DNA from: a virus
DNA: 48,577 bases
Direction: 5' to 3' (one strand)
Virus record (IMG/VR): IMGVR_UViG_3300025286_004360
Location: 1 to 48,577 of that record
Positions 1-48,577 of the stretch are shown here, in pieces (position 1 is the first letter of the stretch; each line of letters begins with the position of its first letter). Position numbers and translations under genes: made by a program. The notes under the pieces were generated by a model. It ran no database searches and had not been told where the DNA came from. It was given only the letters and a program-made list of their open reading frames with translations.

Positions 1-211
1 AAGGTAAAGAGAGCCACCCACGCTTAAGCCTTCTGGCAGTTCGGTGATGCCAGTGCCGTGAAGGTAAAGAGAGCCACCCACGCTTAAGCCTTCTGGCAGT
101 TCGGTGATGCCCGTGCCTTCAAGGTCAAGAGAGCCACCCACGCTTAAGCCTTCTGGCAGTTCGGTGATGCCAGTGCCTTCAAGGTCAAGAGAGCCACCCA
201 CGCTTAAGCCT
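1..211. repeat. 60-bp tandem repeat, about 3.5 units
   Basis: Units start at 1, 61, 121 and 181 and differ at only a few bases (AAGGTAAAG versus AAGGTCAAG, and CCGTG versus CCTTC at the unit end). The last unit breaks off after about 31 bases. The period of 60 equals 20 codons, so copy number can change without a frameshift in the leucine-rich-repeat gene. The left edge of the window coincides with a unit boundary, so more copies may exist outside. Confidence 0.95.
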
Positions 212-276
212 TTGAGCAACTGCCCATGTTTCAAGCCTAATTCTTCACACAGTATTTTTTGATTTTCGATATTCAT
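1..276 (-). CDS. Leucine-rich-repeat protein, 3' end cut by left edge
   Basis: Reading the minus strand from an ATG at 276-274, with an AGG-type ribosome site about 7 bases upstream, gives a short N-terminus (MNIENQKILCEELGLKHG) and then 20-residue repeats of the form LPEGLSVGGSLDL followed by EGTGITE. Leucines and the LPxGL step are typical of leucine-rich-repeat solenoids, a protein-protein interaction fold. The frame stays open to base 1, so the C-terminus lies outside the window. It is the most distal visible gene of the leftward early operon, behind the recombination genes and separated from them by a GC-rich hairpin. Partner and function are unknown. The repeat units are almost identical at DNA level, which suggests recent expansion by slippage or recombination. 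Confidence 0.7.
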   Translation of the reverse strand, partial: MNIENQKILCEELGLKHGQLLKGLSVGGSLDLEGTGITELPEGLSVGGSLDLEGTGITELPEGLSVGGSLYLHGTGITELPEGLSVGGSLYL

Positions 277-289
277 ATAAACCTCGTTT

Positions 290-312
290 AAAAGAGCTGC
301 GCCCGCGGGCGC
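290..312 (-). terminator. GC-rich hairpin between two leftward genes
   Basis: 299-312 is the perfect palindrome GCGCCCGCGGGCGC. In the leftward direction it is followed by AGCTCTTTT. This could attenuate the leftward transcript between the exonuclease gene and the leucine-rich-repeat gene. The T-tract is short, so termination may be partial. Confidence 0.45.
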
Positions 313-334
313 TTGGCTCAGGTCGGAGTTAAAA

Positions 335-2029
335 TTAAGCGGCTAGGGCTTTGTTTAGGCGCTGCTCTAAATCTTTTATAAGAACGTCCTGATCTTCGAT
401 ATGACATTCAGCTGCGTCTAGCTGGTTACAAATACGGTCTAGCTCGTCGCTGTTTGCGCGGTCTGCATCGCTTGGCCATACATCAAGTGGTGTGTAGCCT
501 GTAGGGGCGCTAATGCTTTCAAGCACTGGCGATTTGAACGACTCACCTAATAGCGGTTCGTTTTGTCCTAGCATGCGGTTAACGTCGGTTAGCGCTTCAT
601 GCTCTTGTTGCTCAACCGGTGCTTGCTCAACTTCAATAGCTTGATGCTCTGCGTTGCGCTGTGCGTTTAAGTCGGCTTGCGCTGCTTGTAGTTGTGCATC
701 AATTTCGGCTTGTGCGTTAGCTTGGCGTTGTTGCTCAAGCTCTGCCTGCTCTTGTTCGTATTGGGCTATACGGCCATTTATTAGGTGCGTAAACTGCTCT
801 TTATCTGCAAGCAAGTGTTGCTGTATATCGTTAAATAAAAACTGATAATTATGCGCAAGCTCATTAAGCGTGCTTATATTCATTCGCATGTGCTGAGCGG
901 TAGATGAAAGGTTTATTTTTTCATTGGCTACCGCTGTATCTATGGCGTTGCTGATTGACTCTAGCGTGCGCTTGCCTTTTATTTCGCTTTTAAGGTCAAG
1001 TGTTGATGGTGGCAGTTTGAACGGCGCAAGCTCTGCGTTAAGCTCATTAATATGCGACGCAAGCGACGCAGAGCCCTCTGCTATGGCATCGGCTTTAAGC
1101 TCTTCTTTTCGGCTTTTGACTTGTTTGTCAGTGGCTAATCGCGCTTGACGCAACTGCTCTTTTATAAAGTTTAAATCCTTAACAAATGCGTCAATATCCT
1201 GCACCTCACCAAGAACGGCACTGGACATAGCTTCTAGCTTTGTTTCAGCATTTTTAAATACTTTCACCATGCTTTCAGCGTTTGCAAAGTCTTGATCTGA
1301 TTCAAGTCTCTTTTGTGATTGCTCAACTAGGCTTTCGGCTGCGGCTTTGTATTCGCTTAGATTGCTAGTGAGTGTTAAGCCGTTCATTTTGTATGCTATT
1401 GCAGGCAGCTCACGTATTGGTTGCGCTTCAACCTTTTGCTTTTCCTCTTCTTCAACGTAGTTGCTTAAATCATTTGCAAATTGATGCCACCCAGCAATTA
1501 CTTTTTCACGGCGCTCCGGCACTGACTCATACCAGCAATGCAACGCTGTTTCTTCTGTGCCTTGAGAAGCCATAAATAAAGTGCGCTCTGCGCCTGAGAC
1601 TAATAATTGATGCTCAAGCTGAGGCCAGTATTCATCTGGCATTTCATTGTTAGGTATTGCATCGCTTAGCAGTTTATTAAGCGTTTTATGTTCCCATGCC
1701 TGATCCTCAAGCATGGTGATGCCATCGAATGATGCTAAGAGTGGTAAACCGTCAATTTCTTGCGAACCTGTTGCTGGAAAAAGCTCGTCACTAACAATAC
1801 TTTCGGCAATAGGGCGTGCCATTGCTTCATACTCATGGCCCGCTGCAAAGATCTTTTCCTGCTGTGCTGTCACTTCTGGCACTTCACCGGTGGCCTTTTC
1901 TTTTAACAATTGGTTGCGGCTTTTGTATTTACTAAGCCCTAGCATTGCGGTTGCTTCGCTTGCCGTAAAATGTGCACTGCGCACTTTATGCCACTCTGCT
2001 GAACCTTGTACTAAGTTTAAAATTCTCAT
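335..2029 (-). CDS. YqaJ-type viral recombinase / 5'-3' exonuclease
   Basis: 564 residues. The N-terminal ~200 residues match the YqaJ/lambda-exonuclease fold (PD-(D/E)xK superfamily). QGSAEWHKVRSAHFTASEA lies at 8-26, GHEYEAM at 64-70, and the presumed metal-binding triad is Asp102 in ASFDG with Glu113 and Lys115 in WEHKT. The family degrades one strand from double-strand ends so that the partner annealase can load. Residues ~210-560 are a long charged, Gln/Glu/Ala-rich extension with coiled-coil character, not part of the nuclease. The ATG overlaps the stop codon of the upstream annealase gene by one base (TAATG), which implies translational coupling of the pair. Leftward early operon under the operator set at 3106-3181. 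Confidence 0.88.
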   Translation of the reverse strand: MRILNLVQGSAEWHKVRSAHFTASEATAMLGLSKYKSRNQLLKEKATGEVPEVTAQQEKIFAAGHEYEAMARPIAESIVSDELFPATGSQEIDGLPLLASFDGITMLEDQAWEHKTLNKLLSDAIPNNEMPDEYWPQLEHQLLVSGAERTLFMASQGTEETALHCWYESVPERREKVIAGWHQFANDLSNYVEEEEKQKVEAQPIRELPAIAYKMNGLTLTSNLSEYKAAAESLVEQSQKRLESDQDFANAESMVKVFKNAETKLEAMSSAVLGEVQDIDAFVKDLNFIKEQLRQARLATDKQVKSRKEELKADAIAEGSASLASHINELNAELAPFKLPPSTLDLKSEIKGKRTLESISNAIDTAVANEKINLSSTAQHMRMNISTLNELAHNYQFLFNDIQQHLLADKEQFTHLINGRIAQYEQEQAELEQQRQANAQAEIDAQLQAAQADLNAQRNAEHQAIEVEQAPVEQQEHEALTDVNRMLGQNEPLLGESFKSPVLESISAPTGYTPLDVWPSDADRANSDELDRICNQLDAAECHIEDQDVLIKDLEQRLNKALAA

Positions 2030-2766
2030 TATGCTGCTCCTTTCACTTGCACTGAGTGAATAGTGTTGATTTGCTCTTCGGTTAGTTTTGCTTTTGATTG
2101 AACCTTGCCGATAACTTGATCTGCGCTCATTTTTCCTGACTCAATGGCTTGCTCCCACTTAGGAAAGTTCGCGTTAAAATGCTCGCTAGGGTAGTAATCT
2201 AGTTGCGCTGGCTTATTGGCTGGGTTTACTTCTTTTTCAGTCACGATTGCGCCGGAGTCTTTAAAGCGCTCAGCTTCATCTGGATCAATAATTCCTGAAA
2301 TGCCAAACGCATAACGGCCCGCTTGAATGGTTGCTTTATGGCGCAGCATGCGGGCAGGCCACTGTTTCCAAGTATCGGTAGTGCGTTTGCACTCTTCCAT
2401 GTACTCGGTCACCTCAATAGGGTGCTGGCAATTCTTTTTAAATATGCGGCACGTAACAGCAATAAGATTTGCGCCGTCTCTAATGTCGTTAAACACCATG
2501 CCGTCAAAATCGTGATGGCTATTTATGATGCGCAACCAACCATCTATAGAAACAATTGGCTGTATCCCTCCTCCTTTAGCTGGAAAGGCGTAAATTTCTT
2601 TAACAAGTGGGTTAAGGCTATATTCGTTAGCCACCGCAATGAACGATGCAAATTGCTCTCGCGTTACTGGCTTTCCAGAAGGCATAACCGTGTTTAATAT
2701 TACGTTTTCAACTTCTTGCTCATCCATTGATAAGCGAGTTGCTAACTGCGTTAATGCTTTACTCAT
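2029..2766 (-). CDS. bet: Phage recombination protein Bet / RecT-family annealase
   Basis: 245 residues. The single-strand annealing protein of a two-component phage recombination system, coating ssDNA made by the exonuclease next door. Family-typical stretches include NPLVKEIYAFPAKGG, PIVSIDGWLRIIN near residues 70-82, TCRIFKK, and WPARMLRHKATIQAGRYAFG near 137-156 followed by GIIDPDEAE. Length is normal for the Bet family (about 240-260). The gene precedes the YqaJ gene with a TAATG overlap and follows the small 98-residue gene, all leftward. Transcription probably starts in the operator region at 3106-3181. Confidence 0.9.
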   Translation of the reverse strand: MSKALTQLATRLSMDEQEVENVILNTVMPSGKPVTREQFASFIAVANEYSLNPLVKEIYAFPAKGGGIQPIVSIDGWLRIINSHHDFDGMVFNDIRDGANLIAVTCRIFKKNCQHPIEVTEYMEECKRTTDTWKQWPARMLRHKATIQAGRYAFGISGIIDPDEAERFKDSGAIVTEKEVNPANKPAQLDYYPSEHFNANFPKWEQAIESGKMSADQVIGKVQSKAKLTEEQINTIHSVQVKGAA

Positions 2767-2800
2767 AATTCAACTCCGATTGATGGTTTTAGGTAGCGTC

Positions 2801-3097
2801 TTAGCTCGCTAATTTGATATTTTGGCCAAATAGCTTGTCTTGCTTTTTGTAGTGAAGAACTTGATCGAGTGTGTGTTTAAGTTGCGCTTCTGCGTCATCG
2901 TCAGTTAGCGTGATCATGAATGATTCAGCTGATACGCCATTGATATACACATACACGTTAATAAACGGCTCTTGCGCGTTGGTGACTACGTTTACCGCAA
3001 CATTCTCGCGGAAGTTGAATGATTCAATTGCCAGTGCTGCAACTAGCCCTTTTATTTCTAGTGTGACCGCTGGGTGTGTTTTAGTGTTTATAGTCAT
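2801..3097 (-). CDS. Unknown small early protein
   Basis: 98 residues, first gene of the leftward early operon. No family recognised. The product is soluble-looking with alternating hydrophobic stretches (VAVNVVTNAQEPFINVYVYING) that suggest beta strands, and has no signal peptide or membrane segment. Its place upstream of bet is where lambdoid phages keep accessory recombination or host-nuclease-inhibitor genes, but nothing in the sequence supports such a role. The ATG at 3097-3095 begins 9 bases leftward of the nearest operator copy, so it is likely among the first genes switched off by the repressor. Confidence 0.7.
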   Translation of the reverse strand: MTINTKTHPAVTLEIKGLVAALAIESFNFRENVAVNVVTNAQEPFINVYVYINGVSAESFMITLTDDDAEAQLKHTLDQVLHYKKQDKLFGQNIKLAS

Positions 3098-3105
3098 TTT
3101 ATTTA

Positions 3106-3181
3106 GTCTACTTTTGGAAACTTTAGAATTAGTTTACACAAGGAAACATGAAAAGCAAATAAAAAGTTTCTAAAAGTGTAC
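3106..3181. promoter_or_regulatory. Left operator region with three 16-bp dyads (OL-like)
   Basis: Three copies of a 6-4-6 dyad are seen: GTCTACTTTTGGAAAC at 3106-3121, GTTTACACAAGGAAAC at 3132-3147 and the inverted GTTTCTAAAAGTGTAC at 3166-3181. Half-sites follow GTNNAC/GTTTCC. The same motif occurs three times between cI and cro (5339-5421). Start spacings are 26 and 34 bases. The region lies directly upstream of the leftward recombination operon. A leftward promoter must lie here, but no box pair is convincing; TTGCTT-N17-TAAACT ending in the middle site is the best I find. Repressor binding is inferred from the shared motif and position. Confidence 0.75.
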
Positions 3182-3231
3182 TTTTTATTTTTATTTAAGA
3201 TGACAAAAGCGCTAGCCGTGCCTGTTTCAGC

Positions 3232-3259
3232 TTGATAAATATCTTGTAGCGTTTATTAT
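3232..3259 (+). promoter_or_regulatory. Promoter of the exported-protein cassette
   Basis: -35 TTGATA at 3232-3237, 16-base spacer, -10 TATTAT at 3254-3259. Each hexamer is one mismatch from the sigma-70 consensus. It sits 36 bases before the start codon at 3295 and outside the operator dyads, so it may be active in the lysogen. Confidence 0.6.
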
Positions 3260-3294
3260 TTAGGTTGGAAATAAATCAGAAAAGGGATGCAATT

Positions 3295-3723
3295 ATGTTT
3301 TTAAAATCGTTAACGGTAGTGGTGTCGATAGCGTTTACAGCTGCGGTTTCAGCTCAATGTACAACTGTGGGCGATACAACTTACTGCTATGACTATGATA
3401 GCGGCAATAGTTATTCTACGTCCGATTATGGAACGTCATCAGTTACTAGTGGCTACAATAGCAATACAGGTACAGTGTGGGGGAGTAGCACGTTTAGAAG
3501 CGGCAATACAAGCCAAACACTTGGCTCTAGTAGCAAAGGTGCTTACTGGAACTCGAGCACTTACGATTTAGGTGATACTAGCCAGACATTAGGGTCTAGC
3601 AGTAATGGTAGCACGTGGAACAGCTTTACCGACTCTTCTGGCAATACGACGTATGACTCGTACGATGCAGAAACTGGAAAGGTTAAAACGGTTATTTGCG
3701 ATTCGCTAGGAAACTGTTATTAA
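3295..3723 (+). CDS. Exported Ser/Thr/Gly-rich protein, probable moron
   Basis: 142 residues from the ATG at 3295, which has an AAGGGA ribosome site; an upstream TTG at 3265 is less likely because the signal peptide begins at the ATG. N-terminus MFLKSLTVVVSIAFTAAVSA looks like a Sec signal peptide cleaved after AVSA. The mature part is low-complexity, rich in Ser, Thr, Gly, Asn and Tyr, with two copies of an approximately 24-residue repeat containing TSQTLGSSS, and cysteines near both ends (QCTT, YCYD, VICDSLGNCY). It points opposite to its neighbours and has its own promoter (3232-3259) and terminator (3961-3981), the classic moron layout. A surface or periplasmic lysogenic-conversion role is inferred; the function is unknown. 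Confidence 0.75.
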   Translation: MFLKSLTVVVSIAFTAAVSAQCTTVGDTTYCYDYDSGNSYSTSDYGTSSVTSGYNSNTGTVWGSSTFRSGNTSQTLGSSSKGAYWNSSTYDLGDTSQTLGSSSNGSTWNSFTDSSGNTTYDSYDAETGKVKTVICDSLGNCY

Positions 3724-3837
3724 AAACATTAAAAGTTTATCGTGGCTTGTTAAATGCAAGCTTGACTTAAGCCGCCCACCACTAAATAATATTAGCTTAA
3801 CAGTTAATTGAATGCGCTCAGTGGCCTGTTAAAAAAC

Positions 3838-3952
3838 ACCAAGCTTGCAAGGCTTGGTTGGAACGCTAGGGATGCCACTCAGCTTTAGATTTAAACTGAG
3901 CCCTTCAAGCTTCCTAAACCTTACTACCGATAGCCGCAAACCTATCAGTAGT
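3838..3952 (+). ncRNA. Candidate structured RNA or 3' UTR
   Basis: Three successive hairpins are seen. ACCAAGC/GCTTGGT is at 3838-3858. A helix with CTCAG/CTGAG (3878-3900) is flanked by an AGGG/CCCT outer stem. ACTACCGATAG/CTATCAGTAGT (one mismatch) is at 3923-3952. They are followed within 10 bases by a strong intrinsic terminator. The stretch 3724-3960 has no credible ORF. It could be the structured 3' UTR of the exported-protein mRNA or a processed small RNA. No known RNA family is recognised. Confidence 0.4.
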
Positions 3953-3960
3953 TTCAAGAT

Positions 3961-3981
3961 AGCCCCGAAAGGGGCTTTTTT
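3961..3981 (+). terminator. Rho-independent terminator
   Basis: AGCCCC GAAA GGGGCT followed by six T. GNRA loop and perfect stem. It ends the rightward cassette before the convergent gene at 4019-4669. Confidence 0.9.
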
Positions 3982-4018
3982 GATTGTTTACTTAAAAACC
4001 GGGCAAATTTAAATAATA

Positions 4019-4669
4019 TTATTTTTCGATTGGCTCTATTAAGAATTTCCCTAACGGAGTAAGTTCAGCGTCCTTACCTTCTGGTAAAACTCCCTTCCTA
4101 TTATCCCACGAAGTTTTAGTAAATAATTCCAATGGCGTAAAGGCTGACATCGGCGCCATTTTAATCATTTCTTGATTAGCCTCTTTAAAGGTCTCTTTAA
4201 ATTTATGCGCTTTCTCTAGATCAGTGCCTTTAAAGCTCGAATGTGCCGAGAGAAACTGACAGTAAAGTGTCTCTTCTTTTCCTAAATTGAATTCAACTTC
4301 AGCTAAAGATTGCGAGAAAACCTTTTTCTCTTCTGCCCATGAGTTATAATATCCAGTCTCCTGTTGAATATATTTTCCCATCTCGCAGTCTATACGAGCC
4401 CGGCGATAGGATGTAATGCCTACATACTCCTTAGGGGTAATAATTCTTGAGTGAGTATCGATAAAAATGACATTTCCAAACATTCTTAATGAGGAAAGAT
4501 CAATCATGTCAATTTTTTCTTGGGAAACCCCGGTCACAGCAAGCTCCATATTAAGCGGCTGCCCTAACAGGTGCATTCTATAGGCATCAGCATCTTCAGC
4601 GTGTGACGCAGAGCAAAAAAAACATGACGAAATTATTGCCAATAGACTTTTCATATGCACATTTACCAT
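4019..4669 (-). CDS. Exported protein in the rex position behind cI
   Basis: 216 residues, not recognised as a family. An N-terminal signal peptide is clear (MKSLLAIISSCFFCSASHA, then EDADAY). The ATG at 4669 is preferred over the internal one at 4654 because of an AAGGA site 9 bases before it. The mature protein is mixed alpha/charged, with cysteines at CEMGKY and YCQFLS that could pair in the periplasm. The gene begins 13 bases after the cI stop on the same strand, so it is probably co-transcribed with the repressor in the lysogen. Lambda rexAB occupies the same slot. A role in superinfection exclusion or lysogenic conversion is inferred from position only. Confidence 0.75.
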   Translation of the reverse strand: MVNVHMKSLLAIISSCFFCSASHAEDADAYRMHLLGQPLNMELAVTGVSQEKIDMIDLSSLRMFGNVIFIDTHSRIITPKEYVGITSYRRARIDCEMGKYIQQETGYYNSWAEEKKVFSQSLAEVEFNLGKEETLYCQFLSAHSSFKGTDLEKAHKFKETFKEANQEMIKMAPMSAFTPLELFTKTSWDNRKGVLPEGKDAELTPLGKFLIEPIEK

Positions 4670-4682
4670 AAGAAGGTTCCTT

Positions 4683-5336
4683 TTAAAAATCTTGTATTAC
4701 CTGTTTTACTACGCCAATAATTGTACAGTTTCCGTTTATTGACATGGTTGGATAGCTATTATTAAACGGTTTTAGGTATTTAGTTCCGCCGTCTATAACT
4801 AGCTGCTTTAGTGTGGCTTCGTCATTCTCTTCTAATCGTGCTACAACCACTTTGCCATGCTCTGCCTGCATATTTGGATCGACTATTATTACAGAGCCTT
4901 CGGGGATTGATTTGCCGCCCGTAAAGCTGGTCATACTGTCGCCTTTTACTCGGAGTGCAAATGATTCATCGCTCACGTTAGCGGTATGCTGATAAAATGT
5001 GGTGTCGGTTTGGCGCAAGCTTTCCATATCTATTTCTTTCCATTTACCCGCTTGCACCCAAGATATTAACGGTGCTTGCCCTCTCAGGTCAGGCCCTAAC
5101 TCTAGTTCAATATTTTTATCTGGTGAGCCTTTGCCCTCCATTAACCATGCTAAGTTACAGCGTAAAAGCTTAGCCAATTTGACAGCGTTCGCACCGCCTG
5201 GCTCAGTTAACCCATTTATCCATTTGCTTGCAGTACTTTTAGAAATTCCAATCCTTCGCACCATATCTGCCGGCTTAATTCCGGACTTTTCCATTTGTAA
5301 TGCTAAACGTTGCTCAAAAGACATAGAACACACCAT
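4683..5336 (-). CDS. cI: CI/LexA-type prophage repressor with S24 autoprotease
   Basis: 217 residues. Residues ~5-65 form a helix-turn-helix (KPADMVRRIGISKSTASKWING). A linker with the Ala96-Gly97 self-cleavage site (WVQAGKW) follows, then an S24 peptidase domain with nucleophile Ser134 in KGDSM and general base Lys177 in ATLKQL. The family keeps the prophage silent and is cleaved when RecA is activated by DNA damage, so this phage should be SOS-inducible. The first ATG is at 5336; a second at 5324 (MSFEQR) is also possible. On the minus strand TATATA at 5347-5342 lies only a few bases before the ATG, so a leaderless mRNA as for lambda cI is possible. Six candidate operators flank this region. 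Confidence 0.93.
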   Translation of the reverse strand: MVCSMSFEQRLALQMEKSGIKPADMVRRIGISKSTASKWINGLTEPGGANAVKLAKLLRCNLAWLMEGKGSPDKNIELELGPDLRGQAPLISWVQAGKWKEIDMESLRQTDTTFYQHTANVSDESFALRVKGDSMTSFTGGKSIPEGSVIIVDPNMQAEHGKVVVARLEENDEATLKQLVIDGGTKYLKPFNNSYPTMSINGNCTIIGVVKQVIQDF

Positions 5337-5338
5337 AA

Positions 5339-5421
5339 GTTTATATAGGGAAACATTGTATTATTTAATTGGTTTCCATAGGTTGACATATTTAAGGGTT
5401 TGCTAGTACACTTTTGGAAAC
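5339..5421. promoter_or_regulatory. Right operator region with three 16-bp dyads (OR-like)
   Basis: GTTTATATAGGGAAAC lies at 5339-5354, GTTTCCATAGGTTGAC at 5372-5387 (inverted) and GTACACTTTTGGAAAC at 5406-5421. Half-sites and spacer length match the three copies at 3106-3181. Start spacings are 33 and 34 bases, about three helical turns. The middle site overlaps the -35 and the right site overlaps the -10 of the rightward promoter. The left site abuts the cI start codon, where it could repress cI itself. Confidence 0.82.
5383..5412 (+). promoter_or_regulatory. Rightward early promoter (PR-like)
   Basis: Perfect -35 TTGACA at 5383-5388, 18-base spacer, -10 TACACT at 5407-5412. It overlaps the middle and right operators and precedes cro (ATG 5438, AAGGAG ribosome site). 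It should drive cro, the CII-like gene and the replication operon. Confidence 0.75.
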
Positions 5422-5437
5422 CTTTTAAGGAGTCGTT

Positions 5438-5650
5438 ATGAGAACTGTTAACGCTATTAAATTCTATGGAAGCAGGAAAGAGCTAGGTGAAGCCTTTCGA
5501 TTTCCAGTCAACAAATCGACCATTAGTAAGTGGGCTTCGATAGGTCACTTACCTTACGCCCGTGCGCTAGAGCTTGAAATGGAAACTAAAGGGAAATTGA
5601 AAGTTGATTACTCTTATTACCCCTCGGAACAACCCAAATCAGCAGCATAG
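5438..5650 (+). CDS. cro: Cro-like repressor
   Basis: 70 residues, first gene rightward from the operator region and divergent from cI. It has the pattern of a Cro/YdaS helix-turn-helix: GSRKELGEAFRFPVNKSTIS then KWASIGHLPYARALELEMET, the second part resembling the YdaS-type ending. Strong AAGGAG ribosome site 7 bases before the ATG. Expected to bind the same operators as CI with a different site preference and to favour lytic growth. Identity rests on size, fold and location. Confidence 0.85.
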   Translation: MRTVNAIKFYGSRKELGEAFRFPVNKSTISKWASIGHLPYARALELEMETKGKLKVDYSYYPSEQPKSAA

Positions 5651-5662
5651 GAGATACTTTAA

Positions 5663-6190
5663 ATGTTTTTATCTAAGAAGAGTACGAGAAACGGAAAGCC
5701 AAGCGCTCGCTGCCCACTTGAAGCCGCCGCCAGTATTGCGAGCGACTTTAATGTATCTGATATAGCGCGCGCCATGGCTAAGTCGCCAACCACACTTAGC
5801 AACAAGCTTAATACGAACATTGATTCGCATGTATTAACACTGCAAGAGGCTATTGCCATTCAGCATATCACTGAGGATAGCCGCATTTTAAATGCCTGGG
5901 CTTATAGCGAAGGTAAAACAGTGATTGATTTACCGGATGTGGGCTTATCTGACGATGAATTGGCTGATCAGGTTTTGCACTTGCAAGAAACGGCCGGTGA
6001 TTTTGCCAAATCAGTAAGACTTGCCAGAGCGGACGGGATTATCACGCAAACTGAATTTGACGGTATTCAAAAGCGCGCATTAGAAACCATAGTCGCTGTT
6101 TTGCATATTACAGCAGAGCTTGAGCAAATGGTTAGGCCTGATCCTAATGAACCGGCTGTTGTTAATCCTGCATCGTTAAAGGTGGCGTGA
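5663..6190 (+). CDS. CII-family phage regulatory protein (CP76 type)
   Basis: 175 residues. The sequence matches the Phage_CP76/CII regulatory family. An N-terminal helix-turn-helix spans residues ~18-60 (LEAAASIASDF, ARAMAKSPTTLSNKLN), followed by LTLQEAIAIQHITEDSRIL and a helical C-terminal half. The family activates lysogeny promoters in the P2/lambda-like decision circuit. Located directly behind cro (13-base gap) under the rightward promoter. The ATG at 5663 has a GGAGA site upstream. The C-terminal ~80 residues (DEFDGIQKRALETIVAVLHITAELEQM-like helix region) are typical of the family's oligomerisation half. Confidence 0.82.
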   Translation: MFLSKKSTRNGKPSARCPLEAAASIASDFNVSDIARAMAKSPTTLSNKLNTNIDSHVLTLQEAIAIQHITEDSRILNAWAYSEGKTVIDLPDVGLSDDELADQVLHLQETAGDFAKSVRLARADGIITQTEFDGIQKRALETIVAVLHITAELEQMVRPDPNEPAVVNPASLKVA

Positions 6191-6191
6191 T

Positions 6192-6476
6192 ATGAGCGGC
6201 GAACTTTTAAATTACATCAATGAGGACACTCCGCCACCTTGGTTACATTTAGTTGATGAGCCCATTTTCATGACAGAGCTTAAATGGGATCAGTTTTCTG
6301 AATCAAAAATGGCGGAATTTAGAGATCTCTTTTGCGAGTCCGGCAAAGTGCGCCCTGATCGTCTTATCTATTGGGATTTCATACCCACAGGGGCAAATGT
6401 ACACCGATTGGTCATGAAACCAACTCGGCGGTTTATTGAATTTTGCTTTGCACACAGGGCAGAGCACGGGCGGTAG
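6192..6476 (+). CDS. Unknown early protein
   Basis: 94 residues, starting one base after the CII stop (TGATATG) with an AGGTGG ribosome site. No family recognised. It contains PPPWLHLVDEPIF and LTELKWDQF-like acidic stretches in the first half, and a basic end (KPTRRFIEFCFAHRAEHGR). Its second half overlaps a well-formed opposite-strand ORF at 6303-6494, so at least one reading may be a shadow. Operon spacing favours this frame; protein character favours the other. Confidence 0.5.
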   Translation: MSGELLNYINEDTPPPWLHLVDEPIFMTELKWDQFSESKMAEFRDLFCESGKVRPDRLIYWDFIPTGANVHRLVMKPTRRFIEFCFAHRAEHGR

Positions 6477-6494
6477 GTGTTCGTTGTTTGACAT
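6303..6494 (-). CDS. Possible zinc-ribbon protein, antisense to early operon
   Basis: 63 residues on the minus strand. It has paired cysteine motifs CPVC at 12-15 and CPCG at 34-37, spaced as in a small zinc ribbon, followed by YEIPID. An AAGGA ribosome site lies 7 bases before the ATG. It opposes the early operon and overlaps the 94-residue rightward gene. It could be a small moron or coincidence. Confidence 0.4.
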   Translation of the reverse strand: MSNNEHLPPVLCPVCKAKFNKPPSWFHDQSVYICPCGYEIPIDKTIRAHFAGLAKEISKFRHF

Positions 6495-6589
6495 GTTTAG
6501 TCCTTTTGTTTGTTGGTTTAGTAATTCGCACTTGCATGCTAGCAGACAAAAGGGCGCTTTTTAATCAGTTTTAATTTTAGGTTTTGTTT

Positions 6590-6799
6590 ATGGATACAGC
6601 AGATAGTGCACAAATAGAAATAGAGCAAAACGAGTCCCGTTTAATAGCAAATTTAAAGCAACAAGACGTTGAGCCTACAGACGATTGCATTGAATGCGGT
6701 AACGAAATACCAGAAGAACGCCGCAAGGCAGTGAATACCAATTTATGTATTGGTTGTGCAGAAATGCAAGAAATCAAACGAAAGCAGTTTAGGCGTTAA
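6590..6799 (+). CDS. DksA/TraR-type zinc-finger protein
   Basis: 69 residues from the ATG at 6590, with AGG upstream; the TTG at 6584 is less likely. It carries a C4 zinc finger of DksA/TraR type: CIEC and CIGC separated by about 17 residues with PEERRKAVNTNLCIGCAE. The N-terminal helix is short and acidic (TADSAQIEIEQNESRLIANL), as in phage TraR-like proteins that enter the RNA polymerase secondary channel and mimic ppGpp/DksA. It is separated from the preceding gene by about 110 bases without a clear gene on the plus strand. Function is inferred from the motif. Confidence 0.8.
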   Translation: MDTADSAQIEIEQNESRLIANLKQQDVEPTDDCIECGNEIPEERRKAVNTNLCIGCAEMQEIKRKQFRR

Positions 6800-7099
6800 T
6801 TAATATCGTTCAAAGCGTGTTTTTAACCTTTTATACCCGTAGTAGCAGTTTACTAAAAAGTTTAATGGGATGAATAGCGATGCAGCATAAACAAGAAACA
6901 CTAGCTCGGTATTGGCAGATATAGATGCAGCTTTTATGTGGGCGCCATAGATGGCAGCAGGCGTTAAAAACAGCAGTATGCAGGAGTTTTCAAACATGAC
7001 AGCGAGCTTGAATTTTTTATGGCGTATCAACTTGAAGTATTGGGTTCTTATTTTTCTTGTTATGGGGTTTTTTAGTTTAAGCCTAGAAAACCAGCGCAT
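6800..7099 (-). CDS. Possible small membrane protein, opposite strand
   Basis: 99 residues on the minus strand, convergent with the DksA-like gene (its stop begins at the next base). The N-terminus is basic (RWFSRLKLKNPITRKIRTQYF) with two hydrophobic segments (MFENSCILLFLTPAAIYGA and LVFLVYAASLFIPLNFLV), then a basic tail. This is plausible as a two-span inner-membrane protein such as an exclusion protein. A weak leftward promoter (TTGAGC-N18-TATAGA near 7158-7129) precedes it. The ribosome site is weak. The opposite ORF 6951-7217 also looks membrane-like, so the assignment is uncertain. Confidence 0.45.
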   Translation of the reverse strand: MRWFSRLKLKNPITRKIRTQYFKLIRHKKFKLAVMFENSCILLFLTPAAIYGAHIKAASISANTELVFLVYAASLFIPLNFLVNCYYGYKRLKTRFERY

Positions 7100-7180
7100 T
7101 AGAGAAGCCCTTTATTTTATTGAATTTCTATACGCGTTTTTAATGTTTACGCTCAATTTTCTAGAAAAAAGAATTAAGGC

Positions 7181-7211
7181 GCGAGTTACAGCAAAGGCTG
7201 ATGTAACTCGC
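7181..7211. repeat. Perfect 10-bp inverted repeat
   Basis: GCGAGTTACA at 7181-7190 and TGTAACTCGC at 7202-7211 with an 11-base loop. No T-tract on the plus strand. It could be an operator, an RNA hairpin or a weak terminator upstream of the initiator gene. Confidence 0.7.
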
Positions 7212-7221
7212 AGGTAAAACA

Positions 7222-7258
7222 AAACCCGCATCAGCTTAGGAGGCACGATAGCGGGTTT
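7222..7258. repeat. 8-bp inverted repeat in the initiator leader
   Basis: AAACCCGC at 7222-7229 pairs with GCGGGTTT at 7251-7258. The 21-base loop contains TTAGGAGG, a perfect ribosome-site core with no start codon after it. It ends 18 bases before the initiator ATG and could control its translation. On the minus strand a T-rich run follows (GCGGGTTTTGTTTT), so a leftward terminator is the alternative. Confidence 0.55.
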
Positions 7259-7276
7259 CAATTCAACGAGGTAATT

Positions 7277-8173
7277 ATGACCAATTTAGCAGAAGTTTAC
7301 AAGTTCCCTGATAACCGAGGGGACGATATTAATCAACATAGCGCAGGTGGTTATGTGAAAGCAGATATTGAGCAAGGCTACGACAGGCTCGCGCAAAAGC
7401 TAACCGATACACTTGCTAACCCGCCAGTAAAGCTAAGCGCACGCGAGTATCAAATTGTATTTGCTGTTATGAGTAAAACATACCGTTGGCACAAACGCAC
7501 TGATTGGATAAACAACGTTCAGTTAAGTGAGCTAACCGGTATATCGCAATCTCATATTAGTGAAATTAAAAACACACTTGTAGAAAAAGGCGTTTTATTT
7601 TTTGAGGGGCGCAACATTGGGATAAACCCTGTTGTATCTGATTGGGGTAAAACTTACCCAAAAACGGGTAAAAATAAACTTACCCAAAAACGGGTAAAAA
7701 CTTACCCAAAAACGGGTAACGACTTACCCGAAAACGGGGAAAAACTTACCCAAAAACGGGTAACACAAAAGAAAGAAACTATTACAAAAGAAAGAACTAA
7801 AAAAATAAACAAAAAAAGCTTGCTTGAGACTTTAGATTTTTCTACATGGCCTGCATTGCCAAACCAACAAATATTTGATGATTGGATAGCCATGCGTAAA
7901 ACCAAAAAAGCGAGCGTTAGCCAAACTGTGATAAACGCATTTGGAACACAGTTGCAAATTGCCTACGAGAACGGGGTTAGCGTTGATGATTGTTTGACTG
8001 AGTGCATAACGCGAAATTGGCAAGGCTTTAAATATTCTTGGATAGCTAACGCAAACCAAAGCCAGTACTCAGGTATGGCGCAACGCCAATCAAACAACGT
8101 AGGCGATCAGCTTGCTTACTTGCAAGACTCACTTGCGCATATTCCAACTCCACACGATGACGAGGCGCTTTAG
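7277..8173 (+). CDS. O-type replication initiator
   Basis: 298 residues. Residues ~25-120 match the phage replication protein O N-terminal domain, a winged helix (GYVKADIEQGYDRLAQKL, KLSAREYQIVFAVMSKTY, RWHKRTDWI, LTGISQSHISEIKNTLVEKG). It binds iterons and recruits a helicase loader. The middle (~125-175) is low-complexity and is encoded by the iterons themselves (repeated KTYPKTG and KLTQKRV), as in lambda O. The C-terminus (~190-275, WPALPNQQIFDDWIAMRK, NWQGFKYSWI) resembles primosomal DnaT-like ends that contact the helicase machinery. The ATG has GAGG upstream. It follows two inverted repeats that may regulate it. Confidence 0.88.
   Translation: MTNLAEVYKFPDNRGDDINQHSAGGYVKADIEQGYDRLAQKLTDTLANPPVKLSAREYQIVFAVMSKTYRWHKRTDWINNVQLSELTGISQSHISEIKNTLVEKGVLFFEGRNIGINPVVSDWGKTYPKTGKNKLTQKRVKTYPKTGNDLPENGEKLTQKRVTQKKETITKERTKKINKKSLLETLDFSTWPALPNQQIFDDWIAMRKTKKASVSQTVINAFGTQLQIAYENGVSVDDCLTECITRNWQGFKYSWIANANQSQYSGMAQRQSNNVGDQLAYLQDSLAHIPTPHDDEAL
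7654..7763. other. Phage origin of replication: five iterons inside the O-type gene
   Basis: Five 18-bp dyads TTACCC-AAAAAC-GGGTAA lie at 7654-7671, 7680-7697, 7702-7719, 7724-7741 (variant with GAAAAC and GGGGAA) and 7746-7763. The last three intervals are exactly 22 bases. They are followed by an A-rich, easily melted stretch (about 7764-7820). The arrangement of iterons plus AT-rich DNA inside the initiator gene is that of lambda ori. Confidence 0.88.
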
Positions 8174-8175
8174 AT

Positions 8176-9195
8176 ATGAACGTTTTATCTCTTTTTGATG
8201 GTATGTCATGCGGGCGCATAGCTTTAGAACGTGCAGGCATACAGGTCAACCAATACTACGCTAGTGAGCTTGATAAGTACGCGATTAAAGTTACACAGGC
8301 TAATTGGCCTGAAACAATCCAACTCGGTGATGTAACTAAGTGGCAAGAGTGGGATATAGATTGGTCAAGCATAGACTTACTAATAGGCGGCTCACCATGC
8401 CAAGGCTTTAGTTTTGCTGGAAAGCAACTGGCTTTTGACGATCCGCGCTCAAAGCTTTTCTTTGTTTACAGCGATATTTTAACGCACATCGACGCTGAGC
8501 GTGACAAAGCAGGTAAGAAAGAAGTTAAGTTTTTACTAGAAAACGTAAAAATGAAAAAAGAATACTTAGAGATAATTAGCGATCACTTAGGTGTAAAACC
8601 TGTATTTATCAACTCAGCGCTTGTCAGCGCACAAAACCGCCAGCGTTATTACTGGGCTAATTGGGATTTTGAGCAGCCAGAAGATAAAGGCTTGGTGCTT
8701 GCTGGTGTTTTGGAAGCAGATTTTGTTGATAGAGATAAAAGCCATTGCTTAGATGCCAATTATTACAAGGGTGGAAACTTAAAAAGCTACTTTGAAAAGA
8801 GCAGAAGGCAACTTGTATTCAAGATGGTAGTTTTCAATCATAGAGTTAAAGGCGTAACCCAAGACGAAAGAGGCTACCGATTCAATAAAGGTGACAAAGC
8901 AAAAAGCGGTATAAGTGAGCTAGGCAGAATATTAAAGCCTACAGCGAACTATACAGATGCCTTGACCACATCGCATATGCCAAAGGTCGCGCTAAATGAT
9001 GATGTTAACAAGCTTAAATATCGCAAGCTTACACCCATCGAATGCGAGCGACTTCAAACAGTACCCGACAATTACACTAATCACGTAAGCAACACTCAGC
9101 GATACAAAATGCTAGGTAATGGCTGGACAGTTGATGTTATAGCGCACATTTTCACACCGCTAGCTTCTTCAATTAACTTAGAGAGGGCAGCGTAA
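8176..9195 (+). CDS. C5-cytosine DNA methyltransferase
   Basis: 339 residues. All key motifs of the m5C methyltransferases are visible: SAM site LSLFDGMSCGRIALERAG at 4-21, catalytic Cys75 in GGSPCQGFSFAG, ENV at 122-124, QNRQR at 153-157, and the C-terminal motif LTPIECERLQTVPDNYT with RYKMLGNGWTVDVI. It transfers methyl groups from S-adenosylmethionine to cytosine in a specific site; specificity cannot be read. No restriction partner is next to it, so it is an orphan phage methylase, probably for evading host restriction or marking phage DNA. Inserted between the initiator and the possible helicase loader. The stop overlaps the next start (TAATG). Confidence 0.92.
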   Translation: MNVLSLFDGMSCGRIALERAGIQVNQYYASELDKYAIKVTQANWPETIQLGDVTKWQEWDIDWSSIDLLIGGSPCQGFSFAGKQLAFDDPRSKLFFVYSDILTHIDAERDKAGKKEVKFLLENVKMKKEYLEIISDHLGVKPVFINSALVSAQNRQRYYWANWDFEQPEDKGLVLAGVLEADFVDRDKSHCLDANYYKGGNLKSYFEKSRRQLVFKMVVFNHRVKGVTQDERGYRFNKGDKAKSGISELGRILKPTANYTDALTTSHMPKVALNDDVNKLKYRKLTPIECERLQTVPDNYTNHVSNTQRYKMLGNGWTVDVIAHIFTPLASSINLERAA

Positions 9196-9764
9196 TGAAC
9201 AATCAATTATCAACACTTCACCAAGACAACAAGCCACAAGCCAATAGCGTGCTTGTAAAAATCATTGGCGGCGAAGTATTGCCAGCGCTTAAAGCTTACT
9301 ACCCAAACAGCGATTTCAATTGGCGCGGCAACCTGGCGTTATTTGCAAACGAATACGCGGGCCAGTTATACGGCATGGGCATTGTGGCTAAGCATGTTCG
9401 CATGGCACTTGAAGCAGCACGCATACGATCAGCCACCGAACGACACGCACCAAACCCCATTGAGTTCAAAATTTTATGCCTGCAGGCACGCGGTATGCCA
9501 ACGCTTGAACGCTGTATGCAAGAAATTAACGAGCAGCGCATTAAAAACTACGGCAAAGATAAAGAATGGTCAGATCCTTTGATTTATTGGCTTAACCAGC
9601 AAATAGCCGCAGCACGCGCAACACTGGCGGATAACGCATGGCAAAAAATGGCAAAAGACCGCTACACAAATCTTGCTGATAAATACGGCAAGGGCGAGCT
9701 AGAACCTATACCGCTCAAAATCGAGTTTAACGAGCCGCCGGCTTACTTGAAGTACGTAGGTTAA
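9195..9764 (+). CDS. Possible replication protein P / helicase loader
   Basis: 189 residues. The position (next replication gene after the O-type initiator, with the methyltransferase inserted) and sequence features resemble the lambda P-like family: an N-terminal half with WRGNLALFANEYAGQLYGMG and ALEAARIRSATERHAPNPIEF, and a C-terminal helical part with ARATLADNAWQKMAKDRYTNLADKYG. It would deliver the host DnaB helicase to the origin. No Walker motif is seen, so it is not a DnaC-type ATPase. The assignment is by context and general resemblance. Confidence 0.55.
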   Translation: MNNQLSTLHQDNKPQANSVLVKIIGGEVLPALKAYYPNSDFNWRGNLALFANEYAGQLYGMGIVAKHVRMALEAARIRSATERHAPNPIEFKILCLQARGMPTLERCMQEINEQRIKNYGKDKEWSDPLIYWLNQQIAAARATLADNAWQKMAKDRYTNLADKYGKGELEPIPLKIEFNEPPAYLKYVG

Positions 9765-9767
9765 GCC

Positions 9768-10199
9768 ATGGCTAAATCATACGAGCAAGATCAAAAAGAG
9801 TTTATTCGCGCACTAAAAGAAATTTTAGGGAGTGATTACCAAAACGCGTTAGTCGCTGCAAAAGCAGCAAAAGCCGCAGCGCTGAAAGGAATTAAAACGC
9901 CTACACCCAAGCAAATGGGCTTTGCAACAGCAGAGGCTAACCGCGCAATGGCAAGAGCGGCCAAAGAGCATGGCATTGATAGCGTACCGCAGTACATTAA
10001 GGACCAAAAAGAAGCGGCTAAGAACAAACATGCAAACCGTAATAAGGCGCATAGCCAAAACAGGCAAGCGGCTAATCGTATGCAAAACATTAAAGCGAAC
10101 CCTGGTAACTTCACATCAAACAAGGTGCCGGCAAATCAAGGTTACTCACTTAACGAGCAGCTAGAAAAAACATATCAAAACGCAAGAAAAACAGCTTAG
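9768..10199 (+). CDS. Unknown basic, alanine-rich protein
   Basis: 143 residues, strongly basic, rich in Ala, Lys, Asn and Gln (AAKAAKAAALKGIKTPTPKQM, QKEAAKNKHANRNKAHSQNR). No family recognised. The composition suggests a helical nucleic-acid-binding protein. Three bases separate it from the preceding stop, and the start codon ATG at 9768 is preceded by GTTAAGCC, so translation may be coupled. Part of the rightward early operon. Confidence 0.7.
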   Translation: MAKSYEQDQKEFIRALKEILGSDYQNALVAAKAAKAAALKGIKTPTPKQMGFATAEANRAMARAAKEHGIDSVPQYIKDQKEAAKNKHANRNKAHSQNRQAANRMQNIKANPGNFTSNKVPANQGYSLNEQLEKTYQNARKTA

Positions 10200-10208
10200 G
10201 AGCTAATT

Positions 10209-10520
10209 ATGACTACTAAAAAAAGCACACTTACTCAGTTATCACCAGTTGGCGAAGTTTTTTGTGATGGCTTTATCTCAAATTCAAAGGCGCAGGCATC
10301 AAAGGCAATTCAGGACGGCGCAGCGGTAAACCATGACGCAGCATTTGCCAACTTAACTAAGTCCGCCGCTGTATTAGCTGAGAAAAATTGCCTAGACCGC
10401 CAGGTGCGTGACGCACTTATATCAATAGGCGCTCACATTTTAGTGCAAGCGCAAAAAGAAGCGGTAGCGGCTCAAGATGAAAAGGTTGAGCCAGCTAAAA
10501 AAGCAGATAAGGCCGCGTAA
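10209..10520 (+). CDS. Unknown early protein
   Basis: 103 residues, not recognised. Predicted mostly helical, Ala/Lys-rich, with a charged C-terminal tail (AAQDEKVEPAKKADKAA). AGGAG ribosome site 7 bases upstream. Its stop overlaps the NinB start (TAATGG), so both are co-translated. It sits in the nin-like segment of the early operon. Confidence 0.7.
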   Translation: MTTKKSTLTQLSPVGEVFCDGFISNSKAQASKAIQDGAAVNHDAAFANLTKSAAVLAEKNCLDRQVRDALISIGAHILVQAQKEAVAAQDEKVEPAKKADKAA

Positions 10521-10972
10521 TGGCAAAGAAAGTAGTAACCACTACTAACGCCCAATACCTAATGCCCCAAATAGGGCAGGCGGTAAGGGCGCTTTTAAAG
10601 CAAGGCAAAAACGTTGTCATTGAGTTTAAAGAGCACAAAGCTGAGCGCTCTTTAGCTCAAAACCGTTTGCTTTGGCTGTGGAACCAGATAATTGCCAATC
10701 ATTTTCGTGATCACTTTGGTCAAGAAAACAGCTCGCAAGATGTGCACGAAGTATTTGTGCGTAAGAAATTCGGCGTAGACGTTATTCAAGCTGGCAACGA
10801 GGAACCAATCATCGTGCGCAAGCGGACCCGCAAGCTAAACACAAAAGAGTTTTGCGAGTATCTAAATTGGTTAGAGCAATACTGCGCTGAGTATTTAGAG
10901 CTTTTACTGCCTCAGCCGGACGATCTTTATCACTTGGCTATGTATGGAGAGTCAAACAATGTCGCTCATTAG
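10520..10972 (+). CDS. ninB: NinB-type recombination protein
   Basis: 150 residues. The NinB (lambda Orf) family: a dimeric ssDNA-binding recombination mediator that can substitute for RecFOR. Family marks: KAERSLAQNRLLWLWNQIIA near 40-59, the HEVFVRKKFG stretch, RKRTRKLNTKEFCEYLNWLEQ near 95-115, and LLLPQPDDLY at the end. Length is typical (about 140-150). Clustered with a YbcO-type nuclease and RusA, as in lambdoid nin regions. Confidence 0.85.
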   Translation: MAKKVVTTTNAQYLMPQIGQAVRALLKQGKNVVIEFKEHKAERSLAQNRLLWLWNQIIANHFRDHFGQENSSQDVHEVFVRKKFGVDVIQAGNEEPIIVRKRTRKLNTKEFCEYLNWLEQYCAEYLELLLPQPDDLYHLAMYGESNNVAH

Positions 10973-11261
10973 TAAAAAAATAAGAAATAGCGCACGCGGC
11001 CAGCAATGCCAAGTGCGTATACCTGGTGTATGCAACCATAACTCTGAAACAGTTGTGCTTGCGCACGTTGGCGGTGGTGCTGGTATGGGCCAGAAGTGTG
11101 ACGATATACACGCGACTTACGCTTGTTCAGCATGCCACGACGTAATAGATAGACGCATACCTAACGGTGATCCTCGACTGATAAAACTTAGAGTGCTAGA
11201 GGGCATGGTTAGAACGCAAAAGCTTTTACTAGAGCAAGAATTGATAAAGGTGGCTAAATGA
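10959..11261 (+). CDS. YbcO-type (DUF1364) putative nuclease
   Basis: 100 residues from the ATG at 10959 (GGAGAG upstream), overlapping the end of ninB; an earlier ATG at 10944 is less likely. The sequence SARGQQCQVRIPGVCNHN, LAHVGGGAGMGQKCDD and ACSACHDVIDRR matches the YbcO/DUF1364 family of lambdoid prophages, an HNH-like metal-dependent nuclease fold with conserved Cys and His residues. It probably processes recombination or replication intermediates together with NinB and RusA. Confidence 0.85.
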   Translation: MSLISKKIRNSARGQQCQVRIPGVCNHNSETVVLAHVGGGAGMGQKCDDIHATYACSACHDVIDRRIPNGDPRLIKLRVLEGMVRTQKLLLEQELIKVAK

Positions 11262-11542
11262 ACGCGTTTTTTAAATTTGTTGGTACGTATCAAGGTTTCT
11301 TAGTTCTGGAAGATGTACGCTTGCCGGAGTTTATAGTTTCGCCGGCAAAGGAAGTAGAGCTAAAGCCATGGATGACACAAAGAGCTTACCCTAATCGAGT
11401 GCAAAAAAAATGGATTAGAAGGTATGGGCTGATTAAGAAAAGATGCGTACATGTATTTGGCGACAATATCCATGTACACCCATCGACAGCTAAAGCGCTT
11501 TTGCATGAGCTAAACGATAAGGGGGTATTGCTAAATGGTTAA
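11258..11542 (+). CDS. Unknown nin-region protein
   Basis: 94 residues, not recognised. It starts inside an ATGA overlap with the YbcO-type gene and its end overlaps the RusA start by 8 bases. The sequence is basic with aromatic residues (KPWMTQRAYPNRVQKKWIRRYG, then HVFGDNIHVHPSTAKALLHEL). The last part could be a small helix-turn-helix. Tight coupling on both sides supports it as a real gene. Confidence 0.7.
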   Translation: MNAFFKFVGTYQGFLVLEDVRLPEFIVSPAKEVELKPWMTQRAYPNRVQKKWIRRYGLIKKRCVHVFGDNIHVHPSTAKALLHELNDKGVLLNG

Positions 11543-11909
11543 TTTAACTTTGCCCTACCCACCAACAGTTAACCACTATTGGAAATCATCTGTAAAGCGC
11601 GTAACTGGAAGCAAAAGTCGAGTGATAACGCGCGTAAGCGATGAAGGCAAGGCATTTGCTGAACAAGTGTTTTGGTTAGTACGCGAGCAAAAGGCCCATA
11701 AAAAGCTTAAAGCAGATTTAAAGCTAGTTATACACGTTTACGTGCCGGATAGACGTAGGCGTGACATTGATAACCTAAGCAAATCTTTGTTTGATGCAAT
11801 GCAAAAAGCTGGTGTCTATGAAGATGATACGCAGATAAAAGACTTTCGCATGATTCATAGCGGGATAGTGAGGGGCGGCAAAGTCTTACTTAGCATCGAG
11901 GAAATATAA
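11535..11909 (+). CDS. rusA: RusA-type Holliday junction resolvase
   Basis: 124 residues, full family length. RusA motif PDRRRRDIDNLSKSLFDAMQ with Asp77, Asp79 and Lys83, plus Asp97/Asp98 in GVYEDDTQI, provide the expected acidic cluster and lysine. The enzyme is a homodimer that cuts four-way junctions symmetrically and would complete recombination begun by the YqaJ/Bet pair or process replication junctions. N-terminal LPYPPTVNHYWK is also typical. In the nin segment, overlapping its upstream neighbour. Confidence 0.92.
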   Translation: MVNLTLPYPPTVNHYWKSSVKRVTGSKSRVITRVSDEGKAFAEQVFWLVREQKAHKKLKADLKLVIHVYVPDRRRRDIDNLSKSLFDAMQKAGVYEDDTQIKDFRMIHSGIVRGGKVLLSIEEI

Positions 11910-11910
11910 T

Positions 11911-12471
11911 ATGCAGCCAATTAAGCTACTGTCTAAGTTAACAACGAAAACACTAAACCTTACCGGCACTTTTGGCGGTAGTGGCCAAGACGTTATTGAT
12001 TGGCGAACAGCAGCACATGCTTTAGCTGGTTTACCGCAGTGCCAAACTAATTGGGCTTACTTTCGCTATGTGGGTGAGGAAACAAGGCTTAATCGTGTTG
12101 TACGCTCGCTAACTATGCACGCAACGTTGTTTGTAAAAATACGCCAATACAAAATAAAGCCAGATACATTAAGCGGCTTGGTGATGGCAGCAGTACATGA
12201 GTTTGTTCAGCCGGTGTGTGGTGAATGCGATGGTAGTGGTTTAGCACCGGGGCAAAAGGCTACTAACTTAGAAGCTGATATATGCGTTAAGTGCCACGGA
12301 CGAGGACGCAAGCCAATATCAAACCGCAGTCGATGTAAAATTATCGGTATCGGACATAAAAGCTATACCAGCGCACACGATGAAGTAACAAAGGAGTTGC
12401 TTAGGCTTATAGCTGAGTGGGAGCGCGATATATTTAAAAATATACACGTAAAAATGGGTGACGTAGCATGA
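11911..12471 (+). CDS. Q-like antitermination protein
   Basis: 186 residues. The centre has a DnaJ-like double zinc motif, CGECDGSGL (near 96-104) and CVKCHGRGRKP (near 119-129), followed by a basic helix region (SNRSRCKIIGIGHKSY). This matches antiterminators of the phage 82 Q (Antiterm) family. Being the last substantial gene of the early operon, directly before a 590-bp non-coding region with terminators and then lysis genes, it sits exactly where Q acts: it would load on RNA polymerase at the late promoter and let it read through terminators. Confidence 0.75.
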   Translation: MQPIKLLSKLTTKTLNLTGTFGGSGQDVIDWRTAAHALAGLPQCQTNWAYFRYVGEETRLNRVVRSLTMHATLFVKIRQYKIKPDTLSGLVMAAVHEFVQPVCGECDGSGLAPGQKATNLEADICVKCHGRGRKPISNRSRCKIIGIGHKSYTSAHDEVTKELLRLIAEWERDIFKNIHVKMGDVA

Positions 12472-12698
12472 TAACAGCCGCCGAACTTGCAAACGCAACC
12501 ACACGACTACCAGACCCCGAAACGTTTAGATATAACAGTATTCAAATAATGCTTCATAACGTGCTTGAGCCAACAGCAAGCGATAAGGGCAAAACCACTT
12601 ACTTAGAGCAAAGCACTGTAACGTTTGTTAAGCGCAGTATATTCGGCGTTGATACGTGGATTGTAGAAAGCATGGATATAAACAACGCACACAGATAA
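12468..12698 (+). CDS. Unknown small protein
   Basis: 76 residues, starting in an ATGA overlap with the Q-like gene. No family recognised. Predicted alpha/beta (TYLEQSTVTFVKRSIFGVDTW in the second half looks like paired strands). It ends the tightly packed early operon. Confidence 0.6.
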   Translation: MITAAELANATTRLPDPETFRYNSIQIMLHNVLEPTASDKGKTTYLEQSTVTFVKRSIFGVDTWIVESMDINNAHR

Positions 12699-12772
12699 GT
12701 ATATTCAAAGCAAGAGCGAGATAAGCATGAATAAGATAACAATAAACGGCAATATTATGAGAGGTCGATAGC

Positions 12773-12856
12773 ATGCTAATAAAGCCCAACAGGATACTAA
12801 CAGAGATAATGATTAAGTATCCAATACTCATAGGCAAGTACCTAACGGAACATTAA
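12773..12856 (+). CDS. Possible 27-residue peptide
   Basis: ATG at 12773 with a GAGAGGT site 8 bases upstream encodes MLIKPNRILTEIMIKYPILI and seven further residues before TAA. A 14-residue ORF (12727-12771) precedes it by one base. They could be real micro-ORFs or a leader; nothing else supports them. Confidence 0.3.
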   Translation: MLIKPNRILTEIMIKYPILIGKYLTEH

Positions 12857-13081
12857 AGAACAAAACGGAACAACACCGGAACAACACCGGAACAAAATAG
12901 CGCTCTTAATTAATTTAAGGGCGTTTTTTATTGTCTAAAGCAAAGTTTTAGCGGAACAACGCGGAACAAATGGCGGAACAATTGAAAATGTAAGTTGTTG
13001 ATATTTAATTGATGTTCTGTTTTAGAGGAACAATTGAAGGGGAAATATAACGATTTGTCCTGTTTATCGAGTCAATGTTCC
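12846..13081. repeat. CGGAACA repeat cluster in the late control region
   Basis: CGGAACA starts at 12846, 12866, 12877, 12888, 12952, 12962 and 12974. GGAACA recurs at 13027, and its inverse TGTTCC is at 13076. Several spacings are 10-12 bases, one helical turn. No gene covers it. It could be a set of protein-binding sites for an antiterminator, late activator or terminase, or a degenerate tandem repeat. Confidence 0.75.
12901..12930 (+). terminator. Intrinsic terminator inside the late control region
   Basis: CGCTCTTAA at 12901-12909 pairs with TTAAGGGCG at 12915-12923 (one G-T pair), followed by TTTTTTA. It would end the early operon, or serve as the tR'-type terminator that the Q-like protein overrides. 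Confidence 0.75.
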
Positions 13082-13174
13082 TTTTTGCGCTATAGAATTT
13101 GAGTCGCCAAGAGCAAAAATAAAACATCGCCTTGCAAACCCCCCAAGATTGATATATCTTTTCACATGTTGAAG

Positions 13175-13210
13175 AAATCCGCTTAGTTTATGACTGAGCG
13201 GATTTTTTTT
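13175..13210 (+). terminator. Intrinsic terminator upstream of lysis genes
   Basis: AAATCCGCT at 13175-13183 pairs perfectly with AGCGGATTT at 13197-13205, followed by a run of T to 13210. First of two tandem terminators before the late genes. Confidence 0.85.
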
Positions 13211-13229
13211 GCTCTATGCTACTTGCTTT

Positions 13230-13255
13230 GCCCGGTTTAACAGCCGGGCTTTTTT
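13230..13255 (+). terminator. Second intrinsic terminator upstream of lysis genes
   Basis: GCCCGG at 13230-13235 pairs with CCGGGC at 13244-13249, then six T. Tandem terminators ahead of late genes fit control by antitermination. Confidence 0.85.
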
Positions 13256-13285
13256 ATGCGCGAAACAAATTTATAGGTGGGTGTT

Positions 13286-13846
13286 ATGACAAGCGATAAA
13301 GAAATGTGTAAAGACTTTGAAGATAGCGGCGCGGTGTTTCCAAAAGTAACACCTGAACGTATTGAAGATCTAATGAAGCAGGTTCGATACATTCCGTCAT
13401 TAGTAGAGGGAACCACAACTACGCTTGTTGTTAGCGTCCTACCAATTGGCTTAACAGACTTTACTTTAGCCACTACCACAATGGCGTGCGTAGATAAGCG
13501 CAACTTTAATGCTGAAAAAGGTGTTAAATATTGCATTGAGAAATGCGAAAAAGAAACACGCAATAAACTGTGGGAGCTTGAGGGTTACGTTTTAGCACAA
13601 TTCATTCAGGCTGGTCATTACAAGACTGACAATCAAAAAGACGACCAAAGCACAAGCTTTAAAGGCCGTTTAATTGTAGAGCTAAATGAGTTGCAAGTTA
13701 AAGTAAAGGCGCTTAGTAAGTTTGTTCTTAGTGAGCTATACGACAACTTACCTGAGATTGAGCGTAAAGCATTAAAAGAGCAGCTAGTACACATGCAGTC
13801 TTATGAAGTTGTCTTACGCGCTCGCGTATCAAGAAACTGTACATAG
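13286..13846 (+). CDS. Gp49/gp66-family phage protein
   Basis: 186 residues from the ATG at 13286 (AGGTGG site); the GTG at 13277 is less likely. Residues ~15-100 match the N4 gp49 / Sf6 gene 66 family: VTPERIEDLMKQVRYI, then MACVDKRNFNAEKGVKYC and NKLWELEGYVL. The C-terminal ~70 residues (FKGRLIVELNELQVKVKALSKFV, LKEQLVHMQSYEVVLRARV) form a helical hairpin found in other phage proteins, so this looks like a fusion of two small phage domains. Function is unknown. First gene after the late control region. Confidence 0.75.
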   Translation: MTSDKEMCKDFEDSGAVFPKVTPERIEDLMKQVRYIPSLVEGTTTTLVVSVLPIGLTDFTLATTTMACVDKRNFNAEKGVKYCIEKCEKETRNKLWELEGYVLAQFIQAGHYKTDNQKDDQSTSFKGRLIVELNELQVKVKALSKFVLSELYDNLPEIERKALKEQLVHMQSYEVVLRARVSRNCT

Positions 13847-13857
13847 GGCTTTAAACT

Positions 13858-14361
13858 ATGAAAGCAGGAAAGTTAATCGCACTTGGTTTGTCTGGTGTAC
13901 TTGCTGCAGCTGGCGTAACAGTGGCAACGTTTGAAGGTAAAGAGCTAACAGGTTATTTAGATCCAGTTGGCATTGAAACGGCTTGCTATGGTCATACTAA
14001 AACAGCTATAGCGGGAAAAGCCTACACAGAAGATGAATGCTTAGGCTTGTTGGCTCAAGACTTGGACGAGCATAACAGCATGCTAATTGACGCTGTGAAC
14101 GTAGAGCTAAGTCAAGGCGAGCACATTGCTTACTTGTCATTTCATTACAATGTTGGCACAGCCAATTTCCGCCGAAGCTCATTGTTACGTTATTTAAACG
14201 AAGGTCAACGCTTACGTGCATGTAATGAATTACCACGCTGGGTTTATGCGAAGGGCCGTAAACTTGTTGGCTTGGTTGTTCGCAGAGAGCAAGAACGTAA
14301 AATGTGCATAGAGGGCGTTAACAGTGCTAAAAATGATAACGACACTATTCAGCAGCATTGA
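13858..14361 (+). CDS. SAR endolysin, GH24 lysozyme
   Basis: 167 residues. An N-terminal weakly hydrophobic, Gly/Ala-rich segment (LIALGLSGVLAAAGVTVA, 6-23) looks like a signal-anchor-release domain. The T4/P21-type catalytic triad has exact spacing: Glu26, Asp35, Thr41 (FEGKELTGYLDPVGIETACYG). It cleaves the peptidoglycan glycan strand after release from the inner membrane. Its partner is the pinholin-like gene at 14944-15216; the spanins lie between them. Confidence 0.9.
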   Translation: MKAGKLIALGLSGVLAAAGVTVATFEGKELTGYLDPVGIETACYGHTKTAIAGKAYTEDECLGLLAQDLDEHNSMLIDAVNVELSQGEHIAYLSFHYNVGTANFRRSSLLRYLNEGQRLRACNELPRWVYAKGRKLVGLVVRREQERKMCIEGVNSAKNDNDTIQQH

Positions 14362-14758
14362 AAGAGTATTGATACTCGCGTTATTACTCGCGCTAGCTTA
14401 CGCAACGTACCAGCTTGCGCAATCAGAAAGTGATTTAAACGCAGCGCACACAACAATCAAAACAAAAGACGCTCAACTCGAAACGCTATCAATTCAAGCG
14501 GAACACCTATCGCAAAGCGTCAAGCTATCAGAGCAGCAGAACCAAAAACTAATGCGTGAACGTGATTCAATCTCACGCATCAACAGCGAATACGAGCGCA
14601 GAATAGAAATAATTACGTCTGAACTCGCAGTAACACAATTTGAAATCGACAGCTTGAGGGAGTCGCACAATGAAACTGTTAAAAAATGGGCTAATAACAG
14701 CATTCCTTGTGATGCTATCAGCTTGCTCAAGTACACAAGAACCGCAAACTGTAACTGA
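14324..14758 (+). CDS. i-spanin (Rz-like)
   Basis: Up to 144 residues. A GTG at 14324 has GAGGG 8 bases upstream; an ATG at 14333 is the alternative. One N-terminal membrane anchor (VLILALLLALAYATYQLA) is followed by a long coiled coil (QLETLSIQAEHLSQSVKLSE, ERRIEIITSELAVTQFEIDS), the usual inner-membrane spanin form. It joins the outer-membrane lipoprotein spanin across the periplasm and fuses the membranes at lysis. Its 5' end overlaps the endolysin and its 3' end overlaps the o-spanin in another frame. Confidence 0.88.
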   Translation: MLKMITTLFSSIERVLILALLLALAYATYQLAQSESDLNAAHTTIKTKDAQLETLSIQAEHLSQSVKLSEQQNQKLMRERDSISRINSEYERRIEIITSELAVTQFEIDSLRESHNETVKKWANNSIPCDAISLLKYTRTANCN

Positions 14759-14951
14759 GATTATTGTTCAAACTCAGTACAAGTATGTTACGCCACCAAG
14801 CGAATATTTATCCCCTTGCGAAGTCAATCAAACAGTCATAGCAGACAATGCGGACTTGCTTAGCTATGCACAACTTTTAGAGGCATTAGTAGACCAATGC
14901 AATGAAAACATTAACCGAATCAAACAGTGGGCCAGTGAGAACAATGGATAA
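14670..14951 (+). CDS. o-spanin (Rz1-like lipoprotein)
   Basis: 93 residues, starting inside the i-spanin gene in another frame, with a GAGGGAG ribosome site. The signal sequence ends in the lipobox LSAC, with Cys19 as the lipidation site, followed by SSTQEPQTV, so it should be sorted to the outer membrane. It is longer than lambda Rz1 and extends past the i-spanin stop, giving a partly embedded pair. It binds the C-terminal coil of the i-spanin. Confidence 0.9.
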   Translation: MKLLKNGLITAFLVMLSACSSTQEPQTVTEIIVQTQYKYVTPPSEYLSPCEVNQTVIADNADLLSYAQLLEALVDQCNENINRIKQWASENNG

Positions 14952-15216
14952 ATCAACAACAGTGGCAAGTTACACCGCAAGTATTGGCACCGCTGCAGGC
15001 GGACTTTTATCGCTAAACACAATAGCGCTAATACTCGGCATAATTTTTACAGCCGCTACGTTTTTCATCAATTGGCGCAGTCAGAGCAAGCGATATACAC
15101 TCGACTTGCAAAAAAGAGAGGAAGATGCTGAGTTTCATCGAGCCAGAATGGCAGAGCTTTTAAAAGATGATGAGCAAGCACTTAGTGAGCTCAAGGACTC
15201 TAACGGTGACAAGTAG
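14944..15216 (+). CDS. Pinholin-like holin (S21/HP1 type)
   Basis: 90 residues from the ATG at 14944, which matches MDKxTT starts of the phage 21 holin family; the longer reading from 14902 adds a shadow of the o-spanin. The first membrane segment is weakly hydrophobic and small-residue-rich (VASYTASIGTAAGGLLSL), as in the releasing TMD1 of pinholins. The second is strong (TIALILGIIFTAATFFI), followed by a charged cytoplasmic tail. Pairing with a SAR endolysin, which needs only membrane depolarisation, agrees with a pinholin. The order endolysin-spanins-holin is unusual relative to lambda. Confidence 0.78.
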   Translation: MDKSTTVASYTASIGTAAGGLLSLNTIALILGIIFTAATFFINWRSQSKRYTLDLQKREEDAEFHRARMAELLKDDEQALSELKDSNGDK

Positions 15217-15890
15217 TGTCAAAATGGGGCGATTTAAACGAGCTATTCCAAAAAGAGCATAGCGAAACAAAAATATCGTTGCGTGATTTTTGCGACAACA
15301 ACAAATTAAACTACAGCACCGCGCGAAAGCATATAAGAACATCAAGAGCAGCACCGCGCAAAGTAGTAAAAGATGAAGGGCAAAAGCTCACAAGAGCGCC
15401 AAATTTTAGGCATGGCGGTTATTCAAAGTATTTTAAAGGCGATGTTAACGAACTTGTTGAAGCTACCACTTTAGAAGATGAACTTGATCTTTGTCGTGCA
15501 CGCATTCACATGATTATGGAAGCTTTGCCAGGCATTCAAAATCTATTAGATGATCCTGACACTGACAATGACGCAAGAACACGGCTTTATGAGTCAATGT
15601 TCAAAGCTGAAAACGCACTTGATAGAAACATTACACGCGCAGAGTCGATAACTAAGACGCTATCAAGCATAGAAACAGACTCATTAGCACGTGGTAAGTT
15701 GATTGCTGAAACAGCACGCATAGCACAGCAAACAAAATCATTGGTTCACGCTACCAAGCGCGGCAAGCACCAGGCAGATATTGCAGAGCATGAAGCAGCT
15801 AAGGCACGCAAAGAGGCTGGCGGCACTAGTAAGCTTGATGATTTCATTGATAAACGCACAGGCGGTTTAGATACCGTGGTTAGTCAGTAA
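15216..15890 (+). CDS. terS: Terminase small subunit
   Basis: 224 residues, GTG start overlapping the holin stop (TAGTG). The N-terminus has a helix-turn-helix (ISLRDFCDNNKLNYSTARKHI), then a central helical oligomerisation region with repeated acidic helices (TTLEDELDLCRARIHMIMEA, RAESITKTLSS) and a C-terminus rich in Lys/Ala (ADIAEHEAAKARKEAGG) that would contact the large subunit. It recognises the packaging site and regulates the motor. Adjacent to the large subunit (TAATG overlap). Confidence 0.83.
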   Translation: MSKWGDLNELFQKEHSETKISLRDFCDNNKLNYSTARKHIRTSRAAPRKVVKDEGQKLTRAPNFRHGGYSKYFKGDVNELVEATTLEDELDLCRARIHMIMEALPGIQNLLDDPDTDNDARTRLYESMFKAENALDRNITRAESITKTLSSIETDSLARGKLIAETARIAQQTKSLVHATKRGKHQADIAEHEAAKARKEAGGTSKLDDFIDKRTGGLDTVVSQ

Positions 15891-17623
15891 TGCAGCCTAA
15901 GCTAGCTAAATACCCTAAAAGCACTTGGTTAACACCAGAAGAACGTTTTGAATTAGACGAAGTTGAGTTATTAGAGCGTTGCGAGCCATACCTTGATTGT
16001 TGGTGGTGGCGAATAAACAACTTATACATAATTGCTAACGAAAAGGGCCAAGAGGTTTTATTTCGTTGTCGTATAGCGCAAACAGTGCTGTTTATGACGA
16101 TGTGGTTTTTAAACATCATATTAAAAGCGCGTCAATTGGGGTTTAGTACAGCAATACAGGTTTTCATCCTGGACCATGCAATGTTTAACGACAATAGGCA
16201 GTGCGGGGTAATCGCCCAGGGCAAAGACGAAGCCGGTGCAATATTTTCATCAAAGATATTATACCCCTATGAGCGTTTACCAAGTTGGTTAAAAACAGGT
16301 AAGCGCTCAGTAAAGAGTAAAACCGGCACTGGCATTAAGTTTAATAACGACTCATGGATTCGAGTTGCCGTTTCTTTCCGTTCGGGAACACTGCAGGTTT
16401 TGCATGTATCTGAATATGGCAAAATATGCGCTAACTACCCATTACGAGCAGACGAGGTTCAATCGGGCTCACTTAATGCGGTACATGAAGGCTCTTATAT
16501 TTTTATAGAGTCAACAGCCGAAGGCGCAAGCGGTAATTTCTTTGATATGTCAGTCGATGCGATGGAGCTGTTAGCGTCAGGATTAATGCTTGGTCCGCAA
16601 GACTTTAAATTTCATTTTTATCCTTGGTTTGATGATCCTAAGTATGTGGCCCCAGTACCGCCAGGCGGCCTAAAACTTTCAAAGGAAAAGGCTAAATACT
16701 TTAAAGCGGTTGAAAAAGCTAATGGCGTAACGCTCACAGACGAGCAAATTAGCTGGTACATAGGTAAGGAACGCAACCAAAAAGGCAAGATGAAGCAGGA
16801 ATATCCATCTACACCGATGGAGGCTTTCTTAACGTCGGGCCGCAAAGTATTTGATAGCGATGATTTAATGCGTGCCGAAGGGCGATGCGTTAAGCCATTA
16901 ATTGTTTATGACATTGAGCCATACACCGGCAAGCTTAAAAAAATGAATGGTAAAGTTGATTTAAGCGCAAAGGGCGGCGATAAGTTGGCTCAGTCAACGC
17001 TTGGGTACCTGCTTATTTGGGAGTTACCCGACAATAACGAAGATTATGCGATCGGTGGCGATGTTGCAGAAGGACTTGAACATGGCGATCGCAGCTCATT
17101 AGATGTTGTTGCAAAGTCGGATGGACGACAAGTAGCGCACTGGTTTGGGCATATAGACCCTAAGCGCTTCGCTCACATTAATAAACATATCGGACTTATG
17201 TATAACAAGGCCTATATTGGCGTTGAGCGAAACAATCACGGTCATGCAACACTTCAAGAGCTTGTTGATATTTACCCAACGAGCCGGATTTACACGGAAG
17301 AACACATTGATCGTGAAGATACGGACGAAGAAACACGCAAGGTAGGCTGGCATACAAGCGCACAGTCAAAGCCAATTTTAACCAGCGGGCTAGACGAGCT
17401 ACTTACTCACGATAAAGACGGCATTGTTTGGCGCGGCACAGTTAATGAGCTCAATACATTTGTTTACGACAAAAAAGGTCGGATGGGCGCACAGCCTGGC
17501 GGGTTTGATGATCAGGTAATGAGCTATGCAATTGCGCAAGAAATGCGAGTAAGAATGCCTAAGCGATTAATTAAAGACAATACACCAGCACCCCGCAACC
17601 CTAACTCTTGGATGGCACGATAA
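15890..17623 (+). CDS. terL: Terminase large subunit
   Basis: 577 residues. N-terminal ATPase: Walker A-like KARQLGFST at 79-87, Walker B-like LQVLHVSEYGKI near 168-179, coupling motif IFIESTAEG near 204-212. C-terminal RNase H-like nuclease: first aspartate in IGGDVAEG near 387-394, glutamate in YIGVERNNHG, and a final aspartate in GGFDDQVMSYAIA. This motor cuts concatemeric DNA and pumps it through the portal. Full length for the family; no interruption. Confidence 0.93.
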   Translation: MQPKLAKYPKSTWLTPEERFELDEVELLERCEPYLDCWWWRINNLYIIANEKGQEVLFRCRIAQTVLFMTMWFLNIILKARQLGFSTAIQVFILDHAMFNDNRQCGVIAQGKDEAGAIFSSKILYPYERLPSWLKTGKRSVKSKTGTGIKFNNDSWIRVAVSFRSGTLQVLHVSEYGKICANYPLRADEVQSGSLNAVHEGSYIFIESTAEGASGNFFDMSVDAMELLASGLMLGPQDFKFHFYPWFDDPKYVAPVPPGGLKLSKEKAKYFKAVEKANGVTLTDEQISWYIGKERNQKGKMKQEYPSTPMEAFLTSGRKVFDSDDLMRAEGRCVKPLIVYDIEPYTGKLKKMNGKVDLSAKGGDKLAQSTLGYLLIWELPDNNEDYAIGGDVAEGLEHGDRSSLDVVAKSDGRQVAHWFGHIDPKRFAHINKHIGLMYNKAYIGVERNNHGHATLQELVDIYPTSRIYTEEHIDREDTDEETRKVGWHTSAQSKPILTSGLDELLTHDKDGIVWRGTVNELNTFVYDKKGRMGAQPGGFDDQVMSYAIAQEMRVRMPKRLIKDNTPAPRNPNSWMAR

Positions 17624-17626
17624 CAA

Positions 17627-19723
17627 ATGGCTGATCACGTAAAATCAAATAAAGACGGCTTTACGCTAGATAAGCTGTTAACGCTACTAGGCGACATAGA
17701 TAGCCAACCGGATTGGCGCACGCCAGCAACTAAAGCATGCGCGTACTATGACGGCGACCAATTAAGCGAGGCAGTAAGAAAAGTATTGCGCGATCGCGGA
17801 CAGCCCGAAATAGTGCATAACATGATCGGGCCTACGATTGACGGTGTGCTAGGACTTGAAGCACGCTCGCGCTCTGACCTAATGATTGTTGCTGATGATG
17901 AAAACGGTGATGATTTGGCTAAAGCATTAAATGAAAAGTTTAAAGATGCCTGGCGCTTGTCTCATGCTGATCGCGCTTGCTCAGATGCTTACGCTAGCCA
18001 ACTAAAGGCAGGCATTGGCTGGGTAGAAGTTACGAAAAACCCTATCCCCTTTGCTGCGCCTTATCGTGTTAAGTTTATTCACCGCCGCGAAGTATGGTGG
18101 GATTGGAACGCACAAGAAGCTGATCGTAGTGATGCACGTTGGATGCTGCGTAAAAAATGGCTAGACCTGGACGAAGCCCTTGCAACTTTCCCTGAACACA
18201 AAGAAATTTTAAAGAACTCAGTTAATTTGTGGGAAGATTTTTACAATACGATTGATAAAGAACATGTAGATGATCATGCTCTTCACTCGGCATGGCACGA
18301 TAGCCAAAGTTGGACACGCGGGCAAAGCGAATGGCTAGACCAAACTCGCAACCGTGTATTACTGCAAGTTATTTACTACAAAGTATGGAAACGCGCGCAT
18401 GTTATTAAAATGAGCGATGGCCGTGTAATTGAATACGATAAAAACAATCAAATTCATCAAGCGGCAGTACAAAGCGGCAAGGTCACTCTTGAATACGCTG
18501 CGTTTCCTAATGTTCGTGAGGCTTGGTTTGTTGGTCCACACCGCATTATCGACAGGCCTAGTGAAGCGCCGGGCGGCATGTATAACTTAGTGCCTTTCAT
18601 TGGCTACCAAAAAGATGCAAGCGGTGAACCTTATGGTTTAATCAGTCGCATGGTGCCAGCACAAGATGGTATTAATGCCCGCGTTATACGTCTTAACTAC
18701 TTGTTGCAAGCACGAAGAGTAATAGCCGATGAAGATGCGACGCAGTTAAGCGATAAAAGACTAAAAGAAGAAATTGAAAAGCCGGACGGTTATATACCGT
18801 TGAATCCGGAGCGTAAAAACAAGCTAAAAGCCTCTGATGCGTTAAGCATTCAAAATGATGTAGGCATAGCAGCGCAGCAATTTAACCTCATGCAAAACGA
18901 TATGAAGTTAATCCAGGACACAGCCGGCGTTTATAACTCAATGCTTGGGCAGGACAGTAACGCAACAAGTGGTGTCGCTATATCGAACTTGGTTGAGCAA
19001 GGCACAACAACACTTGCTGAATTAAATGATAACTTTCATTTCTCACGTAACAGAGTGGGCGACTTGCTACTTGCTTACATCATTGAAGAGTTAAAGCCGC
19101 AAAACAACGTACAAGTAACCGCCAATCGCGACGACAAAGCTAAGCGCAAGCAGATTGTACTTAATCAGCCTAATGAAGAAGGCAAACGCAATAACGATGT
19201 TGCACGCTGGAAAGGCCACTTGGCATTAGCACCTGTTAAAGCTACGCCAACGTACCGACAACAACAAGCAACGCTATTAAGTAATGTAATGGCACAAATA
19301 CCGCCAGAAGCACAAGCAGCGACAATGCCTATGTTTGTTGAATTGATGGATCTGCCAAACAAAGAGGAATTTTTATCAACGCTTCGCCAGGCTTTAAACA
19401 TACCTAAGCCGCAAGAAGATATGAGCGAAGAAGAACTTGCACAAGCAAAAGCCCAGGCTGAAAAAGCGCAGGCGATGGAGCAAATGCAAATGCAAGAAAT
19501 TCAAGGCAATCTTGAAAGGCTAACCCTTGAGCGTGAACAGCTAAAAGCTAAAATTCTTGAGCTACAGAAGAAAACCGAAACAGAAGAAGTGAAAGACGAC
19601 AAAGTAATAGCTGAAACTGAAAAGATTTTAAGTGAAGTACGCAGAAGCAACGCGGAAGTAGCCGCAATGAAATCTAACGTACAAGCAAACATTCAACAGC
19701 AACTAGACGCGATACAGGTGTAG
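17627..19723 (+). CDS. Portal protein (P22-like)
   Basis: 698 residues, close to the P22 portal length. Family-type features: RDRGQPEIVHNMIGPTIDGV near 54-73, then GLEARSRSDLMI, GWVEVTKNPI, RREVWWDWNAQEADRSDARW and LAYIIEELKP. The last ~130 residues are a Glu/Gln/Lys-rich coiled coil (LERLTLEREQLKAKILELQK) equivalent to the P22 barrel helix. The dodecamer forms the DNA channel and binds terminase, scaffold and tail adaptors. Three bases downstream of the terminase gene. Confidence 0.88.
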   Translation: MADHVKSNKDGFTLDKLLTLLGDIDSQPDWRTPATKACAYYDGDQLSEAVRKVLRDRGQPEIVHNMIGPTIDGVLGLEARSRSDLMIVADDENGDDLAKALNEKFKDAWRLSHADRACSDAYASQLKAGIGWVEVTKNPIPFAAPYRVKFIHRREVWWDWNAQEADRSDARWMLRKKWLDLDEALATFPEHKEILKNSVNLWEDFYNTIDKEHVDDHALHSAWHDSQSWTRGQSEWLDQTRNRVLLQVIYYKVWKRAHVIKMSDGRVIEYDKNNQIHQAAVQSGKVTLEYAAFPNVREAWFVGPHRIIDRPSEAPGGMYNLVPFIGYQKDASGEPYGLISRMVPAQDGINARVIRLNYLLQARRVIADEDATQLSDKRLKEEIEKPDGYIPLNPERKNKLKASDALSIQNDVGIAAQQFNLMQNDMKLIQDTAGVYNSMLGQDSNATSGVAISNLVEQGTTTLAELNDNFHFSRNRVGDLLLAYIIEELKPQNNVQVTANRDDKAKRKQIVLNQPNEEGKRNNDVARWKGHLALAPVKATPTYRQQQATLLSNVMAQIPPEAQAATMPMFVELMDLPNKEEFLSTLRQALNIPKPQEDMSEEELAQAKAQAEKAQAMEQMQMQEIQGNLERLTLEREQLKAKILELQKKTETEEVKDDKVIAETEKILSEVRRSNAEVAAMKSNVQANIQQQLDAIQV

Positions 19724-19725
19724 CA

Positions 19726-20448
19726 ATGAGCGAAACAAAAGAAGTTATTAACGTAGTGATTAGTGGTGATGATGGCGCGACAGTCCACATACGCGAAGTA
19801 ATGGCCGAGTACCAATGCTTTAAAGTAGTTCAAGCAGCTGAGATTAAAGACGTAAAATCAATGGACGAGCAGCAAAACCTATCATTGATTATCGGCATAC
19901 CGGGAACTGACATTGATTTGCCTTACATTGCTAGCCAGGCGCTAATAGCACGATACACGCCAGTAGCCGGTGATTATATTGCGCTGTATGAAAATGACTA
20001 TGTATCAATAAGCCCTAAGAAAGTATTTGAAGAAGGCTATAACAAAATTGAATTTGCTGATGTAGGTGGTGATAACGAACTTGGTATACCGCAAGAGCAT
20101 ATGGGCCAAGTTAATGCCATTGCAAAAATGTGTCACGAAGTTAATCGCGCTTACACTGCAGCAATACGAGAGCCATTAAAGCATTGGCATGAGCTGGAAG
20201 AACAAGACAAAAACATTGTTATTGAGCATGTAGCGTTTTTGATTATCAACGTTGATGCTGATGTGAAAGCATGGCATGACGCGTGGGTGTCTAAAATGAT
20301 TGTGGCGGGCTGGAAGTATGACGCTAAACGCTCACTTAAAAACAAAACGCATGAACACTTAAAGCCTTTTCACCACCTACCTGAAAAACAACAAGTCAAA
20401 GATGCGCTATTTCATAGCGTGGTAAAACAAGCCATTCACGCGGGGTAA
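19726..20448 (+). CDS. RyR-domain protein
   Basis: 240 residues. Residues ~135-235 resemble the ryanodine-receptor (RyR) repeat domain: CHEVNRAYTAAIREPLKHWHE, then VKAWHDAWVSKMIVAGWKYD, SLKNKTHEHLKPFHHLP and QQVKDALFHSVVK. Prokaryotic and phage RyR domains are known but their role is unclear; several are proposed to bind nucleotides or small ligands. Residues 1-130 are a separate domain (VINVVISGDDGATVHIREVM, IIGIPGTDIDLPYI) that I do not recognise. It sits in the packaging/head operon, 2 bases behind the portal, so it may be a virion or assembly protein. Confidence 0.75.
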   Translation: MSETKEVINVVISGDDGATVHIREVMAEYQCFKVVQAAEIKDVKSMDEQQNLSLIIGIPGTDIDLPYIASQALIARYTPVAGDYIALYENDYVSISPKKVFEEGYNKIEFADVGGDNELGIPQEHMGQVNAIAKMCHEVNRAYTAAIREPLKHWHELEEQDKNIVIEHVAFLIINVDADVKAWHDAWVSKMIVAGWKYDAKRSLKNKTHEHLKPFHHLPEKQQVKDALFHSVVKQAIHAG

Positions 20449-20450
20449 AC

Positions 20451-20624
20451 ATGAACGTACTCAAGCACTGGTTTTTAAAATACATAATGCCAGCGTTTGA
20501 GCCGGCTAACGTAGAAAAATCAAATGGCGCGGTACGGTCTGCGTCTTATTTAAAAAATGGCCGGCGAGTAACAGCAATCAGATGGGGAAGTTTCAATGTA
20601 AAGCTCCGCAAACCATACAGATAA
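20451..20624 (+). CDS. Small basic protein
   Basis: 57 residues, ATG at 20451 with GGGG 5 bases upstream, 2 bases after the RyR gene. The sequence has an aromatic start (MNVLKHWFLKYIMPAFEP) and a basic end (NGRRVTAIRWGSFNVKLRKP). No family recognised. Spacing and ribosome site support it. Confidence 0.65.
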   Translation: MNVLKHWFLKYIMPAFEPANVEKSNGAVRSASYLKNGRRVTAIRWGSFNVKLRKPYR

Positions 20625-20650
20625 AGATATTTACGTACTACGCAGAAACG

Positions 20651-20684
20651 AAGCCGCTTTTGAGCAATCAGAGGCGGCTTTTTT
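20651..20684 (+). terminator. Intrinsic terminator before the scaffold gene
   Basis: AAGCCGC at 20651-20657 pairs with GCGGCTT at 20674-20680, followed by TTTT. A second hairpin (20681-20699) starts within the T-run. Confidence 0.8.
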
Positions 20685-20699
20685 GTGCGATGCACAAAA
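20681..20699 (+). repeat. 8-bp hairpin overlapping the terminator tail
   Basis: TTTTGTGC-GAT-GCACAAAA forms a perfect stem with a 3-base loop. Its 5' arm is the T-run of the terminator, so the two structures compete, which could let the second act as an antiterminator for scaffold and capsid expression. Confidence 0.55.
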
Positions 20700-20771
20700 C
20701 TCGCAAGGGCAGCGATACGCCTAAATTTTAATTTTCGTAACCATACGTTAAATGGTCGATGGGGTAATAAA

Positions 20772-21791
20772 GTGGATGAATTAGACGAGATATTAGCAAA
20801 TGGCACTGATGAAGAAATCGAGGCGGCACTAGCGGGCCTAGATATTGATGGTGAAACACTATTTGGTGGCGAAGATGGCGAAAATGAGCCTGTAGTAGAA
20901 ACCAAACAAGAGGCACCTGCAGCAGAGCCAAAGCAGGAAGTAAGCGAAGCACCAGCTAAAACAGACGTAGAAGGGGAGTCGTCAACCAAAGAGGGTGAAG
21001 CACCAGAAGGTTTTGTTGAAATTGACGGTAAGTATTACGTTGAAGCAACGGACGTTAGCAGTAAAAACGGTCAACACAGTTTGCCGTATGAAGTGCTAGC
21101 ACAAGCGCGTGAACGCGCAGCAGCAGCCGAAGCCGAAAAACAACGTATTGCCCAAGAAAAAGCAGAGCTTGAAAGTCAGTTTGAGGAAACCAAACGTGTA
21201 GCCGAGTTACACAGCAGCCAGTTAAAAGAGGCTGGTATGGACCCGCGCAAACTGCCAGGTGAAATGCTTAAAGATCCCGAGCTAATGGAGCGTATTAAAG
21301 ATGAATACCCGGAGCTTGGCGAATTAGTTAGTGAGTTAGCTAGCCAAATTCAGCAATACGGTTCAAAGAACCAGCCGGTACCAGAAACACCACAAGCACC
21401 TTCACAAAATGAAGTGCAAAAAGCGTTTGCGCAATCACAGCACTTAAAGCAGTGGATGCAAAATGACGTTGATAAGTGGGATATGGCAAAGGTTATTGAT
21501 GACAAGCTCGCAAAAGACCCATCGTTTGCAAACAAAACAGTCGCAGAGCGATTTAAAGAAGTTGAAAAGCGCGTACAAAGCGCGTTTGGCGAACAGCACA
21601 GGCCCAAGCCAAGCAACACCGACTCTGCACCAATCCCAAATACACCTACTGACATAGGCTCGCAGGCAAATGATCTAAGTGCTAGTGCCGGCTTACTTGA
21701 AAAAGACGCAGCGACTATCGCAGCCGAAATGGAAGGTATGACGGAGCAGCAAATAGAAGCAATGCTTGAGAGCGCGTCAGATTTTCTCTAG
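20772..21791 (+). CDS. Scaffolding protein
   Basis: 339 residues from the GTG at 20772 (GGGG 8 bases upstream). The reading from 20685 adds 29 residues with no ribosome site and crosses the hairpin, so I reject it. Acidic, helical and low-complexity, without cysteine: VDELDEILANGTDEEIEAAL, then a Glu/Pro-rich linker (120 residues) and long helices (ERAAAAEAEKQRIAQEKAEL). It lies directly before the capsid gene, 9 bases away. Scaffold proteins of podoviruses guide procapsid assembly and then leave. Assigned by composition and position. Confidence 0.8.
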   Translation: MDELDEILANGTDEEIEAALAGLDIDGETLFGGEDGENEPVVETKQEAPAAEPKQEVSEAPAKTDVEGESSTKEGEAPEGFVEIDGKYYVEATDVSSKNGQHSLPYEVLAQARERAAAAEAEKQRIAQEKAELESQFEETKRVAELHSSQLKEAGMDPRKLPGEMLKDPELMERIKDEYPELGELVSELASQIQQYGSKNQPVPETPQAPSQNEVQKAFAQSQHLKQWMQNDVDKWDMAKVIDDKLAKDPSFANKTVAERFKEVEKRVQSAFGEQHRPKPSNTDSAPIPNTPTDIGSQANDLSASAGLLEKDAATIAAEMEGMTEQQIEAMLESASDFL

Positions 21792-21800
21792 GAAATTAAA

Positions 21801-23015
21801 ATGAGCACAATTACAAAAGCACAAGCGGCCAAAGCGTTTGGCGCTGCCCTGTTTACACATACACGCCGTCAAAATACGTTCGTGAACATGCTAACAGGTG
21901 CCGCACCAAAAGCGGCTAAAGCAGATAAAGCACACGGCAAAAAGCAAACTGAAAAGGGCGCGCCGGTGGTTATGATCAACGACTTGCAAAGCCAAGCCGG
22001 CGATACGGTTGAAATGGATTTATTTCACAACCTTAACGGCTTACCAACCATGGGCGATAAGAAACTGGAAGGCCGAGGCGAAAGCTTGAGCAAAACAGTG
22101 TTTGAATTGCGCATTGACCAAGGCCGTAAGATGGTTGATAGCGGCGGTAAAATGTCGCAAAAGCGTACTAAGCATGATTTGCTTAGCACTGCTAAAACGT
22201 TGCTAGGTAACTACTACAACGACTTAAAAGATGAAGTGGCAATGTATCACCTTGCCGGTGCGCGTGGCTCGTTTGCGCCAAGCGATATTATTATCCCAAC
22301 CGAAGATCATAGCGAATTTAAAGAAATCATGGTCAATGATGTTCTGGCACCAACGTATGACCGCCATGTGTTTGGTGGTGATGCGACTAACTTTGAAGCG
22401 ATTGATGCTGCGGATATTATGACGCTTGAAAAGCTGGACGACTTAGCGCTTATTTTGGAAGAACAAGCCAACCCAATGAAGCACATTAGCTTTGAAGCTG
22501 ACCAAATGGCGAATGAGTCGCCTTTCTTCTTATTGTTAGTGACCCCGCGCCAATGGCGTGACCTTTGGGCTTCTGCGACTGATAAAAAGTTACAAGAGCT
22601 TCAATCTCGCGCAATTAAACGCGGACAAGGTTTTAATCACCCTGTATTCAAAGGTGATGTGATCATGTGGCGCAACATTCTTGTGCGTCAGTACAAGAAG
22701 CCAGTGCGCTTTTATGCGGGCGATACGGTAACAGTATCTAACAACGACAAGTTAGCAACAGCCAAGCAAGTAACAGCCGGCACAACCATTGACCGCGCTA
22801 TCTTACTTGGCGGTCAAGCGCTTGCGAATGCTTACGGTAAGTCTGATTCAGGCTCGCACTTCTCTATGTCTACAGAGAAAACCGACCACGGCAACGCAAA
22901 CGAAACCGCTATCGTATGGATGAATGGCTGTAAGAAAGTACGCTTCTCTGATAAGACAGGCCGCGTAAACGATTACGGCACAATGGCCCTTGATACTGCG
23001 GTATCGCTACAGTAA
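21801..23015 (+). CDS. Major capsid protein, N4-gp56 family
   Basis: 404 residues. It matches the N4-gp56/DUF4043 major capsid family: GAALFTHTRRQNTFVNMLTG near 14-33, DTVEMDLFHNLNGLPTMGD near 70-88, the QGRKMVDSGGKMSQKRT stretch, and the C-terminal TEKTDHGNANETAIVWMNGCKKV. HK97-fold shell protein. High expression is suggested by codon regularity and by its own downstream terminator (23025-23048). Confidence 0.92.
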   Translation: MSTITKAQAAKAFGAALFTHTRRQNTFVNMLTGAAPKAAKADKAHGKKQTEKGAPVVMINDLQSQAGDTVEMDLFHNLNGLPTMGDKKLEGRGESLSKTVFELRIDQGRKMVDSGGKMSQKRTKHDLLSTAKTLLGNYYNDLKDEVAMYHLAGARGSFAPSDIIIPTEDHSEFKEIMVNDVLAPTYDRHVFGGDATNFEAIDAADIMTLEKLDDLALILEEQANPMKHISFEADQMANESPFFLLLVTPRQWRDLWASATDKKLQELQSRAIKRGQGFNHPVFKGDVIMWRNILVRQYKKPVRFYAGDTVTVSNNDKLATAKQVTAGTTIDRAILLGGQALANAYGKSDSGSHFSMSTEKTDHGNANETAIVWMNGCKKVRFSDKTGRVNDYGTMALDTAVSLQ

Positions 23016-23024
23016 GCCCCTTTT

Positions 23025-23048
23025 AGCCGGAGCAATCCGGCTTTTTTA
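23025..23048 (+). terminator. Intrinsic terminator after the capsid gene
   Basis: AGCCGGA GCAA TCCGGCT followed by TTTTTA. Perfect 7-bp stem and GCAA loop. Confidence 0.92.
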
Positions 23049-23076
23049 TTTTAACTTTTAGTAATTGGATAAAATT

Positions 23077-23457
23077 ATGAAAGAAACATTTTATAAAGGT
23101 GCCGCCGGTAATCTATCGCTTCACCTGGTAACAATTTCGCTTGCTGCTTTAGCTACTGAGGCGACAAAGGTTGTCACTGAGTCTTTACCTATTGGTACGC
23201 AAATCACAGGCGTTCGCATTGTGAATGAAGCGCTAGGCGCTGATACCAAGCTAACAGCACAGGTTGTAACCCATAGCGGCGACTCTGCTGACTTAGCTGA
23301 GTTCGACACGGCGGCTGAGGGTAATAGCGGCGTATTTATTAAGCCGGTTTACATTGGTGATGAAGGCCCAAGCGATTTAGTTGTTAAAAATACGGGTACT
23401 GCTAGCGCCTCTGGTGAAGTCGTACTTCAATTAGAGTACCGATACACAGGCTACTAA
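23077..23457 (+). CDS. Probable capsid decoration (cement) protein
   Basis: 126 residues from the ATG at 23077; the TTG at 23065 is unlikely. Beta-rich, small and Ala/Thr/Val-rich (NLSLHLVTISLAALATEATK, TQITGVRIVNEALGADTKLT, SGEVVLQLEYRYTGY), like jelly-roll cement proteins. It stands alone between two terminators right after the capsid gene, which is where BPP-1 encodes its cement protein. Function is inferred from position and strand-rich sequence. Confidence 0.6.
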   Translation: MKETFYKGAAGNLSLHLVTISLAALATEATKVVTESLPIGTQITGVRIVNEALGADTKLTAQVVTHSGDSADLAEFDTAAEGNSGVFIKPVYIGDEGPSDLVVKNTGTASASGEVVLQLEYRYTGY

Positions 23458-23482
23458 GCCTTTTCGGTACACGTTTAAATCA

Positions 23483-23507
23483 AGCCCTGCTATTGCGGGG
23501 CTTTTTT
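23483..23507 (+). terminator. Intrinsic terminator after the decoration gene
   Basis: AGCCCTGC TATT GCGGGGCT (one G-T pair) followed by TTTTT. Confidence 0.9.
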
Positions 23508-23521
23508 ATTGGGGAAAATCC

Positions 23522-23968
23522 ATGAGCAATACAACTAATATCGTTTACATCGGTAAGAAGCCTTTTAAAAAAGACACCGTATGTAGCACACGGACCATTT
23601 TTAAGCAGGGCGTGCCAACGCCTGTACCGGCAGAGCTTGCACAACGCTTTTTAGACTTTGGCGAGGTATGGGTTGCCGAAGCAGAAGCTAAAGGCGTTAT
23701 AGAGCGTCAAAAGTTTTTAGAAGATCAAGCCGAAAAAGAGCGCCTTGAGCGTGAAGAAGCTGAAAAGCAAGCACAGTTAGATGCAAGCCTTATTGTGGCC
23801 GTAGACGGCGAAGAAATTGATTTAGGCAAGTACAGCTCAAAGCAGCTTGATACATTCGTTGTAGCGCATGATCTCGTTATTGAAGGCGCTAAAAAGCCGC
23901 TGGCTGATTATCAGCTAAAAGTTCGCGATACAATGCGCGCTAAAGCAGCGGACGAAGGCGAAGAATAA
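23522..23968 (+). CDS. Unknown head protein with coiled coil
   Basis: 148 residues. A beta-rich start (NIVYIGKKPFKKDTVCSTRT) is followed by a charged coiled coil (ERLEREEAEKQAQLDAS) and a C-terminal helix-extended-helix-like unit (LGKYSSKQLDTFVVAHDLVI, then KPLADYQLKVRDTM). In tailed phages, small HeH/LEM-like proteins between capsid and connector genes are common and of unclear role. GGGG ribosome site. The assignment as a head-completion protein is contextual. Confidence 0.65.
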   Translation: MSNTTNIVYIGKKPFKKDTVCSTRTIFKQGVPTPVPAELAQRFLDFGEVWVAEAEAKGVIERQKFLEDQAEKERLEREEAEKQAQLDASLIVAVDGEEIDLGKYSSKQLDTFVVAHDLVIEGAKKPLADYQLKVRDTMRAKAADEGEE

Positions 23969-23970
23969 TT

Positions 23971-24531
23971 ATGGCGCAATTATCTAGCTTGATCCCGTTA
24001 GTTCGTGAGCGCTGCGGGGGCGTTCTTGATCAAATGGCGAAAGACCAGCTAGGTCGCGCCTACCAAAAATTTTGTTATGAATCTCGCTTTTTGGCTCGCA
24101 CTCAAGAAATTGAGCAAGGGCAAGACGGGGCGCTTAACATTGATAGTGATCATGTGTTTGTTAGCGTTGATTTTGTTTTAGATGCTAATGGCTACGAGCT
24201 TAAAAGCTCAGATGATTACACCGTGTCACCCAATGGCACTGTTACGGTTATAAACACAACGCCAAAAGTGCGTGTGTTTTACCATATCGCCCCGCAATTT
24301 ATGCTGCCCAATGAATTTGAAGCAGATAACACCATTGTTAATCGCTGGGCTGATGCGATTGCCGATGGAGCGGCAGCAAATTTATTAATGATGCCTAATA
24401 CCGCATGGACTGATCTGGCAAAGTCTGACTACTTTAAACGCCGTTTTACCGATGGCTACCGCGATGCCTTCCAAGTTGCTATTGAAGCCCTGGACGAGCA
24501 AAGACCAACACAACCAAGAGTATTTTTCTAA
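23971..24531 (+). CDS. Head-tail connector candidate
   Basis: 186 residues, unrecognised by motif. An N-terminal helical segment (LSSLIPLVRERCGGVLDQMA, GRAYQKFCYESRFLARTQEI) precedes a beta-rich centre with the YTVSPNGTVTVI strand and a C-terminal helical part (YFKRRFTDGYRDAFQVAIEAL). Its size, position after capsid genes and ATG overlap with the next connector-like gene suggest an adaptor between portal and tail. Starts 2 bases after the preceding stop. Confidence 0.6.
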   Translation: MAQLSSLIPLVRERCGGVLDQMAKDQLGRAYQKFCYESRFLARTQEIEQGQDGALNIDSDHVFVSVDFVLDANGYELKSSDDYTVSPNGTVTVINTTPKVRVFYHIAPQFMLPNEFEADNTIVNRWADAIADGAAANLLMMPNTAWTDLAKSDYFKRRFTDGYRDAFQVAIEALDEQRPTQPRVFF

Positions 24532-25184
24532 TGGCTATAGTTACATCAAATGAAATCATGCAACGCGTTAATAAGTTGCTAAACGATCCTGGCTTTACTC
24601 GCTGGCCTAAAGACGAGCTGTTAAATTACTTAAACGATGCACAGCGCGCCATTGTATTACGCCGCCCTGACTCTTACACCGTTGACGTTGACGACTTTGC
24701 ATGTGTAGTCGGGGTAAAGCAGTCATTACCAGCCGACGCGCTCAAGCTAATTGATATACCGCGTAACGCCAGCGGCAAAGCTATTCGTGGCCCTTATAAT
24801 CGCCAAGTCCTCGATGATAACTACGATACCTGGTATGCGGGCAAAACCGCTACAGAAGTAGAGCTTTATATTTATGACGAGCGCAACCCTAAAACATTTT
24901 ATGTTTACCCTGGTGTTACTCCTGGTATTGAGTTGACCTTAGTCTATTCAAAGGCACCGCCAGCAATTGACTCAGCTGCCAACGATTCGGGCGAAGTTAT
25001 CGCACTTGATGATGTGTATGTAAACGCCATTATTGAATGGATTTTATATCGCGCGTACATGAAAGATGCGGAATATGCAGCCAATCCAAACAAGAGCCAA
25101 ATGCACATGAACGCATTTAGAAGCCAGCTAGGTGAAAAAAGTCAGGCTGACGTTGCGATGATGGGCGAAGAAAAAGGAAACTAA
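24531..25184 (+). CDS. Phage adaptor protein (DUF6682-like)
   Basis: 217 residues, start overlapping the previous stop (TAATGG). The N-terminus NEIMQRVNKLLNDPGFTRWP and ELLNYLNDAQRAIVLRRPDS is the hallmark of the adaptor family of short-tailed phages, followed by SLPADALKLIDIPRN and a helical end with EWILYRAYMKDAEYA. It would form the ring below the portal. Moderate certainty about the exact family, good certainty about the class. Confidence 0.75.
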   Translation: MAIVTSNEIMQRVNKLLNDPGFTRWPKDELLNYLNDAQRAIVLRRPDSYTVDVDDFACVVGVKQSLPADALKLIDIPRNASGKAIRGPYNRQVLDDNYDTWYAGKTATEVELYIYDERNPKTFYVYPGVTPGIELTLVYSKAPPAIDSAANDSGEVIALDDVYVNAIIEWILYRAYMKDAEYAANPNKSQMHMNAFRSQLGEKSQADVAMMGEEKGN

Positions 25185-25185
25185 C

Positions 25186-26736
25186 ATGACAGCAAGCGCA
25201 GGCGCGTGGTATCGCGTAGGTACAGTAAACGTTACTAATGACAATCAATCAGTCGTTGGTGTGGATACTAATTGGCAAAATGATGTTATTGCTATTGCGG
25301 TAGGTGATATTTTCACGCTAGATGCAAAGACCTGGTACGAAGTAATCGCAGTGAATAGCGATACAAGCATTACGCTTGATCGTGGCTTTGAGGGCTCTAC
25401 AGGCACAAATAAAACATACGCAATTGTGCGCAATACGTCCGGCACAATATTAACGCGCATTGCGGGCCAAGTATCAGTACAGTTTAATCAAAAGCAATTG
25501 TTTTTAGATGAGTTACGCACTTGGCTTAACTCTAACAATGCAACCGAAGAATTAACCGATAGTCACGGCTTAAAGCAAGCAATAAAAACTCCGCACCAAA
25601 TGATTGATGATGCAGAGCAGGCTGCCAGCACTGCAAGATCGGAATGGAACGCAGCGCGAGATGCAGTAGAAACTCGCGCTCAAACGGCTTATCGCGAGGC
25701 TGTTGAAGCGGCGAGCAGCGGTAAAAACACGGTAAAATATGACGCACAAGGCAACCCCAACGTCATGGTGTGGATACCCAAGTTTAACAGCGAGGACGTT
25801 AACCAAGCCATTATTGACCGTCACGGTGTTGATTTACAGCTAGGAACAGGCGTGTTTCCTGCGTTTATTAAAAACGGTGTGCAAATGCGTGGTTTTTGGT
25901 ATGCAAAATACATTGCAAGCACTGGCGAGAATGGCGGGTGCAGTGTTATATCAGGCGTGCAGCCAAGAGCATATGTAAATTACGACACCGCAAAATCACT
26001 GTGCACAAACAAAGGCACAGGCTGGCATTTATCTGCAAATATTGAATGGCTTGCAGTGGCGTATCTGGGCTTAGCATTTGGCGAGCAGCCTCGCGGCGAC
26101 ACAAACTACGGCCGCGCGCACGATGCAAAGTACGAAGTTGCAACTCGCGCATCAGCAACCCACGCACCTGGCGACACCGGACATTCATCACCGAGTTACA
26201 CAGGCACAGGCCCCGCAACGTGGAGTCACGACGGCACGCAATTTGGCGTGTTTGATATGGTCGGTAACGTTTGGGAATGGCAAGATCAGCTCAAACTGCA
26301 AGAAGGCCAGATATTTGCACCGATTGATAATAACCCTGACATGCTTGAAGGGGACTGGCCAGCCCACGAATGCTATTTTGATTCAAGCGGTGCAACCAGT
26401 GGAAGCGTTATTTTAAATAGCATGATTGAGAATCGACTAGGCACGCTGGGTGATAGTCAAAACTCTGGAAATACAAACTCAAACACTTGGCGTACTACAA
26501 GCAAAGACCCGTCTTACGTTGAAAACCTGCTAATGCGACAAATGGGTATTGAGCCGCCACCTGGCGCCATTCTAAATGGAAGCCTCTACAGTCGAAACTA
26601 TGGGGAGCGTTTGCCGTGTCGCGGTGGCTATTGGAACAGCGCGTCCATTGCCGGGCTTGGAGCACTCCGCTTCCACAACTCGCGCGCGGGTGCGCTCAGC
26701 GGTTTTGGTTTCCGTCCAGCTTTATTTGAGTCTTGA
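25186..26736 (+). CDS. DGR-diversified tail adhesin (Mtd-like) with FGE/C-type-lectin domain
   Basis: 516 residues. Residues 1-120 are a common phage tail-fibre start (WYRVGTVNVTNDNQSVVGVD, WYEVIAVNSDTSITLDRGFE, TRIAGQVSVQF). 125-180 is helical and likely a trimer coil. From ~195 there is an FGE-sulfatase/C-type-lectin domain (MVWIPKF, MRGFWYAKYIAST, GWHLSANIEWLAVAYLGLA, FGVFDMVGNVWEWQ near 353-366, RGGYWN). The last ~40 residues (473-512) are the variable repeat, ending GFRPALFES. This is the receptor-binding target of the retroelement: diversified residues should lie on the ligand-binding face, changing host range. AAGGAAA ribosome site. Equivalent to Mtd of BPP-1 in position and logic, although its N-terminal domain is different. 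Confidence 0.9.
   Translation: MTASAGAWYRVGTVNVTNDNQSVVGVDTNWQNDVIAIAVGDIFTLDAKTWYEVIAVNSDTSITLDRGFEGSTGTNKTYAIVRNTSGTILTRIAGQVSVQFNQKQLFLDELRTWLNSNNATEELTDSHGLKQAIKTPHQMIDDAEQAASTARSEWNAARDAVETRAQTAYREAVEAASSGKNTVKYDAQGNPNVMVWIPKFNSEDVNQAIIDRHGVDLQLGTGVFPAFIKNGVQMRGFWYAKYIASTGENGGCSVISGVQPRAYVNYDTAKSLCTNKGTGWHLSANIEWLAVAYLGLAFGEQPRGDTNYGRAHDAKYEVATRASATHAPGDTGHSSPSYTGTGPATWSHDGTQFGVFDMVGNVWEWQDQLKLQEGQIFAPIDNNPDMLEGDWPAHECYFDSSGATSGSVILNSMIENRLGTLGDSQNSGNTNSNTWRTTSKDPSYVENLLMRQMGIEPPPGAILNGSLYSRNYGERLPCRGGYWNSASIAGLGALRFHNSRAGALSGFGFRPALFES
26603..26721 (+). repeat. DGR variable repeat (VR)
   Basis: 119 bases at the 3' end of the adhesin gene, aligned without gaps to the template at 27165-27283. 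102 positions are identical and 17 differ. All 17 are A in the template: nine became G, five T, three C. This changes 13 of about 39 codons, mostly AAY codons (for example Asn to Tyr, Ser, Ile, Arg, His, Gly, Leu). The last 15 bases, GGTTTCCGTCCAGCT, are invariant and mark the initiation end. Non-adenine bases are unchanged. Confidence 0.97.
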
Positions 26737-26753
26737 ATTTAGCAACTTTGAAC

Positions 26754-26771
26754 GCTGCGCGATAGCGCAGC
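26754..26771 (+). repeat. DGR hairpin downstream of VR
   Basis: GCTGCGC-GATA-GCGCAGC: a perfect 7-bp stem with a GRNA-type tetraloop, 32 bases after the VR end and between the adhesin stop and avd. In BPP-1 such DNA hairpins or cruciforms are needed for efficient target recognition. Before it, GCAACTTTGAA (26742-26752) is also present after the template (27327-27337). Confidence 0.88.
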
Positions 26772-26801
26772 ACAATCAACTTCACTTTTAAGATTAGGTA
26801 A

Positions 26802-27158
26802 ATGTACGCATTATCAATAGAAGAAAAAACACGAGAAATGATGGTTTACGGCTATTTAGCATTAAAGCAATTCCCAAAGCACGAAACGCACGTTATGGGC
26901 GCAGAAATACGCCGCAGCATGCTTGCACTGCAGCGCCTTATTATTACTGCATTTAAGCGATACCACAAAAAGACCACGCTAACAGATATGGACATAGAGC
27001 TAACCATGCTAAAAAGAATGATACGCACAGCCAAGGATATGCGCTACCTAGACACTAAAAAATATAAAATATGGAGCGAAAAGCTCATTGAAATAGGCAA
27101 GATGCTTGGCGGGTGGGTAAAATCTGTTAAAATGAAAAACAAGGATGCAGCATTATGA
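26802..27158 (+). CDS. avd: DGR accessory variability determinant (Avd)
   Basis: 118 residues, basic and almost wholly helical (REMMVYGYLALKQFPKHETH, MLALQRLIITAFKRYHKK, LTMLKRMIRTAKDMRYLDTK, WSEKLIEIGKMLGGWVKSVK), as expected for the Avd four-helix bundle that forms a pentamer, binds TR RNA and the reverse transcriptase, and is essential for cDNA synthesis. Length and place between VR hairpin and TR are canonical. Its stop codon overlaps the ATG at 27155 (ATGA), which suggests coupled translation of the downstream TR/RT reading frame. Confidence 0.92.
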   Translation: MYALSIEEKTREMMVYGYLALKQFPKHETHVMGAEIRRSMLALQRLIITAFKRYHKKTTLTDMDIELTMLKRMIRTAKDMRYLDTKKYKIWSEKLIEIGKMLGGWVKSVKMKNKDAAL

Positions 27159-28432
27159 TTACGCGGGAGCGTATGCCGTATCGCGGTGGCAATTGGAACA
27201 ACACGTCCAATGCCGGGCTTGGAGCACTCAACTTCAACAACTCGCGCACGAATGCGAACAGCAATATTGGTTTCCGTCCAGCTCTTGATAACGCCAGAAG
27301 TACCGACCTCACGGGGTTGTGCCAGTGCAACTTTGAAAAGGATGCTGCAGCCTCAGCGCTTGCTGAAACACTGAACAAGCCGGTTGATGCGTCAACCGGC
27401 TGCACTTTTAGTTTAATAGTCAGCTATGAGAATATATTAAACTCAGCGTACCAGTGCAGAAAAGGCAAGGCAAACTCACCGGCAACCCTCAATTTTTTTA
27501 ACAACCTCGAAGAAAACGTTATCAACCTATATAACGAACTAAACTGGGGAACGTATGAGCTATCGAACTACCACCATTTCTATGTATTTGAACCCAAGCG
27601 CCGGCTAATATCAGCGCCCAACTTTCGCGATCGTGTTGTGCACCGCGCCATCTTTAATGTTATAGAGCCACTATTCGACAAAACATTCATTCACCATTCT
27701 TACGCGTGCCGAAATAATAAAGGCGCTCACAAGGGGGCCGATGTGGCGCAAAGGCAAATTCAACAAATAGAGCGCAAGCATGGAGTGGCCTACGCGCTAA
27801 AAGCTGATATAAGCAAGTATTTTTCAAGCGTTGATCATGAAATATTAAAGCGGTTGTTGAGCAATAAAATTAAATGCGAAATGACATTAACGCTACTGCA
27901 TTACATTATTGACGCAAGCCCAAGTGACAGCCCAGGCGTTGGCATGTCATTGGGTAATTTAACCAGCCAGATATTTGCTAACGTGTACTTGCACGAGCTG
28001 GACTGGTATGTAAAACACACGTTAAAAGTAAAAAACTATACGCGTTATATGGATGATTTCGTAATTATTCATCAAAATAAAAACTACTTACACGCCCAGC
28101 GCATAGCGATACAAAATTTTTTACAGCATCATTTAAAACTAAAAACCAACAGCAAAACACAAGTTTTTCCAATCGCCAAAAAAGGCGGTCGTGCGCTGGA
28201 TTTTTTAGGCTATAGAATTTACTCAACCCACCGCCTGTTACGCAAAAGCAGCGTAAAAAGCATTAAAGGCAAGCTTAAAAAATTTCATTGGCAGTATGCA
28301 AATTACCAAATAAATTTACCCAAAATCAATCAATCAATCCAATCATGGCTAGGCCACGCAAGCCACGCCAGCAGCTACAACTTGCGCAAAAAATTACTTA
28401 CCCCCACATTTAAAAGAGGTGATTATGTTTAG
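27155..28432 (+). CDS. DGR reverse transcriptase with TR-encoded N-terminus
   Basis: 425 residues from the ATG at 27155 (AAGGA 10 bases upstream, ATGA overlap with avd). Residues 4-43 are the template repeat and ~44-85 a linker. The RT domain starts near 88 (SYENILNSAYQCRKGKAN). Catalytic Asp218 is in ALKADISKYF, the DGR-specific GNLTSQ at 267-272 replaces the usual QG motif, and YMDD is at 298-301 (RYMDDFVI). Further family marks are EPKRRLISAPNFRDRVVHRA, HHSYACRNNKGAHKG and GRALDFLGYRI. In-frame ATGs exist only at 27155 and 27173 (inside TR); after TR only TTG at 27317 or rarer codons could start a shorter protein. It copies TR RNA with Avd, misincorporating opposite A. Confidence 0.93.
   Translation: MITRERMPYRGGNWNNTSNAGLGALNFNNSRTNANSNIGFRPALDNARSTDLTGLCQCNFEKDAAASALAETLNKPVDASTGCTFSLIVSYENILNSAYQCRKGKANSPATLNFFNNLEENVINLYNELNWGTYELSNYHHFYVFEPKRRLISAPNFRDRVVHRAIFNVIEPLFDKTFIHHSYACRNNKGAHKGADVAQRQIQQIERKHGVAYALKADISKYFSSVDHEILKRLLSNKIKCEMTLTLLHYIIDASPSDSPGVGMSLGNLTSQIFANVYLHELDWYVKHTLKVKNYTRYMDDFVIIHQNKNYLHAQRIAIQNFLQHHLKLKTNSKTQVFPIAKKGGRALDFLGYRIYSTHRLLRKSSVKSIKGKLKKFHWQYANYQINLPKINQSIQSWLGHASHASSYNLRKKLLTPTFKRGDYV
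27165..27283 (+). repeat. DGR template repeat (TR)
   Basis: 119 bases, 30 of them adenines, concentrated in AAC/AAT codons. Matches VR at 26603-26721 except at 17 adenines. Its transcript is copied into A-mutagenised cDNA that replaces VR while TR itself stays unchanged. Unusually it is fully open in the same frame as both VR and the reverse transcriptase, giving residues 4-43 of the RT ORF (for example PYRGGNWNNTSNAGLGALNF). Confidence 0.97.
27378..27401 (+). repeat. 10-bp hairpin between TR and the RT domain
   Basis: AGCCGGTTGA-TGCG-TCAACCGGCT is a perfect stem. It lies in the spacer RNA downstream of TR, which in BPP-1 carries structures bound by the reverse transcriptase and Avd and provides priming. 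It may play that role here or shield an internal start. Confidence 0.75.
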
Positions 28433-28844
28433 CTATTTACACAACGGCACCACACACACAAACACATCAAAAACATACATGCGAAAGCTGGGCCTAGACG
28501 ACGACGCAATTGAAGGCGTGCTGAGTCAAAAAGCATACGAAGAATCGCAAGAGCCGGTGCATGTAACTGCATTTAAAGCGCAACGACAATCGCTAATAGA
28601 TACAGCAATCGTAATCACATCATCGGGCAAATCGTTTGACGCCAACGAGCGCAGTATTATACGCCTGGGCAATGCAGTTATTAAGCTGATGGATAAGCCA
28701 GACAGCTACATAGTTCCGTGGTCTACTGCCGACGTAGATACCGGTGTAATGATTGAGTGCACCAAAGCCGAAATAGTAGAGGCGCATGAGCTTGCAACAG
28801 ATAATTTTGCAGCAATGTGGGCAATATCAAATGCTAATTATTGA
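28425..28844 (+). CDS. DUF4376-like small tail protein
   Basis: 139 residues from the ATG at 28425 (AGAGGTG upstream), overlapping the reverse-transcriptase stop by 8 bases; a GTG at 28419 is also possible. The C-terminal ~95 residues (FKAQRQSLIDTAIVITSSGK, FDANERSIIRLGNAVIKLMD, CTKAEIVEAHELA) resemble DUF4376, found in phage tail-fibre-associated proteins. Function is unknown, perhaps a chaperone or tail component for the adhesin. It is downstream of the retroelement, so the DGR is embedded in the tail operon. Confidence 0.65.
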   Translation: MFSYLHNGTTHTNTSKTYMRKLGLDDDAIEGVLSQKAYEESQEPVHVTAFKAQRQSLIDTAIVITSSGKSFDANERSIIRLGNAVIKLMDKPDSYIVPWSTADVDTGVMIECTKAEIVEAHELATDNFAAMWAISNANY

Positions 28845-28914
28845 TTTTTTAGCAAAGCCGTTTGACGGGGACAACCACTGCAAGCGCGCACAAATGGGAA
28901 AGCAAAGTAATTAA
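28831..28914 (+). CDS. Possible 27-residue peptide
   Basis: ATG at 28831 overlaps the end of the DUF4376-like gene by 14 bases; it encodes MLIIDFLAKPFDGDNHCKRA plus seven residues. No ribosome site of note. Reported only because the overlap and the sensible composition fit operon packing. Confidence 0.28.
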   Translation: MLIIDFLAKPFDGDNHCKRAQMGKQSN

Positions 28915-28974
28915 ACTCAGATAACCCGCCCCAAAGCAGCAATTAAACATTTAATCTAACTATAAGCGAATACT

Positions 28975-30585
28975 ATGCCTGCCATATCCGTTAAAACATT
29001 TGCCGGTGAACGGCCTAAAGTCGATCCGCGTTTACTTCCCAACGAATCAGCATCTAAAGCATACGGTTGTCATTTTGATAATGGCAACCTTTCACCGCTA
29101 AAACGCCCCGCGCTAACCGGTATATCTGTACTGCCAAACGCAAAAACAATTTACCAGCACCTAAATGAATATTGGTTTGCGTGGGACAAAGTAGTTAACG
29201 CTGTAGCGAGCCCTATAGCGGATGATCCGTGGCAACGCGTTTACTTTACCGGCGATGGTTACCCGAAGGTTACAAACAACGCTATTTTTAGTGGCTCAAA
29301 CATGCCTGCTAATGCTTACCGATTAGGCATTCAATCGCCAGAGGTGCCAATAATTGCGGTTGTTACCGATGCGGCTACCGATGAAATAGATCCTAATGAT
29401 GATGAAACGCGCTACTACACACATACTTTTGTGACTGAGCAGGGCGAAGAAGGCCCACCAGGTGAAGCGTCACAACGTATTGACATTAGATACCCTGACG
29501 AAGAAGGCACTTACGTAACGCTTGCTTTATCGCCGCCAAATGTCAATGTGTCAAACATCACTCACCGCAGGATATATCGCACAGCAACCGGCGGCGGCAT
29601 TGCTGATTATTTATTTGTTGCTGAAATCCCTATTTCTCAAAATCAATTTGTTGATGATATTCCAACGGACGAGCTAGGTTCATCACTTGATACTTACGAT
29701 TATGAAATGCCAAACGAAAACATGATTGGTTTAACGTCAATGGCGAACGGGATACTTGCGGGCTTTTTTGATAGTACCGTGTGCTTTAGTGAATCCTACC
29801 TACCATATGCCTGGCCTAGTAGTTACCAGCTAACAACCGAACATAAAATAGTTACCTGCGCTGCGCTTGGGAATACGCTTGCGGTATTAACCGAGGGCTA
29901 CCCGTATTTATTTAGTGGTATTAGCCCGGATGCGATAGCCGGCCAAAAGCTAGAGTCTAACCAATCATGCACTAGTGCACGCTCTGCGGTGATAGTTAAC
30001 GGCTCGCTTATTTACGCAAGCCCCGATGGTTTAATAGGCTTTAATGGCGGAGGGCTGTCTATGCTAACAAGCCAAATAATAACCCGCGAGCAGTGGCAAA
30101 AATACGAGCCACACACTATTGAGGCGTACCACCAGGAAGGTCGCTACTTGGCGTTTTATGGGGCCAACTTAGACAAGGCATTTATATTTGATCCAAGAAG
30201 CGGCGACTTTAGGCACTTTACCGCAACGGCTGAATGCGGGTTTAATAGCTTGGTTGATGACGCCCTTTACATTTGCAGTGGCGGAAACTTGAGCAAGTGG
30301 GAGTCAAGCTCTTCGCTAACCAATTACACATGGCGATCAAAAGACTTTGAAGCAAACGACCTTAGCTTTGCGTGCGCGATGGTAAAAGCCGTTAAGGTCA
30401 ACCTTGTTGGATTTCGCATTTACGCAGATGGAGAGGAGGTTGTTCATCTCCCCCCTGGCAGCGTGCCCAGCTGCGCATTTAGACTGCCTAACACACGCGG
30501 TAATTCATGGTCCTTTGAGGTTTACGGACAAGGCACAATTCACAGTGTTTCTATTGCAACGACTATGCGCGAGGTGGCAGCTTAA
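28975..30585 (+). CDS. Putative tail nozzle / structural protein
   Basis: 536 residues, predicted beta-rich throughout. The opening FAGERPKVDPRLLPNESASKAYG with NGNLSPLKRP is typical of large podovirus tail-tube or nozzle proteins of the tubular-B class. Later segments include TPYLFSGISPDA-like beta-propeller strands and TEQGEEGPPGEASQRIDI. It is located between the adhesin module and the large fibre gene, and its stop is directly followed by the next ATG (30586). Assigned from length, context and general resemblance; no catalytic motif is seen. Confidence 0.62.
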   Translation: MPAISVKTFAGERPKVDPRLLPNESASKAYGCHFDNGNLSPLKRPALTGISVLPNAKTIYQHLNEYWFAWDKVVNAVASPIADDPWQRVYFTGDGYPKVTNNAIFSGSNMPANAYRLGIQSPEVPIIAVVTDAATDEIDPNDDETRYYTHTFVTEQGEEGPPGEASQRIDIRYPDEEGTYVTLALSPPNVNVSNITHRRIYRTATGGGIADYLFVAEIPISQNQFVDDIPTDELGSSLDTYDYEMPNENMIGLTSMANGILAGFFDSTVCFSESYLPYAWPSSYQLTTEHKIVTCAALGNTLAVLTEGYPYLFSGISPDAIAGQKLESNQSCTSARSAVIVNGSLIYASPDGLIGFNGGGLSMLTSQIITREQWQKYEPHTIEAYHQEGRYLAFYGANLDKAFIFDPRSGDFRHFTATAECGFNSLVDDALYICSGGNLSKWESSSSLTNYTWRSKDFEANDLSFACAMVKAVKVNLVGFRIYADGEEVVHLPPGSVPSCAFRLPNTRGNSWSFEVYGQGTIHSVSIATTMREVAA

Positions 30586-33500
30586 ATGGCTAAACTTAAA
30601 AAGGGCAGCTTTCCAGGCATTGCCCGCCAAGCAAAGCAAAGTCAATCGGAAGGTGCGATCACCGAAAATATAGAGATATTAACCGGGCAACGTGGCAACG
30701 GTGAAAACAGGGCTTTGTTAGTTAAGGACCTAGTAAACTTAGATGATATGAAGCGCCGCGCGCTAATTAATAATGCTAACGGTGGCGGTGCTGGCAATCT
30801 GCCAATCGGCGGCGGTGGCGGTGTCGAGCGCCCGCACGCCCCGGTAAATTTAACGGGTACAGGCGGTTTTACTTTTATTGCATTAACATGGGATCACCCG
30901 ACCTATAGGGGCCATGCTTATGCGGAGATATGGCGCAGTGAAACGGACTCTTTTAGCAGTGCAACGCTAATCGCAACAGAAGTGACCGACATTTTTAGCG
31001 ACAGCGTAAACATGGGCACCGGTTATTACTATTGGGTGCGGTTTGTCAATGTGGCCGATATGAAAGGGCCGACCCAAGGTGCTAAAGGGCTATACGTTGA
31101 AACGCAAAAATCAGCCGAGCAGATACTAGGGGAAATAGGCGGGCTAATTGAGAAGTCGCACTTAGGGGCATTTTTAACGTCTGAGATTGACGCGATCCCC
31201 GACCTCGATAGCATACCTGGTATTTATACTATTCCTGATTTAACGCTTAAACTTAATGACGCTGAAATTGATATATCGAGCTACAAGCAAAGAGTGGAGT
31301 CTATTGATGCACAAACCGACTCGTTAGCCAGGCAGCTTATAGATTCTGCATTGCTAGGTGATAAGAATTGGGAGTCCAACACGCTCAAACTGGTATCACT
31401 GGAAACAGAGGTGGGCGATGTAAAGGCAAAAATAGATTCTGAATTTTTTACTATGGCAGAGGCGACCGAGGCAATAGCAGCGGCTACCCAAACAATTAGA
31501 GCGGAAATTGAGGATTCAGGCATATCGCTTAGCGGTAATATTTCAGAAACCTACTTTACTAAGGCTGGCACTAACGAGGCTATAGCTGCTTACGGGCAAA
31601 CTCTAAAATCGCAAATAGAGGACCCGAACGGCACAAGTATAGGCGCAGCGCTAAAGACCGATTATTACACTAAGGTTAGTACGGACGAGGCTATCAGCGA
31701 AGCAACTACCGCCATGGCCTCAACGGTAACAACCGACATTAACGCTGCAGTAGACGCAAAGCTAACGCAAAGTTACTACACTAAGTCGGATGTTGATGGG
31801 GCTATATCAGAATCAGCAACGCTTATCATATCTGAGATTCAAAACCCAGACGGCGAAGGTCTTGGCTCTATCCTGTTTAATAACTACCAAACAAAAACGG
31901 ATGCAAAAGAAACTGAGGCTAATTTAGTACAGCAACTTAACTCTGCTTATACCGAAGCATCACAAGCGGTTATTGAAAACGCATTAGCAAATGATGTGAG
32001 CGAGGAAAGAAAAACCGCCGCAGAAGCAGATATAGTTTTGCAGCAAAAAACCCTGGCGAATAAGCAAGAAGCTATTGCTAACTCATTGTTTACTATGCGT
32101 GCCGATTTAGGCGACAGTAGTGCCAAACTTAGCCAGTTACAGCAAACAATATCAACAAGCACCAGCGCAGTATCACGAAACCTGCTAGAGCTAAGCAGTA
32201 ATATAGGTGAAACAAATAGAGAGGTTGAACGCGTAAATGCTGACTTGCAGATTAACTACTCGACCACGGCTGCCACGGAAAAGGCAATAAGTGATGCGAC
32301 AACTCAACTAAAATCGACTATTGAAAACCCCGACGGCAACAGTGTAGGCGCAGATTTATACAACAACTATTCAACTACTGCGACAATGAATAGCGCTATC
32401 AGTCAGGCATCGCAATTACTCAAGTCGCAAATAGAAGATCCCAACGGGGCAAGCGTTGGCGGTGATTTAAAGGTTGTGACGACGGACCTGCAAACCAGGT
32501 ATTACACTAAGACGCTAGTTGATCAGGCGATAAGCTCGGCCACAACACAACTAAAAAGCACTATTGAGAACCCTAGCGGCAGTAGTGTTGGCGCGGATCT
32601 GTATAACAACTATTACACTAAGAGTGCTGCAAACACCGCTATAAGCAATGCAAGCACGCTTTTGAAGTCGCAAATAGAAAACCCGAACGGTGATAGCGTT
32701 GGCAGCGATATAAAAGCAATGTCGGCTGATCTGCAAAACAACTACTACACAAAGGCCAGCACTGATCAGGCCATAAGCTCGGCTACTACGCAGCTAAAGA
32801 GCGCCATTGAAAACCCGAATGGCACCAGTGTAGGCGCAAATCTTTACAAGAACTACTACACCAAATCAAGCACTGACAGTGCTATTAGTACCGCCAGCCA
32901 AATATTAAAGGCAGCTATTGAGGATGAAAACGGCAACAGCTTAGGCGCAAGCCTGCAAACTCTGAGCCAAACAGTTGCATCTAACGAGGGTGACTTCTCA
33001 GCCTTATGGGGTATAAAGGCCAACGTTAACGGTTTGCAGTCGAGCATTGGGCTTGTTAATGATGGTGTTGAGCCTATATTCGCAGTTAAAGGCGCTAAGT
33101 TTGCTATTATAACGGATCAGGATCCTACCAACTTAACACCGGTATTTGCAGTGACCGGCGGCAAGACTGTGATTAACACGGCAATAATTGACCAGGCATT
33201 TATTAAGAGCCTAGTTACAGATGATTTATTATCTAATCGCGTGCTTGTTGGCTCCCGCTTTACTTCACCTTCTATCAACTACAATCCCGCCAATGGCGCA
33301 AGGAGCAATAACTTTTCAATTGATCCGGGCGGTAACATGCTTGCTAAGAGCGCGACGCTTGAGTCGGTTACTATTAAAGACAATAACGGCAACATTGTTA
33401 TGTCGTCTACCGGTGCCATACCTTCATCTAAAGTAACTGGCCTGGGCGCTTTAGCCGCTAAAAACTCAGTGTCTTATGGCGAGGTAACAGGGAAACCCGC

Positions 33501-34128
33501 GCTGGGCTCGCTTGCTTATTTAAACTCACTTGCATATGACAGCATAACGGGCAAGCCTTCACTTGGCCCATTTGCAGGACTTAGTAAAATCTTGAGTTCG
33601 AATGTGACTACGTATATTGCTAACGGCGCTATTGGCTCTGCTCAAATAGACCAGGCGTATATCAACCAGTTGTTCGGCCAAAATGCGAGCTTTTACGGTA
33701 CTGTTTACGCGCAGAATCTTGATGGTGATGTTATTGATTTAACAACAAAGGATATTAACCGAGTTGCTAACTCTGGCTCTGGCGAAGTCGAAGTTGTGAG
33801 GTTTTCAGTTTCAAGCCAGCCATTCCAACGAAAAATAATGATTGATGGTATTAGGGTTTCTAGTAACCCATCACCAAACTTTAACGCATCGAGTACAACA
33901 CTTAAGCTTTACATGTCTGGTTACTCGACAGCTAGAGATAGCGTGACAGAGCAAACAAACCGCGATACAGGCGATAGAATATCGCCAATCTTACTTGCTA
34001 CCATTCCTGCAAACTCAAGCAGGACGGTGTACGTTAGGATAAGCAAAGGCGGCCAAGGCGAGGAGGTTTCCGCTTTACCGCAGAGAATAGTAGCGAGGGT
34101 TTTCAAGGACGGATCTACAATTTCATAA
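30586..34128 (+). CDS. Large tail fibre / host-specificity protein
   Basis: 1180 residues. A low-complexity Gly-rich linker (~64-85) precedes a fibronectin type III domain (~85-165: PHAPVNLTGTGGFTFIALTW, YYYWVRFVNVADMKGPTQG). Then come ~500 residues of coiled, repeated units (next entry). Residues ~805-900 resemble the lambda J / DUF1983 region (GLQSSIGLVNDGVEPIFAVK, FIKSLVTDDLLSNRV). Near 950-990 are tail-fibre steps GLGALAAKNSVSYGEVTGKP and DSITGKPSLG, and a beta C-terminus follows. It is probably a trimeric fibre or tip protein distinct from the DGR adhesin, so the particle may carry two receptor-binding proteins. Confidence 0.75.
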   Translation: MAKLKKGSFPGIARQAKQSQSEGAITENIEILTGQRGNGENRALLVKDLVNLDDMKRRALINNANGGGAGNLPIGGGGGVERPHAPVNLTGTGGFTFIALTWDHPTYRGHAYAEIWRSETDSFSSATLIATEVTDIFSDSVNMGTGYYYWVRFVNVADMKGPTQGAKGLYVETQKSAEQILGEIGGLIEKSHLGAFLTSEIDAIPDLDSIPGIYTIPDLTLKLNDAEIDISSYKQRVESIDAQTDSLARQLIDSALLGDKNWESNTLKLVSLETEVGDVKAKIDSEFFTMAEATEAIAAATQTIRAEIEDSGISLSGNISETYFTKAGTNEAIAAYGQTLKSQIEDPNGTSIGAALKTDYYTKVSTDEAISEATTAMASTVTTDINAAVDAKLTQSYYTKSDVDGAISESATLIISEIQNPDGEGLGSILFNNYQTKTDAKETEANLVQQLNSAYTEASQAVIENALANDVSEERKTAAEADIVLQQKTLANKQEAIANSLFTMRADLGDSSAKLSQLQQTISTSTSAVSRNLLELSSNIGETNREVERVNADLQINYSTTAATEKAISDATTQLKSTIENPDGNSVGADLYNNYSTTATMNSAISQASQLLKSQIEDPNGASVGGDLKVVTTDLQTRYYTKTLVDQAISSATTQLKSTIENPSGSSVGADLYNNYYTKSAANTAISNASTLLKSQIENPNGDSVGSDIKAMSADLQNNYYTKASTDQAISSATTQLKSAIENPNGTSVGANLYKNYYTKSSTDSAISTASQILKAAIEDENGNSLGASLQTLSQTVASNEGDFSALWGIKANVNGLQSSIGLVNDGVEPIFAVKGAKFAIITDQDPTNLTPVFAVTGGKTVINTAIIDQAFIKSLVTDDLLSNRVLVGSRFTSPSINYNPANGARSNNFSIDPGGNMLAKSATLESVTIKDNNGNIVMSSTGAIPSSKVTGLGALAAKNSVSYGEVTGKPALGSLAYLNSLAYDSITGKPSLGPFAGLSKILSSNVTTYIANGAIGSAQIDQAYINQLFGQNASFYGTVYAQNLDGDVIDLTTKDINRVANSGSGEVEVVRFSVSSQPFQRKIMIDGIRVSSNPSPNFNASSTTLKLYMSGYSTARDSVTEQTNRDTGDRISPILLATIPANSSRTVYVRISKGGQGEEVSALPQRIVARVFKDGSTIS
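32292..32930 (+). repeat. 81-residue (243-bp) internal repeats in the tail fibre
   Basis: Three units start near 32302, 32545 and 32788, with period 243 bases. Each has two half-units of the form LKSxIExPxGxSVG followed by YYTKxxxDxAIS. More diverged half-units extend upstream to about 31560. In-frame length suggests fibre elongation by unit duplication; identity between units is moderate, so recombination is not very recent. Confidence 0.8.
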
Positions 34129-34166
34129 TGGATAAACCCCCCAATATAGGTTAATATTTTATCACA

Positions 34167-34583
34167 ATGGAAAAGTCACATCTGCAATGCGTGTCATGGG
34201 ATAAACACCGTGATCGGCTTAAAGAGCCAATAACTCGAATAGGCAATATTGCAAACGACCCACACCTATACCAAGAAATCGACAAAGCCTGCTCAAACGA
34301 GTGGGCTTTTTTGTTTTTGGTGCCTGATGGTTTCTTTATCTTGTGGCCGCGCCACATTGAAAACCAAACATATATTGAGATCACTGTCGCGTCTTGCCAT
34401 GGCGGGAACGCAATGATCCGCTATCAACCACACATTATTGAGCTTGCTAAGCGTGGCAATGCTTCATTCATCGAATTTTTAACAGCTAGAAAGGGCTTTA
34501 ATAAAGCAGCTCCCCGTCATGGGTGGCGGCTCGCTTGTGAGCGTAAAGGTCTAAAAGTATGGCGCAATTATATTAGAGGTTAA
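34167..34583 (+). CDS. GNAT-like phage protein, uncertain
   Basis: 138 residues. Elements such as WAFLFLVPDGFFILWPRH, YIEITVASCHGGNAMIRY and KAAPRHGWRLACERKG recall small GNAT-fold proteins that sit before ejection-protein genes in podoviruses. The acetyl-CoA loop is not clear, so activity is doubtful. The ribosome site is poor. A terminator-like hairpin lies inside the gene (34284-34312), which is odd for an essential late gene. Next gene starts 1 base after its stop. Confidence 0.55.
   Translation: MEKSHLQCVSWDKHRDRLKEPITRIGNIANDPHLYQEIDKACSNEWAFLFLVPDGFFILWPRHIENQTYIEITVASCHGGNAMIRYQPHIIELAKRGNASFIEFLTARKGFNKAAPRHGWRLACERKGLKVWRNYIRG
34284..34312 (+). terminator. Terminator-like hairpin inside a coding region
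   Basis: AAAGCCTGCTC pairs with GAGTGGGCTTT (two G-T pairs) around an AAAC loop, followed by TTTTTTGTTTTT. It has all features of an intrinsic terminator although it encodes residues ~40-50 of the GNAT-like ORF. Antitermination would be needed for the ejection genes. Confidence 0.55.
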
Positions 34584-34584
34584 C

Positions 34585-35220
34585 ATGGGCGGTTCTACTG
34601 ACGTTAAAGAAACCGAATATGAAAAAGAGCTAGCAAAAGTATATGCCGAGGAATGGGGTTACTACCAAGACAGCATTGTACCGTTTGAAAACCAAGTTAT
34701 TGACGAAGCAAAGCAATCCAATGACGCAAGCGTTTACGATGACATAGCCGAGAACACCAATATTGGTTATAAAAAATCGTTTTCAGATGCCAGCAATAAC
34801 GCACTATCAAGCATGGAAGCCAATGGCATAAACCCCAATAGCGGCAAATTTAAAAGCGTTGTTAGTGATATGGCAGACAATGAAGCGTCAGTAACAAGCG
34901 ATGCTACGTCACGATCACAAGTGGCCGGCCAAGAGCGTTACATCGGCAAAATGAGCAATGTAATGGCGATGGGCCAAGGGCAATCACAAGAGGCGACAGC
35001 AACGCTTAGCGACATAGCAGCAAGCTCACAGCGAAAAGCGTTTAATGATGCCAACAATAGCCGACAGCAAACAGACTCAGTGTTAGGCGCTGCGGGTGCG
35101 TTGGCGGGCGCTGCAGGTAGCTATTACAGCAACTTATCACCTCCAAAGCCAGACGCAGTGATCAACCCTAACGCAGCAACACCAAGTGATATAAATAAAT
35201 CACTAATGGGAGGCGGTTAA
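34585..35220 (+). CDS. Internal virion protein candidate
   Basis: 211 residues, helical, Ala/Ser/Asn/Gln-rich, with an acidic N-terminus (VKETEYEKELAKVYAEEWGY) and a Gly/Ala-rich hydrophobic stretch (SVLGAAGALAGAAGSYYSNL, ~167-187). AGAGG ribosome site. This is typical of the first of several ejection proteins that precede the giant internal protein. No family named with confidence. Confidence 0.6.
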   Translation: MGGSTDVKETEYEKELAKVYAEEWGYYQDSIVPFENQVIDEAKQSNDASVYDDIAENTNIGYKKSFSDASNNALSSMEANGINPNSGKFKSVVSDMADNEASVTSDATSRSQVAGQERYIGKMSNVMAMGQGQSQEATATLSDIAASSQRKAFNDANNSRQQTDSVLGAAGALAGAAGSYYSNLSPPKPDAVINPNAATPSDINKSLMGGG

Positions 35221-35281
35221 TATGAGTTTCAACTTAGCAAGCAATAACGACCCCAGCAATTGGACCGTATAGGAGAAACCT

Positions 35282-35716
35282 ATGGACGATGATTTTGAAT
35301 ACGACATTTACGATGTTGATACCACCAATATCAGAACAGACAAGTATCAAAACGCCCTGGCGGATCTAACTCGCCAGCAATTTGAAGATTATAAAAACCG
35401 GTTTTTACCTGTGCAAGAAGAATTGTTTGGCCTTGCTACTAGCGACAAATTGTTAAATGAACAAATGGCTCGCAATGAAAAAAATATAAATACCTCTTTC
35501 AATCAATCGAAAGTAGCTGAGTCTCAGCGCTTAGGGCGATACGGTTTAGCGCCGGACGAAACAAAACAAAGCAGCGCCAATACAGGCTTATTAAAAAGCC
35601 TTACAACGGCCTCTATAAATAATGAAACGCGTGAATCTGTAGACGATTTACAAAACCAAATACTAACGGGGCAAGGCGGCGCGCCTAAGTCTCTAGCTGA
35701 TATTGGAGGTAAATAA
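35282..35716 (+). CDS. Internal virion protein candidate
   Basis: 144 residues, acidic start (MDDDFEYDIYDVDTT), then helical with Gln/Asn-rich stretches (RLGRYGLAPDETKQSSANTG). AGGAGAA ribosome site, and the stop overlaps the next start (TAATG). No family recognised. A 16-codon ORF (35222-35272) precedes it. Its place in the string of small genes before the giant protein suggests an ejection-complex component. Confidence 0.6.
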   Translation: MDDDFEYDIYDVDTTNIRTDKYQNALADLTRQQFEDYKNRFLPVQEELFGLATSDKLLNEQMARNEKNINTSFNQSKVAESQRLGRYGLAPDETKQSSANTGLLKSLTTASINNETRESVDDLQNQILTGQGGAPKSLADIGGK

Positions 35717-35973
35717 TGGGCTATTCAATTATGCAAGCCGGCCAAAGCACGAAGAACAAGGCCACAGGCTCACTTAAATCTCTATCTGATATGGAACAAA
35801 ACCGTGAAATGACAAATGATAATTTAAAGCAGCAAAAGAAAAGCGCTCAGATAAGCGCTACTGGTACCGGCGTTATGGCTGGCGCTATGGCAGGCGCAGA
35901 GATCGCCTCGATTGGTGGGCCTTGGGGCGCAGCAATAGGCGCAGCAATAGGTTTGGCGGCAGGTTCACTTTAA
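35716..35973 (+). CDS. Glycine-zipper ejection protein candidate
   Basis: 85 residues. The N-terminal half is polar, helical (KNKATGSLKSLSDMEQNREM). The C-terminus is a glycine-zipper membrane segment (ATGTGVMAGAMAGAEIASIG, then WGAAIGAAIGLAAGSL). Small zipper proteins can oligomerise in membranes and could help the ejected DNA channel cross the inner membrane. GGAGGTAA ribosome site, TAATG overlap. Confidence 0.62.
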   Translation: MGYSIMQAGQSTKNKATGSLKSLSDMEQNREMTNDNLKQQKKSAQISATGTGVMAGAMAGAEIASIGGPWGAAIGAAIGLAAGSL

Positions 35974-35983
35974 GGGGTAATGT

Positions 35984-37462
35984 ATGGCAGGCGCATTTGT
36001 AGATGGTGCATTGAAAGGTTTTAACATGATGGAGCGCCATCAAGAGCGGTTAGATAACAAAGCGCGATTAGCTGACCTTGACGCTTTTGAAAAGAAAAAA
36101 TACAGCGACGAACAAGGTCGCTTAGCTGACATAGACAAGCGCTATGCAAAAGAGCGCGCAGAAGAAGTGGCATTTAAAAATAAGGAGTTTGACAGTCTTC
36201 AGCAATATCGCGCAAATACACTTAGCAATGAGGATCGCAACTTTGAAGAAAAGCAAAAAAACACCCAATGGGAGCAAAACTACCAAACACAGCAAGCGAA
36301 TTGGAAAAATGACCAGCCAGCAATAGCAATGGCGTGGCAAACATACAGAGATACGGGGACTATACCGAAAGATTTAGAGCCTGTAATGCAAAGAAACAAG
36401 GCTATGGACCCTCGCACGTACACGAAGCCTGAAGTCAGAGAAAACATAAAAATGTTTGACTCATTCCTTGGTGACGTGGCGAAGACTGGGAAAATTTCAG
36501 AAATGAACTCACCAAGAGCATTGGAGCTAACAAACGCTGCTTTTTCCGACAAGCTAAATTCAACCGTTGGGCAATACAATGAAAGCATTAACTCAAAGGT
36601 GGCAAATAATAGAATTGTTAGCTATGTGCCGCTGAGTGAACCAGGCGAGCCAGTAAGGTTTGGCTTTGAGTTAGAGGTAACTTATGAAAATGGCATGAAA
36701 GAAAGAGAGCCTATGTCCAAAGGGCGAACCTCTGATCCAAACGACCCGCCTCTAGTGCTTACGCCAAAAGAGTTGTTTGGAACAGTTAAAACACGCGCAA
36801 TGATGGCCGATATGATGGAGCGCCCCGAATACTGGGACAAAATGGGGGCGCAAGTCGGCGTAAGCTTTGGCGGAGAGTCTAAAGCTGACTACCAGAAAAA
36901 GCTTGGCGCACTTCAGGATGAGATGACCAAAGCATTTGCAAAAATACAGTCTGATAGCAGTTTAGGCGCAAGCGATGAAGAAAGACAGCAAGCCGTAGAG
37001 CGAGTGAAAAATATATACCTACAAAGAATAGACCAGCTCAACAAGGCTTACGGCATTAAAAGCGAAGAAGCGCCAAAAGAAAAGAAACTAAAAGAAGGCA
37101 AGGCAAGCGGCAATAATAACGATGCGGAAAAAGCAAAAGTAAAAGCAAAAGAAGATCTTGTAAACTCAATTTTAAATGGAACAGCAAGCGCCGCACCGGC
37201 AACCCCTAGCAACTCTAACAGTGGACTAGCCGAGCCAGGCTTTTTTAACGGGCTTAGGGATGGTGCCGGAGGTAGATATAAGAACGAAGCAAAGCCAATT
37301 GATTATTCGGATATGTCTCACCTAGACAGCGTATTAACGCAGACAGGCCAAACCCTTGGCTCGGTGCCTGGCACGCTTGGCGATATTGGCGAGTATATAG
37401 GCGATGAAGCTATTTCGCCTGCGCTAGACTGGCTAACCAAAAAACCTTCTGAGAAAAAATAA
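35984..37462 (+). CDS. Large internal virion (ejection) protein
   Basis: 492 residues, mostly helical and charged, Gln/Lys/Glu-rich at the start (EERLDNKARLADLDAFEKKK-like pattern with YSDEQGRLADIDKRYAKERA), a beta-looking middle (RFGFELEVTYENGMKEREPM) and a Lys-rich linker (EKKLKEGKASGNNNDAEKAK). No enzyme motif is visible. AAGGGG ribosome site. It precedes the 2546-residue protein by 10 bases; the two probably form the core or channel. No specific family is claimed. Confidence 0.62.
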   Translation: MAGAFVDGALKGFNMMERHQERLDNKARLADLDAFEKKKYSDEQGRLADIDKRYAKERAEEVAFKNKEFDSLQQYRANTLSNEDRNFEEKQKNTQWEQNYQTQQANWKNDQPAIAMAWQTYRDTGTIPKDLEPVMQRNKAMDPRTYTKPEVRENIKMFDSFLGDVAKTGKISEMNSPRALELTNAAFSDKLNSTVGQYNESINSKVANNRIVSYVPLSEPGEPVRFGFELEVTYENGMKEREPMSKGRTSDPNDPPLVLTPKELFGTVKTRAMMADMMERPEYWDKMGAQVGVSFGGESKADYQKKLGALQDEMTKAFAKIQSDSSLGASDEERQQAVERVKNIYLQRIDQLNKAYGIKSEEAPKEKKLKEGKASGNNNDAEKAKVKAKEDLVNSILNGTASAAPATPSNSNSGLAEPGFFNGLRDGAGGRYKNEAKPIDYSDMSHLDSVLTQTGQTLGSVPGTLGDIGEYIGDEAISPALDWLTKKPSEKK

Positions 37463-37472
37463 AGAGAACGAA

Positions 37473-40400
37473 ATGGCTTATAATTATTTTGAAAAATCAC
37501 CTGTAGAAGCAGCACAGGCAATTGAAAAGAAAAGTCAAGGCGCGCCACTTAACGATGGGCTTGTCGGTGATGCTGTAGATTCGTTCCAAGCTGGCGCGCT
37601 TAGCGGTATGGGCGGAATGTTTGACTTTGTTGGCGCTGAGGGTATAGCTAAGTCGCTGTATGCTTGGTCGGATGACCAGCAAAAAACAATGTCAGAAAGC
37701 GGTAGAGAGTCACTAAGCAAACAATTCATAACCGAAGATGCTAATGGCGATATAGCTATTGGTGAGGGTATGAAGGATATTGATACGTGGATCTTAACAA
37801 TGGCCAATGTTGCAGGCCAATTTGCAGGGACAGCGGTTCCAGGCGGCGCAGCGGCAAGAGCAGTGACAAAGGTGGCGAACTTAGGTAGCAAAGGCGGCAA
37901 AGCTGCAGGTGCTATAGGCATGGGCGCTACAGGTGGGTCGGCGGCTACAGGCCAAGGTATGGAGCAAGCAAGGCAGGAAATTCAAAACATGCCTGATGAA
38001 ATACTTGCCGATTCGCCAATGTTTGTAGGCGTACTAAAAGATATACACTCAAAAAAACCAAGTCTTAGCGGCGCTGAAAAATGGGACTTGGCAAAAGATG
38101 AAATTGCTAGTCGTGTTGCTCAAGATGTAAGAACAGACCCCAAGGTGTTAGTTGCGAATTTTGCGGCAAGCGCAATCGGAGATCCGATTATAGGCAAGGC
38201 GTTAACGGGTGCAAGAATAGCCAAAAGTGGAGCGCTAAAGAGCGCTTTGGCTGGAACTGTAACGGAAGGAACAACAGAGTCTATTCAAGCTGGCGTTCAG
38301 CAGTATGGTATAAATGAAGCCTTGCAACCTATTGATAATAGAGATTCAATGAAAGGAGTTGTAGCCGCAGGATTAAATGAAGGTATTGCTGGCGCGGGTT
38401 TCGGCGGCATCGCTGGCGGAATTGGCGGCGTAGCAAATAGAGGCAATACCATACAAGATGAACAGCCATCTACTACTTTGCCTGATGATGAAACCACTCC
38501 AAGAATTGACGAAAATGAAGGTGTTAAACTACCAGATGCTATTGCAGATGAAATAGCCATTGCTCCACGTAGTGAAGCGGCTAGTAAATTTCAAAGCGCT
38601 TCATCTGATATTGTGAGTAATGGTGTTGAGCAACTTGTTGGTACAGGGTTTACAAAAGAGCAAGCAATTGAAGCGGTAAAAGGCTACCAATATCAAGCGG
38701 CAATAAAAAAAGGGCTATCTGAGCACGAGGCGTCATTGGTTGTAGCTCAAACAATGAGAGATAAGTTTGATATAGATGATCCTATATTAACATCGCCTGC
38801 ACCCGAGCAAGCAATGCCAAGCACCACGCAAGTAGCACAAGTTGAAAGCGAGGTAGGCAATTTAAAGTCCCCTATAAAAGAGCCTGAATACATTGCGCCA
38901 ACAAGTGATAGTGCACAGCTAGATAGAATAGCCAGCGCTGCAGAATCCATGAAAACTGTAAAAGCAAAGCAAAACACTAAAGCTTTTTTAGAAGCAGAAA
39001 AGGCAAGGTTAAAACAAGCTGAAATTGAAAGAAGTGAAGCAGCAAGTTCAATAATTGCAGATACCACTAACTATCTAAACGCATCTAAGGCGCCTAGCGA
39101 GCTGGATAACAACCAATCATTACAGCAACAAAGTGCTACACAAATAAAGCAAACCCCACAAAAAGATATTGTGTTTGCCGGTAACGAAAGCGGCGTTAAT
39201 GTTGCTAAAAATGGTGAAGCATTTAAAACCAAACGCGATGCGCTATTAAGTAAAGAAGCACGCGCAGCACGCAGGGCAGGCCAAAAAACTAAGGCAGTTA
39301 GTTTTGATAATGGCTTTGGCTGGACGATTAAAGGTGATGACGGCACCAAGCAAGATTCAGAGCAGGCAGCAGCGGAGCAAAGTCCTGAGTCTGATACAGT
39401 TGCGCAAAATGAACAGGGTGATCAAGCGCAGCCAGCCCAACAAGAAGGTGAAGCGTTATCGTTAAACGTAGACGCGGAACAAGTGAGTAGCGAAGAAAAT
39501 AAGAATATCGCAGGTGAAATGATTGATGATGAATGGCAATCTTTTACAAAGGAGAGCGGCACCAAAAATATACCGCGTTCAGAAATGCCACAAATCAAAG
39601 CTGAAAATCGCGGCGCTATGGTTAATTTTATGAAAGCGCGTGATATTGGCAATGAAAAAGATGAGGTGCAAGCAAGCTCATTAAAACCAACACAGCAAGA
39701 ATTTTCGCCAGCAAAAGTAAAGCAAGCGAAAGAGTTTGAAGGCGGCAGCCGCTCTATACTGGTATCGAATGACGACTATATATTAGACGGGCATCACCAA
39801 TGGTTAGCCGCACGCGAAAAAGGCGAAACTGTAAAAGTAACCCGCTTAAATGCGCCTATTGAACAGCTAGTACCATTAGCTAAAGAAATGCCAAGCACTG
39901 AAACGCAAGATAATGCTGGCAACTTAACAGCAACCGGCAATGAAGAAACTGCCACCACTGGTAAACTAAACAGCGATAGTGGTAAACAATCTGAACAAAA
40001 AGCCGTTGAAACTGCCGAAACTGGTAAATTAATTGAACAAGAGCCGGCAACTACTGAACAGCAGGCAGAGCTACCGCCAATACTAAAAACAACTAAGCGC
40101 AAGTGGCTACAAAGTGAAGCTAAAAAGCTAGGCATTAAAAAAGGTTCGCCAGGTTATGATGCAGCCGTAGCTAAAATAGAAGAAAGCTACGAGCCAGCTA
40201 TTGATAAAGCGCTCGCTGAATCATCGTTTGAAACATATCAAGAGTTTAATAGCGATACACCGGAAAGCATTAACCGCCAAGCGTATAACGAACTGCGCAA
40301 AGAGTTTGGCTATGATAAAGCACCACCGCCAGATGCGATTAAGCCAAATGAAGATGCAGAGCCGCCAAAGAGCGGTTTTTCTTTGCCTGAAACACTGAAT

Positions 40401-43400
40401 GCGGATGGCATGACCGCCGATGAAATAGAGGCAGTTATCAATAAAACAAAAAACGAATTGGCCAACACAAAAACAGAAGATTGGGGCAATCTGAGAGGGC
40501 AGGGTAAGCGTACTGGCGGCATGGTTATGGGTGGTATGCGTGATTCATCATTGCAAGGCGAAAAGTCATACTTGAACCCAATAGGTAAGCTTGAGGACGT
40601 TAATAAAGCTGACTATGACGATGCTATCGCAACATTTAATGATAATAGCATGGCAAAATCAGCGTATGGCAAAGCGAGAAGCGCGGGCTTTGATCATGAT
40701 ACATCACTACGGTATGGGTTAAGTAAAGTCGCAGATATAGGAATGACATTTTCTGAACTGTTAAAAGTTGCAAAGCAGAAAGATAAAGTGAGCGAGAAGC
40801 CTGCCAATAATAAATCAAGCACCAATCAAGCAACGGTCAAGCAAGAAAGTATTAATGACACTGCTAGTGAAACAGAAATTAATGACATTGCTAACGAGTT
40901 GGAAATTGAAACCACTGATAAAAGTGTAAAAGTATTTGGCGATCCTGAAGAAATACGCGCCAAGCTAAGAGCGAGCGGTATTGATTTTTTAGGAGCCGAT
41001 ATAGAGGGCGGGCTTTCGTTTGGTAAAAAGCAGGAGCAACGAATAAGAGCAGCTATAGAGGGAGATAATATTGAATTATTCTCTAAATCCAAAAAGCCCA
41101 GCAATGGCAAGTCGATCAGTATAAAGCAAGCTCAGCGCGTTGCAGATCAGTTTATTAAAGGCTTAAAAGGTGCCAACGGGATCAAAATAAGTATATTGCA
41201 GGATACCGCCACAGCAGAAAAACTATGGCGCATGAGCTTAGACGGCGCAACGGTTAAAGGCGCTTATAGCGAGCTGAGTAAAACGGTTTATATAATTGCT
41301 GAAAACATCGATAACCTAACCGATTTAAAGCAAACGCTAGCACATGAAACAATAGCGCACGGCGGCCTTGATACTGTTATTGGTAAAGAGGCTAAGCAAG
41401 AATTCCTTAACCGCATAAAAGCCACTAAGGGCCGTAAAGCATTTGAAGGACTTTGGAGAGAAGTAAACAAAGACTACTGGGATGCAAGCTTGGACGTAAA
41501 GGTTGAGGAGATGTTCGCCCGCTTTGTAGAGAACGAACCAAGCAAAGGCGAGCTTAAATATTGGTGGAACGCGTTAAAACGCTGGATAAAAGCGCAGTTA
41601 GATAAAGCGGGGATTATGTACCGTGAAGATGATGAACTAACCGCAATGCGTGACATGCTTGAAAGTATAGTTAAAGGATTCAAAGCGCAGCGCGAAACAG
41701 CAGAGCAGCAACAAGGCGGTATAGCTTTAAGCTCAAAGAAAAATAAGCCAAGCGACAATGGCGACTCAAACGAAAGCGAGCAATACCGAAAAGATTTAGC
41801 TAAGGCGATGCGCTCACTTCGATCTAATCCTCAAATGATCACGCTAGGAAAAACCCCAAAAGTGTTAAGGCTTCTTGGCGCTCCGGACTTATCTTTACAA
41901 ATATCGAGAGATACCATTAAAAAAGCGACCAACGGCATTAAACACGCTGTTGGCATGGATGTAATTGCAAACCTACCAGAGCATTTATCTGATCCAATAG
42001 CTGTTTTCAAATCGAAAACACACGGCAAGGTATTGCTTATTGACGCGGTTGATAATAATAACAATCCGATAATTGCAGCTGTTCACTTCGAGAAAAAAGC
42101 AGGACGTAACCTTCAAATTAATAATATAGCGAGTGTGTATGGAAAGGATAACGCGGATAGTGCACTGAAAGGTTTTGAGCTTGAATACTTAAATGAAGGC
42201 AAAAACCCTGCTTTGGTACGACTTGTTGGACTCCAATTGTCCAGAAGTGGTTCACCATCACAGGGTCTGAGTAAAAATGTACTTACTAAAGAGGACATTG
42301 TCAAGGAAAACCCTGACATAAGCTTCAGCCGCACAGCCAATAACGACACTAGCCCAGCGCCAAACAAAATAGCGGGATCAGTAAAAAAAGCGTTTACCCG
42401 CGACCGCTTTGAAAAATCAAGCGTGCCAGAGTGGGACGCATTAAACGCACAATTACGCGAAACTGATAAAACCGCAGGCGAAAAAATAAAACGTCAGCTT
42501 TCACGCTGGTTTATGCCCGGTGGCAACATGCCTGAAACCGTTCAGCAAGCTAAGAGAGGCCGTGATCGCGATGTGGCAGTGCATGAGTTTGATGTATCTA
42601 TGCTGGTAGGCAAGCTAAATTCAGCAATGAAAAGCGCTAAAATAAACCCTGACAGATTAACCGATGCGCAATGGTCCAAATACCACGAGTTTTTAACGGG
42701 TGAAAATGATGGGCAATCACTAAAACAAAGTGAGCGCGAAACTCTTATTCTAATGCGCGAACATATCGACGGACTTACACAAGACTACGTTGCAAGTGTT
42801 AACAATAAACTTCAACAGCGATTTGAAGAAGATGGATCTATTGACCCTAAAGAGTCGGCACGCCTTGAAAAAATGCTAGGTAACATGGGTAAATATTTAA
42901 ACCGCAGTTACAAAGCATTTGATGATCCTAAGTGGTTTGAAAAAATACCTACCAAGATTGCTGATGATGCCCGTGCATACTTAATGAAACAGTATAAAAA
43001 AGACGGCGCAACAGCAAAAGAAGCACAGCAAAAAGCCCAAGTAACTATGAACGAAATGGTTAAAACAGGCACCGCTTACGACAGCTTGGGATCTTTTATT
43101 GCTGAAAGTAAGCTTGGCTCTAAAGACTTATCTACGTTAATACCACGAAAAGACATCGCACCTGAGATCAGAGCTTTACTAGGTGAGTACATTGATCCGC
43201 GTGTTAATTATGCTAAATCAGTATCAAAAATGTCAGCTATGATCGCTAATGATAAACTACTAAGCACCATTCGTGACATGGGTATTAATAACTTTATTTT
43301 TGAAAAGGACGACCGCCCACCTAATGCGACAGTACAACTGGCGGGTGAAAAATCCGAAGTGTACGCGCCACTAAATGGCATGTGGACAACGCCAGAAATT

Positions 43401-45113
43401 AAAGAAGCGTTTGAAGATGCTATGGGCGGTGAGCGCGGCGAGGGCTGGCTAGAAAAAGCCATACGACTAAACGGGCTTATTAAATACGGCAAAACTGTGC
43501 TGTCACCCACAACAGCCATGCGTAATGTTATGTCGGCGTACTTTTTCACCGTTGCCAATGGACACTTTAATCAAAAATACATGAAGCAGGCCGTGGCAGC
43601 ATTTAACGCACAAGTTAAAGAAAAAGTAACCGATGGCGAATCTGATTACATAAAACGCTTAATTAAATTAGGCGTGCTTTATGACTCAGCTAATGCAGGC
43701 GATATAGTCAAGGTGATGACTGATGGCAAAATAAACCAAATGCTTGAAGGCAGAAGCAACACAGGCTTTGATGGGTTAAATAAACTAGCCGACAAAACAA
43801 CGGAGAACTTGCGCTGGTTAACTGCAAAGGCCACAGGGTTTTATCGCTTTGGCGATGACTTTTGGAAAATAGTCGGATTTGAAAATGAAAAAGCAGCACT
43901 AATACGTACTGGTATGGCAGAAAGTGATGCAGAGGTAGTGGCCGCTGAACGCATACAAGATACCTACCCAACATACAGCCGAGTAGGCAAAGCGGGGGCA
44001 TGGTTGTCACGGTTCCCGCTAGCAGGTACGTTTGTATCGTTCCCGGCTGAAATCATTAGAACGACAGGTAACATGATGAAGCTTGCAGCCAGTGAAATAA
44101 AATCAGACAACCCCAAAATACGCGCAATGGGCGCAAAACGAATTGTAGGCATGAGCTTAGCCAGTGGCGGCATGTTTGCTCTATCTGCATTAAGCGCCGC
44201 CATGTTTGGCGTGACCGATGATGAAGAAGAAGCGCTAAGAGATTTAGCGCCGCCATGGCAAAAAAATTCAACCTTTGTTTACGCAGGCCGAGATAGCGAT
44301 AACAATCTACGTTACTTTGATATGTCGTTCTTAGACCCATACGCTTACTGGAAGCGCCCTATAGAGGCCATGATGCGCGACCAACCTGTTAACGAGGCTA
44401 TAGCCTCATCACTTAGCGATATGGTATCGCCGTTTTTAGGCACTGACATAACAACAAGCAAAATACTTGAAGTGCTCAGTAATAAAAAAAGCAGCGGTGG
44501 GCAAGTATACAAAGAGAACGATACCGCCATACGCAAAAGTGCAGATATAGCCAGCCATCTAGCATTAGGTTTAGCACCCGGCTTTGTAAATAATGCGTGG
44601 CGTATTGGTATGGCTGCGGGGGATGTTAAACGCTCAACAGGAAAGCCTTATAGCTTATCGGATGAAATGCTAGCACTTGCAGGCTTTAGAAGCTCAACCT
44701 TTGATCCTAAAGTGGGCCTTTACTACCGCACGTTTGACTTTAACAGCGCCATAGCCGAAGCCAGAAAAGAGCTAAGCGGCGTACTAAGAGATCCTAACAA
44801 AGTGTCTGATAGTGAAATAAGCGCAGCCAAAGCAAGAGCCAAAACAAAGCAAGAGCAAGCGTTTAAGCAAATGTCACGTTTAATTAAAGCGGCCCAAACA
44901 GGGGGCGCAAGCCGCAGGCAAGTAGTGCAAATACTCTTTTTAGCGGGGATTAGTAAGCGCAATGTTGGCTTTTTACTGCGTGAGCAAGTGCCGCCAGTAA
45001 ATCTATCGGACCGCTCATTTGAAAGCGCAGTGAAGCGAGCGCAGTTAATAATGGATAATGAATCAGCAAGGGAGGTAAGAAGTCGATTTAACCGCATAAT
45101 CAAAAATGATTAG
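37473..45113 (+). CDS. Giant polyvalent internal protein (ParB-like, protease-like, MuF-C-like, LPD38-like regions)
   Basis: 2546 residues. Visible parts are as follows. 1-330 has Gly/Ala-rich membrane-active stretches (GGAAARAVTKVANLGSKGGK, GIAGAGFGGIAGGIGGVANR). ~757-790 is a ParB/sulfiredoxin-like core (RSILVSNDDYILDGHHQWLA). ~1283-1300 is a metalloprotease-like LAHETIAHGGLD with HExxH spacing. ~1460-1565 matches a MuF C-terminal, BECR-nuclease-like domain (HLSDPIAVFKSKTHGKVLLI, IASVYGKDN). 1600-2546 is a long helical large-polyvalent-protein region, LPD38-like (YGKTVLSPTTAMRNVMSAYF, GAWLSRFPLAGTFVSFPAEI). Such proteins are packaged, ejected with the DNA and may act on the host early. Catalytic activity of any part is unproven. 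It ends the late operon. Confidence 0.78.
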   Translation: MAYNYFEKSPVEAAQAIEKKSQGAPLNDGLVGDAVDSFQAGALSGMGGMFDFVGAEGIAKSLYAWSDDQQKTMSESGRESLSKQFITEDANGDIAIGEGMKDIDTWILTMANVAGQFAGTAVPGGAAARAVTKVANLGSKGGKAAGAIGMGATGGSAATGQGMEQARQEIQNMPDEILADSPMFVGVLKDIHSKKPSLSGAEKWDLAKDEIASRVAQDVRTDPKVLVANFAASAIGDPIIGKALTGARIAKSGALKSALAGTVTEGTTESIQAGVQQYGINEALQPIDNRDSMKGVVAAGLNEGIAGAGFGGIAGGIGGVANRGNTIQDEQPSTTLPDDETTPRIDENEGVKLPDAIADEIAIAPRSEAASKFQSASSDIVSNGVEQLVGTGFTKEQAIEAVKGYQYQAAIKKGLSEHEASLVVAQTMRDKFDIDDPILTSPAPEQAMPSTTQVAQVESEVGNLKSPIKEPEYIAPTSDSAQLDRIASAAESMKTVKAKQNTKAFLEAEKARLKQAEIERSEAASSIIADTTNYLNASKAPSELDNNQSLQQQSATQIKQTPQKDIVFAGNESGVNVAKNGEAFKTKRDALLSKEARAARRAGQKTKAVSFDNGFGWTIKGDDGTKQDSEQAAAEQSPESDTVAQNEQGDQAQPAQQEGEALSLNVDAEQVSSEENKNIAGEMIDDEWQSFTKESGTKNIPRSEMPQIKAENRGAMVNFMKARDIGNEKDEVQASSLKPTQQEFSPAKVKQAKEFEGGSRSILVSNDDYILDGHHQWLAAREKGETVKVTRLNAPIEQLVPLAKEMPSTETQDNAGNLTATGNEETATTGKLNSDSGKQSEQKAVETAETGKLIEQEPATTEQQAELPPILKTTKRKWLQSEAKKLGIKKGSPGYDAAVAKIEESYEPAIDKALAESSFETYQEFNSDTPESINRQAYNELRKEFGYDKAPPPDAIKPNEDAEPPKSGFSLPETLNADGMTADEIEAVINKTKNELANTKTEDWGNLRGQGKRTGGMVMGGMRDSSLQGEKSYLNPIGKLEDVNKADYDDAIATFNDNSMAKSAYGKARSAGFDHDTSLRYGLSKVADIGMTFSELLKVAKQKDKVSEKPANNKSSTNQATVKQESINDTASETEINDIANELEIETTDKSVKVFGDPEEIRAKLRASGIDFLGADIEGGLSFGKKQEQRIRAAIEGDNIELFSKSKKPSNGKSISIKQAQRVADQFIKGLKGANGIKISILQDTATAEKLWRMSLDGATVKGAYSELSKTVYIIAENIDNLTDLKQTLAHETIAHGGLDTVIGKEAKQEFLNRIKATKGRKAFEGLWREVNKDYWDASLDVKVEEMFARFVENEPSKGELKYWWNALKRWIKAQLDKAGIMYREDDELTAMRDMLESIVKGFKAQRETAEQQQGGIALSSKKNKPSDNGDSNESEQYRKDLAKAMRSLRSNPQMITLGKTPKVLRLLGAPDLSLQISRDTIKKATNGIKHAVGMDVIANLPEHLSDPIAVFKSKTHGKVLLIDAVDNNNNPIIAAVHFEKKAGRNLQINNIASVYGKDNADSALKGFELEYLNEGKNPALVRLVGLQLSRSGSPSQGLSKNVLTKEDIVKENPDISFSRTANNDTSPAPNKIAGSVKKAFTRDRFEKSSVPEWDALNAQLRETDKTAGEKIKRQLSRWFMPGGNMPETVQQAKRGRDRDVAVHEFDVSMLVGKLNSAMKSAKINPDRLTDAQWSKYHEFLTGENDGQSLKQSERETLILMREHIDGLTQDYVASVNNKLQQRFEEDGSIDPKESARLEKMLGNMGKYLNRSYKAFDDPKWFEKIPTKIADDARAYLMKQYKKDGATAKEAQQKAQVTMNEMVKTGTAYDSLGSFIAESKLGSKDLSTLIPRKDIAPEIRALLGEYIDPRVNYAKSVSKMSAMIANDKLLSTIRDMGINNFIFEKDDRPPNATVQLAGEKSEVYAPLNGMWTTPEIKEAFEDAMGGERGEGWLEKAIRLNGLIKYGKTVLSPTTAMRNVMSAYFFTVANGHFNQKYMKQAVAAFNAQVKEKVTDGESDYIKRLIKLGVLYDSANAGDIVKVMTDGKINQMLEGRSNTGFDGLNKLADKTTENLRWLTAKATGFYRFGDDFWKIVGFENEKAALIRTGMAESDAEVVAAERIQDTYPTYSRVGKAGAWLSRFPLAGTFVSFPAEIIRTTGNMMKLAASEIKSDNPKIRAMGAKRIVGMSLASGGMFALSALSAAMFGVTDDEEEALRDLAPPWQKNSTFVYAGRDSDNNLRYFDMSFLDPYAYWKRPIEAMMRDQPVNEAIASSLSDMVSPFLGTDITTSKILEVLSNKKSSGGQVYKENDTAIRKSADIASHLALGLAPGFVNNAWRIGMAAGDVKRSTGKPYSLSDEMLALAGFRSSTFDPKVGLYYRTFDFNSAIAEARKELSGVLRDPNKVSDSEISAAKARAKTKQEQAFKQMSRLIKAAQTGGASRRQVVQILFLAGISKRNVGFLLREQVPPVNLSDRSFESAVKRAQLIMDNESAREVRSRFNRIIKND

Positions 45114-45120
45114 CGGTTAG

Positions 45121-45156
45121 CTGAGAATAAAGGAGGCTACCTCCCTTTATTCTCAG
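45121..45156. terminator. Long hairpin between convergent genes
   Basis: CTGAGAATAAAGGAGG pairs with CCTCC-C-TTTATTCTCAG, about 16 pairs with one bulge and a CTA loop. The loop is the stop codon of the leftward gene at 45137-45397. U-tracts are weak, so it may be a bidirectional transcription barrier or an RNase block, not a classic terminator. Confidence 0.6.
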
Positions 45157-45397
45157 TTATAGCAAACCATGCAATTGCGAGAAGTATAGTTCCAATTAAA
45201 GTAAAAGGGCTAAACAGAAGGGGCAGTCCAATTACGAAACAGAAATATATCAAAATGCCTTTTCTAGACTCCCTTCTTTTTCTTTTAAGCCAAGGTGGCT
45301 CCTCACGAATTTGAGCGTTAAGCCTATCCCAGTGGGCTCGCTCAGATTCTCCATCTAGTTTTTTTAGGGGCTCAAAGCTGTCATCATCTTTTGGCAT
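45137..45397 (-). CDS. Small membrane protein
   Basis: 86 residues. An acidic/charged N-terminus (MPKDDDSFEPLKKLDGESER, then WDRLNAQIREEPPWLKRKRR) is followed by two hydrophobic segments (ILIYFCFVIGLPLLFSPFTL and GTILLAIAWFAIT). Likely an inner-membrane hairpin. It is downstream of the ribbon-helix-helix repressor gene on the same strand (about 25 bases apart), so it may be expressed from the prophage. A superinfection-exclusion role is possible by analogy with P22, not shown. Confidence 0.68.
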   Translation of the reverse strand: MPKDDDSFEPLKKLDGESERAHWDRLNAQIREEPPWLKRKRRESRKGILIYFCFVIGLPLLFSPFTLIGTILLAIAWFAITENKGR

Positions 45398-45421
45398 AAA
45401 TAATTCCTTTTAATAATAAAG

Positions 45422-46186
45422 CTAATTCAACTTTTTCCATTCGTCAACAAACCAATCAGGCTTAACCTGCTCTGGCTCACGGAAAAACAGGCTTAAAAAT
45501 TCGTAAATATTAGAGCGTACAGGTTTGGTTTCGTATTGCTCTAACTCTTCAATCGCTTGATCTACAGGTAAATCACGTGTTTGCTTTGCTCGAGTAATAG
45601 CAAATTCAGCAACATCCAACAAGCCGCGCTCATCGAGATCTTGAAATAACTCTAAAACTTCTCGCTCCCTTGGTAAGCGCTCAACAGTCATAGGGGTAGC
45701 GTCTGCAAGAAAATTATTAGTATCACCCTTTAATAAAACGGTTAGCGCGCTATGGTTGGAGTGCCCATCACGAATATAAAACACAATTTCTGAGGCGCTG
45801 AAAAAGCCGTTAATAAATGCACATAGACGATCTTTATCACCATAAGTTGTGCCAGCACTGGCCAAGCGTGTGTTTTTTGTTTGGCACAAAGCAGGGATTA
45901 CATGATGGTTAAGGTTTGATAGTAATATAGATAATCCGCCCAGTCTTTCTTGCATGGTGTGAACTTGATTTCCTAGAGCTTGGCGCTGATCTAGCGCTGT
46001 TTGCAACTTCTCCAACAGGTCGACATTCACAATTTCATTTTTATTCACTTCATCATCAAGCGACCTCTCAAGCCTTGATACTACCTCTGCATTCAAAGAT
46101 CGCCCGTTAAGGTTAGATTTATTTTGAAGTTCTTCTTTCAAATGGCTAGGCATTCTCAGCCCAAATGGAGCTATATCTCTACTCAT
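45422..46186 (-). CDS. Ribbon-helix-helix (Mnt-like) repressor with long C-terminal part
   Basis: 254 residues. Residues 5-50 are an Arc/Mnt-type ribbon-helix-helix (PFGLRMPSHLKEELQNKSNL, NGRSLNAEVVSRLERSL). Mnt itself is about 83 residues; here the C-terminal 200 residues are extra: a coiled coil (LLEKLQTALDQRQALGNQVH) and an unrecognised alpha/beta domain (DKDRLCAFINGFFSASEIVF). It is divergent from two small Arc-like genes and the antirepressor, the layout of P22 immI, where Mnt represses ant. Operator-like palindromes lie in the shared intergenic space. The added domain could sense a signal. Confidence 0.78.
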   Translation of the reverse strand: MSRDIAPFGLRMPSHLKEELQNKSNLNGRSLNAEVVSRLERSLDDEVNKNEIVNVDLLEKLQTALDQRQALGNQVHTMQERLGGLSILLSNLNHHVIPALCQTKNTRLASAGTTYGDKDRLCAFINGFFSASEIVFYIRDGHSNHSALTVLLKGDTNNFLADATPMTVERLPREREVLELFQDLDERGLLDVAEFAITRAKQTRDLPVDQAIEELEQYETKPVRSNIYEFLSLFFREPEQVKPDWFVDEWKKLN

Positions 46187-46210
46187 TATTATCTTCTTCC
46201 GAACAAATTA

Positions 46211-46288
46211 TTACACAGTGTAGTTAAAAAAAGTTTGACAGTATAGTTTCACGGTGTAATATTTGGTGTAACTACTATGTAGTGTTAC
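46211..46288. promoter_or_regulatory. immI-like operator region
   Basis: Palindrome TTACACAGTGTAG at 46211-46223; GTGTAA at 46254 and 46266; GTAAC and GTTAC flanking CTACTATGTAG at 46268-46288. The motif repeats around the antirepressor promoter and suits Arc/Mnt-type repressors. Binding is inferred. Confidence 0.6.
46235..46262 (+). promoter_or_regulatory. Antirepressor operon promoter (Pant-like)
   Basis: -35 TTGACA at 46235-46240, 16-base spacer, -10 TAATAT at 46257-46262. Drives the two small ribbon-helix-helix genes and the antirepressor. Confidence 0.65.
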
Positions 46289-46317
46289 TTAAGCATAAAT
46301 AAGTTTGGAGAGATAAA

Positions 46318-46485
46318 ATGAAACAATACCAACCCATGTCATTCCGCTTTGAGCCGGAAATGCAAGCGTACATAACAGCAAAGGCAAAAGAAGAGGGGCG
46401 ATCGCGTAACAAGCAAGTTGAAATGTGGCTTAAAAAAATTAAAGCCGACGATGAAGCTGCGCAACTTAGCCAAGAGGAGCAATAA
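46318..46485 (+). CDS. Arc-like ribbon-helix-helix protein
   Basis: 55 residues, ATG at 46318 with GGAGAG upstream. PMSFRFEPEMQAYITAKAKE, then EGRSRNKQVEMWLKKIKADD gives the beta strand and two helices of the Arc/MetJ fold; size is like P22 Arc (53). First gene of the antirepressor operon, so it probably tunes that operon as Arc does. Confidence 0.8.
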   Translation: MKQYQPMSFRFEPEMQAYITAKAKEEGRSRNKQVEMWLKKIKADDEAAQLSQEEQ

Positions 46486-46486
46486 T

Positions 46487-46648
46487 ATGTCACACCAATA
46501 TGCACAAGTTAAATTCAGAGTCGTACCAGTCAATCACGAGTGGCTAAAAGAGCAGGCTAAAAAGAACCGCCGCTCACTTACAGCCGAGCTTAATTTTTTG
46601 CTTGATGAAAAAAGGAAAGCTGATGAGCAAGTTAAAACCGCGCAATAA
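46487..46648 (+). CDS. Second Arc-like ribbon-helix-helix protein
   Basis: 53 residues from the ATG at 46487 (GAGGAG upstream), one base after the preceding stop; the longer reading from 46418 merely overlaps the previous gene. YAQVKFRVVPVNHEWLKEQA and NRRSLTAELNFLLDEKRK match the Arc fold. Paralogous arrangement of two Arc-like genes in tandem; they may form a heterodimer or repress at different times. Confidence 0.8.
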   Translation: MSHQYAQVKFRVVPVNHEWLKEQAKKNRRSLTAELNFLLDEKRKADEQVKTAQ

Positions 46649-46733
46649 AATGAAAGCCCCAACTGCTGTAACAGTTGAGGCTAGCAAAGAACTAACCAAC
46701 CAAAGCATAGGAAAGGAGAGTCTTCATGGCTAA
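46623..46733 (+). CDS. Possible 36-residue protein
   Basis: ATG at 46623 with AAGGA 7 bases upstream, overlapping the end of the preceding gene and the start of the next. MSKLKPRNKMKAPTAVTVEA followed by SKELTNQSIGKESLHG. No family. The good ribosome site and overlaps on both sides are the support. Confidence 0.42.
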   Translation: MSKLKPRNKMKAPTAVTVEASKELTNQSIGKESLHG

Positions 46734-46998
46734 TAATATACCAAATGAAGAGCAAAGCACACAACGAGTAAATAAAAGTGAATTACTCGTAAAAGCAAAC
46801 ATCATGACCAACAGTAGTTACGATGATTTTGATCGCCTGTTAACACAAACCAGATCGCTCGTAGATTTCATGATAGGTAACGACAACATGGAGGGGTTCT
46901 CCATGGAGCAAATTTCTAATTTATTGTGGCTTGTATCTGATCGCCTTGGCGATATGCAAGTTAAATTTGAATCAATGCCAATGAGGACTATCCAATGA
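46726..46998 (+). CDS. Unknown protein of antirepressor operon
   Basis: 90 residues, strong AAGGAG ribosome site, stop overlapping the next ATG (ATG at 46995). Acidic, helical (SSYDDFDRLLTQTRSLVDFM, MEQISNLLWLVSDRLGDMQV). The second half resembles short regulatory helices in phage accessory proteins; no family assigned. Co-expression with the antirepressor implies a regulatory or early role. Confidence 0.68.
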   Translation: MANNIPNEEQSTQRVNKSELLVKANIMTNSSYDDFDRLLTQTRSLVDFMIGNDNMEGFSMEQISNLLWLVSDRLGDMQVKFESMPMRTIQ

Positions 46999-47750
46999 AC
47001 AGCATCGTTACCTTAAATGATACAAATTGCCCGATCACCACCTCACTGGCAATTGCTGAAGGTGTGGGCGGCACGCACAAGTCAGTTATTCAATTGATTC
47101 GGCAGAATGCCAGTGATTTTGAAGAGTTTGGCCCACTCGCATTTGAAATGCGGGTGGTGAAGCGTCCGCAGGGCGGGGGCTCAAAGGTTGAATATGCAAT
47201 TCTTAACGAGCAGCAATCAGCCTTACTATTAACGTACTTTAGAAACAACGAAACGGTTAAAGCATTTAAAAAAGCACTGATCAAAGCATTCTTTGAAATG
47301 CGTGACGAACTAAACAAGCGCCAAGCGCCAGCGGAAAACTTATCGCGCATGGATATTTTGCAACTGGCCATGCAATCAGAAGAGGATCGTATTAGGCTTG
47401 AGCAAGAAAAGCTAAAGCTTGAGCATCAACTTGAAGAGGAAGCGCCGCGCGTAGCCTTTGCCAAGCAAGTTGAAGTCGCGCCTGATGCAATAAGTGTAGC
47501 GCAAGCCGCAAAGATTATTGGTACAGGCCAGCGGCGGTTATTTGCGTTCCTTCGTCAAATAGGCTGGATCACAAGACACAATGAGCCTTACCAAGCAAAA
47601 ATTGAAGCAGGCTATCTTGATGTTAAGCTTGGAAGTTGGGAGCACCCAGAACACGGCCTTAAGCAATCAGTAACGGCATTGGTTACCGGTAAAGGGCTCG
47701 CCAAACTTCAAAAACTTTGGAGCGAGCGAGATCAAGAGCACGCAGCGTAG
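46995..47750 (+). CDS. ant: Antirepressor: Rha-family N-terminus with KilAC C-terminus
   Basis: 251 residues. Residues 15-105 match the phage Rha regulatory domain (VGGTHKSVIQLIRQNASDFE, YAILNEQQSALLLTYFRNNE, VKAFKKALIKAFFEMRDEL). A coiled coil follows (EDRIRLEQEKLKLEHQLEEE). Residues ~150-245 match the antirepressor KilAC domain (ISVAQAAKIIGTGQRRLFAF, YLDVKLGSWEHPEHGLKQSV, TGKGLAKLQKLW). Such proteins inactivate repressors like CI and so trigger induction. Controlled by the RHH repressors upstream. Confidence 0.88.
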   Translation: MNSIVTLNDTNCPITTSLAIAEGVGGTHKSVIQLIRQNASDFEEFGPLAFEMRVVKRPQGGGSKVEYAILNEQQSALLLTYFRNNETVKAFKKALIKAFFEMRDELNKRQAPAENLSRMDILQLAMQSEEDRIRLEQEKLKLEHQLEEEAPRVAFAKQVEVAPDAISVAQAAKIIGTGQRRLFAFLRQIGWITRHNEPYQAKIEAGYLDVKLGSWEHPEHGLKQSVTALVTGKGLAKLQKLWSERDQEHAA

Positions 47751-47756
47751 AAAACA

Positions 47757-47780
47757 AAAGCCCGCTTTATAGCGGGCTTT
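47757..47780. terminator. Bidirectional terminator
   Basis: AAAGCCCGCT TTAT AGCGGGCTTT, a perfect 10-bp stem lying between the convergent antirepressor and edge gene; T-runs on both strands are short (TTT and TTTT). Confidence 0.85.
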
Positions 47781-47797
47781 CTAATAGTAAACCTGAA

Positions 47798-48577
47798 TTA
47801 CATGGACTCTAGCTCTTTAACTTTGTTAATGGCAGCATCAAATTTTGATTTTTGCTCTGCATCCCATTTGAATGTGCTCAAGCCTGGCGCTGGAGCAGAA
47901 GCTACCACTTTGCCTTGAAGGAGTTGCTTAGATATTTCATCATGTACTGCACTAGTAGATAAAGGAAGCCCAACATCATTTGCGGCAGTATCAGCATTAT
48001 ATTCCATAAAATAACCCTCCGTTAGCATCGAATCAACGATGGTATTGTAATCATAATTTGGTGTGGCGATATTGTTGTCACCACTCTCAAAACATACGTA
48101 TTTAACTATGTCACTTGTGCATAGGTCCAACTGAGCAGCTGTTCTAATAGCTTGATCAGAACACCTGTTCACATCCCAGCATTTAGCTGCATGTAAATTT
48201 CCAGATCCTGAAAACACAGAAATTATCTGATCAGTATCCTTACAAAACCACAAGTACTTATGTCCAGCATCGAATAAAACTTCATTATTCTTTTTATCTA
48301 TTATTAATAAACTTATTGCTTCTCTACCTGCCTGGTCTTTTGTTTCCGGTAAATTATTAGTATCTAGACTATTGAACCACCAATACTTCCATTTAGCGAT
48401 CAAGTGACCATCACCGGCTAAAATTAGCACTGCATTTTTTAGATCTGCTATTTTTTCAAATTTTGCTACGTCAGTATAAAAAAAATAAATTTTTCCATCA
48501 GAAAGCTTGGCTTTTGCAGACCATCTAGTATCAGAAGTTACGCGTTTGTTGTAAATATCGTAAATTGTTGTTGTCAT
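47798..48577 (-). CDS. Unknown protein, N-terminus at window edge
   Basis: 259 residues on the minus strand with ATG at 48577-48575, exactly the window edge, so its true start and ribosome site cannot be judged. The N-terminal half is beta-rich (TIYDIYNKRVTSDTRWSAKA, VLILAGDGHLIAKWKYWWF) and vaguely recalls Ntn-hydrolase-type starts; no catalytic residue is clear. Middle: KYLWFCKDTDQIISVFSGSG. C-terminus is helical (FDAAINKVKELESM). A Cys-containing stretch (CFESGDNNIATPNYDY) is notable. I do not recognise a family. Confidence 0.55.
   Translation of the reverse strand: MTTTIYDIYNKRVTSDTRWSAKAKLSDGKIYFFYTDVAKFEKIADLKNAVLILAGDGHLIAKWKYWWFNSLDTNNLPETKDQAGREAISLLIIDKKNNEVLFDAGHKYLWFCKDTDQIISVFSGSGNLHAAKCWDVNRCSDQAIRTAAQLDLCTSDIVKYVCFESGDNNIATPNYDYNTIVDSMLTEGYFMEYNADTAANDVGLPLSTSAVHDEISKQLLQGKVVASAPAPGLSTFKWDAEQKSKFDAAINKVKELESM

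Follow-up and report, generated by a model that had tools for sequence, protein, structure and literature searches.

We found that a marine temperate podovirus carries, within its virion operon, a cassette that is very probably a functional diversity-generating retroelement (DGR) and in whose clade the template TR and the spacer behind it also form the 5' end of the reverse transcriptase (RT) coding sequence. We put the probability of this reading at roughly 0.88. The DGR of the podovirus is one among many known DGRs; the translated-template arrangement is little studied and common to one family of DGR cassettes. The DNA analysed, here called the window, comprises positions 1 to 48,577 of IMG/VR record IMGVR_UViG_3300025286_004360, and the cassette lies at 25186-28432. 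The original prediction placed adhesin, VR, hairpin, avd, TR and RT in canonical order within 3.3 kb. It holds in almost all respects: every one of these parts is present, but TR lies inside the RT ORF and not between avd and RT. By implying an intergenic TR, the prediction had missed that TR and spacer read in frame as the RT N-terminus, beginning at an ATG that overlaps the stop of avd. The features are as follows.

25186-26736, plus strand: DGR target, a tail adhesin of 516 aa (Pfam FGE-sulfatase, PHROG, PDB 5vf4, Foldseek)
26603-26721, plus strand: VR, a 119-nt gapless repeat of TR that differs from relatives at TR adenine sites
26754-26771, plus strand: hairpin/cruciform GCTGCGC-GATA-GCGCAGC with a GRNA loop, 17 nt after the adhesin stop
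26802-27158, plus strand: avd, accessory variability determinant, 118 aa (bAvd, NF033474, phrog_3206)
27141-27145, plus strand: Shine-Dalgarno-like AAGGA, 9 nt upstream of the ATG at 27155 that starts RT
27155-28432, plus strand: RT ORF of 425 aa, its ATG overlapping the end of avd (ATGA), with the RT domain starting near 27407
27165-27283, plus strand: TR, read in the RT frame and covering RT residues about 5-43
27284-27406, plus strand: TR-RT spacer, coding in the RT frame and structured as RNA (pN/pS, covarying hairpins)
28419-28844, plus strand: small ORF directly 3' of RT, starting at GTG 28419 or ATG 28425, with tail-fibre-like PHROG matches

Judged from the DNA, the cassette combines the parts of a DGR with adenine-only change in VR and repeated VR turnover among relatives: alongside this repeat pattern and turnover we found an RT of the DGR clade beside TR, a C-type-lectin target, Avd and a GRNA-loop hairpin. 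VR and TR align without gaps over 119 bases, and their 17 differences (9 A>G, 5 A>T and 3 A>C) all fall on TR adenines, just as had been predicted. As TR holds 30 adenines, the hypergeometric p for 17/17 is 7e-13. Pooled over 16 related cassettes, 199 of 206 TR/VR differences were likewise at TR adenines. TR contains ten AAY codons, mutation of A cannot reach any stop, and VR ends a few codons upstream of the adhesin stop. A second VR is absent from the window: all 89 non-A positions of TR are matched only at TR and VR, the next best place reaching 42/89.

Variants at template adenines had been proposed as a population-type test, which we ran on relatives. Between the window and its relative L003, 18 of the 30 adenine sites in VR differ versus 1 of the 89 other sites; 18 of the 19 differences are at TR adenines common to both. 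Over the same pair, TR itself has a single difference and the 600-nt stretch upstream of VR has 40. Because the adenine sites differ to this extent from a close relative, VR has been rewritten repeatedly in this lineage, with TR kept, which bears out the claim that the adhesin had been rewritten at least once. Rewriting is not continuous, since L003 and L008, which are near-identical records, have identical VRs. These identical VRs would also suit a DGR that has decayed and lost its activity, and broken relatives are known (VHML, whose spacer has an insertion of one base, and L044). We consider decay very unlikely here: every part is intact, catalytic motifs included, the changes are adenine-only with zero background mutation between TR and VR, and relatives with the same TR carry different VRs.

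The RT matches RVT_1 (1.7e-17) and the PHROG RT family (1e-155) and has the predicted DGR-type motifs GNLTSQ and YMDD. Among PDB sequences, the 328-aa chain 8ub7 matches it far better than any other (316 bits, E 4.8e-93), the next match reaching 118 bits. In a phylogeny of the kind originally suggested, the window RT fell within the DGR clade, split from LtrA and the group II intron RTs with support of 100/100, while long-branch rows leave the exact place of Bordetella phage BPP-1 within the DGR clade uncertain. RTs of the fused TR-RT type, the window RT included, form one clade of 18 rows (100/100). The RT also has profile matches to retron, DRT and group II intron families, as would be expected if a defence or mobile RT lay beside an unrelated repeat, but these matches stay far under the NCBIfam cut-offs (group II 139.6 versus 300 bits, Drt3a 67.8 versus 200, retron St85 51.9 versus 235). 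With the RT placed among DGR RTs, the TR/VR pattern, and an Avd that matches Pfam bAvd (6e-32) and phrog_3206 (7e-44) and exceeds the cut-off of NCBIfam DivGenRetAVD (NF033474), the chance of such an identity is negligible.

The adhesin consists of a phage-specific tail-fibre attachment part (residues about 1-135, PHROG tail-fibre N-terminus) and an FGE-type C-type-lectin domain with VR at its end (residues about 160-516); only the C-terminal part is common to most other phages. It matches Pfam FGE-sulfatase at 2.7e-6, above the gathering score, and its C-terminus matches phrog_2889. The nearest solved target structure is TaqVP of Thermus aquaticus (PDB 5vf4; 8.5e-108 by profile, Foldseek E 1.5e-25). 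Sequence and structure comparison thus agree with the predicted FGE/C-type-lectin-like domain on a tail-fibre N-terminus. The statement that the target is 'not an Mtd copy' holds in sequence and architecture; in fold it fails, as Mtd has the FGE subtype of the C-type-lectin fold as well (PMC6328139). Host-range variation may be built into this phage, as had been proposed. Behind the adhesin gene, the hairpin at 26754-26771 has a perfect stem of 7 bp, and its GATA loop conforms to the GRNA-loop rule for DGR hairpins (PMC3240598). Relatives show compensatory changes in the stem, a covariation that is partly selected for because the set was centred by picking the best stem.

Sequences of the clade show an open frame shared by TR, spacer and RT and a spacer that is constrained at both the protein and the RNA level. 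All 19 intact loci of the clade read TR, spacer and RT in one frame with the ATG on the avd stop, and an AGG is kept at about the same spacing upstream of the RT ATG in 19 of the 19 relatives' sequences listed. In two related cassettes outside the clade, L101 and L102, there are stops in the spacer, so TR is untranslated. The fused TR-RT subclade, which is of the ACA1/VP58.5 type, is thus marked by an in-frame ATG on the avd stop, the lack of a conserved later start and a single RT clade. RT might instead start within the spacer, at a codon other than ATG, in which case the TR frame would be open only because TR copies a VR that codes for protein. Such a start would fit BPP-1, whose brt begins 144 nt after TR at its own start past the spacer, the TTG that the window spacer has 11 codons after TR, and the predicted model, which is disordered before residue 68. 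We regard it as unlikely. L003 and most relatives lack the TTG, in nine clade members none of ATG, GTG and TTG occurs between TR and the RT core, and the ATG on the avd stop and the upstream AGG are universal among the loci compared.

Selection on the spacer in the RT frame argues against a spacer start as well. pN/pS is 0.45 (0.31-0.63) in this frame versus 1.05 and 1.03 in the other frames, and spacer indels among relatives are multiples of three only. At synonymous sites the spacer has diverged half as much as the RT core (0.42 versus 0.82), and three hairpins covary:

27305-27318, plus strand: spacer RNA hairpin 1 (stems 27305-27309 and 27314-27318), double changes in 3/5 pairs, 17 relatives
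27353-27366, plus strand: spacer RNA hairpin 2 (stems 27353-27357 and 27362-27366), A-U to G-C exchange, 5 relatives
27378-27401, plus strand: spacer RNA hairpin 3, 10 bp with loop UGCG, double changes in 5/10 pairs, part of the minimum-energy fold

Over the three hairpins we counted 41 double-changed cells versus 14.7 in shuffles. The overall stability of the spacer RNA, folded as a single sequence, showed no excess over shuffles (z -0.23 and -0.28), and an Rfam search gave no match. Support for the RNA structure is therefore covariation, not folding energy.

Residues 1-67 of the RT leader have pLDDT below 50, modelled order starting at residue 68, and for this reason the leader may have no folded role. 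Its translation could merely follow from the coupling of RT to avd, with an inert peptide whose frame is kept so that ribosomes reach RT. The predicted disorder fits this, and the RT of BPP-1 works without a comparable translated-TR leader. Conservation of amino acids in the spacer goes beyond frame-keeping, in the low pN/pS and in the motifs EKDA and AIAE, although the ratio is harder to read because these sites are constrained as RNA too. We rate an inert leader a little short of an even chance.

For the podovirus cassette we infer transcription, homing, leader translation and receptor change as follows. One transcript would span avd and TR-RT, and RT and Avd would bind the structured spacer. 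RT would copy TR, erring opposite adenines, and by the mechanism of BPP-1 the cDNA would replace VR at the adhesin 3' end, guided by the GRNA-loop hairpin just past VR. The outcome would be a range of adhesin variants with as many as about 17 codons altered, and the host surface bound would presumably change with them. Translation would begin at the ATG that overlaps the end of avd, and TR and spacer would yield an N-terminal leader ahead of the RT domain. Since TR and spacer also make up the 5' end of the RT coding sequence, the same stretch of RNA would be mRNA, template and RT-binding structure. We tentatively suggest, at clearly less than even odds, that the template RNA of the clade is obligately translated, being the mRNA of the leader as well as a mutagenic template and the structure that RT and Avd bind, that RT synthesis and template use compete on one molecule, and that the timing of receptor-gene mutation is regulated by the leader peptide or by ribosome traffic.

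BPP-1, also a podovirus, shares the order of target, hairpin, avd, TR and RT, the adenine-specific VR change and the GRNA-loop hairpin. Its RT is only 37% identical to that of the window, its TR is intergenic, and its target Mtd has the fold subtype in common with the adhesin but is not close in sequence. TaqVP (PDB 5VF4, PMC6328139), an FGE-subtype C-type lectin with a C-terminal VR, comes from a Thermus prophage and is 31-32% identical to the adhesin as aligned by Foldseek. The DGR of Aeromonas phage phiARM81mr shares its neighbours with that of the window, an SU10-type adaptor upstream and an internal virion protein downstream, and likewise has a TR open into RT, but its RT is 50% identical and possible later starts in its spacer make the fused state uncertain. 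The same module as in the window, with antireceptor C-terminus, hairpin, avd, TR translated as RT N-terminus and small downstream ORF, is found in Pseudoalteromonas phages ACA1/ACA2 (PMC10612066) and in Vhmlvirus VP58.5 and VHML. The RTs of ACA1 and VP58.5 belong to the same clade and are 66-68% identical to the window RT. These phages are P2-like or VHML-type myophages, whereas the window is a podovirus with a different adhesin N-terminus and flanking genes. The authors of the ACA1 report state the same translated TR in one sentence (PMC10612066); what we add is its conservation and double coding. DiGReF group 3 cassettes (PMC3521204) are, in the accessible text of that source, delimited by overlapping annotations, with neither translation nor selection put to the test.

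Almost every cassette of the clade has a homologue of the small ORF after RT despite differing flanking phage genes, and by this synteny the ORF is a conserved companion of the cassette. Target domain, avd, TR-RT and the small downstream ORF move as one module between unrelated phages. The module has spread across podoviruses, P2-like phages, VHML-type phages and a phage-like plasmid, with target domain, mutator and companion ORF exchanged together, and this modular exchange makes hypervariable receptor binding portable across tail types. The clade raises the question of how an RNA is translated while it also needs to be folded and reverse transcribed, and it offers a clean natural case in which a single stretch of RNA must at once code, serve as template and take up a structure.

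The original prediction of a complete diversity-generating retroelement (DGR) was well read and the element is real. Its repeats, VR and TR, lie among the following features of the window:

24531-25184, SU10-type adaptor, 5' of the DGR cassette
26603-26721, VR, 119 nt
27165-27283, TR, 119 nt
28419-28844, small ORF directly 3' of the RT gene
28975-30585, internal virion protein, 3' of the cassette
37473-45113, virion protein of 2546 aa whose middle carries a MuF C-terminal domain
45422-46186, Arc-domain protein

VR and TR align without gaps over 119 bases exactly as predicted, and all 17 differences (9 A>G, 5 A>T, 3 A>C) fall on the 30 TR adenines, the chance of which is ~7e-13. Ten AAY codons in TR can reach 15 amino acids by mutation and never a stop; 20 TR codons contain an adenine, three of them silent. 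Across 16 cassettes, 199 of 206 TR/VR differences lie at adenines. Relatives with nearly the same TR carry different VRs, which bears out the claim that the adhesin has been rewritten at least once. The VRs of the window and the related locus L003 differ at 19 sites, 18 of them shared TR adenines (18/30 adenine sites changed versus 1/89 other sites), while their TRs differ at one site and the 600 nt upstream at 40. Rewriting is episodic, since the VRs of L003 and L008, another related locus, are identical; upstream these two differ at 1/600 sites.

The remaining parts also agreed with the prediction. The adhesin C-terminus belongs to the FGE-type C-type lectins: it matches Pfam FGE-sulfatase, and its closest structure is PDB 5vf4, the DGR target TaqVP of T. 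aquaticus, which a profile search finds at 8.5e-108 and Foldseek at 1.5e-25, while Mtd structures match less well. The adhesin model has a confident core at a mean pLDDT of 64.8, and its fine details should not be pressed. Avd scores above the curated cut-offs of both bAvd and the NCBI DGR Avd model. The hairpin following VR, GCTGCGC-GATA-GCGCAGC, obeys the same GRNA-loop rule as that of Bordetella phage BPP-1, where such a hairpin is needed for homing (PMC3240598). Hairpins of relatives keep the GRNA loop and both stem sides change together; as this set was assembled by picking the strongest stem flanking each GRNA loop, its pair counts are partly built in, a caveat that spares the window's own stem and the same-place stems of close relatives.

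The RT is recognized by RVT_1 and by the PHROG RT family. Its top PDB sequence match is 8ub7 (328-aa chain, 316 bits), followed by a group II intron RT at 118. We take 8ub7 to be the BPP-1 RT; BPP-1 brt is likewise 328 aa by its coordinates. In a maximum-likelihood tree the window RT groups with those of BPP-1, VP58.5, ACA1 and other DGRs, and a 100/100 branch separates it from three group II LtrA proteins, confirming the predicted DGR type.

The canonical order of parts needs one qualification: TR is not intergenic but lies inside the RT frame. This frame begins with the ATG at 27155, which shares bases with the stop codon of avd (ATGA) and has AAGGA nine bases 5' of it, and stays open through TR and spacer (27284-27406) up to the RT domain. 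In contrast, the BPP-1 RT starts after a 144-nt spacer. The ATG is found at the same place in 19 clade loci, window included, and nine of these contain no ATG, GTG or TTG between TR and RT core. The window spacer has one TTG, which L003 does not share. Provided that these phages use ordinary start codons, their RT has to begin at or before TR, and TR would be translated. All 18 tree rows with the fused arrangement fall into one clade (100/100), and L100, a locus from a later independent genome search, shows it too. Outside the clade, the spacers of loci L101 and L102 contain stops. Compared with VP58.5, Vibrio phage VHML (L053) has one extra base in the spacer that disrupts the frame, reflecting either decay or a sequencing error in an old record.

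TR itself is uninformative on selection for the RT frame because that frame also codes for the adhesin end. Selection can be judged on the spacer, none of which is copied to VR: pN/pS there is 0.45 in the RT frame (bootstrap 0.31-0.63) and 1.05 and 1.03 in the other two, and its indels are all multiples of three. At synonymous sites the spacer has diverged half as much as the RT core (0.42 versus 0.82), a sign of a second constraint besides coding. Pairing of three spacer hairpins is kept in 93% of cells, and double-changed cells number 41 compared to 14.7 in shuffles and 1-9 with partners slid; the second constraint is thus one on RNA. Such a role is expected, since in BPP-1 the folded spacer brings in RT-Avd and primes cDNA synthesis (as summarized in PMC12875486); the special point is the double coding. 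A folded function of the RT leader is unlikely because residues 1-67 are disordered in the structure model, and the leader may instead act in coupling or regulation.

The module moves between phages. The window is homologous to other clade members across the C-terminal region of the adhesin (beginning at about residue 112-186), avd, TR-RT and the first part of the small ORF; no homology was found beyond the module in L007, L009, L011-L017, ACA1 and VP58.5. Flanking virion genes are common only to L002, L003, L008, L069 and, more distantly, Aeromonas phage phiARM81mr. At locus L005 the RT is 89-90% identical but the adhesin N-terminus and most neighbours differ; exchange is therefore fairly recent. 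The module is carried by P2-like and VHML-type phages, among others, and by the Alteromonas macleodii plasmid pAMBAS45 (NC_018680.1, L084), probably a phage-plasmid because its fused TR-RT DGR lies near a phage baseplate gene. The small ORF accompanies the cassette and is conserved across the clade, most strongly in its first ~40 residues; it may be another part of the module. At L050 (3678-4862), tandem near-identical 628-nt repeats (offset 557) lie around the stretch of avd and TR and look like a partial duplication of the cassette; 7/8 differences between the copies are at adenines of one copy.

By gene content the 48.6-kb record represents a temperate podovirus type, with a CI-like repressor, RecE/Bet recombination genes, O/P replication, endolysin, terminase, portal phrog_156, SU10-type adaptor and internal virion protein. 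The 2546-aa protein is possibly an ejected multi-domain protein. Plasmid-like lysogeny is possible, given that no integrase was found among the window genes scanned and that the Arc-domain protein has weak partition-protein PHROG matches. In a Paraglaciecola MAG, an RT fragment of 93% identity is followed downstream by the same virion genes, which suggests an Alteromonadales host; RTs this similar occur in only 5/397 genomes of that family. The MAG behind L069 (G007, Paraglaciecola) has three places closely similar to the window RT in one bin, which suggests that a single host or bin contains several DGR prophages or phages.

A translated TR was already stated for Pseudoalteromonas phage ACA1 (PMC10612066). 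DiGReF describes one group with TR overlapping the annotated RT ORF (PMC3521204), and Roux et al. place TR in intergenic regions 'in most cases' (PMC8144416). The arrangement was thus already known, and the literature searched contained no test of it; the conservation, selection and covariation results on the translated TR and spacer are added here. The window is an additional member of the known fused TR-RT subclade rather than a separate kind, and its cassette, functionally a standard DGR, has an architecture that is uncommon and conserved, the template overlapping the enzyme gene in the same reading frame.
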